From: Pseudomonadota bacterium
Lineage (GTDB): Bacteria > Pseudomonadota > Alphaproteobacteria > Sphingomonadales > Sphingomonadaceae
Length of the DNA: 36,612 bases
Direction of reading: 5' to 3'
Assembly (NCBI GenBank): GCA_018242165.1
Contig: JAFECL010000068.1
Coordinates: forward strand, 1 to 36,612
Shown: piece by piece, positions 1 to 36,612 of the stretch
Numbering within the stretch: position 1 is the first letter of the stretch
Layout of the letters: each line of letters begins with the position of its first letter
The notes under the pieces: generated by a model
Seen by the model: the letters and a program-made list of their open reading frames with translations, nothing else
Database searches by the model: none
What the model was told of the DNA's origin: nothing
Position numbers and translations under genes: made by a program

Positions 1-638
1 GCGAAGGCGACGATGCCCCAGCGGCTGCAGCGGCCATAGGTCGGCTTGATCCCGGTAATCCCGGTGAAGGCCGCCGGCTGGCGGATCGAGCCGCCGGTGT
101 CGGTGCCGGTCGCCGCCGGGCACAGCCGCGCCGAAACCGCCGCCGAGCTGCCGCCCGAACTGCCGCCGGGGGCCAGCGGCGCGGTATCGCCGGGGCGCCG
201 CCACGGGCTGATCACGTTGCCGAAATAGCTGGTCTCGTTCGACGAACCCATCGCGAACTGGTCAAGGTTCAGCTTGCCCAGCATGCCCGCGCCGGCATCC
301 CACAGCCGCTGCGAGACGGTGCTTTCGTACTGCGGCCTGAACCCTTCGAGAATATGACTGGCCGCGGTGGTCTGCACGCCCTTGCTGGCGAACAGGTCCT
401 TCATCCCGATCGGCACCCCGGCCATCTTGCCCAGCGGCCGGCCGGCGGCGCGATCGGCATCGACCTTCGCGGCGGCGGCCAGCGCAGCCTCGGGCGTGGT
501 GACGATAAAGGCGTTCAGCGCATCCTGCGCCGCGGCCACGGCGGCATTGCAGGCCGTGGCAACCTCGGTCGCGGTGAAGCTGCCGGCAGCGACGCCGTCG
601 CGGATCTCGGCGATCCCCAGTTCGTTCAACGCCGTCAT
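1..638 (-). CDS. gatA: Aspartyl/glutamyl-tRNA amidotransferase subunit A, N-terminal part (runs off the window)
   Basis: GatA is the amidase subunit of GatCAB. It releases ammonia from glutamine so that misacylated Glu-tRNA(Gln) or Asp-tRNA(Asn) can be amidated. About 212 residues are visible and the 3' end is cut by the window edge. The amidase signature is clear: GMKDLF holds the catalytic Lys (K80), PGGSSGGSS the cis-Ser (about S160), and [12 protein letters not shown] the nucleophilic Ser (about S184). The ATG at 638-636 shares one base with the gatC stop codon (TAATG), so the two genes are translation-coupled, as is usual for gatC-gatA. No frameshift is seen in the visible part. Confidence 0.95.
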
Positions 639-940
639 TATTCGATCACCTTGGGCACGCCGAAAAAGCCGTGTTCGGCCGCCGGAGCATTGGCCAGCAC
701 CGCGTCGCGGATGCCGCCGCCGGTCAGCGGATCGGCATTCACCACATCGTCGCGCAGGCGCAGGTGGTTGGGAATCACGGCCGTCATCGGCTCGACGCCG
801 GCGACGTCGACCTCGCCCAGCTGTTCGACCCAGGCGAGAATGCCGTTGAGTTCGGGAACCATCGCCTCAAGTTCCGCCTCGCCCACCTTGATCCGGGCGA
901 GGGCGGCGATCCGGGCGACGGTGGCGGTATCGACCGACAT
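638..940 (-). CDS. gatC: Aspartyl/glutamyl-tRNA amidotransferase subunit C
   Basis: This 100-residue protein has the normal GatC length. GatC is a small helical subunit that wraps around GatA and stabilises the GatCAB complex. The N-terminus ([19 protein letters not shown]) and the central stretch ([18 protein letters not shown], then LRDDVV) are the conserved GatC pattern, and the C-terminus ends in FFGVPKVIE, as typical GatC proteins end in F-x-VPKV. The stop codon overlaps the gatA start by one base. The next gene upstream on the same strand (FKBP) ends 36 bases away, so the three genes may share a transcript. Confidence 0.96.
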
Positions 941-976
941 GGTGCGTCTATCCTGCTGGCTGCGCGAAAGGGCGGT

Positions 977-1531
977 TTACTGCGGCGGAGCATCGCCGGC
1001 GGGGGCGCCGGCCGGGCCGCCATGGCCACGCTGCTGCCCCTGCATCTGGCGCATCTGCTCGATCATCATCATCTGCTGCTGGTACTGGCGGGCATTCATG
1101 AAATCGATCAGCTTGATCTCGAAAGTCAGCTCGGAATTGGCCGGGATCGGGCCAACGGCGCGATCGCCATAGCCCAGCTTGGGCGGGATCTTGACGAGGT
1201 AGGTGCCGCCGCGCTGCATCTGCAGCAGCGCGCGCGAAAAGCCCGGCACCACCCCCTGCAGCGGCAGCACCGCCTTTTCGGCGCGATCGAACACCGTGCC
1301 GTTGGCCAGCTTGCCGATATAGTCGATCACCACCACGTCTTCCATCGACGGGCTGGCATCACGCCCGGGCTCGACCTTGCCGGGGGTTACCGTCCGCACT
1401 TCGACCATCGGCGGCTTGGCGGCGATCGCCAGCCCGCCGGCCGCAGCGATGGTCACGGCCACCCCCAGCCAGAGGTTGCGCAGCGAGCCCTTGGCCAGCG
1501 GCTGAAGCGGAACGCGGGTGATCTCGGTCAT
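977..1531 (-). CDS. Membrane-anchored FKBP-type peptidyl-prolyl cis-trans isomerase
   Basis: This 184-residue protein has an N-terminal hydrophobic segment at about residues 20-38, probably an uncleaved anchor, followed by one FKBP domain at about 60-145. Recognisable FKBP blocks are VVIDYIGKLANGTVFDRA, VVPGFSRALLQMQRGG, IPPKLGYGDR and IPANSELTFEIKLIDF. It probably isomerises X-Pro bonds in periplasmic or membrane clients. The C-terminal 40 residues are unusual: rich in Gln and Met, then Gly/Pro/Ala-rich. It lies between rpsU and gatC on the same strand, with a hairpin separating it from rpsU. The family call is firm, the client unknown. Confidence 0.9.
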   Translation of the reverse strand: MTEITRVPLQPLAKGSLRNLWLGVAVTIAAAGGLAIAAKPPMVEVRTVTPGKVEPGRDASPSMEDVVVIDYIGKLANGTVFDRAEKAVLPLQGVVPGFSRALLQMQRGGTYLVKIPPKLGYGDRAVGPIPANSELTFEIKLIDFMNARQYQQQMMMIEQMRQMQGQQRGHGGPAGAPAGDAPPQ

Positions 1532-1562
1532 GCGGGTTTCCTCGTGCGACGCGCCATAGCAA

Positions 1563-1588
1563 AGGGCGCGGCTTGCGTGCCGCGCCCT
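1563..1588 (-). terminator. Hairpin downstream of rpsU, candidate terminator
   Basis: A perfect 10-bp inverted repeat (AGGGCGCGGC at 1563-1572, GCCGCGCCCT at 1579-1588) has a 6-nt loop. Read on the minus strand it lies 80 nt after the rpsU stop and is followed by only a short TTT, so termination may be partial. It sits just upstream of the FKBP gene start. Confidence 0.5.
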
Positions 1589-1667
1589 ATTGGCTCAACC
1601 GGCGGGCGGGGGCAAGTGCCCCGGCGCCCTGATACGGTGAATTTCAGCCCCTTGCGGGGCCCGGCAC

Positions 1668-1874
1668 CTACTTGGCGCCGTCACGCTCCAGCCGCTTGCG
1701 CTCAAGCTTGCGGGCGCGGCGGACAGCAGCGGCCTTTTCGCGGGCGCGCTTTTCCGAGGGCTTTTCGAAGTGGCGGCGCAGCTTCATCTCGCGGTACACG
1801 CCCTCACGCTGCAGCTTCTTCTTCAGCGCGCGCAGGGCCTGGTCGACATTGTTGTCGCGAACGAGAATTTGCAT
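1668..1874 (-). CDS. rpsU: 30S ribosomal protein S21
   Basis: This 68-residue, highly basic protein begins [20 protein letters not shown] and contains [20 protein letters not shown], the standard alphaproteobacterial S21 sequence. S21 sits on the 30S subunit platform near the anti-Shine-Dalgarno region and helps initiation. A GAGGT ribosome binding site lies a few bases before the ATG. The gene is divergent from crcB, with about 200 bases between them. A GC-rich hairpin follows downstream, so it is probably a separate transcript from the FKBP-gatCA group. Confidence 0.97.
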
Positions 1875-2077
1875 GAAACCTCACACCTCACAAACGGCAG
1901 GCCAGAACCCCGGCACGATCCGGGGGATCACCTGATCGAACAAAAGACATAGGGGCCGAATCCGCACGGGTCGGCCGAACCGGCGGGCCGCTAACAGAAG
2001 GGGTGGCGCTTGGCAAGCCATGAATGGCAGCGTCACGGGCGCTTCCCCTTGGCCGCCGGCCCGGCTAAGGCACCGGG

Positions 2078-2488
2078 ATGGTTGGTACCCCCTCATTCTC
2101 CCTGGCCTCGCTGCTGGTCGCGCTTGGCGGCGGTTTCGGCGCCTGGCTGCGCTATCTGACCGGGCGGCTGTGGATCGCCCTCGCTGGCCCCGTGGCCGCC
2201 AGCGCCTTTCCCTGGGCAACGCTGACTGCCAATGTCGCGGGCAGCCTGGCCATGGGCCTGCTGGTCGGCTGGCTGGCCCGCCACGGCGGCGGCGGCGAGC
2301 ACTGGCGGCTGCTGATCGGCGTGGGGGTGCTGGGCGGCTATACCACCTTCTCGTCCTTTGCGCTGGAATTCGCCCTGTTCGTCCAGCGTGGCGCGCTGGG
2401 GCTGGCGGCGCTCTATGTCGGGGCTTCGTTGCTGGCGGGGTTCCTCGCCCTGTTCGGCGGCCTCTGGCTGATGCGGGTGGCGGGATGA
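2078..2488 (+). CDS. crcB: Fluoride ion channel CrcB/Fluc
   Basis: This 136-residue protein has four predicted membrane segments. It is a dual-topology homodimer family that exports fluoride. Diagnostic motifs are GGGFGAWLRY near the N-terminus, TLTANVAGS with the pore Asn, and GGYTTFSSFALE, which carries the conserved Phe residues of the fluoride path. The stop overlaps the next start as ATGA at 2485-2488, so the two genes are translation-coupled. I looked for a fluoride riboswitch in the 200 bases upstream and did not see its conserved blocks. Confidence 0.95.
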   Translation: MVGTPSFSLASLLVALGGGFGAWLRYLTGRLWIALAGPVAASAFPWATLTANVAGSLAMGLLVGWLARHGGGGEHWRLLIGVGVLGGYTTFSSFALEFALFVQRGALGLAALYVGASLLAGFLALFGGLWLMRVAG

Positions 2489-3606
2489 GCGATCAGGTTC
2501 GCCAGTTCACCGTCGGCGCGGACGACGACGATATCCGGCTCGATCGCTGGTTCAAGCGCCACCTGCCCGAGATCGGCTTTGCCACGATCAGCCGCTGGGC
2601 GCGCACCGGGCAGATCCGGGTTGACGGCAAGCGCGCCGATCCGGCCGACCGGCTGGCGGCAGGGCAAGTGCTGCGGGTGCCGCCGGGCAGCCTCGCGCCC
2701 ACCACCGGCAAGGCCCCGCGCACCCGCAAGCCGCTCTCGGCCGAGGATCGCGCGCTGGCCGAAAGCATGGTCCTGCTCGAAACCCCCACCGCGCTGGTGC
2801 TGAACAAGCCCCCCGGGCTTGCCACCCAGGGCGGCAGCGGCACCTTCAAACATGTCGACGGCCTGCTCGATGCCTATGCTGGCGAGGATCAGCCACGCCC
2901 GCGGCTGGTCCACCGGCTCGACAAGGATACCAGCGGCGTGCTGCTGATCGCCCGCACCCCGGGCAGCGCCGCCACATTCTCGAAGCGCTTTGCCGGGCGC
3001 ACCGCCAAGAAGGTTTACTGGGCGCTGGTGGCGGGGGTGCCCGAACCCGCCGAGGGGCTGATCGACCTGCCGCTGGCCAAGCAGCCGGGCAGCGGCGGCG
3101 AGAAGATGATGGTCGACAAGAGCGAGCACGGCCAGCCCTCGAAGAGCCGCTACCGGGTGATCGACCGTGCCGGCAACCGCGCCGCCTGGGTGGAGCTGCA
3201 ACCCTTGACCGGCCGTACCCACCAGCTGCGCGTCCACATGGCGGCGATCGGCCACCCGATCATCGGCGATGGCAAATATGGCGGGCTGGATGCCTTCCTG
3301 TCGGGCAGCATCAGCCGCAAATTGCACCTCCACGCCCGCCGGCTGGTAATCGACGCCCCCGGCGGCGGCACCATCGACGTGACCGCACCGCTGCCCGAAC
3401 ACATGACCGCCAGCCTGTCCGGGCTGGGCTTTGAAGAGAGCGAGGGCGCCCCGCCGCCCAAGCCCCCCAAGCCCGACCGCAAGGTGGTGGCCAAGGCGCA
3501 GGCCAAGGCCCATGCCAAGCAATACCGCAAGGAACGGCGGGGCGAGCGGCGTGGCCGTGGCGCGACCCCGGCGCGCGGCAAGCCGGCGCCCAAGGGCAAG
3601 CGCTGA
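2485..3606 (+). CDS. rluC: RluA-family 23S rRNA pseudouridine synthase (RluC-like)
   Basis: This 373-residue protein has an N-terminal S4 RNA-binding domain (about 1-75) and an RluA-type pseudouridine synthase domain (about 95-315). The catalytic motif HRLDKDTSG at 143-151 contains the nucleophilic Asp146. GRTHQLRVHMAAIGHPIIGD is the conserved downstream block. RluC modifies 23S U955, U2504 and U2580 in E. coli. RluC rather than RluD is inferred from overall similarity and is not certain. The last 50-60 residues are a Lys/Arg-rich tail that probably adds RNA affinity. The start is fixed by the ATGA overlap with crcB, and the stop overlaps the next ATG by one base. Confidence 0.88.
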   Translation: MSDQVRQFTVGADDDDIRLDRWFKRHLPEIGFATISRWARTGQIRVDGKRADPADRLAAGQVLRVPPGSLAPTTGKAPRTRKPLSAEDRALAESMVLLETPTALVLNKPPGLATQGGSGTFKHVDGLLDAYAGEDQPRPRLVHRLDKDTSGVLLIARTPGSAATFSKRFAGRTAKKVYWALVAGVPEPAEGLIDLPLAKQPGSGGEKMMVDKSEHGQPSKSRYRVIDRAGNRAAWVELQPLTGRTHQLRVHMAAIGHPIIGDGKYGGLDAFLSGSISRKLHLHARRLVIDAPGGGTIDVTAPLPEHMTASLSGLGFEESEGAPPPKPPKPDRKVVAKAQAKAHAKQYRKERRGERRGRGATPARGKPAPKGKR

Positions 3607-4214
3607 TGCATCCCAACATGGCCTTCCGGCACGGTGATCGCGCGCTGCTGGAAACCCTGATCAGCGAGATCGGGTTCGGCATGGTCTTCGCTGCGACCCC
3701 GGATGGCCCGCGCGTGGCCCATGTGCCGCTGCTGTCGACCGGCGATGGCGCGGTGCAGTTCCACCTCGCGCGCGGCAATGCCCTCACCCGCCACCTCGAT
3801 GGCGCCACCGCGCTGGTGGTGCTCAACGGGCCGCACGGCTATGTCAGCCCGCGCTGGTATCCCGATGGCGGCAAGGATCAGGTGCCGACCTGGAACTATG
3901 TCGCGCTGGAACTGGAAGGCCGGGTGCGGCGGATGGACGAGGACGGGCTGCTGGGCCTGGTCACCCAGCTGTCCGACCAGCACGAGGCCCGGGTGGCCGA
4001 GGGCAAGCCCTGGACCATGGACAAGCTCGATGCCGCCCGGCGGCGCGGGCTGCTGGCGGCGATCGTCGGCTTCGAGCTGGAAATCGCCGGCTGGCGCGAG
4101 ACCTTCAAGCTGGGCCAGAACAAGACCAGCGCGGATCGCGCCGCGCTGGCCGAGGGGATGGAGCGCGAGGGTGCCGTGGGCATCGCCCGACTGATGCGGC
4201 AGCTGGCGCCGTGA
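3606..4214 (+). CDS. PaiB/FMN-binding split-barrel family protein
   Basis: This 202-residue protein has the normal size for the PaiB family. It is named for Bacillus PaiB, annotated as a negative regulator of sporulation and protease genes. The fold is a flavin-reductase-like split barrel without a DNA-binding helix-turn-helix. Conserved blocks are HVPLL near residue 40, GPHGYVSPRWY, VPTWNYVALELEGR, and the C-terminal FKLGQNKTSADR. FMN or heme binding is a family expectation, not shown here. The gene is tightly coupled on both sides (one-base overlap before, GTGA overlap after), so it is co-produced with an rRNA modification enzyme and a phosphatase. Confidence 0.85.
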   Translation: MHPNMAFRHGDRALLETLISEIGFGMVFAATPDGPRVAHVPLLSTGDGAVQFHLARGNALTRHLDGATALVVLNGPHGYVSPRWYPDGGKDQVPTWNYVALELEGRVRRMDEDGLLGLVTQLSDQHEARVAEGKPWTMDKLDAARRRGLLAAIVGFELEIAGWRETFKLGQNKTSADRAALAEGMEREGAVGIARLMRQLAP

Positions 4215-4864
4215 GCGTGCGGCTGGCCGTGTTCGATTGCGACGGGACGCTGGTCGACGGGCAGGCCGGGGTGGTGGCCGCCATGGCCCGCGCCTTTGCC
4301 GCCGAGGGGCTGGCAGCACCCGATCCGCGCATGGTGCGGCGGATCGTCGGGCTGAGCCTGCCGCAGGCCGTGGCCCGGCTGGCCCCCACGCTGGGCGCCG
4401 AGCAGCGCGCCAGCGTGGTCGAGCATTACAAGGCCGCTTTCCGCACCGCGCGCGAGGGGGGCGAACTGGTCGAGCCGCTGTTCGACGGGCTGGCCGGGGT
4501 GATCGAAACGCTGGCGGCGCGCGGCTGGGTGCTGGGCGTTGCCACCGGCAAGAGCCGGCGCGGGCTGGATCACTGCCTCGCGATGCATGGCCTGACCCGC
4601 CATTTCAACACCTTGCAAACCGCCGACCATCACCCCTCCAAGCCCCATCCGGCAATGCTGGAGGCCGCGCTGGACGAGGCCTTGGCCACGCCCGGCGATG
4701 CGGTGATGATCGGCGATACCGTCTATGACATCGACATGGCCCGCGCGATCGGGGTGCGGGCGATTGGTGTCGCTTGGGGCTATCACGCCCCCGAGGAATT
4801 GATCGCCGCCGGGGCCGAGGCCGTGGCGCGCGATGCCGCCCATCTGCTGGAGCTGTTGGCATGA
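4211..4864 (+). CDS. HAD-family hydrolase, phosphoglycolate phosphatase-like
   Basis: This 217-residue protein starts with GTG overlapping the previous stop. HAD motif I is VFDCDGTLVDG with Asp9 as nucleophile and Asp11 as acid/base. Motif II is the GVATGK stretch, motif III the Lys in HPSKPHPAML, and motif IV GDTVYDIDMARAIG. The helical cap between motifs I and II matches the Gph/CbbY-type small phosphatases. The substrate cannot be read from sequence. Its place next to the pseudouridine synthase and atp12 is typical of sphingomonads from memory. The stop overlaps the next ATG. Confidence 0.9.
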   Translation: MSVRLAVFDCDGTLVDGQAGVVAAMARAFAAEGLAAPDPRMVRRIVGLSLPQAVARLAPTLGAEQRASVVEHYKAAFRTAREGGELVEPLFDGLAGVIETLAARGWVLGVATGKSRRGLDHCLAMHGLTRHFNTLQTADHHPSKPHPAMLEAALDEALATPGDAVMIGDTVYDIDMARAIGVRAIGVAWGYHAPEELIAAGAEAVARDAAHLLELLA

Positions 4865-5109
4865 CCGAAACCCCCGCGCCCGATCCTGCTGCGCTAGCCA
4901 AGAAGCGCTTCTTCTTTCTTCAAGCGCTCCGCCTCGGAGGGGCAGCGATGGCATTGCTTGGTGTAGCGATAATGTCTGGCAAAGTGCCGGCCATCCATGC
5001 CGGTTCACAACCAGAGCTGGTTGGGCGGCTGATGGTGATGATCGGCGCGATCGATGCCCTGATTGTTCCGATCCTGCTGGCCCGGGCATGGAAACGGCAG
5101 GGCGGATGA
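4861..5109 (+). CDS. Small two-helix membrane protein, function unknown
   Basis: This is an 82-residue protein with an N-terminal charged stretch (LAKKR) and two hydrophobic segments at about residues 20-40 and 56-74. The start at 4861 overlaps the HAD stop (ATGA), and its own stop overlaps the atp12 start, so it is a real operon member. I do not recognise the family. Its place before the F1 chaperone gene may hint at a link with ATP synthase assembly, but that is only inference. Codon use in its first half (CTA, GGA, GTA, ATA, TCA, CCA) is unlike its neighbours. Confidence 0.7.
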   Translation: MTETPAPDPAALAKKRFFFLQALRLGGAAMALLGVAIMSGKVPAIHAGSQPELVGRLMVMIGAIDALIVPILLARAWKRQGG

Positions 5110-5804
5110 AGCGCTTCTGGTCCGGGGTGGATGTCGCCGCCGGCGATGGCGGCTGGCAGGTGCGGCTGGATGGCCGCGCGATCAGGACCGTGGGCGGGCG
5201 GGCGCAGGTATTGCCGAGCCGTGCGCTGGCCGATGCGCTGGCGGGCGAATGGGCCGGTCAGGGCGAAGAGATCGACCCCGCCGCTTTCGTGCTGCGCGAC
5301 ATGGCCGACTATGCGCTGGACGTGATCGCCCCCGATCCGGCGGCGGCCACGGCCGCGCTGCTGGCCTACGCCGAAACCGACACGCTGTGCTACCGCGCCG
5401 ACCCGGACGAGCCGCTCTATCGCCGCCAGGCCGAAGTGTGGGAGCCGCTGCTGGCCGGGGCCGAGGCGCGCTGGGGCCTTGCCTTCACCCGCATATCGGG
5501 CGTGATCCACCGCCCCCAGCCACCCGAAACCCTGGCCACGCTGGGCACCCGGCTGGCCGGTCTCGATCCCTTCGCCATGGCCGCGCTGCGCAACCTTGCC
5601 GGCCTTGCCGCCTCGCTCACGCTGGGTTTGCTGGCGCTGGAACCGGGCGCCGACCATGCCGCGCTGTGGTATGCCGCGAACCTTGAGGAAGAGTGGCAGG
5701 CCGACCTGTGGGGCCGCGAGACCGAGGCCGAAACGCGGCGCGAACGGCGCGGGGCGCAGTTTCTGGCCGCGGCGCGCTTTGCCGCGCTGGCCGGCGCTAG
5801 TTGA
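5106..5804 (+). CDS. ATP12-type chaperone for F1-ATPase assembly
   Basis: This 232-residue protein matches the Atp12 family, which in mitochondria binds the F1 alpha subunit before hexamer assembly and is found in Alphaproteobacteria. Family features are the start MKRFW, a KxRVL-like LDGRAIRT region, TDTLCYRAD in the middle, and the C-terminal NLEEEWQADLWGRE block. It is the last gene of the crcB operon. It ends tail-to-tail with the Mla lipoprotein gene, with an 8-base overlap of the two coding regions. No ATP synthase genes are in the window, so the role rests on family knowledge. Confidence 0.9.
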   Translation: MKRFWSGVDVAAGDGGWQVRLDGRAIRTVGGRAQVLPSRALADALAGEWAGQGEEIDPAAFVLRDMADYALDVIAPDPAAATAALLAYAETDTLCYRADPDEPLYRRQAEVWEPLLAGAEARWGLAFTRISGVIHRPQPPETLATLGTRLAGLDPFAMAALRNLAGLAASLTLGLLALEPGADHAALWYAANLEEEWQADLWGRETEAETRRERRGAQFLAAARFAALAGAS

Positions 5805-6387
5805 TCCAGTCGGCGACCTCGCCGGCGACCTGATTGGCCAGCCGGTTCAGCGCCGCGCTGACCGGCCCGGCCTGCGGCTTCACCCCGCCCTCGCGCGCTT
5901 CGAACCGGCGGGTCGCCAGCCGGCCGTCCGGCCCCCGGCGGATCGCGTCGAACCGCACTACCACCGCGCGCTCGCGGTCGTCATAGCCCATGGCCAGCAG
6001 CCGCCCGCCAAGCCGCTTGCCGCCGGCCGGCAGGGCATCGCCCTCTTGCAGCACCAGCCGCTTGCCATGGGCGCGCAGCACTTCGGCCAGCAGCCCGGCG
6101 AACTGGCGGCTGGGCCGTTCGACCCATTGCGCGCCGGTGAGATAGGCAATCCGGGTATCGTCCAGCCGCACCGCGATGCGCGGGGCGGCCAGCGCGCGGT
6201 CGGCCTCGGGCTCGGCCACCAGCACCGCCTCGGCGGGCCGTGCGGTCATGGCATAACCGGGCGCGGCGGGGTGTTCGGCGGAAAGGCCGACCAGCAGCGC
6301 CGGGGCCTTGGCCGGCGTGCCCAGGCTGACGCAACCGGCCAGCGCCAGCGCGGCCAGCACCGCCGGGAAGTGGATCCGCATCGTCAT
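5797..6387 (-). CDS. ABC-type transport auxiliary lipoprotein (DUF330/PqiC-like)
   Basis: This 196-residue lipoprotein has a signal peptide ending in LAGC (Cys19) and a DUF330/ABC_trans_aux-type domain. These lipoproteins sit in the periplasm on the membrane and partner with MCE proteins in lipid transport (PqiC in E. coli). The block RIAYLTGAQWVERPSRQF is typical: a surface that recognises its own ABC system. It is the last gene of the mlaE-mlaF-mlaD set, and its ATG overlaps the mlaD stop by four bases (ATGA), which supports the functional link. Confidence 0.85.
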   Translation of the reverse strand: MTMRIHFPAVLAALALAGCVSLGTPAKAPALLVGLSAEHPAAPGYAMTARPAEAVLVAEPEADRALAAPRIAVRLDDTRIAYLTGAQWVERPSRQFAGLLAEVLRAHGKRLVLQEGDALPAGGKRLGGRLLAMGYDDRERAVVVRFDAIRRGPDGRLATRRFEAREGGVKPQAGPVSAALNRLANQVAGEVADWIN

Positions 6388-7334
6388 TGCCCCCCGCCCG
6401 GATGGTAATCGGGCAGCTTGCTGCCCCCCAGCGCCGCCCCGGCGCCATGGTCGGCCACCTGTTCGGTCACATCGCGCAGCGCCCGGGTGGCCGAGCGCAG
6501 ATCGCGCAGCGCCGCCTCGGTCTCGGGCAGGGTAGATTGCGACAGCTGGCGCGCGGCGGGCCGGGCCTCGGCCAGCGTCGCCTGCAGGGCATCGGCCGCG
6601 CCCTGCGCCGATTTCAGCGACGCCTGCAACTGGCGCGCCAGCCCGGCCCCCTTGGGGTCGAGCGCGGCATTGGCCGTGGCCCCGGCCTGTTCAAGCTGGG
6701 CCAGCGTCTTGGTCGCCTGGGCCAGCGTGGTATGCAGATCGTCGAGCGCCACTTTCACCTGCGGCGAGGCGGCGGCGAGGTTGCCGCTGAGTTTGTCGGT
6801 ATTGGCGAGGATATGGGCGAAGGCGCGCTGGTTGTCATCGGACAGCAGCTTCGAGACGCGCTGGACCAGCCCGGCGATCTGGTCGAGCAGCAGCGGCGCG
6901 TTCATCAGCAATTCGCCCAGCCCGGAGCGGCGCGGCGGGATCACCGGCACGCCCTCGGGCCCCGGCTCGGTAATCTCGCGCAGGCCCTTGACCCCGCCGT
7001 TGAGCAGGATGGTCGAAACCCCGGTGAAACTGGCCTGGATGGTGGCGGTGGTGCCCTGCAGGATCGGCACCTTGGCATTCAGCATCACCCGCACCCGGAC
7101 ATAGCTGGGGTCTTTCTCCCACAGCGCGATTTCGGCCACCTGGCCGGCGGGCACCCCGGCGTAGGTAACCGTGCTGCCCTTGGCCAGCCCCTCGACCGAC
7201 TGGGGGAAGAAGATGTCGTAGGCGTTGCGCTCGCCATGGCTCAGCCGGGCGATCCACACCGTCGCCACCGCCAGCAGGGCCAGCAGCGCCAGGGTGATGG
7301 TGCCCACCCAGACGTAGTTGGCGCGCGTTTCCAT
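6384..7334 (-). CDS. mlaD: MCE-domain lipid transport protein, MlaD-like
   Basis: This 316-residue protein has one N-terminal membrane helix at about residues 9-30 and an MCE domain at about 35-115 (VEGLAKGSTVTYAGVPAGQV, then VRVRVMLNAKVPILQGTTA and STILLNGG). A long helical region follows to the C-terminus, longer than E. coli MlaD, with repeated Leu/Ala heptads that could form a coiled coil or a tunnel-like needle. MlaD forms a hexameric ring on the MlaFE transporter and carries phospholipids across the periplasm. I chose the ATG at 7334 because it directly precedes the anchor helix; an in-frame extension upstream lies inside mlaF. Confidence 0.92.
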   Translation of the reverse strand: METRANYVWVGTITLALLALLAVATVWIARLSHGERNAYDIFFPQSVEGLAKGSTVTYAGVPAGQVAEIALWEKDPSYVRVRVMLNAKVPILQGTTATIQASFTGVSTILLNGGVKGLREITEPGPEGVPVIPPRRSGLGELLMNAPLLLDQIAGLVQRVSKLLSDDNQRAFAHILANTDKLSGNLAAASPQVKVALDDLHTTLAQATKTLAQLEQAGATANAALDPKGAGLARQLQASLKSAQGAADALQATLAEARPAARQLSQSTLPETEAALRDLRSATRALRDVTEQVADHGAGAALGGSKLPDYHPGGGQ

Positions 7335-7342
7335 GACCGGCC

Positions 7343-8179
7343 TTATGCCTTGCCCGGCACGGGCTTGTCCAGCAAGGGCTTGCCCCCCGCCACGGCGCCT
7401 ACCGCCCCCAGCGCCGCCGCCCGCCCGCGCGGGCCGTTGAAGTATTCCTGGATCCACGGATGATCGAGCGCCATCAGCTCGGGAATGGTCCCCACCGCGA
7501 TCACCCGCCGGTCGGCCAGCACCGCAACCCGGTCGCAGATCGCATGCAGCGTATCGAGATCGTGGGTGATCAGGAACACCGTCAGCCCCAGCGTCGCCTG
7601 CAGCTCGCGCGTCAGATGGTCGAAGGCGGCGGCCCCGATCGGGTCGAGCCCGGCGGTCGGCTCGTCGAGGAACAGCAGCTCGGGGTCCAGCGCCAAGGCC
7701 CGGGCGAGGCCGGCACGCTTGCGCATCCCGCCCGACAGTTCAGCGGGGAACTTGTCCGCCGCGCCGGGCGGCAGGCCGGTCAGCGCCACCTTGAAGCGGG
7801 CGATCCCGTCGAGCAGCGCCGGCGGCAGGCCGGGGTAGAATTCGCGCAGCGGCACCGCGATGTTCTCCGCCACGGTCAGCGTCGAGAACAGCGCCCCGCC
7901 CTGGAACAGCACCCCCCAGCGGCTGCGGATATCGCCCGCGCCCTTGGCCTCGCCATCCAGCTCGTGCCCGGTCAGCGGCTGGCCGAAGACCTCGATCTGG
8001 CCGGCGGCGGGGCGTTGGAGCCCGATGATCGAGCGCATCAGCACCGACTTGCCGGTGCCCGATCCACCCACCACCCCCAGGATCTCGCCACGCCGCACCT
8101 CAAGGTCCAGCCCGTGGTGCACCCAGTGCTCGCCAAAGCGGTTGCCCAGCCCGGCGATGCGGATCACCGGCCCGCTCAT
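7343..8179 (-). CDS. mlaF: ABC transporter ATP-binding protein, MlaF-like
   Basis: This 278-residue ATPase has Walker A GGSGTGKS at 38-45, signature LSGGMRKR, Walker B LLFLDEPTAGLDP and switch His in LITHD. The signature GGMRKR, with Arg-Lys in place of the usual Gln-Arg, is characteristic of the MlaF/Mkl subfamily. It powers phospholipid movement by the MlaFED complex at the inner membrane. The ATG at 8179 overlaps the mlaE stop by four bases. The C-terminal tail after PWIQEYFNGPRGRAA is the usual MlaF coupling region plus a short Ala/Gly/Pro extension. Confidence 0.95.
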   Translation of the reverse strand: MSGPVIRIAGLGNRFGEHWVHHGLDLEVRRGEILGVVGGSGTGKSVLMRSIIGLQRPAAGQIEVFGQPLTGHELDGEAKGAGDIRSRWGVLFQGGALFSTLTVAENIAVPLREFYPGLPPALLDGIARFKVALTGLPPGAADKFPAELSGGMRKRAGLARALALDPELLFLDEPTAGLDPIGAAAFDHLTRELQATLGLTVFLITHDLDTLHAICDRVAVLADRRVIAVGTIPELMALDHPWIQEYFNGPRGRAAALGAVGAVAGGKPLLDKPVPGKA

Positions 8180-9285
8180 ATCCAGCCGATCTCGGAAAAG
8201 AACACCGCGAAGAAGGCATCGAGCACGATCACCGCAAAGATCGCCTGAACCACCGCACGGGTGGTGCGCTTGCCGACCTCTTCCGAATTGCCGCTCACCT
8301 GCATGCCCTGGAAGCACCCCGCCAGCGCAACGATCAGCCCGAAGACCGGGCCCTTGACCAGACCGACCCACAAGTCGCGCACCGGCACCACTTCCTGCAC
8401 CCGGTTGAGGAAGTTGAGGAAGGGGATGTCGAGCACGTAGTTCGAAACGAAGGCCCCCCCGACAATCGCGATCAGCGCCGAATAGAAGCCCAGCAGCGGC
8501 AGCATCACCACGCTGGCCGCCACCCGGGGCACCACCAGCGCCTCCATCGGCGAAACCCCGATGGTCCGCATCGCATCCACCTCTTCGGTCAGCTTCATCG
8601 TCCCGATCTGCGCGGCAAAGGCGCTGCCCGAGCGGCCAGCCAGCATGATCGCGGTCATCAGCACGCCCAGTTCGCGGAAGGCCAGCCGCCCGGTCAGGTT
8701 CACCGTATAGATCTCGGCGCCGAACTGCTGCAGCTGCACCGCCCCCTGCTGGGCGATGACGATGCCGATCAGGAAGCTCATCAGGCCGATGATCGCCAGC
8801 GAATTGACCCCGACCAGCTCGATCTGGCGGACCAGCGCCTTGGCCCGGATGCGACGCGGCGCGCGCAGCAGGGCAAAGCAGGCCACCAGCAGCTCGCCCA
8901 GAAAGCCCAGCAACAGCACGGTGCCATCACGCGTCTGGTAGATCAGCTGGCCGACATGTTCGGGCAGCCAGCTCCACAGCCCGGGCCTTGGCGCTGCCTC
9001 GGGCGCAGTGCCGGGCTGGCCGAGCGCGGCGATCAGCCGCTGCGCATCGGGGCCGGCACGGACGATCCGCGCCCCGTGGCCGGCTGCCGCCCGCGCCATC
9101 AGCCAGGCGCCCACCGTGTCGATCCGGCTGACCCCGGCCAGATCGATCTGCGCCAGCGGCTCGGCAAAGTCGGCCAGCGCCCGGTCGATCGCGGCGGCAT
9201 GGGCCACCACCAGCGGCCCCGTCACCGTCAGGGTCACGCTGCCGTCAGGGCCCCTGGTGGCGGTAAGATCGGGCGGGTCCAACAT
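8176..9285 (-). CDS. mlaE: MlaE-type lipid transport permease with N-terminal STAS domain
   Basis: This 369-residue protein is a fusion. Residues 1-90 resemble a STAS domain ([26 protein letters not shown]), the role played by separate MlaB in E. coli. Residues 115-369 are the MlaE permease with the conserved [21 protein letters not shown] stretch and [13 protein letters not shown] coupling motif. It forms the membrane channel of the MlaFED transporter. It is the first gene of a four-gene operon and is divergent from valS with 86 bases between. No mlaC or mlaA is in the window. Confidence 0.93.
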
Positions 9286-9371
9286 TCGCCGGCATCATGG
9301 GGGACTTGGCGCCAGCCGGCAAGAGCGCGCCCACCTTGCGCAGCGCCGCCCCCGCTGGCAAAGGCCAGCCC

Positions 9372-12029
9372 ATGACCGAGACGCTCGACAAGACTTTCGA
9401 CCCCGCCCGGATCGAGGCGAAGTGGTATGCCCATTGGGAAGGCGCTGGCCTGTTCCGCCCGGCGCGGCCTGCGGCGCAGCCCTTCACCATCGTCAACCCG
9501 CCGCCGAACGTGACCGGCAGCCTGCACATCGGCCACGCGCTGGACAACACCCTGCAGGACGTGGTGATCCGCTATGAGCGGCTGCGCGGCAAGGATGCGC
9601 TGTGGGTGGTGGGCACCGACCATGCTGGGATCGCCACGCAGATGGTGGTCGAGCGCCAGCTGGAAGCGCGGCAGGACAAGCGCACCAATTACACCCGCGA
9701 GGCCTTCATCGACAAGGTGTGGGAATGGAAGGCCGAAAGCGGCGGGACCATCACCCGCCAGCTGCGCCGCCTTGGCTGCTCGATGGACTGGAGCCGCGAG
9801 CAGTTCACCATGGACCCGCATTTCACCACCGCGGTGGTGAAGGTCTTCGTCGACCTTTACAATCAGGGGCTGATCTACCGCGACAAGCGGCTGGTGAACT
9901 GGGACCCCAAGCTGAAGACCGCGATCAGCGACCTTGAGGTCGAAACCCGCGAGGTGAAAGGCAATTTCTGGCGGCTGCGCTATCCCTTGGCCGATGGCAG
10001 CGGCGCGCTGGAAGTGGCAACTACCCGGCCCGAAACCATGCTGGCCGACATGTGCGTGGCGGTGCACCCGGATGACGAGCGTTACAAGGCGCTGGTCGGC
10101 CAGCAGATCCGCCAGCCGATCACCGGCCGGCTGATCCCGGTGGTGGCCGACGAGCATGCCGATCCGGAACTGGGCAGCGGCTGTGTGAAGATCACGCCCG
10201 GGCACGATTTCAACGACTTTGAAGTGGGCAAGCGCGCCGGGATCAAGCCGGCCGAGATGCTCAACATGTTCGATGCCGAAGCCCGCGTGGTGCAGACGGC
10301 GGACGGGCTGGTGCCGGCCGAATTCCTCGGGATGGACCGCTTCGATGCCCGCGCGCTGGTGGTGGAACGGCTGAAGCAGGCCGGCTGCCTGGTGCCATGG
10401 ACCGACAAGGACGGCACCGAACACGACAGCGAACCGCGCGTGATCCAGACCCCGTTCGGCGATCGCGGCGGGGTGGTGATCGAACCCTGGCTGACCGACC
10501 AGTGGTATGTGAACGCCGCCGAACTCGCCAAGGCACCGATCGAAGCGGTGCGCAACGGCGCGATCGAAATCGTGCCCAAGAGCTGGGAAAAGACCTTCTT
10601 CAACTGGATGGAAAACATCCAGCCGTGGTGTGTGAGCCGGCAGTTGTGGTGGGGGCACCGGATCCCGGCGTGGTATGCCGAGGATGGCGAGGTCTTCGTC
10701 GCCGAAACCGAGGAAGCGGCGCAGGCCTTGGCCGGGGGCCGCGCGCTGACCCGCGACGAAGATGTCCTCGACACCTGGTTCTCCTCCGCCCTCTGGCCCT
10801 TCGCCACGCTAGGCTGGCCGGACGAAGGCGCCGAGCTGGTGGCCCGCCACTACCCCAACGATCTGCTGATCTCGGGCTTCGACATCCTGTTCTTCTGGGA
10901 TGCGCGGATGGCGATGCAGGGGATGCACTTTATGGGCGAAGTGCCGTGGAAGCGGCTCTATCTTCATGGGCTGGTCCGCGCGGCGGATGGCCAGAAGATG
11001 TCCAAATCGAAGGGCAATGTGGTCGATCCGCTGGGCCTGATCGACAAGTACGGCGCCGATGCGCTGCGCTTCTTCATGTGCGCGATGGAGAGCCAGGGCC
11101 GCGACGTGAAGATGGATGAGCGGCGGGTGGAGGGCTATCGCAACTTTGCCACCAAGCTGTGGAACGCGGCGCGGTTTTGCCAGAGCAATGGGATCGGGGC
11201 GAGCACCAGCGTCGCCGCGCCGGCGGCCGCCCTCGCGGTCAACCAGTGGATCATCGGCGAGGTGGTGGAAACGCTGGCCGCGCTCGATGCCGCGCTGGCC
11301 GACCTGCGCTTCGATGCCGCTGCCAATGCCATCTACCACTTCGTGTGGGACCAGTTCTGCGACTGGTACCTGGAGCTGATCAAGGGCCAGATCGACGCCG
11401 AGACCAAGGCCGTGGCCGGCTGGGTGCTCGATCAGATCCTGGTGATGCTCCACCCCTTCATGCCCTTCGTCACCGAAGAGCTGTGGGCCAGCCTGGGCAC
11501 CCGCGCGCACGAGCTGATCGTGGCGCAATGGCCGGCGCCGGGGGTGAGCGTGGATGCCGGGGCGAAGGCCGAGGTGGAGTGGGTGATTGAGTTCATATCC
11601 AAGACCCGCACAGCGAAAAACGAGCTCGGGATTCCGCCGGGGGCTCAGCTTAACGGCTACATCGCTGCACCGTCGGCGCTTGCCGCCTTTGCTATTGATC
11701 GTAACCGAGGTGGGCTGTCTCGTTTGGCCCGTCTTGCTGAAATTAGCTTGAATGGTGCCCCGCCGGGGGCTTCAATGTCGATTGTTGTGGGCGATGACAC
11801 CGTCGTCATTCCCCTCGAAGGGATCATCGACATCGCCGCCGAAAAGGCTCGCCTCACCAAGGCGCTGGAGGTTTCGCAGAAGGAAGCCAGGTCGCTCGAA
11901 GGGCGCCTTTCCAACCCGGCCTTCGTCGAAAAGGCCAAGCCCGAGGCGGTGGAGAAGGCCCGCGCCGACCATGCCATGCATGCCGCCGAGGCCGAACGGC
12001 TGGCGGCAGCGCTGGCGCGGCTGGGGTGA
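9372..12029 (+). CDS. valS: Valyl-tRNA synthetase
   Basis: This 885-residue class I synthetase attaches valine to tRNA(Val). The HIGH motif is in [14 protein letters not shown] near residue 50, and [12 protein letters not shown] lies near residue 541. The editing (CP1) domain contains [19 protein letters not shown]. The C-terminal 65 residues are the usual ValS coiled-coil arm ([20 protein letters not shown]). I chose the ATG at 9372, since [11 protein letters not shown] is the standard family start. Codons in about 11582-11820 (residues 737-816) are much richer in T-ending choices than the rest of the gene. The stop overlaps the queE GTG start. Confidence 0.97.
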
Positions 12030-12760
12030 CGCTTACCCTCGCCACGATCAGCGCCGGCGAGCCGGAGATCTTCGCCGCGCTGCAGGGCGAAGGGATCAGC
12101 GCCGGGCTGCCGTGCGCCTTCATCCGCCTGTCGCGCTGCAACCTCGCCTGCCGCTGGTGCGACACCGCCTATACCTGGCGCTTTGCCGGCGATAACCGCC
12201 CGCATGTCGATGGGGTGGACTTTGCGCGGGAGGCCAACCAGGTGGTGCTGGAGGTGGCCGAGGCCGCGCGGCGGATCGTGGCGCTGGGCCAGAACCGGCT
12301 GGTGATCACCGGGGGCGAGCCGCTGTTGCAGGGCGCGGCGCTGGCCCGGCTGGTGGCGCTGCTGCCCGGCGTCGCGGTGGAGGTGGAAACCAACGGCACG
12401 GTGCCGCCGCACCCGGCGCTCGATCCGCTGGTGGCGCAATACAATGTCAGCCCGAAGCTTGCCCATTCGGGTAATGCGGCCCAGCTGGCACTGGTGCCCG
12501 AAAGGCTGGCCGCATGGGCAAATGAGCCGCGCGCCTGGTTCAAATTCGTGGTGGCATCGCCCGAGGATGTCGCCGAGGTGGCCGAGCTGGCCCGCGCCCA
12601 TGCCCTGCCCGCCGCGCGCATCCGGCTGATGCCCGAAGGGCGCGATGCGGCAACGCTGCGCGCGCGGATGGCCTGGCTGGCACCGCTGTGCCTGAACCAC
12701 GGCTTTGGCCTGTCGGACCGGCTGCACATTCACCTTTCCGGCGACACGCGCGGCACGTAA
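12026..12760 (+). CDS. queE: 7-carboxy-7-deazaguanine synthase (radical SAM)
   Basis: This 244-residue enzyme converts 6-carboxy-tetrahydropterin to 7-carboxy-7-deazaguanine in queuosine and preQ0 synthesis. The radical SAM cysteines are in [16 protein letters not shown] (Cys38, Cys42, Cys45), the CX3CX2C spacing. [20 protein letters not shown] is the QueE-specific N-terminus, and ITGGEPLLQ the GGE SAM-binding motif. It starts with GTG overlapping the valS stop (GTGA). No other que genes are in the window. QueE is the best match; other small radical SAM families lack the first block. Confidence 0.93.
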
Positions 12761-12770
12761 GACTGGCCGG

Positions 12771-14195
12771 ATGGCCGATTCTCCCCCCACCCAGCCCGAA
12801 GCCTCCAGCGACAGCCGACCCCGCCAGCCGATGAAGGGCGACCTGACCCAGGGCCCGATCCTCAAGACACTGGTGGCCTTTTCGGTGCCGATGCTGATCG
12901 GCAACCTGTTGCAGACGCTGAACGGCACGATCAATTCGATCTGGGTCGGGCGGCTGCTGGGTGAAAGCGCGCTGGCGGCCACGGCGAATGCCAACATCAT
13001 GATGTTCCTGATGTTCGCCGCCGTCTTCGGCTTTTCGATGGCCAGTTCGGTGCGGATCGGCCACGCCTTTGGCGCGCGCGATCTGGATGGGGCCAAGGCC
13101 GCGTTCGGCGCCGGGCTGGCGGTGGCGCTGTGGCTGGCCAGCGTGGCAGGCTTTGCCGGCTGGCTGGGGGCGGCGCGGCTGCTGCGCCTGCTGGCCACCC
13201 CGGCGGAAAGCCGGGTGGAGGCGCTGGCCTACCTCAGCGTGATTTTCCTGACCATGCCGCTGTCGGCGCTGACCATCGCCCTGTCGAGCGCACTGCGCGC
13301 GGTGGGCGATGTGAAGGGCCCGTTCCGCGCGCTGCTGGCGACGGTGGTGCTCGACGTGCTGTTCAATCCGCTGCTGATCCGGGGGCTGGGCCCGATCCCG
13401 GCGCTGGGGATCGCCGGATCGGCCATGGCCACCGCGCTCGCCAATCTGGTGGGGATGGGGCTGCTGCTGCTGACGATCAACCAGCCTGATTGCGCGCTGC
13501 GGCTGGGCGGCCAGCACCATGTCTGGCTGCGTCCGGCGCACGAACAGCTGCGCTATATCATCACCAAGGGCGTGCCGATGGGGGCGCAGATGCTGCTGAT
13601 CTCGACCGCCGGGATCATCTTCATCGGGCTGGTCAACCGCGAGGGGCTGGCGGCGGCGGCGGCTTTCGGTGCCTCGCTTCAGCTGTGGAACTATCTGCAG
13701 ATGCCGGCGCTGGCGATCTCGGCGGCGGTCAGCGCGATGGTCGCGCAGAATATCGGTGCGCGCCAGTTCGCCCGGGTCGGCCAGATCACCCTGACCGGCA
13801 TTGCGGTCAGCCTGGTGACCACCGGGGTGGGCGCGGGGCTGATCGTGCTGTTCGACCGGCCGCTGCTGTCGCTGTTCCTCAAGGCCGATGGCCCGACCAT
13901 GGCGGTGGCCCGGCACATCCAGCTGATCTGCACCTGGCCCTATATGCTGACCGGGGTGGTGATGATCCTGACCGGAACGATGCGCGCCTATGGCGCGGTG
14001 ATGCGGCCACTGCTGGTGATGTTCGCCTCGATGTACGTGGTGCGGCTGGGCTTCTACTTCGCCGCGCTGCCCTGGCTGAAGGGCGATGCGGTGTGGTGGT
14101 CCACCCCGTTCAGTTCGACGATCGGGGTGGCGCTGATGGTGCTGGCCTACGTGACCATGCCGCCGCCGCAGGAGCTGGCGCCGGCGCGGGGGTGA
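12771..14195 (+). CDS. MATE family efflux transporter
   Basis: This 474-residue membrane protein has about 12 hydrophobic segments. The start of the transport domain (GPILKTLVAFSVPMLIGNLLQTL) and the second-half repeat (ITKGVPMGAQMLLISTAG) fit the NorM/DinF-like MATE exporters, which use Na+ or H+ gradients to expel cationic drugs or metabolites. The first 35 residues are a polar Pro/Ser-rich leader before the first helix. It begins 10 bases after queE, likely on the same transcript. The substrate is unknown. Confidence 0.92.
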   Translation: MADSPPTQPEASSDSRPRQPMKGDLTQGPILKTLVAFSVPMLIGNLLQTLNGTINSIWVGRLLGESALAATANANIMMFLMFAAVFGFSMASSVRIGHAFGARDLDGAKAAFGAGLAVALWLASVAGFAGWLGAARLLRLLATPAESRVEALAYLSVIFLTMPLSALTIALSSALRAVGDVKGPFRALLATVVLDVLFNPLLIRGLGPIPALGIAGSAMATALANLVGMGLLLLTINQPDCALRLGGQHHVWLRPAHEQLRYIITKGVPMGAQMLLISTAGIIFIGLVNREGLAAAAAFGASLQLWNYLQMPALAISAAVSAMVAQNIGARQFARVGQITLTGIAVSLVTTGVGAGLIVLFDRPLLSLFLKADGPTMAVARHIQLICTWPYMLTGVVMILTGTMRAYGAVMRPLLVMFASMYVVRLGFYFAALPWLKGDAVWWSTPFSSTIGVALMVLAYVTMPPPQELAPARG

Positions 14196-14205
14196 GTGGG
14201 ACCGG

Positions 14206-14225
14206 GATCGTGCGCTAGCACGATC
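14206..14225. terminator. Hairpin between convergent genes, candidate bidirectional terminator
   Basis: A perfect 8-bp inverted repeat (GATCGTGC at 14206-14213, GCACGATC at 14218-14225) with a 4-nt loop lies between the ends of the MATE gene and the HerA-like gene. There is no T tract on either side, so it is a weak candidate for intrinsic termination. Confidence 0.4.
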
Positions 14226-14241
14226 ACCAGACCAGTACCCA

Positions 14242-15924
14242 TCACCTCCCCTGCGCCCGCCAGCGCTGGACGGTCCGCAGCACGATTTCTTCCTCGCCCC
14301 CGGTCTGGCCCCACAGTTCGACGAAGCTGGGGTCGGCCGAGGCCGGGCGCTTTTCTTCGGCCAGCGGATCAAAGCTGGCGCGGATCGGGATCGAAACGCC
14401 TTCGCCGCAGACAATGCATTCGCGGTTGCGCAGCGCCGGAATTGAATCGAGGAACCCGCGCGCGCCTTCGGGCATCGCCGCGCGGACGAAGGCCTGGTCG
14501 CGATCGTTGTTGAGGCGCATCGAGATGATCGTGCCGCACTGCGACAGCACGCCTTCGGCAAGGTCGGACGGGCGCTGGGTGATCAGGCCCAGCGAGACGC
14601 CGTATTTGCGGCCTTCCTTGGCGATCCGCGAGAGGATCTTGCCCACCGAGGAACCATCGGCGTTCTTCTCGTTGGGAACGTAGCGGTGGGCCTCCTCGCA
14701 GACCAGCAGGATCGGGCGGGTCTTTTCCTCACGCGACCAGATCGCGAAATCGAACACCAGCCGCGACAGCACCGCGACCACGGTCGAGGTGATTTCCGAG
14801 GGCACCCCCGAAACGTCGACGATCGAGATCGGCCGGCTGCGGCTGGGCATGCGGAAGATGTGGCCGATGAATTCGGCCATGGTATCGCCCACCATCATCC
14901 CGTTGAACAGGAACTGGTAGCGCGGATCGGCCTTCAGCTCTTCCAGCCGGGTGCGGATCCGCATGTAGGGCGCGGTGTTGGTCGCCTTGTCGAGCTTGCC
15001 CATCTCGTTCGAAAGGATCGTCGAGATGTCCGACAGCAGGTAGGGGATCGGTGAATCGACCGTGATCTTGCCCATGCTGTCGGCCAGGCGGTGCCGCTGG
15101 CGCGCCTGCAGCAGGCATTTGGCGAGGATTTCGGCATCGATCTGCCGGTCATCGCCCCGGCTGGTGAGGAGAATTTCGCAATGCTCCTCGAAATTCATCA
15201 GCCAGTAGGGCATCTGCAGGTTGGAAACGTCGAGGATCTGCCCGGTGCTGCGGAAGGCCGCAGCATATTCGCCGTGCGGGTCGATCATCAGGATGTGGCC
15301 CTGGGGCGCCGCCTCGCAGATCTTGTGGAGGATCAGCGCGGCGCTGGTCGACTTGCCGGTACCGGTCGACCCGAGCAGCGCGAAGTGCTTGCCCAGCAGT
15401 TGATCGATATAGAGGCTCGCGCGGATATCCTTGGTGGGATAGACCGTGCCGATCTCGATGGTGTGGCGCCCGTCGCCGGCATAGACTTCGCGCAGGTCCT
15501 TGCTGCTGGCCGGATAGACCAGCGCCCCGGGCACCGGATACTGGGTGACACCACGGCGGAAGCCGTGGATCCGCCCGGTCAGCTTTTCCTCGTCGCCCTC
15601 GCCCAGGAAGTCGATGTTGGCGAGGATCCCGTCATGGTTGCGCGGATCCTGCTTCTGGGTGCGGACGTTGGCGAGCAGCCAGCTCTTGCCGACGCGGATC
15701 TTGATCTGGCTGCCGACCTGCCCGGCAAGCGCAACCGAAGGATCGGGATCGAGCCCGCATTCCTCCAGCCGGCCGCGGTCGAAGGCCACCATGCTGCCCG
15801 ATCCGGCGATCTCCAGCACCACCCCGATCGGGATCTGCGAATTGGCCGCTTCGGCCACCGAGGGGCCATGCCCCGCGCCGAGCGGCTGCCCCTGCTCGAA
15901 CCCGCCCCTGGTCATTTCGGTCAT
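14242..15924 (-). CDS. HerA-like hexameric ATPase/helicase (DUF87 family)
   Basis: This 560-residue ATPase has an N-terminal HAS-barrel-like region (about 30-130), Walker A GSTGTGKS at 185-192 and Walker B ILLVCEEAHRYVP near residue 410. IGLITQRPSDL-like sequence (GLITQRPSDLAEGVLSQCG) is the sensor region, as in HerA/FtsK relatives. HerA of archaea works with the nuclease NurA in DNA end resection, but no nurA neighbour is present here. The stand-alone gene is flanked by unrelated transporters. Its DNA role is inferred from the family only. Confidence 0.85.
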   Translation of the reverse strand: MTEMTRGGFEQGQPLGAGHGPSVAEAANSQIPIGVVLEIAGSGSMVAFDRGRLEECGLDPDPSVALAGQVGSQIKIRVGKSWLLANVRTQKQDPRNHDGILANIDFLGEGDEEKLTGRIHGFRRGVTQYPVPGALVYPASSKDLREVYAGDGRHTIEIGTVYPTKDIRASLYIDQLLGKHFALLGSTGTGKSTSAALILHKICEAAPQGHILMIDPHGEYAAAFRSTGQILDVSNLQMPYWLMNFEEHCEILLTSRGDDRQIDAEILAKCLLQARQRHRLADSMGKITVDSPIPYLLSDISTILSNEMGKLDKATNTAPYMRIRTRLEELKADPRYQFLFNGMMVGDTMAEFIGHIFRMPSRSRPISIVDVSGVPSEITSTVVAVLSRLVFDFAIWSREEKTRPILLVCEEAHRYVPNEKNADGSSVGKILSRIAKEGRKYGVSLGLITQRPSDLAEGVLSQCGTIISMRLNNDRDQAFVRAAMPEGARGFLDSIPALRNRECIVCGEGVSIPIRASFDPLAEEKRPASADPSFVELWGQTGGEEEIVLRTVQRWRAQGR

Positions 15925-15974
15925 AAAGGTCTGTCGCCCGTGTGGTTGTCGCCAGGCAGACTAGGCTGACAGGG

Positions 15975-15989
15975 TTAATTTCGGGCTAA
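15975..15989. promoter_or_regulatory. Possible CtrA-like site (TTAA-N7-CTAA)
   Basis: TTAA at 15975-15978, seven bases, then CTAA at 15986-15989 matches the CtrA consensus TTAA-N7-TTAA with one mismatch. It lies about 50-65 bases upstream of the HerA-like gene. The same segment also carries GGGTT/AACCC arms that could form a weak hairpin after the TIGR02186 gene, so it could be a terminator instead. Confidence 0.2.
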
Positions 15990-15999
15990 ACCCGGGGGA

Positions 16000-16752
16000 T
16001 CACACCAGCGCGAACAGCCGGCCGGCGATCCACCCCATCGCCACCGACAGGCCAACGGTCAGCAGGCCATACCAGAAACCGTGGCGCCGGGCGAAATCGG
16101 CGATGGCCTTTTCCATCCCGATCTTCTTGACCTCGACCCGGGTGGTGGCCGAAGCGACCACCCGGCCACGGGTGATGGCAAAGGTTTCGGCGGTGTAGAC
16201 CCCGGTCTGGACCCGGCTGGGCAGGTAGATCCGCGCCCGGTAGAGCACGCCCCCGGTCATGGTCACGGCATTCTCGCTCTGGCTGTAGAGGCCGCTGCGG
16301 CGCATCAGGTCGGTCAGCCCGGCGGCGAAGCGCGATTGCGCGGCAGGGTCGATCGCCCCGGTGGGCGAGAGCTGAAGCGAACCCAGCCCCAGCTCGTAGA
16401 TCGCCGCCGTGCGTTCATCGACGATCTGCCGGATCGGGCGCGAGGAGACCACCGCGTAATAGCTCGGCGCCGAACGCAGCGTGGTGCTGTCGGCATTGAC
16501 CCACATCCCCGCCACCCTGCGCTTTTCGCGCAGCACGATCGGCTTCAGCGGCCCTTCCAGCAGCACGACGATATCATAATCGCCGTTGGCGCGCTGCCCC
16601 TCCGGGGTCAGGATCGCGCCGTAGAGCAGCAGTTCGGTGCCGGTGAAGCCCTGCCGCACCTCGATCTCGTGCTGCGAGATATCGGGCACCAGGATCGGGT
16701 CGCGCGCGCCGGTCAGCGCCAGCAGCGCGAGCAGGGCCAGCAACACCCTCAC
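16000..16752 (-). CDS. TIGR02186 family protein (alphaproteobacterial envelope protein of unknown function)
   Basis: This 250-residue protein has a signal peptide at about residues 1-16, a periplasmic domain of about 200 residues and a C-terminal membrane helix at about 225-247. The stretches DISQHEIEVRQGFTGTELLLYGA and VLLEGP fit the TIGR02186 family, which is limited to Alphaproteobacteria and usually lies beside a TauE/SafE permease. It starts with GTG overlapping the permease stop (GTGA). A role as a periplasmic partner of the permease, perhaps in sulfur compound handling, is inference from gene order. Confidence 0.82.
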   Translation of the reverse strand: MRVLLALLALLALTGARDPILVPDISQHEIEVRQGFTGTELLLYGAILTPEGQRANGDYDIVVLLEGPLKPIVLREKRRVAGMWVNADSTTLRSAPSYYAVVSSRPIRQIVDERTAAIYELGLGSLQLSPTGAIDPAAQSRFAAGLTDLMRRSGLYSQSENAVTMTGGVLYRARIYLPSRVQTGVYTAETFAITRGRVVASATTRVEVKKIGMEKAIADFARRHGFWYGLLTVGLSVAMGWIAGRLFALV

Positions 16753-17663
16753 AGCTGGCTCACCGTATAGATCTCGTCGGGCCGCCAGGTCAGGCCCACC
16801 GCCATGCGCAGCGCCACCGCCAGCACGATCAGCGCCAGCAGCAACCGCAACCGCACCGGGCTGGCCTTCTGGGCGAACTGCGCCCCGATCTGCGCGCCCG
16901 AGACCGAACCGATCAGCAGCAGCAGCGCCAGCACCAGATCGACCGCGCGGGTGGTCAGGGCATGCATCATGGTGGTCGCCATGGTCACGAACAGGATCTG
17001 GAACAGGCTGGTGCCGACCACCACCCCGGCGCTCATCCCCAGGATGTAGAGCATCGCCGGCACCATGATGAAGCCGCCACCGATCCCCATCAGCATGGTC
17101 AGCACGCCGGTCAGCATTCCCAGCAGCAGCGGGGCCAGCGGCGAGATGTAGAGCCCCGAGCGGCGAAAGCGCCAGCGCATCGGCAGGCTGGCAACCAGTG
17201 GATGATGGCGCCGGGTACGCGCCGCGATCGCCTCGCCGCTGCGGGCGGCGCGCAGCGTCTGGATGCTTTCACGGGCCATCAGCGTGCCGATCGAACCCAG
17301 CATGCCCACATAGAGCAGGTTGATCACCGTATCGATCTGGCCCCAGGCGGCGAGGATGCGGAAGAGCACCGCGCCGATCCCGCTGCCCAGCACCCCGCCC
17401 ACCACCAGCACCGCGCCCATCCGGTAATCGACCCCGCCGCGGCGGCCGTGGGCGAAGACGCCCGAAACGCTGGCCCCGGTCACCTGGCTGGCGGCACTGG
17501 CAGCGGCCACCGTGGGCGGCACGCCGTAAAAGATCAGCAGCGGCGTGGTGAGAAAGCCCCCGCCCACCCCGAACAGCCCCGAAAGCACGCCGGTCAGCGC
17601 GCCGAGCCCGACGATCACCAGCCCGTTGACCGAGAGGTTGGCTATGGGGAGGTAGACATCCAT
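16749..17663 (-). CDS. TauE/SafE family sulfite/organosulfonate-type exporter
   Basis: This 304-residue membrane protein has about eight hydrophobic segments. The family's duplicated motif is seen in the N-terminal half as LTGVLSGLFGVGGGFLTTPLL and again in the second half as LTMLMGIGGGFIMVPAML. TauE/SafE proteins are proposed to move sulfite, sulfoacetate or other small anions; the substrate here is not evident. It is translation-coupled to the downstream TIGR02186 gene. The charged cytoplasmic loop around residues 140-170 (Arg-rich) is typical of the longer alphaproteobacterial members. Confidence 0.9.
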   Translation of the reverse strand: MDVYLPIANLSVNGLVIVGLGALTGVLSGLFGVGGGFLTTPLLIFYGVPPTVAAASAASQVTGASVSGVFAHGRRGGVDYRMGAVLVVGGVLGSGIGAVLFRILAAWGQIDTVINLLYVGMLGSIGTLMARESIQTLRAARSGEAIAARTRRHHPLVASLPMRWRFRRSGLYISPLAPLLLGMLTGVLTMLMGIGGGFIMVPAMLYILGMSAGVVVGTSLFQILFVTMATTMMHALTTRAVDLVLALLLLIGSVSGAQIGAQFAQKASPVRLRLLLALIVLAVALRMAVGLTWRPDEIYTVSQL

Positions 17664-17696
17664 CTGGCTGACATGGCTAACCCAGCGCGGTGGCGG

Positions 17697-17736
17697 AAAA
17701 AAGGCCGGATCAGCGCAAATCCCCCGTCAGGGCGCT
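17697..17736 (-). terminator. Weak terminator candidate after the NfrA-like gene
   Basis: On the minus strand a 5-bp stem (AGCGC at 17712-17716 on the plus strand, GCGCT at 17732-17736) is followed about 10 nt later by six T residues (17702-17697). The short stem and the gap before the T tract make this a low-confidence call. Confidence 0.25.
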
Positions 17737-18913
17737 AGAAACCTGCCGAAAGGGTCAGCGCGGGGCCGCTTGACGGGGCGGCGTTGCCGGCCAGGCGGAA
17801 CCGCCAGTCCATTGCCAGCCGCGCATTGGTTGGCCCCAGCGGGGCGCCCAGCGTCATGCCCGGGCCCAGATCGAGCCGGCCGGCCCCCTGCTGCGCCCCG
17901 CCCCAGGCCCCGGCCCCGGCGCGCAGCTCGGCCGGCCCCAGCCGCGCGATATGCCGGTCGATGCGCAATTGCCCATCGACGAAGGCGGTGCCCCCCGGCC
18001 CGCCGACATAGCCAGCCTGGGCGTAGAATTCGGCCCGGGTGGCCAGCGGCAGGGTGATCGGCGCCAGTTCGGTGACCAGGCTGGCGGCGGGGCGAACCCG
18101 GGTCGCGCCGCCGGCAAAGCGGGTCAGCCGCGCCTCGACCATGGCCCGCACCGGCACGGCGGCGAGTGGCCGGGCCGACAGGCCCAGCGCCGCCTCGCGC
18201 TCGGCCAGCGCGCCGCTGCTGCCGGCCAGCGCCCCGCTCAGCCGCAGATAGGCCGTGGGGCGGTGGGGCGAAGCGCCTGAATCAAGCCGATAGCGCAGCA
18301 CCGCCCCCAGCTGGCTGGCGCCATAGGTGGGCAGGCCGCCAGCGGGGGTAATCCCGGCCCCGCCGCGACGCAGCAGCAGCCAACCATCACCCGACCAGCG
18401 CGGCACAGGTGCGGGGCGCGCCGGGGTGGCCAGCGCCACCGCCGGGGGCAAGGGCATGCCGTTGACCGCCGCCATCCACAGCAGGGCATGGGCACTGGCC
18501 ATCCGCACCGGGCTGGAAGCCAGCTCGGGCGCTGCCGGGGGTGCCGAGAGCAATGCGGGCTGGGCTGGCGGAGCGGCGAGCAACGTCGGAGCAGCCAGCG
18601 GGGCAGCAACCGGAAGTGCGGGGGCCGGCGGCGCAACGGCAAGCGGACCATGGCCCGCCACATACCCCGGCGCAGCCGTGGCGACGACGGGCACAACCGG
18701 CGCGGCGCGCGGCCGATCGGGCAGCGGCGCCGGGTTGGCCAGCGCGATCACCTCGCGCAGCGGCACCTCGTTGGTCGGGGTGATTTGCGGCAGACCGTCC
18801 CACAGCGCGGCACGCACCACCACCCAGCTGCCCAGCACCATGGCCAGCACCACCAGCGGCTCGCCCCGGCGGCGGCGGCCGGGGCGGGTAACGAAGGCGC
18901 GGTCGTTCTTCAT
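17735..18913 (-). CDS. NfrA C-terminal-like protein with Ala/Pro linker, partner of the glycosyltransferase
   Basis: This 392-residue protein has an Arg-rich N-terminus and a membrane helix at about residues 20-38. A low-complexity Ala/Pro/Leu stretch covers about 55-140. The C-terminal domain (about 150-392) looks like outer-membrane beta structure, with alternating strands such as RAEFYAQAGYVGG and ELRAGAGAWGG, ending in a terminal Phe (LTLSAGF). The domain and its place after an NfrB-like gene suggest the NfrA_C family (phage N4 adsorption protein A in E. coli), but E. coli NfrA is far longer and has TPR repeats absent here. Its ATG overlaps the NfrB stop by four bases. The assignment is moderate. 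Confidence 0.65.
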   Translation of the reverse strand: MKNDRAFVTRPGRRRRGEPLVVLAMVLGSWVVVRAALWDGLPQITPTNEVPLREVIALANPAPLPDRPRAAPVVPVVATAAPGYVAGHGPLAVAPPAPALPVAAPLAAPTLLAAPPAQPALLSAPPAAPELASSPVRMASAHALLWMAAVNGMPLPPAVALATPARPAPVPRWSGDGWLLLRRGGAGITPAGGLPTYGASQLGAVLRYRLDSGASPHRPTAYLRLSGALAGSSGALAEREAALGLSARPLAAVPVRAMVEARLTRFAGGATRVRPAASLVTELAPITLPLATRAEFYAQAGYVGGPGGTAFVDGQLRIDRHIARLGPAELRAGAGAWGGAQQGAGRLDLGPGMTLGAPLGPTNARLAMDWRFRLAGNAAPSSGPALTLSAGF

Positions 18914-20343
18914 GCGGGGGCCTGCTGCGGCGCGGGCGAAGGCGGCGGCGCGAGGCTGGCCGGGTGGAGGTGATGCGCCGTCTTGTCCCAGACCACCACG
19001 CCGCTGGCCAGGCTGCGCAGATAGGCCAGCAGCGCCCGCCGCCCGGCCATGATCGCCACCAGGTTGGCAATCGGGATCCGCAGCACCGAGCACAGCCCCT
19101 CGCGCCAGCCATATTCGCGCCAGGCAAACGCCGCCCGGACCAGCGCGCGCCACAGCAGCCCGGCCAGGCTGACCAGCCCCAGCGTAACCAGCAGCGGACT
19201 GCGCGCCGGGCCGGGCGCATCCCAGCCGGGCAAGCCCGCCAGCCGGCCAGCCTGCAGCACCCCCTCGACCACCAGCAAGGCATAGGCGGCGGCCAGCACC
19301 AGCGCGGTCAGCGGGCCGCGCCGGTCGCGCAGGCTCATCCAGATTTCAACCGGGCGTTCCGACCAGCCCAGCCGGTCCCACTCCTGCAGCGCGATGCCGT
19401 GGATCCAGCGGGTCTTCTGGCGCACCGCCGCCGTCAGCCCGGTGGGGAACAGGCTGCGGGTGGCGATCAGCGCCCCTTCGGCATCGCGCAGCCGCAGGAA
19501 CCGGCTGCGTCCGCCACCCCGCGCGACCAGCAGGCCCAGCTCGTAGTCCTCGGTCAGGCACTCGGCGGCGAAGGGGCCGGTCGCCCCCTCGTCCATCCGC
19601 ACCAGCGCCAGATAGTCGAGCATGGTGCGCGACAGGCCACAGCCGACCCCCGCACCGGGCAGCCCGGCGTTCAGGCAATCGCGCACCACCATCGCCTTGG
19701 CATGGCTTTCGGCAAATTCGTCGCAATAGTGCCCGGCGATCCAGCGCCCGGCGGGGTGCGGCTCGGGCCGCACCGGCAGCTGGACGAAATCGGCGGTGTC
19801 GAGCCCCCGGTCGATCACCGGCAGACCCAGCGGGTGGACCATGTCTTCCGCATCATGCATCACCACCCCGCGAAAGCGCTGATGGGCCCGCCCCTCGTCC
19901 GCGACCATCGCGGCGAACAGGCGGTTGAGGCAATCGGCCTTGGTAGTCGGCCCGTCGCGGTCATGGATCACCAGCCGCAGCCGGGCATCGCCGCCCGCCG
20001 CCCCGGCCCCGGCGATCACCGCAGCGATGGTGGCGCGATCGTTGCGATAGCACCCGACGTAGAGCCGGCATTCCTGCTGCGGCCAGGCGCGCAGCATGTG
20101 GGCCACGGTGGCGCCGATCACCTCGGCCTCGTGCCAGGCGGGCACGAACACCGCCCAGGGGCCGCGCAGTGGCGGCGCCTGTTCGGGGATCGGCACGTGG
20201 CGGGTGGGGATCCGGCCGGTAGCGCGCAGCCACAGCCAGGCGACATCGATCGCCAATTCGTCGATCATGCCGATCAGGAACCAGAACAGCGCGAACAGCA
20301 GCAGCTCACGCTCGATCAGCTGCAGCCAGCCCAGCGTCGTCAT
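18910..20343 (-). CDS. NfrB-like family 2 glycosyltransferase, membrane-bound
   Basis: This 477-residue protein has an N-terminal helix (about 14-40), a GT2 domain (about 62-330) and C-terminal helices (about 345-365 and 383-405). Catalytic motifs are HDAED at 163-167, TEDYELG at 264-270 (base) and QKTRW at 309-313 (acceptor loop of processive enzymes). E. coli NfrB makes a surface polysaccharide used as the phage N4 receptor and carries a C-terminal c-di-GMP binding MshEN domain; that domain is missing here. I chose the ATG at 20343; a GTG nine codons upstream is possible. It is coupled to the NfrA-like gene. Confidence 0.85.
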   Translation of the reverse strand: MTTLGWLQLIERELLLFALFWFLIGMIDELAIDVAWLWLRATGRIPTRHVPIPEQAPPLRGPWAVFVPAWHEAEVIGATVAHMLRAWPQQECRLYVGCYRNDRATIAAVIAGAGAAGGDARLRLVIHDRDGPTTKADCLNRLFAAMVADEGRAHQRFRGVVMHDAEDMVHPLGLPVIDRGLDTADFVQLPVRPEPHPAGRWIAGHYCDEFAESHAKAMVVRDCLNAGLPGAGVGCGLSRTMLDYLALVRMDEGATGPFAAECLTEDYELGLLVARGGGRSRFLRLRDAEGALIATRSLFPTGLTAAVRQKTRWIHGIALQEWDRLGWSERPVEIWMSLRDRRGPLTALVLAAAYALLVVEGVLQAGRLAGLPGWDAPGPARSPLLVTLGLVSLAGLLWRALVRAAFAWREYGWREGLCSVLRIPIANLVAIMAGRRALLAYLRSLASGVVVWDKTAHHLHPASLAPPPSPAPQQAPA

Positions 20344-20644
20344 GCCTGCCAATGTCGCGCCAAGGTGCACGAACCGCCGCCCCCCAAAGTTCGCGTCCCG
20401 ATCAAGGAGATATCGGTAATTGTCCGGGCCGGCAATCAGGAATTACGGATATGTTCCTACGCGTTACTGCGTGATTTTGAGCCCTTTGGTAACCTTGCGT
20501 TAACCCTTTTCGGGGCAAAGGGGCGGCGAGGGCGCTACGGCTTCACCGAATGGCTTGCCACTACGGTCCTGCCGAACGCCCTCACCATTCCCCTGCCCCG
20601 CCGATCGCGCTATCGTTGTTGCACAGCAACGGACCGGAGCGAGC
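20344..20644. other. Divergent intergenic region of 301 bases, lower GC than surroundings
   Basis: This region separates the NfrB-like gene (minus) from the beta-CASP nuclease gene (plus). It is visibly richer in A and T around 20400-20520 than anything nearby. It holds short inverted repeats (ACGC/GCGT around 20460-20472) and a CtrA-like site, listed separately. I see no convincing coding sequence. Promoters for both genes should lie here, but no pair of -35/-10 boxes stands out. Confidence 0.6.
20489..20504. promoter_or_regulatory. Candidate CtrA binding site (GTAA-N7-TTAAC)
   Basis: GTAA at 20489-20492, seven bases, then TTAAC at 20500-20504 matches the CtrA full-site consensus TTAA-N7-TTAAC at all but one base, with exact spacing. 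TTAA is rare in this GC-rich sequence. It lies about 145 bases upstream of each divergent gene start. CtrA control of surface genes is known in Alphaproteobacteria; binding here is inferred. Confidence 0.4.
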
Positions 20645-22252
20645 ATGGGCCACACCGCTACCAGCGACACCCTGACGGTCACCCTGCACGGCGCGGCGCG
20701 CACGGTTACCGGATCGTGCCTCGAATTCGCCTGCGGCGGCCGCCGCGTGCTGGTCGATTGCGGGATGTTCCAGGGCTCACGCACGCTCGAGGCGCTGAAC
20801 CTTGCCGATTTCGGCTTCGACCCCGCCGCGATCGACGCGGTGATCCTCACCCATGCCCACATCGACCATTCGGGCCTGCTGCCCAAGCTGGTCCGGCAGG
20901 GCTTCGCCGGCGACATCTGGTGCACCGCGCCCACTGCCGACCTGATCGGCGCCATGCTGGCGGATTCGGGACGGATCCAGGAAGCCGACGTCGCCCGCCG
21001 CAACCGCCGGCGCGACCGCGCGGGCGAGGCCGAGCACCAGCCCGCCTATACCGAGGAGGATGCCCGCGCCGCAGCCGACCGCGCCCGCCCGGTGGGGCTG
21101 GAAACCTGGTTCGAACCGGCCCCCGGCTTCCGCGCCCGGTTGTGGAACGCCGGGCATATCCTGGGCTCGGCCTCGGTCGAGCTGGAGGCGGGGGGTACGC
21201 GGGTGCTGTGCTCGGGCGACCTCGGGCCCGACAACAAGGCCTTCGAGCCCGACCCGACGGCCCCGGCCGGGTGGGATCACGTCTTTTGCGAAAGCACCTA
21301 TGGCGACCGCCGCCGCGAGGTGACCACCATGGCCGAACGGCGGCGCCTGCTGGCCGCCGAAGTGGCGGCGGCGATGACCCGTGGCGGCAACCTGGTGATC
21401 CCGACCTTTGCGCTGGAACGGACCCAGGAACTGATGCTCGATCTGGCCGAACTGATGCGCAGCGGGCAACTGCCGCGCGGCCAGGTCTTCGTCGATTCGC
21501 CGCTGGCCAGCGAGATCACCCGGGTCTTCGCCCGCCATGCCGGCGAGCTGGAAGACCTGGACGGGATGGCGGTCTTTTCCAGCCCCGATTTCCACTTCAC
21601 CGCCGACGTGCAGCAATCGATCCGGCTGAACGGCATCTCGGGCGCGATCATCCTCGCCGCCTCGGGGATGTGCGAGGCCGGGCGGATCCGCCACCACCTG
21701 CTGCACAACCTGGCGCGGCGCGATTCGACCGTACTGTTCGTCGGCTTCCAGGCCGAGGGAACGCTGGGCCGGACGATCCTCGAAGGGGCGCAGATGGTCC
21801 GCATCTCGGGCGAGAACGTTGCGGTGCGCGCGGCGATCCGGCGGATCGACACCTATTCGGCCCATGCCGACCAGCGCGAGCTGCTGGCCTGGATCATGGC
21901 GCGCGCGCCGATCCGGGGCAGCCTGCTGCTTGACCATGGCGAGGCCGGGGCGATCGAAACGCTGCGCCGCGAGGTCGAGCGCCCCATGCCCGGGCAGGCG
22001 GTGCGGGTGCCCGAGATGGGCGAGATGTGGGAGCTGCCGCCGGGCGAGCCGGCACGGCGGCTGCGTACGGCCCCGCCGCACCTGGCGCGGGTGACCGGTC
22101 ACGACTGGCAGAACGACTATGGCGATTTCGCCGCCAGCCTGCGCCGGCGGCTGGCCGCGATCCGCGACGACGAGGCGCGCCGCGCGGCGATCGGCCTGAT
22201 GCGCAAGGTGCTCGACAGCTTCGCCGATCACCGCAACAAGCGGCGGACCTAG
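20645..22252 (+). CDS. Metallo-beta-lactamase/beta-CASP RNA-processing nuclease
   Basis: This 535-residue protein belongs to the COG1236 (Ysh1-like) exonuclease group. The metal-binding motif HAHIDHSG starts at His70, with further ligands in the GHILGSA and YSAHADQREL blocks. The beta-CASP insert shows IPTFALERTQELML, FVDSPLASEIT and ILAASGMCEAGRIRHH. It is expected to cut or trim RNA in the cytoplasm using two zinc ions. The start at 20645 has GGAG about 8 bases upstream, and MGHTATSDTLTVTLHGAA is a natural N-terminus. It ends tail-to-tail with hisZ, the two genes sharing a palindromic CTAG that supplies both stops. Confidence 0.9.
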   Translation: MGHTATSDTLTVTLHGAARTVTGSCLEFACGGRRVLVDCGMFQGSRTLEALNLADFGFDPAAIDAVILTHAHIDHSGLLPKLVRQGFAGDIWCTAPTADLIGAMLADSGRIQEADVARRNRRRDRAGEAEHQPAYTEEDARAAADRARPVGLETWFEPAPGFRARLWNAGHILGSASVELEAGGTRVLCSGDLGPDNKAFEPDPTAPAGWDHVFCESTYGDRRREVTTMAERRRLLAAEVAAAMTRGGNLVIPTFALERTQELMLDLAELMRSGQLPRGQVFVDSPLASEITRVFARHAGELEDLDGMAVFSSPDFHFTADVQQSIRLNGISGAIILAASGMCEAGRIRHHLLHNLARRDSTVLFVGFQAEGTLGRTILEGAQMVRISGENVAVRAAIRRIDTYSAHADQRELLAWIMARAPIRGSLLLDHGEAGAIETLRREVERPMPGQAVRVPEMGEMWELPPGEPARRLRTAPPHLARVTGHDWQNDYGDFAASLRRRLAAIRDDEARRAAIGLMRKVLDSFADHRNKRRT

Positions 22253-23373
22253 AGCGGTACCACCTCGGCGCCGACCAGCCGGTGGGTGCAGCCCAGCGCC
22301 TGCGGATCGTCGCTCTCCGCCAGCGCCGCCACCGTGCGCCAGCCGACCACCCGCAGCCGGGCGGCCACATAGGTATCGTGGCCCAGCGGCAGGAACAGGG
22401 CCTCGCGCCGCGCCTCGCCGGCGGCCAGGGCATCGACCAGCGCGTCGGGGTAGAGCGAAAAGCCGGTCGCCGGCTCGCCCGCCGCCCCGGCCGGCCCGAG
22501 GATGGCATAGGTGCCACCGCGCCCGATCAGCCCGCGCAGCCCTTCGGCATAGATCGAAAAGCCGAACCAGCTCTGGTATTCGAAGCCGTGGCGCTCGGTC
22601 GGATCGAGGGTCAGCCGGGCACCCGCGTCGATCCGCGCGGCAATCGACCGCAGCGCGCCGATCCGTCCGGCCAGCGCCCCGGTGGCATCGAAGGCCGCCA
22701 GCCGCTCGATCGCCTCGGCAAAGGGCCCGGTGGCATAGAGCAGCGGCAGGTAGGCCTCGCCCGCGGCAGCGACCAGCGCGCCGGCATCCTTAGCGTCCAG
22801 CTCGCGCCGCACCGCCTCGACCGCCTCGCCCGCCAGGGGCAGCGGCCCGGCCGCCAGCACGTCGACCAGATCGGGCAGGGTGAAATCGACCGACAGCCCC
22901 CGCGCCCCGGCGGCGGTGAGCGCCTCGATCGCGGTGGCCACCACTTCGGCGGCGGCCTCGACGCTGTCGGTGCCGATCAGTTCGGCACCCAGCTGCAGCC
23001 GCTCGCGCGTCGGATCGAGCCCGTCGCCCTTGATCGTCACCACCTGGCCCGAATAGGCCAGCCGCAGCGGACGCGGCGCGCTGGCCAGCCGGGTCGCGGC
23101 GATCCGCCCGACCTGCGGGGTGATATCGGAGCGCAGCGCCAGGGTCCGCAGGCTGGCCGGATCGACGAAGCGGAACATCCGGCGCGGCTCGATCCCGGCC
23201 ATGCGGCTGGCCAGCGAGGCCTCGAACTCGATCGAGGGCGGCTGCACCCGGTCGTAGCCGTGGCTGTCCATCACGTCCATGATCGCGCGGGTCACGCGGG
23301 CGGCGGCGGCGGCCACGGCGGGCAGCCGGTCTTCCAGCCCCTCGGGCAGCAGGTCGCGGGTGGTCGGTTCCAT
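22249..23373 (-). CDS. hisZ: ATP phosphoribosyltransferase regulatory subunit
   Basis: This 374-residue protein resembles histidyl-tRNA synthetase but serves as the regulatory subunit that activates short-form HisG, the first enzyme of histidine synthesis. Class II synthetase-like blocks are DLLPEGLEDRLP at the start, SHGYDRVQPPSIEFE, FRFVDPASLRTLALRSDITPQ and the glycine-rich GLRGLIGRGGTYAILG. The start ATG at 23373 is chosen because the upstream extension is Arg-rich and unconserved. Neither hisG nor purA, which often neighbour hisZ, is adjacent here. HisZ rather than HisS is based on length and loss of the HisRS-specific C-terminal domain. Confidence 0.88.
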   Translation of the reverse strand: MEPTTRDLLPEGLEDRLPAVAAAAARVTRAIMDVMDSHGYDRVQPPSIEFEASLASRMAGIEPRRMFRFVDPASLRTLALRSDITPQVGRIAATRLASAPRPLRLAYSGQVVTIKGDGLDPTRERLQLGAELIGTDSVEAAAEVVATAIEALTAAGARGLSVDFTLPDLVDVLAAGPLPLAGEAVEAVRRELDAKDAGALVAAAGEAYLPLLYATGPFAEAIERLAAFDATGALAGRIGALRSIAARIDAGARLTLDPTERHGFEYQSWFGFSIYAEGLRGLIGRGGTYAILGPAGAAGEPATGFSLYPDALVDALAAGEARREALFLPLGHDTYVAARLRVVGWRTVAALAESDDPQALGCTHRLVGAEVVPL

Positions 23374-23475
23374 TGGGCGGCCTTTACGGGGCCTGTCCCG
23401 ACGCGGCAAGCGCTAGGTCACCGGCCGGAGGGCGGAACGCGGCAGCGACCGGCGGCGAGGAACCGAAGGCAGGCT

Positions 23476-24039
23476 TCAGTGCGCCTCGGCCAGCATGGTC
23501 CGCGCCTCGGCCCCGCTCCAGTCATGCCCGCCAACATAGCGCCACACCTCGCGCCCGGCCTTGTCGTAGTAGATCGTCGTCGGCAGGGTTTCGAGGTTGT
23601 ATTGGCTCGAGGCGCTGTTTTCGGGGTCGAGCCAGCCGGGCAGCGCGGTCAGGCCGCGCTGGGCAAGGAAGGCGCCAACCTTGCCGGGCTCGCCCATATC
23701 CTCGGAAACCGTTACCACCCGGGGCGCCCCGGGGCTGGTGGCCAGCTTGGCCAGCGTCGGCAGTTCGGCGACGCAGGGCCCGCACCAGGTGGCCCAGACG
23801 TTGACCAGCACCGGGCGGCCGACCAGGCTGGTCAGGCGCAATTCCTGGCCCTTGGCATCCTTGAAGGTCAGGTCGGGCATCCGCGCGCCGTGGTGGCTGC
23901 GGTCGATCTGCCCGGTCAGCGCCTCGGCGGCGGCGCTGCTCGCGGAAGGTTGCGGAGCGGGCGCGCTTTGCCTATCGCAACCGGCGGCAAGCACCAGCAG
24001 GGCAAGGATCAACGGTTTGGACGGCGGGGAAAAGGCCAC
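23476..24039 (-). CDS. TlpA-like thiol-disulfide oxidoreductase, lipoprotein
   Basis: This 187-residue protein has a lipoprotein signal ending in LAAGC (Cys21), a Ser/Ala/Pro-rich linker and a thioredoxin domain from about residue 55. The redox site is [15 protein letters not shown], and the cis-Pro lies in [10 protein letters not shown]. Such proteins reduce or oxidise periplasmic cysteines, often for cytochrome maturation. I chose a GTG start at 24039 because GGAG lies about 5 bases before it and the signal peptide follows at once; a TTG at 24051 is also possible. The longer frame upstream is an antisense shadow of argH. The next gene downstream is hisZ, 102 bases away. Confidence 0.85.
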
Positions 24040-24055
24040 GGCGAACTCCAACGCG

Positions 24056-25429
24056 ATGTGGGGCGGCAGGTTTGCCGAAGGCCCCTCGGCGATCATGCGC
24101 GAGATAAATGCCTCGATCCCGTTCGACAAGGCGCTGTGGCGGCAGGACATCATGGCCAGCAAGGCCCACGTCGCGATGCTGGGGGCGCAGGGGATCGTTT
24201 CGGGCGAGGATATGGCCGCGATCAGCGCCGGGCTGGACCAGGTCGCCGCCGAATACGAAGCCAACGGGGTGCCCGAGAACTGGGACCTTGAAGACATTCA
24301 CATGACCACCGAAAGCCGGCTGGCCGAACTGATCGGGCCTGCCGCCGGGCGCCTGCACACCGCGCGCAGCCGCAACGATCAGGTGGCGACCGATTTCCGC
24401 CTGTGGGTGCGCGAGGCCTGCGCCAATGCCGAGGCCGGGCTGACGGCATTGCAGCGCGCCCTCGTCACCCGCGCCGGCGAGCATGCCGCCAGCATCATGC
24501 CGGGCTTCACCCACCTGCAGACCGCGCAGCCGGTGACGCTGGGCCACCACCTGATGGCCTATGTCGAGATGGCGGCGCGCGATGTCTCGCGCTTCGCCGC
24601 CGCGCGCGCCCGGATGGACCAGTGCCCGCTGGGCGCCGCCGCGCTTGCCGGCACCGGATTCCCCATCGACCGGGCGATGACCGCCACGGCGCTGGGCTTT
24701 GCCGAGCCGACCCGCAACAGCCTCGATTCGGTCTCGGACCGCGATTTCGCGCTCGATTACCTGATGGCCGCCAGCCAATGTGCGCTGCACCTCTCGCGGC
24801 TGGCGGAGGAATTCATCATCTGGGCCAGCCAGCCCTTCGGCTTCGTCGTCCTGCCCGATGCCCTGTCGACCGGCAGCAGCATCATGCCGCAGAAGAAGAA
24901 CCCCGATGCTGCCGAACTGGTGCGCGGCCATGCCGGGCGGATCATCGGCAGCCTGACCAGCCTGATGATCACCATGAAGGGCCTGCCGCTGGCCTATTCG
25001 AAGGACATGCAGGACGACAAGCCGCCGGTGTTCGAGGCGGCCGGCCTGCTGACCCTGTGCCTGGCCGCGATGGAAGGCATGGTCGCCGGCGCGACCTTCC
25101 GCACCGAGCGGATGCGCGCCGCCGCCGAACTGGGCTATGCCACCGCCACCGACCTGGCCGACTGGCTGGTGCGCCAGGCCAATATCCCGTTCCGCGAGGC
25201 GCACCACATCACCGGGGCCGCCGTAAAGGCCGCCGAGGCCAAGGGCGCCGCGCTCGATCAGCTGAGCCTCGCCGAATTGCAGGCGATCGATGCGCGGATC
25301 GATGATCGGGTCTTTGCTGCCCTGTCGGTCGAGGCCTCGGTTGCCGCCCGTGCCTCCTATGGTGGAACCTCCCCCGATCAGGTCCGCGCCCGCGTGGCCG
25401 AAGCGCGCGGCCGGCTGGGGATGGAATGA
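24056..25429 (+). CDS. argH: Argininosuccinate lyase
   Basis: This 457-residue enzyme splits argininosuccinate to arginine and fumarate, the last step of arginine synthesis. The start [20 protein letters not shown] is the classic ArgH N-terminus and fixes the ATG at 24056. Family signature [12 protein letters not shown] lies near residues 273-284 and holds the catalytic Ser loop. [20 protein letters not shown] and [17 protein letters not shown] are further conserved blocks. The gene is divergent from the TlpA-like gene with starts only 16 bases apart, so its promoter must lie inside that neighbour. Its stop overlaps the next ATG. Confidence 0.97.
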
Positions 25430-25665
25430 TGCGCCGCGCCCTCGCCCTCATTCTGCTTCTGGCGCTGGCCGGCTGCGGCGCCCGCGCCGAACTGAAGCCC
25501 AAGGCCGGGCAGGTGCTGCCCGATGCCCCCTATGGCCGGGGCGACAAGCCGGGGGCCAACGATCTGCTGACCCCCGCGCCGCAATCGCGCCCGGGCCGCA
25601 ACATCGAGCTGCGCGAACGCTCTGAAGAGCGCACCGACGATCCCTTCGACCTCCCACCCCCCTGA
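25426..25665 (+). CDS. Small lipoprotein, possibly LptM-like
   Basis: This is a 79-residue lipoprotein with signal [17 protein letters not shown] (Cys17) and a short, polar, Pro-rich mature part. The start overlaps the argH stop, and lysA follows after 7 bases. In E. coli a small lipoprotein gene (yifL/lptM) lies near dapF, and LptM-type proteins with a CGxx-x-L-x-x-P start help LPS translocon assembly. The mature N-terminus [12 protein letters not shown] resembles that pattern only loosely. The lipoprotein call is firm and the LptM link tentative. Confidence 0.75.
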
Positions 25666-25672
25666 AGGCACC

Positions 25673-26935
25673 ATGGACCATTTCACTCTCCGCGACGGCG
25701 AACTCCACGCCGAAGACGTGCCGCTGGCCGAGATTGCCGCGGCGGTCGGCACCCCGGTCTATGTCTATTCGCGCGCCACGCTGGAGCGCCACGCCCGGGT
25801 ATTCAAGGCGGCGCTGGCCGGCCTGCCGCGCGCCCATGTCGCCTTCGCGGTCAAGGCCAACCCCAACCTTGCCGTGCTGAAAGTGATGGCGCGCGAGGGG
25901 CTGGGGGCCGATGTCGTCTCGGGCGGCGAGCTGGCGCGGGCGCTGGCCGCCGGCATCCCGGCCAGCGATGTGGTCTTCTCGGGCGTGGGCAAGACCGGGG
26001 CCGAGCTGGTCCAGGGCCTGGAATGCAACCTGGGCCAGTTCAACATCGAGAGCGAGGAAGAGGGGCTGGAACTGGCCGCGCTGGCCGCCGCGCGCGGGCA
26101 ACGCGCCGCCTGCGCGCTGCGGGTCAACCCCGACGTCGACGCCCGCACCCATGCCAAGATCTCGACCGGCAAGGCCGAGAACAAGTTCGGCGTGCCGCTG
26201 GACCGGGCGGCGGCGATCTATGCCCGGCTGGCCGCACTGCCGGGGCTGGAGATGCGCGGGCTGGCGGTCCACATCGGCAGCCAGCTGAGCGAGCTGGAAC
26301 CCTTCGAAATCGCCTTCGCCAAGCTGGGCGCCCTGATCGCCGAACTGCGCGCGGGCGGCCAGAGCGTAACCCACGCCGATCTGGGCGGCGGGCTGGGCGT
26401 GCCCTACAAGGCGGGCGACGTGTTCCCCACCCCCGAGGCCTATGGCGCCATGGTCGCCCGCGCCACCCGGGGCTGGGACTGCACCCTGATGTTCGAGCCC
26501 GGCCGGGTGATCTGCGGCAATGCCGGGGTGCTGCTGACCCGGGTGATCCGGGTCAAGCGCGGCGGCAACGGCCTGCCCTTCGTGGTGGTCGATGCGGCGA
26601 TGAACGATCTCGCCCGCCCGGCCATGTACGGCGCCTGGCACGATTTCGACGCCGTGGCCCCCACCGGCATGCGGATGCGGGCCAATGTGGTCGGCCCGAT
26701 CTGCGAGACCGGCGACACCTTCGCGATGGACCGCGAGATTGACGCGCTCGAGGCCGGCGATCTGGCGGTGTTCCGCAGCGCCGGGGCCTATGGCGCAACC
26801 ATGGCCTCAAGCTACAACTCGCGCGGCTTCGTCGCCGAGGTGATGGTCGATGGCCCTCGCTTCGCGGTGGTGGCCGAACGAATCCTGCCGGCCACCATCA
26901 CCGCCGCCGAGCGCGTGCCCGACTGGCTGGACTGA
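25673..26935 (+). CDS. lysA: Diaminopimelate decarboxylase
   Basis: This 420-residue PLP enzyme makes lysine from meso-diaminopimelate. The PLP lysine is Lys61 in VAFAVKANPN. Other family blocks are VSGGELARAL, HIGSQ, LGGGLGVPY, FEPGRVICGNAG, and the CETGDTF segment with the substrate-binding Cys near residue 344. The C-terminal YGATMASSYNSR closes the active site in the dimer. It is in an argH-lipoprotein-lysA-cysG line with gaps of only a few bases. Length and all motifs are normal. Confidence 0.97.
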   Translation: MDHFTLRDGELHAEDVPLAEIAAAVGTPVYVYSRATLERHARVFKAALAGLPRAHVAFAVKANPNLAVLKVMAREGLGADVVSGGELARALAAGIPASDVVFSGVGKTGAELVQGLECNLGQFNIESEEEGLELAALAAARGQRAACALRVNPDVDARTHAKISTGKAENKFGVPLDRAAAIYARLAALPGLEMRGLAVHIGSQLSELEPFEIAFAKLGALIAELRAGGQSVTHADLGGGLGVPYKAGDVFPTPEAYGAMVARATRGWDCTLMFEPGRVICGNAGVLLTRVIRVKRGGNGLPFVVVDAAMNDLARPAMYGAWHDFDAVAPTGMRMRANVVGPICETGDTFAMDREIDALEAGDLAVFRSAGAYGATMASSYNSRGFVAEVMVDGPRFAVVAERILPATITAAERVPDWLD

Positions 26936-26938
26936 GCG

Positions 26939-27721
26939 ATGGACAGCCTGCCCCTGTTCCACCGCGTGGCCGGCCAGCCGGTCGTGGTGGTGGGCGAGGG
27001 CGAAGCGGCCGAGGCCAAGCGCCGGCTGGTCGAGGGCGCGGGCGGCATCTGCTGCGAGGCCGACGAGCCGGCGGCGCGGCTGGCCTTTGTCGCGCTTGAT
27101 CATCCCGAAGCCATGGTGGCGCGGCTGCGCGCGCGTGGCCTGCTGGTCAATTGCGTCGATCGGCCCGAGCTGTGCGATTTCACCGTCCCCGCGCTGGTCG
27201 ATCGCGCGCCCGTGCTGGTCGCGGTCGGCACCGGCGGCGCCTCGGCCGGTCTGGCCAAGGCCCTGCGGTTGCGGCTGGAGGCCCTGCTGCCGCCGCGGCT
27301 GGGGCGGCTGGCGGAAGGGCTGCATCGCGCCCGGGCCATACTGCGCGCCCGCTGGCCCGAGGCCGGGGCACGGCGCCGCGCGCTGGACGCCGCACTGGCC
27401 GAACGCGGGGCGCTGGACCCCTTCGACCCCGCCGCGCCCGGGCGGCTGGATCCGTGGCTGGACGGCGGGGCCGATGGCGCCGCCGGGGCGGTGGTCGAAC
27501 TGCTGCTGCCCTCGCCCGATCCCGACGACCTGACGCTGCGTCAGGCCCGCCTGCTCGGTTCGGCCGACCGGGTGCTGCACGATTCCCAAGTGCCCGCCGC
27601 CGTGCTGGCCCGCGCCCGCGCCGATGCCGCCCGCGCGCCGCTGGGCCCCGAAGGCGCGCCCGAAGCCTCGGCCGGAGAGCTGGTTCTGGTGCTGCGAATG
27701 TCATCGATTACAGGAATTTAA
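26939..27721 (+). CDS. Siroheme synthase N-terminal type (precorrin-2 dehydrogenase/ferrochelatase) with CobA remnant
   Basis: This is a 260-residue protein. Residues 1-150 match the CysG-B/Met8 part, which oxidises precorrin-2 with NAD+ and inserts iron to give siroheme for sulfite and nitrite reductases. Evidence is the Rossmann strand PVVVVGEGEAAEAKRRL and VAVGTGGASAGLAKALRLRLE. Residues 194-231 (DPDDLTLRQARLLGSAD onwards) line up with the first 40 residues of the CobA/SUMT methyltransferase domain, but the other 200 residues of that domain are absent. Base composition falls sharply over the last ten codons. It begins 3 bases after lysA. Methyltransferase activity must come from another gene. 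Confidence 0.8.
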   Translation: MDSLPLFHRVAGQPVVVVGEGEAAEAKRRLVEGAGGICCEADEPAARLAFVALDHPEAMVARLRARGLLVNCVDRPELCDFTVPALVDRAPVLVAVGTGGASAGLAKALRLRLEALLPPRLGRLAEGLHRARAILRARWPEAGARRRALDAALAERGALDPFDPAAPGRLDPWLDGGADGAAGAVVELLLPSPDPDDLTLRQARLLGSADRVLHDSQVPAAVLARARADAARAPLGPEGAPEASAGELVLVLRMSSITGI

Positions 27722-27794
27722 CTTCCCAGAAATCAGTGCCTTGAGGAAGGTCCCCCAGCGGAGATTTCCATCCGCGTGTTCAAGGGGAACTTAC
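27722..27794 (+). promoter_or_regulatory. Leader of the peptide cassette with strong ribosome binding site
   Basis: These 73 bases between the siroheme gene and the peptide gene have lower GC at their 5' end. AAGGGGAA lies 5-12 bases before the peptide ATG and is a strong Shine-Dalgarno. TTGAGG at 27741-27746 could be a -35 box, but the hexamer 17 bases later (ATTTCC) is a poor -10, so no promoter is claimed. Small arms GCGGA/TCCGC flank the presumed -10 area. Confidence 0.4.
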
Positions 27795-27941
27795 ATGGAA
27801 CTGCCCAAGATCAATACCGCCGCCCTGCCCGATCTCGACGACCTGACCGGCGTCTATGGCAGCCAGCAGCACCCCGCCCCGGCGGCCGGTTCGGACGATG
27901 CCATCCTGATCCTGATGGCCTGGATCTACGAAATCGTCTGA
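27795..27941 (+). CDS. 48-residue precursor-like peptide, function unknown
   Basis: The peptide has three parts. The acidic N-terminal part (1-23) contains LPDLDDLTGVYGS. A Gln/His/Pro/Ala spacer (24-32) follows. The C-terminal part (33-48) starts SDD and is hydrophobic and aromatic (Met41, Trp43, Tyr45), with no Cys anywhere. The strong ribosome binding site and short length suggest a highly made product. It is followed by two hairpins and then two genes for unknown proteins, the usual order of a modified peptide (RiPP) locus. I do not recognise the family. It has no signal peptide or lipobox. Alternatives are a regulatory subunit or a small amphipathic protein. The gene itself looks real. 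Confidence 0.72.
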   Translation: MELPKINTAALPDLDDLTGVYGSQQHPAPAAGSDDAILILMAWIYEIV

Positions 27942-27946
27942 GCTTC

Positions 27947-27979
27947 GGCGCGAGATGCCTGCCCATGGCATCTCGCGCC
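27947..27979 (+). other. Strong hairpin right after the peptide gene
   Basis: A perfect 13-bp inverted repeat (GGCGCGAGATGCC at 27947-27959, GGCATCTCGCGCC at 27967-27979) with a 7-nt loop starts 5 bases after the peptide stop. No T tract follows, so it is more likely an RNA 3'-end stabiliser or attenuator than a complete terminator. Confidence 0.75.
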
Positions 27980-27995
27980 AGGCCCGGTTCGTGTC

Positions 27996-28013
27996 GCATC
28001 GCCGGTGCGATGC
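27996..28013 (+). other. Second hairpin before the downstream gene
   Basis: A perfect 7-bp inverted repeat (GCATCGC at 27996-28002, GCGATGC at 28007-28013) with a 4-nt loop ends about 9 bases before the TGGAGG ribosome binding site of the next gene. Its right arm (GCGATGCC) is close to the left arm of the first hairpin (GCGAGATGCC), so alternative pairings are possible. Confidence 0.6.
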
Positions 28014-28032
28014 CTGGAGACTGGAGGCCGCG

Positions 28033-29010
28033 ATGCAGCTGCATACCGTGATCGCGGCGCTGCGGGGCGATGATACGCCGCAGCGCCAGGCCCAGGCGGC
28101 CATGGCCGCGGGGCTGGCGCAATGGCAGGGCCAGCCGGGGCCGGCGGCGGTGCTGGCCGGGCTGGCGGCCTGCGAGGCCGGGGCCGAGCCCGACGAAGTC
28201 CCAGCGCTGGCCAGGCTGATTGCCCCCGGCGGAACGGCCGCGGCCGACTTCGCCCGGCATTTCTGCGCGGCGATGGCCGGCACGCTGGATGCCGCACCGC
28301 TGGGCCACGTGCCACTGCGCCATTTCACCGATGGTGCCAATTCCACCCTGCTGCTGGCGCGCCACGGCGCCTGGACGCTGATGCTGGTGGCGCTGGACGC
28401 TGCCGGGCTGGCCCGCAAGCCGGCGCCGCGCAGCGTCACGTTCTCTCCCACCCGGACCTGGGATGCGGTGGTGGGCGGCGCCGGCGAGGCCGAACGGGTG
28501 GTCTGCACCCCGCTGCCGGGCAGCGCGGCGCGGCTTGAAGTCACACCCGCGCGGCTGACACCCGGCGTGGTGCTGGCCCGCGACGGGCGGAGCGAGGCGC
28601 TGGTCCATCGCCGGATCGAAGGCCGGGTGGTGGTGCTGCGCCTGCAACAGCGCCTGCCCGGCAACGAACCCCTGCGCGAATACGATCTGGCCAGCGGCGC
28701 CCTGATCCACCGCGCCGCCGGATCGCCGCTGGCCAGCCGTTACGAGCTGATGGCCAACCTGCTGGGCCGGATGGGCCGCGCCGACGCCGCCCCGGCGCTG
28801 GCCCAACTGGCACTGGAACCGGGCGCCGAGGGGATGCGCTGGCAGGCCCTGCGCGAATGCCTCGGGCTCGACAGTGCCGCCGGCTTTACCGCGCTTTCGG
28901 CGATCGCCCGGCAGGGGGACGACCCGCTGGCGCTGCCCGCCGGCGCGCTGCGCGCCCAATTGCTCGAAACCCATCCCCAGCTGGAGGAGCTTGCCCCATG
29001 CCCCGCGTGA
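28033..29010 (+). CDS. Unrecognised protein, distant relative of the downstream cupin-like protein lacking its histidines
   Basis: This 325-residue protein is soluble, with no signal peptide. The N-terminal 90 residues are Ala-rich and helical. The middle (about 92-230) looks like beta structure and the last 90 residues are helical, HEAT-like. From about residue 165 it can be aligned by eye with the next protein: a hydrophobic strand, a YDLASG/FDLGAR turn, a Ser/Leu/Leu-Gly stretch, then an MR-x-x-AL helical block. It has no His-x-His motif, and of His-x3-His only the second His (His192) seems kept. I chose the ATG at 28033 because TGGAGG lies 5 bases upstream; an earlier in-frame ATG at 27955 is buried in the hairpin. 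It overlaps the next gene by 13 bases. Confidence 0.7.
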   Translation: MQLHTVIAALRGDDTPQRQAQAAMAAGLAQWQGQPGPAAVLAGLAACEAGAEPDEVPALARLIAPGGTAAADFARHFCAAMAGTLDAAPLGHVPLRHFTDGANSTLLLARHGAWTLMLVALDAAGLARKPAPRSVTFSPTRTWDAVVGGAGEAERVVCTPLPGSAARLEVTPARLTPGVVLARDGRSEALVHRRIEGRVVVLRLQQRLPGNEPLREYDLASGALIHRAAGSPLASRYELMANLLGRMGRADAAPALAQLALEPGAEGMRWQALRECLGLDSAAGFTALSAIARQGDDPLALPAGALRAQLLETHPQLEELAPCPA

Positions 29011-29909
29011 TCGACATCGCCAGCGAGAGCGCGATCAGCCTCGCGGAATGCACCGAGCGGCTGGTCGACCGGGGCTTCGACCCCGCCGACGCTGAGAGCC
29101 TCGACCATGCCGCGCTGGCGCTGCGCCAGCTGGGCAATGACCGGGGCTTCCTGGGCGACATGATCCTGGCCGAACTGGCCCGCCGCCACCGCGACGACAG
29201 TTTCGACACCGCCTATGGCCCGCAGGTGCTGATGCTGGCGCGGCCCATGGGGGCCAGCTTTTTCCTGCGCGCCAACATCTGGCCCAGCCGCGACGAGCAC
29301 ATGATGCGCGCCAGCGGCAGCGATGCCTTCGTCTATGGCCTGCCGCACGACCACAATTTCAGCTTCCTGACCCTGGGCTATTTCGGCCCGGGCTATTGGT
29401 CGGACTATTACACCTATGACTATGCCGGCACCCACGGCTGGTCGGGCGAGCCGGTCGAATTGCGGTTCACCGGGCGCGAACGGCTGGAAGAAGGGCAGAT
29501 CCGCATCTACCGCGCGCATGAAGACATCCACGCCCAGATCCCGGCCGATGCCCTGTCGGTCTCGCTCAACGTGATGCACGTATCGGGGGCGCAGGGCTGG
29601 CTGGATCAATACCGCTTCGACCTTGGCGCAAGGCAGGTCGGGGCGATCGTCTCGAACGGCGCCTCCGAAGCCTTCCTGAGGATCGCGGTGGGGCTGGGCA
29701 GTGGCGAGGCGCATGATCTTGCGACACGTTTTGCCATGCACCACCCCAGCGGGCGGATGCGGCTCCACGCGTTGGATGCCCTGGCCAGCGTGGCACAAGG
29801 CGATGCGGCGCGCGATGCGCTGTGGGCGCGGGCGGAGAATGGCGGCAGCCGGCTGGTGGCGATGGAAGCGAAGGCCCGCCGCGCGGCGCTGGAACGGATG
29901 GTCGCCTAG
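28998..29909 (+). CDS. Unrecognised cupin-like protein, possible metal-dependent enzyme acting with the peptide
   Basis: This 303-residue soluble protein has a helical N-terminus (about 10-65) and a beta-rich centre. PHDHNFSFLTLGYFGPG (His117, His119) resembles cupin motif 1, and RAHEDIHAQIP (His174, His178) followed by SVSLNV resembles motif 2. The last 75 residues are helical, HEAT-like. The aromatic stretch GYWSDYYTYDY is striking. A mononuclear metal site for an oxygenase or isomerase is plausible but inferred. GGAGGAGC precedes the ATG at 28998, which lies inside the end of the previous gene. It ends tail-to-tail with ruvX. The start is also supported by the acidic MPRVIDIASES N-terminus. 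Confidence 0.72.
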   Translation: MPRVIDIASESAISLAECTERLVDRGFDPADAESLDHAALALRQLGNDRGFLGDMILAELARRHRDDSFDTAYGPQVLMLARPMGASFFLRANIWPSRDEHMMRASGSDAFVYGLPHDHNFSFLTLGYFGPGYWSDYYTYDYAGTHGWSGEPVELRFTGRERLEEGQIRIYRAHEDIHAQIPADALSVSLNVMHVSGAQGWLDQYRFDLGARQVGAIVSNGASEAFLRIAVGLGSGEAHDLATRFAMHHPSGRMRLHALDALASVAQGDAARDALWARAENGGSRLVAMEAKARRAALERMVA

Positions 29910-30391
29910 AAAAGACCACCCGCCAGCGCGTCGCAGGCACCCTGCAGGATCACCGCCGCTGCCGCGCTGTCGATCCGGGTGGCGCGTTTGGCGCGGCTGA
30001 AATCCTGGTCGATCAGGCCGCGTTCGGCGCTGGCGGTTGACCAGCGCTCATCCCACAGCAGCACCGGCAGGCCCAGCGCGGCAGCAAGGTTGCGGGCATA
30101 GGCGCGGCTCGATTGGGCGCGCGGCCCCTCGCTACCGTCCATGTTGCGCGGCAGGCCGATCACCACGCCCTTGATCGCGCGCTCGGAGACCAGCGCGGCC
30201 AGCGCCTGCCGGTCGGCGCCGAACTTGCCGCGCGGCATGGTCTTGCCCGGGCTGGCGATGCGCCAGCCGGCATCCGCAAAGGCGGTGCCAATCGTCTGGG
30301 TGCCAAGGTCCAGCCCCAAGAGGCCCCCGCCCTGCGGCAGCGCGGCGCGGAACACCGGCGCGCTGTCGGTGATCAGAACCGGTTCCGCCAC
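29906..30391 (-). CDS. ruvX: Holliday junction resolvase-like YqgF/RuvX (pre-16S rRNA nuclease family)
   Basis: This 161-residue protein has an RNase H-like fold. The first catalytic Asp is in LLGLDLGTQTIGTAF, and later conserved blocks are VVIGLPRNMDGSEGP, LWDERWSTASAE and the closing DSAAAAVILQGACD with the last acidic residue. YqgF is now linked to 5' trimming of pre-16S rRNA; the older proposal is Holliday junction cutting. It is the last gene of a seven-gene minus-strand operon. Its start lies 19 bases inside the end of the DUF3089 gene. Its stop overlaps that of the cupin-like gene on the other strand. Confidence 0.92.
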   Translation of the reverse strand: MAEPVLITDSAPVFRAALPQGGGLLGLDLGTQTIGTAFADAGWRIASPGKTMPRGKFGADRQALAALVSERAIKGVVIGLPRNMDGSEGPRAQSSRAYARNLAAALGLPVLLWDERWSTASAERGLIDQDFSRAKRATRIDSAAAAVILQGACDALAGGLF

Positions 30392-31488
30392 GCCGCCACC
30401 CGCCGCGCCATATCGGCCCGGACATTGCCCCAGAACAGCGCGACATCGTAAACGTGGTAATTGTTGCCAGGCAGCACCAGCGGCCCCAGCGCCGGGGCCG
30501 GGCCGATCAGCAGCAGGCCATCGGGCGAGCAGCGGGCCGGGACCAGCCGCGCGGTCAGCCCGCCGCCCTGCCCGTCGCCCCCCGCCACCAGCGTGCCGAG
30601 ATCGGCCCCCGCCGGTGCCTCGGCCGCCGCGCCGCCGGTCAGCGGATTGGTGCAGAGCACCGGCAGTTGCCCGGCACCGCTGCCATCCAGCGCGGGCCGG
30701 CGGGCAAAGGCGTGGCGGGCCATGGTGGTATCGGCCGGTTCGGCGAACGACAGCCAGCTCATCACGCAGCCCGGCTGATCGGCGCCGGTGCAGGCCGGCA
30801 GGCCCATCGCCGGCAGATCATGTGCGGGCGAGACCCCCCAGCCGATCGCATAGACCGCAGCGATCCGCGCCTTCACCGGCTGGCCAGCCACGCGATCTTT
30901 CAGCAGGCGCTTGAGATGCAGCGCCCCCTGGCTGTGCCCGGCCAGCACCACCGGCCGGTCGGGCGGGATCGCGGCGATGAACTGGTCGAAGGCCGCCAGC
31001 ACATCGCCATAGGCCAGATCGAGCGCGCGGCCCGCCTCGGGCTTGTCCGAGAAGAAGGCCCCGAAGGTCGCCTGACGATAGCGCGGCACCCACAGCTCCG
31101 CCCCGTCGGCAAAGGCGCTGGCAACCAGGTGCAAGGCGATCCGGTCGCGCTTCAGGGTCGCCGCATCGACCGCCGGCGGGGCGTTCCAATGGCGCCGATC
31201 GAGGAACGAGGTGGGTGGCACGAAGAATACCGCCGGGGCCTGCGCCTGCGGTGCGGCGGGTGGGTTGCCCACCGCAAGATAGCTTCGCTCGCCATCGACA
31301 CCGGGGCGCACCAGCCATTTGTCCGGCGCGGCATAGTCGGCGGCGGCCAGCGGCGCGGCGGGCTGGAAGGCGGTTGATGGCTCGAAGGCCAGCTGGCTCA
31401 GCCGCTCGGGAAACAGCCGCAGCGCCAGCGCCGCCAGGATGACCAGCACCACCGCGCCGGCGACGACGAACAGGAATTTGCGGACCAT
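30373..31488 (-). CDS. DUF3089 family alpha/beta hydrolase, membrane-anchored
   Basis: This 371-residue protein has an N-terminal membrane helix (about 6-27), and the rest is probably periplasmic. The nucleophile elbow GHSQG lies at 184-188 (Ser186) in the serine hydrolase pattern. The start of the domain (VFFVPPTSFLDRRHWNAP), ALDLAYGDVLAAFDQF, and the C-terminal NNYHVYDVALFWGNVR with a likely catalytic His fit DUF3089. The substrate is unknown. The gene starts one base after the AI-2E-type gene stops and overlaps ruvX by 19 bases, so it is co-translated. Confidence 0.85.
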   Translation of the reverse strand: MVRKFLFVVAGAVVLVILAALALRLFPERLSQLAFEPSTAFQPAAPLAAADYAAPDKWLVRPGVDGERSYLAVGNPPAAPQAQAPAVFFVPPTSFLDRRHWNAPPAVDAATLKRDRIALHLVASAFADGAELWVPRYRQATFGAFFSDKPEAGRALDLAYGDVLAAFDQFIAAIPPDRPVVLAGHSQGALHLKRLLKDRVAGQPVKARIAAVYAIGWGVSPAHDLPAMGLPACTGADQPGCVMSWLSFAEPADTTMARHAFARRPALDGSGAGQLPVLCTNPLTGGAAAEAPAGADLGTLVAGGDGQGGGLTARLVPARCSPDGLLLIGPAPALGPLVLPGNNYHVYDVALFWGNVRADMARRVAAWRNRF

Positions 31489-31489
31489 G

Positions 31490-32590
31490 TCAGGTGGCCG
31501 CTTCCGCCTCGGCGTGGCGGTCGGAATGGCGTTCCAGCAGCACCTTGAGCATGGCCAGCAGCGGATCGGCCAGCGCCAGCCCGATGATCCCGAACAGCAG
31601 CCCCATCATCAGCTGCATCGCCAGCACCAGCGCCGGGGCCAGATCGGCGGTGCGCTTGGCCACCAGCGGCACGATGACGTTGCCATCCACCCCCATCACC
31701 ACCACGAAGACGCCCACGCAGTAGAGCCCCATGCTGGTCCCGCCCGAAAAGCCGACCAGGATCATCAGCAGGCCCGAGATCGGCGCGCCGATATTCGGCA
31801 GGAAGGCCAGCAGCGCGGCGATCATCCCCAGCAGCGCCGCCATCGGCACGCCATACAGCGCCAGCGCGATATAGATCATCAGCCCTTCGGCCATCATCCC
31901 GATCAGCCGGCCCATCAGCAGGCGCCGCAGCGCCTTGCCCATCACCAGCATGGTGCCCTCGAAATGGTCGCGGCTTTCGCGCGGCAACATCCAGGCCAGG
32001 CCCCGGCGATAGGGCGCCGGGTCGATCGCGAAATAGATCCCCAGCACCAGGATCAGGAACAGCGTGGTCATCCCGCCCAGCACGCCGCCCACCACCGCCG
32101 TAACCTCGGTCACCCGGGCCAGCGCCCCTTCGACCAGGTTCTGGGTGAACTTGGCATCCATCCGCAGGCCGTGGCGCTGGGCCCAATGCATGCCCTTCAT
32201 CGCCTGGTTGCCGATGGTGGCCGGCAGCGCGCTGGCCTGATCGGCGATCTGCGTGCCGGCGAATTCGACCAGCCACACGGCAAAGCCCACCACCGCCAGC
32301 AACACCAGAGCCACCCGCCAGACGCGCCCGATCGGCAGCACCCGGCCAAGGAGGCGCGCGCCCCCATCGATCAGCGAGCCGAAGACCAGCCCGCCGAACA
32401 CCACCAGCAGCGGCTGGGCCAGCACCACCGCCAGCGCCACCAGCCCGATCACCATGGCCCAGACCAGCGCCTTGCGCGCCTCTTCCCGGATCACCGGATC
32501 GGCAATGTCGGTCGGCCCGGAACGGCGGACGATTGGCCGGGGCGTGTCGGCAGGCGGGGTGGCGGGGGCAGTTTCGGCAGCTTCGCTCAT
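31490..32590 (-). CDS. AI-2E transporter/PerM family membrane protein
   Basis: This 366-residue protein has a 35-residue polar N-terminus and about seven or eight hydrophobic segments. The C-terminal block ALLAFLPNIGAPISGLLMILVG and the FGIIGLALADPLLAMLKVLL end are typical of the AI-2E/PerM family. Despite the name, most members are not shown to carry autoinducer-2; some are Na+/H+ antiporters. Its first eight residues (MSEAAETA) are identical to those of the upstream lepB. The start overlaps the lepB stop by four bases. Confidence 0.9.
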   Translation of the reverse strand: MSEAAETAPATPPADTPRPIVRRSGPTDIADPVIREEARKALVWAMVIGLVALAVVLAQPLLVVFGGLVFGSLIDGGARLLGRVLPIGRVWRVALVLLAVVGFAVWLVEFAGTQIADQASALPATIGNQAMKGMHWAQRHGLRMDAKFTQNLVEGALARVTEVTAVVGGVLGGMTTLFLILVLGIYFAIDPAPYRRGLAWMLPRESRDHFEGTMLVMGKALRRLLMGRLIGMMAEGLMIYIALALYGVPMAALLGMIAALLAFLPNIGAPISGLLMILVGFSGGTSMGLYCVGVFVVVMGVDGNVIVPLVAKRTADLAPALVLAMQLMMGLLFGIIGLALADPLLAMLKVLLERHSDRHAEAEAAT

Positions 32591-33468
32591 CGGGCGTGTC
32601 CTTCCAGCGGCGGACGCAGATTGCGCGCGGCGCGGTCACCGCGCAAGGCCCGCCACCAGGTCAGCGGATTCCAGCCGCTGGTGCCATCGAACGAAAAGGT
32701 GGTGAATTCGGCCCGCCCGCCAATGTCGGACAGCGGCACCGGCCCGCCCAGCCCCTTCAGCTCCAGCGGCAGCCGGCTGTCGGCGGAATGGTCGCGGTTG
32801 TCGCCCATCAGGAAGACATGGCCGGCGGGGACGACGATTTCGGGCATGTCGTCATAGGGCTGGCTCATGTGGTCGATCACGGCATAGGTGGCGCCATTGG
32901 GCATGGTTTCGCGCAGCACCGGCAGTTCGCAGACCAGGGCGCCCGAAGGCTTGCGCACCAGCGCGCTGTCAAAGCCCCAGCCGGTGCACGGCTCGGGATC
33001 CTCGGCGCTGCGCAGCGCGTCGAGCGGCAGTTCGACCGGGGGCTCGACCGCCTGCGGCACCGGCTTGCCGTTGAGGATGATCTGCCCGCTCTTCAGCGCG
33101 ATGCGGTCATTCGGCAAGGCCACCACCCGCTTGATATAGTCGTCACGCTGGCCGCGCGGCACCACGATCACCACATCACCGTATTCGGGGGTGCGCCCGA
33201 ACAGCCGCCAGCCCCCGCGCGGAAGAATGTGGAAGCTGGCCGAGGCCCAGTTCCAGCCATAGGGATATTTCGAGACGATCAGCCGGTCGCCCACCCACAG
33301 GTTCGGCGCCATCGAGGCGCTGGGGATATAGAATGGCTTGGCCACGAACGAGTGGAAGGCGATCACCGCCAGCAGCATCAGCGCCAGGCCCCGCAGCTCG
33401 CCCAGCCAGTCGAACGGCACGGCCTCGCCACTGGCCTCGGGCGCGGCGGTTTCGGCGGCCTCGCTCAC
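32587..33468 (-). CDS. lepB: Signal peptidase I
   Basis: This 293-residue protease cleaves signal peptides of exported proteins at the periplasmic face. There is one clear membrane helix (about 26-44). The catalytic Ser is in YIPSASMAP (Ser52) and the general-base Lys in [13 protein letters not shown] (Lys113). [11 protein letters not shown] is conserved box E. The C-terminal domain carries an insert of about 60 residues (around 135-195) with two Cys residues that could form a disulfide. The start is a GTG overlapping the acpS stop by four bases. In this operon it sits between acpS and a permease gene. Confidence 0.95.
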
Positions 33469-33866
33469 AGGGCCACCGCCTCGATCACCACGAAGGCCTG
33501 GGCCCAGGGGTGATCGTCGGTCAGGGTCAGGTGCACCACCGCGCGGTGGCCGGGCGGGGTGATCGCCACCAGCCGCTCGGCCGCACCGCCGCTCAGCTCA
33601 AGCGTCGGGGCGCCCGACGGGGCGTTGACCACGCCGATGTCCTTCATGAACACCCCGGCCTTGAACCCGGTGCCCACCGCCTTGCTGAACGCCTCCTTGG
33701 CGGCAAAGCGCTTGGCCAGGGTGCCGGCCTTGGTGAAGGGCCGCCTGGCAGCCTTGGCGCGCTCGCGGTCGGTGAAGACGCGGGCCTCGAACCGCTCGCC
33801 AAACCGGTCGAGCGAGGCCTGGATCCGTTCGATATTGCAGAGGTCGGAACCGATGGCGATGATCAT
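33465..33866 (-). CDS. acpS: Holo-[acyl-carrier-protein] synthase
   Basis: This 133-residue enzyme transfers 4'-phosphopantetheine from CoA to acyl carrier protein. The Mg-binding Asp is in [15 protein letters not shown], and the second motif is [34 protein letters not shown] is the conserved C-terminus. I chose the ATG at 33866, since upstream residues (MRRGEPGT) are not part of the family. The gene follows pdxJ after 10 bases; pdxJ-acpS-lepB is a common proteobacterial order. Confidence 0.95.
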
Positions 33867-33876
33867 CGTGCCAGGC

Positions 33877-34620
33877 TCACCGCGCCGCATCCATCAGGTC
33901 GCGCATCCTGCGCACCGCCGCTTCCAGCCCGGTGAACACCGCCTCGCCGATCAGGTAGTGGCCGATGTTGAGTTCAGCCAGTTGCGGGATCGCCGCCACC
34001 GGCTGGACGTTCTCATAGGTCAGGCCATGGCCGGCGTGCGGCTCGATCCCGTTGCGCGCGGCCAGCGCGGCCATGTCGGACAGGCGCTTCAGCTCGATCG
34101 CCTGCTCGGCCCCTTCGGCATGGGCATATTCGCCGGTGTGGAACTCGACCACCGGGGCGCCCAGCCGCAGCGCCGCTTCCAGCTGGCGCACTTCGGGGGC
34201 GATGAACAGGCTGACGCGGATGCCCGCATCGTTCAGCCGGCCGACGATCGGCGCGAGGCGGTTGTGCTGGCCGGCGGCATCCAGCCCGCCCTCGGTCGTC
34301 CGCTCCTCGCGCCGTTCGGGCACGATGCAGGCGGCGTGCGGCTTGTGGCGCAGGGCAATCGCCAGCATCTCCTCGGTCGCCGCCATCTCGAGGTTCAGCG
34401 GCAGGCTGGTCGCCGCCTGGATCCGGGCAAGGTCTTCGTCGCGGATATGGCGCCGATCCTCGCGAAGGTGCGCGGTGATGCCGTCACCCCCTACCGCCGC
34501 GACAATCTCGGCGGCGCGCACCGGATCGGGATGATCGCCACCCCGCGCGTTGCGGATCGTCGCGACGTGATCGATGTTGACGCCCAGCCGCAGGCGCCCG
34601 GGCGCGGCACCGGCCACCAT
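33877..34620 (-). CDS. pdxJ: Pyridoxine 5'-phosphate synthase
   Basis: This 247-residue TIM-barrel enzyme joins 3-amino-2-oxopropyl phosphate and deoxyxylulose 5-phosphate to make pyridoxine 5'-phosphate. Family blocks are [64 protein letters not shown] and [11 protein letters not shown]. The catalytic Glu and His residues fall in these. It has the normal length. The ATG shares one base with the pyrE stop. Confidence 0.97.
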
Positions 34621-35204
34621 CAGGCTTCGGCCCGGCTGCCGGGCTTGACCGCCGGGGTGGCCGCCAGGTGCGCCGGCACCTCGTCAGGCGCCCAGGTCGG
34701 GAAGTTCAGCGCGATCAGCGGGGTGAACGGCACCCCAAGGTCAACCGTGCCGCCGCTGCGATCGACCAGCGCGGCGGCGGCGACCACCTGGCCGCCCGCC
34801 GCCTCGATCGCAGCGATCGCCTCGCGGCTGGAAAGGCCGGTGGTGACGACATCTTCGACCATCAGCACCTTGTCGCCCGGCTTGAGCGCGAAGCCGCGGC
34901 GCAGTTCGAAGGTGCCCGAGGGGCGCTCGACGAACAGCGCCTCGACCCCCAGCGCGCGGCCCATCTCGTGGCCGATGATCACCCCGCCCATCGCCGGCGA
35001 AACCACCCGGGTAATCTCCTTGCGCAGCTCGCGCGGCAGCCGGGCGGCCAGCGCCGTGGCCAGCCTGCTGGCCCGCATCGGGTCCATCAGCACCCGGGCG
35101 CACTGCAGGTAGTGCGCGCTGTGCCGCCCCGAAGAAAGCAGGAAATGCCCCTCCAGCAGGGCCTGGCTGGCGCGGAACTCGGCCAGCACTTCCTCTTCGG
35201 TCAT
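34620..35204 (-). CDS. pyrE: Orotate phosphoribosyltransferase
   Basis: This 194-residue enzyme makes OMP from orotate and PRPP in pyrimidine synthesis. The PRPP-binding motif is [14 protein letters not shown], and [16 protein letters not shown] and [14 protein letters not shown] are also conserved. I chose the ATG at 35204 because GGAGG lies about 11 bases upstream; another in-frame ATG at 35222 has no ribosome binding site. It is the first gene of the operon that runs to ruvX. A hairpin and a TTGACA box lie upstream, but no matching -10 box was found. Confidence 0.95.
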
Positions 35205-35228
35205 CGCTTCGCAATCCTCCATTTGAAC

Positions 35229-35245
35229 CGGGCCGCGCGGGCCCG
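35229..35245. other. GC-rich hairpin in the pyrE/coxB divergent region
   Basis: CGGGCC at 35229-35234 and GGCCCG at 35240-35245 form a perfect 6-bp stem with a 5-nt loop. On the minus strand it would be in the pyrE leader, about 25 bases before its start. It could be an attenuator stem or chance in GC-rich DNA. Confidence 0.3.
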
Positions 35246-35281
35246 TCTTTGAAGCCTGTCAAAAATATGCCCTAGAGGCGC

Positions 35282-35310
35282 TTGAGGCGGCGGGCAAGCG
35301 CGCGTATAGG
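35282..35310 (+). promoter_or_regulatory. Sigma70-like promoter for coxB
   Basis: TTGAGG at 35282-35287 and TATAGG at 35305-35310 are separated by exactly 17 bases. Each matches four of six consensus positions. The predicted transcription start is near 35316-35318, about 100 bases before the coxB ATG. Confidence 0.55.
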
Positions 35311-35322
35311 CCCGGCCAAGGG

Positions 35323-35344
35323 GTTTAAGCCCCGGGGCTCAAAC
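35323..35344. promoter_or_regulatory. 22-bp dyad just downstream of the predicted coxB transcription start
   Basis: GTTTAAGCCCC (35323-35333) and GGGGCTCAAAC (35334-35344) are inverted copies with one mismatch and no loop. The position, directly after the predicted start, fits a repressor operator. As RNA it would be a poor hairpin unless the centre opens. No known regulator motif is recognised. Confidence 0.5.
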
Positions 35345-35414
35345 GTTGTTTCACCGTCGCGCGGAAGGGGGCAAGGCCATTCCGCCGACCTTGCCAAGCG
35401 GAAGCACCAAGACG

Positions 35415-36476
35415 ATGAAATTCGGGGATTTTATCCGCAATTGCCGCCAGGGCCTGATCGGCCTCGGGCTGGCTGCCCTGGCCGGGGCCGCCGTGCTGGG
35501 CGCGCCGCAGCAGGCGCTCGCCGCTGCCGACGCCGCCGCGAAGGATTCGGCCGCTGCCGCGCCCGCCGCAGCAGCACCCGCCGCCGCTGGTGACCGCTTC
35601 GCCGTCGCCCCTGGCGGCTACACCCCGATGAAACCGCAGGCCGGCAAGGGCATGCCAGTCGACGCCGGGGTCGGCTTCCAGGACCAGTATTCGGACAATG
35701 GCAAGCAGGCGCTATGGATCCACAATTCGATCCTCCTGCCGATTGTTTTCGGCACGGCCGGCTTTGTCGGGGTGCTGCTGCTGATCGTGATGGTCCGCTT
35801 CAACAAGCGCGCCAACCCGGTCCCCTCGAAGACCAGCCACAACACCCTGCTCGAGATCGTGTGGACCGGTATTCCGGTGCTGATCCTGGCCTTCGTGGCG
35901 ATCTATTCGCTCGACCTGATCGCCAAGCAGTACAAGCCCGCGCCGAAGAACGCGATCACCATCAAGGCCACCGGCAACCAGTGGTACTGGACCTACAGCT
36001 ACCCCGACAACGGCGGTTTCGAGGTCACCAGCAACATCCTCAAGGATGCCGATGCCGATGCCCGTGGCGAACCGCGCCAGCTGGCGGCCGACTATCGCAT
36101 GGTCGTTCCCGCCGGCGAACCGATCCGCCTGCAGACCTTCGGCGCCGACGTGATTCACTCGTTCGCGGTGCCCTCGCTGTGGTTCAAGCTCGACGCCGTC
36201 CCCGGCAAGATCAACGAGCGGCAGCTGGTGATCAAGGAACCGGGCGTCTATTATGGCCAGTGCTCGGAACTGTGCGGCGCCCGCCACGGCTATATGCCGA
36301 TCGTGGTCGAAGCGCTGGATCGCCCGCACTTCAACGCCTGGGTCATGACCCATTCGGGCGGCAAGATCGACGGCGCCCCGGAAGCCCCCAAGGCTGCCCC
36401 CGCCGCGGCTGACGCCGCCAAGCCTGCCGAACCGGCCAAGGCCGCAGAGGCCGCCCCCGCCGCCAAGCCGGCCTGA
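35415..36476 (+). CDS. coxB: Cytochrome c oxidase subunit II
   Basis: This 353-residue subunit takes electrons from cytochrome c through its CuA centre and passes them to subunit I. It has a signal-like N-terminus (about 1-35), an Ala-rich stretch (about 36-58), two membrane helices (about 107-130 and 150-175) and a cupredoxin domain. CuA ligands are the His in VIHSFAVPS and the cysteines, His and Met in GQCSELCGARHGYMPI. GNQWYWTYSYPD is the conserved aromatic electron entry. The C-terminal 35 residues are an Ala/Pro/Lys tail. The ATG at 35415 is chosen because a signal sequence follows. ctaD lies 29 bases downstream. Confidence 0.96.
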   Translation: MKFGDFIRNCRQGLIGLGLAALAGAAVLGAPQQALAAADAAAKDSAAAAPAAAAPAAAGDRFAVAPGGYTPMKPQAGKGMPVDAGVGFQDQYSDNGKQALWIHNSILLPIVFGTAGFVGVLLLIVMVRFNKRANPVPSKTSHNTLLEIVWTGIPVLILAFVAIYSLDLIAKQYKPAPKNAITIKATGNQWYWTYSYPDNGGFEVTSNILKDADADARGEPRQLAADYRMVVPAGEPIRLQTFGADVIHSFAVPSLWFKLDAVPGKINERQLVIKEPGVYYGQCSELCGARHGYMPIVVEALDRPHFNAWVMTHSGGKIDGAPEAPKAAPAAADAAKPAEPAKAAEAAPAAKPA

Positions 36477-36505
36477 CCCCATTCTGACACGAAGGTAAGC
36501 GAGAG

Positions 36506-36612
36506 ATGGCTACCACCGCTGAACATTTCGAGGCCCATGGGCACGCCCATGACCACCACGATGCCGACCACAAGCCGGGCTTCTTCGCCCGCTGGTTCAT
36601 GTCCACCAACCA
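36506..36612 (+). CDS. ctaD: Cytochrome c oxidase subunit I, first 35 residues (runs off the window)
   Basis: About 35 codons are visible after an ATG preceded by GAAGG. The start is His-rich (HGHAHDHHDADHK) and then reads GFFARWFMSTNH, which is the usual entry into the first helix of subunit I. The heme-copper oxidase core is beyond the window. Placement right after coxB is the standard cox operon order. Confidence 0.9.
   Translation, partial: MATTAEHFEAHGHAHDHHDADHKPGFFARWFMSTN

Follow-up and report, generated by a model that had tools for sequence, protein, structure and literature searches.

A conserved three-gene cassette of Sphingomonadales pairs a short peptide with two cupin-fold proteins and may direct its oxidation

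Introduction

Ribosomally made, post-translationally modified peptides are known as RiPPs. ADO and the plant cysteine oxidases (PCO) act on the N-terminal cysteine of proteins. RiPPs are known as a kind, and for them a cupin-like hydroxylase is already on record: PbsQ is described in the available text of PMC12257519 as a cupin-like, JmjC-like hydroxylase of a biphenomycin-like RiPP pathway. Concerning export, YknWXYZ is presented in the available part of PMC4887032 as a pump that exports the SDP peptide of Bacillus.

Here we analysed a three-gene cassette in a DNA stretch of Sphingomonadaceae (GCA_018242165.1, contig JAFECL010000068.1, stretch 1 to 36,612; this whole stretch of 36,612 nucleotides is called the window). 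Like RiPP loci, the cassette starts with a short peptide gene followed by coupled genes for putative modifying proteins, and its forms in Alteromonadaceae also have transporter genes and variable peptides. Unlike RiPP loci, no cassette protein of the window matches a curated family, and the sphingomonad form is without a known leader cleavage, exporter or product. In the literature searched no paper on the cassette was found.

Results

Layout of the cassette

The three genes, named A, B and C, and their features in the window are as follows.

27782..27789, plus strand: ribosome binding site of gene A, AAGGGGAA, read from the sequence
27795..27941, plus strand: gene A, 48-residue peptide, likely substrate (alignment, codon pattern, profile)
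27947..27979, plus strand: perfect 13-bp inverted repeat in the A-B gap, no T-run, not general in relatives
27991..28013, plus strand: second, weaker hairpin in the A-B gap (RNA fold)
28033..29010, plus strand: gene B, 325 aa, paralogue of C (predicted fold, profile comparison)
28998..29010, plus strand: B/C overlap of 13 bases, the same in 118/174 loci
28998..29909, plus strand: gene C, 303 aa, likely oxygenase (predicted fold, three histidines)
29346..29354, plus strand: HDH motif of C (H117, D118, H119), invariant in 16/16 alpha-/gammaproteobacterial sequences
29529..29531, plus strand: H178 of C, predicted third metal ligand (alignment)
29562..29576, plus strand: S189-L-N191-V-M193 of C, at the position of the thiol dioxygenase Ser-His-Tyr motif

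The initial annotation of this DNA had correctly described the peptide and both proteins with their coordinates, the ribosome binding site (GGGGA) and the overlap of 13 bases at 28998-29010. It was also right about the flanks, a short siroheme-synthase N-domain gene on one side and ruvX on the opposite strand. C and ruvX are convergent and their stop codons overlap by 4 bases (window 29906-29909). For A, B and C no Pfam, NCBIfam or PADLOC family was obtained above cut-off.

Among the 174 loci with all three genes, A and B are separated by a median of 15 bases; the gap reaches at least 45 bases in 12 of them, 7 of which carry a perfect inverted repeat 8 bp long or longer. The 91-base gap of the window with its 13-bp inverted repeat is therefore exceptional. 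The 50 bases at 27941-27990, which span the repeat, fold with -33.2 kcal/mol. The hairpin had initially been used as an argument for a RiPP locus; it is specific to a few lineages and not general to the loci. Of the 174 loci, 118 have a B-C overlap of 13 bases and 35 one of 1 base. Judged from this overlap, B and C are translationally coupled.

Distribution and co-inheritance

Homologues of C number at least 3051 among 7996 scored candidates, and those of B at least 599. In 296 Sphingomonadales genomes the profiles matched A in 87, B in 96 and C in 98 genomes, with all three in 85. A was found without C in none of the 296 genomes; one of the 96 genomes with B (G061) has a weak B match and no C. 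The genome-wide profile left 11 of the 296 genomes with C and without A. In four of these 11 (G107, G171, G233, G271) a local search with the same peptide profile does find A, three (G159, G176, G152) have short ORFs at the right place, and in the remaining four (G244, G295, G307, G075) no peptide was seen. All three genes are present at 174 of the 190 loci examined. The co-occurrence and gene order that had initially been suggested as a check were thereby borne out, with a fixed order, all three genes in 85/296 genomes and A never without C; of the two results named beforehand as refuting, a peptide without the two proteins and a known function for B or C, neither turned up.

In wider samples C was detected in only 2/240 genomes of the class, both in the window's family, and in 10/299 genomes of the phylum, nine in the window's family and one (G677) outside. 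Among 61 near relatives sampled, 19 have C, all 19 in the window's genus. Two genomes have B and C twice, the extra copies being diverged and preceded by a short peptide of another kind (G181:C24 and G110:C3; L192, L193).

Peptide A

A G-rich site stands at the position of the ribosome binding site in many relatives of gene A. Over the first 24 codons of 58 sequences, the window's included, pairwise differences at codon positions 1/2/3 are 0.26/0.13/0.48, a pattern which shows translation of A and purifying selection on it. The peptide has an N-terminal LPxL...G-S motif, a variable linker and a hydrophobic tail. The set analysed comprises 178 peptides (166 distinct) of 45-62 aa. [LIV]Px[LI] occurs near the N-terminus in 146/178 peptides, and in 173/178 the most hydrophobic nine residues fall within the last 45% of the peptide. 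The longest charge-free run has a median of 10 residues, less than a typical membrane helix requires. No cysteine is present in 159/178 peptides. G22, looked at as a possible leader/core cleavage site, is invariant in A3 and followed by S, A or T. As both the N-terminal part and the tail are conserved, a subunit role would fit as well as that of a substrate might.

Protein C is a predicted iron cupin with an altered active site

The model of C shows a cupin fold of the cysteine-dioxygenase type with a helical N-terminal part and an extra helical C-terminal part, and its fold matches are led by thiol dioxygenases. The cupin-like histidine motifs noted earlier in this protein are indeed present and conserved across relatives: the three cupin histidines are kept in 177/182 C loci, and H117, H119 and H178 are the predicted metal ligands. 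R91 is invariant. With the cysteine, 3-mercaptopropionate and mercaptosuccinate dioxygenases C shares the predicted fold, HDH plus the third histidine, and the motif serine. In contrast to these enzymes, the histidine and tyrosine of the motif are replaced in C, the extra helical C-terminal part is added, and the cassette supplies a partner paralogue, B, and a peptide partner without cysteine. The motif of C reads Ser-Asn-Met/Leu/Ile (S189, N191, 193), where Ser and Asn are invariant in 16/16 sequences from two classes; N191 is found in 178/185 loci with that column aligned, and residue 193 is M or L in most. Against a small cysteine-dioxygenase alignment C reached a probability of only 7.8 (E 0.0045). 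Pfam CDO_I (PF05995) matched 0/57 C sequences at E up to 0.1 and gave no match anywhere in the window's own genome.

Because the Ser-His-Tyr motif is replaced and 159/178 peptides are without cysteine, thiol oxidation by C is unlikely, and from the sequences an oxidation of another kind appears to be the likeliest chemistry. An N-terminal cysteine oxidase such as ADO or PCO was considered and rejected, since a cysteine-bearing substrate is missing in those 159 peptides; the ADO and plant enzymes moreover have X-Asp-Leu where C has Ser-Asn-Met/Leu/Ile. PbsQ, a cupin-type hydroxylase of a ribosomal peptide, resembles the role proposed for C, a comparison made by its description in the available text of PMC12257519 and not by sequence. 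As far as that text describes it, the PbsQ pathway differs by its MNIO, B12-radical SAM and arginase genes, none of which was seen here (PMC12257519).

In one clade (L015, L017, L018, L019, L165) the histidines of C are partly lost and the peptide is retained. The peptides of this clade have a cysteine in the tail. C is broken by an internal stop in L118 and in L005/L036, and L196 has a C remnant behind the peptide, so the cassette decays in some lineages. Several C homologues are labelled 'transposase' in NCBI records. A transposase was rejected, as C has no transposase domain, a single copy in the window's genome and fixed neighbours.

Protein B is a remote paralogue of C

B is predicted to consist of a helical N-terminal part, a cupin without the metal histidines and a HEAT-like C-terminal part. 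B and C had been called related proteins from the start. The sphingomonad sets alone do not support this (hhalign probability 2.0, E 0.024), whereas with remote relatives added B and C align over 207 columns with a probability of 95.9 and E 6e-9. On this profile comparison B and C are remote paralogues. HEAT-like repeats are usual in protein binding. For the HEAT-repeat family PF13646 (Pfam cut-off 27.7 bits) the B proteins of L226 (32.9 bits) and L232 (36.7 bits) pass and the window's B stays below with 11.8 bits; at E up to 0.1 the family matches 28/55 B sequences.

Neighbours of the sphingomonad loci

In Novosphingobium/Erythrobacteraceae loci ruvX is found downstream (45/72 and 74/117 loci), and the surroundings in Sphingomonas differ. 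A divergent pair of 4HBT (PaaI-like) thioesterase genes adjoins the cassette in 44/72 and 70/117 loci, with differing outer surroundings; the pair is absent from the window. Two loci were checked by Pfam:

L023:4477-5348, minus strand: 4HBT gene pair
L064:7962-8770, minus strand: 4HBT gene pair

The gene right after C belongs to one family in 24/25 Sphingomonas loci and is Trans_reg_C (winged-helix) by Pfam in the one checked (L064:10889-11527). Most sphingomonad loci are without exporter or protease genes, and no such gene recurs next to them. The double-glycine peptidase family C39 occurs in 7/20 cassette genomes versus 8/15 genomes without the cassette and is therefore not linked to it.

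Relatives in Alteromonadaceae and other Gammaproteobacteria

G677 belongs to the Alteromonadaceae, and 9/246 genomes of this family have C (names including Rheinheimera and Pseudoalteromonas). Within two of its genera C is present in 1/5 and 1/9 genomes, hence sporadic. Thirteen C copies were inspected (L210, L222, two in L223, L224-L230 and the plasmids L232 and L233). A B-like gene directly precedes C in all 13, and a candidate peptide, chosen by eye as a short ORF with a ribosome binding site, lies upstream of B-C in 10. For three B-C pairs (L222, one of L223, L233) no peptide was found.

The best-supported candidates are those of L226, L232, L210/L224/L225 and L228/L229. With the sphingomonad peptide profile the L226 peptide ranked 1 of 2047 short ORFs (shuffles were run too), and of the short ORFs at other loci the L232 peptide matches that of L226 best. 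L210, L224 and L225 have a trio of alike candidates; L228 and L229 have near-identical ones with an SGGG leader, seen in these two only; the candidates of L223, L227 and L230 are one sequence each. The peptides differ strongly between B-C pairs. An unusually hydrophobic tail (96th to 99.7th percentile) is present in 7/10 candidates, the exceptions being L232b, L223 and L228. Between the peptide and B of L226 the sequence shows an inverted repeat with a T-rich stretch after it.

In G971 (L222/L223) a stretch of 15 kb holds three B-C pairs, with genes for an ABC ATPase, ABC-2-like, HlyD, MacB, Yip1, S49 peptidase and Trans_reg_C proteins nearby. Near the pair of G975 (L226) are Trans_reg_C, LuxR-type, ABC, ABC-2-like, HlyD and MacB genes; the ABC-2 matches of L223 and L226 are below the Pfam cut-off. 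The Alteromonas stellipolaris plasmid (L232) carries Yip1, HlyD, ABC and MacB genes, and an ABC ATPase and an ABC-2 gene after C. G971 and this plasmid resemble YknWXYZ, as given in the available text of PMC4887032, in having Yip1, a membrane fusion protein, an ATPase and a MacB-type permease, a likeness by domain set and not by a tree.

On a Vibrio plasmid (L233, 8219-9775) the B-C pair adjoins restriction-modification genes; upstream no clear peptide was seen, and downstream lies an ORF of 60 residues. The pairs of L228 (7863-8955) and L229 lie near a large protein resembling, by eye, a non-ribosomal peptide synthetase.

Discussion

We propose, with a probability of about 0.52, that A, B and C form a conserved RiPP-like unit, in which C as a predicted iron cupin oxygenase oxidises A, aided by its metal-less paralogue B. 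The N-terminal part of A (LPxL...G-S) would be the docking site, read by B via its HEAT-like part, and the hydrophobic tail would be fed to C, which may oxidise a tail residue, by hydroxylation or otherwise, with the help of Fe(II) and O2. Since most A peptides have no cysteine, this residue would not be a cysteine. In Alteromonadaceae the adjoining HlyD/MacB-type and ABC-2-like transporters might export the product or protect its producer. In sphingomonads the unit has become a single-copy locus, passed on vertically and with no pump beside it; its product would act inside or at the cell that makes it. The RiPP reading of the initial annotation is partly supported: it gains from the co-inheritance, the fixed order and the transporters and variable peptides of Alteromonadaceae, and is weakened by the lineage-specific hairpin and by the absence of an exporter or protease from most sphingomonad loci. 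Further points against our proposal are the missing link to C39, the three gammaproteobacterial pairs for which no peptide was found, the candidates known from a single sequence, the three candidates whose tail is not unusually hydrophobic, the clade with partly lost histidines and a retained peptide, and the weak match of C to the cysteine-dioxygenase alignment.

In the main rival reading A is no substrate: it would belong permanently to a B-C enzyme for a small molecule, as a small subunit or regulator, its tail serving as an extra strand or anchor. This is a serious though distinctly less probable explanation. It would account for the conservation of both peptide ends, for the absence of A wherever C is missing, and for a locus that is single copy, vertical and in most sphingomonads without a pump nearby; the thioesterase genes beside the cassette likewise hint at small-molecule work. 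However, the gammaproteobacterial peptides vary strongly, one form has a double-glycine-like leader and three clusters have transporters, as is usual for secreted or modified peptides and not for a subunit.

That C is an ordinary small-molecule thiol dioxygenase, with B as inactive partner and A as an unrelated or regulatory short ORF, we consider improbable. The fold matches and the retained histidines and R91 fit such an enzyme, but two of the three Ser-His-Tyr residues are replaced, and an exchange of His to Asn is very damaging in 3-mercaptopropionate dioxygenase according to the available text of PMC10966181. The strict tie of A to C would also be left unexplained. Least probable is that B and C sense or sequester A without modifying it, as immunity or signalling proteins: the Trans_reg_C regulators beside the Alteromonadaceae clusters L222 and L226, the Trans_reg_C-type gene behind C in Sphingomonas and the HEAT-like repeats of B would suit this, but the conserved three-histidine site of C argues for chemistry.

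The cassette could stand for a new class of ribosomal-peptide biosynthesis, which we put forward tentatively and at somewhat under even odds. In this class a live and a dead cupin of the thiol-dioxygenase fold (C and B) would jointly bind a short hydrophobic peptide and use O2 to oxidise a residue other than cysteine. A domesticated form would be widespread in sphingomonads, and exported forms resembling bacteriocins would occur sporadically in marine Gammaproteobacteria. If so, the cysteine-dioxygenase fold would have been turned from thiol metabolism to ribosomal peptide modification, with the inactive twin as substrate holder, and a peptide product not yet described, now annotated 'hypothetical' or 'transposase', would be encoded in about one third of the Sphingomonadales genomes sampled.
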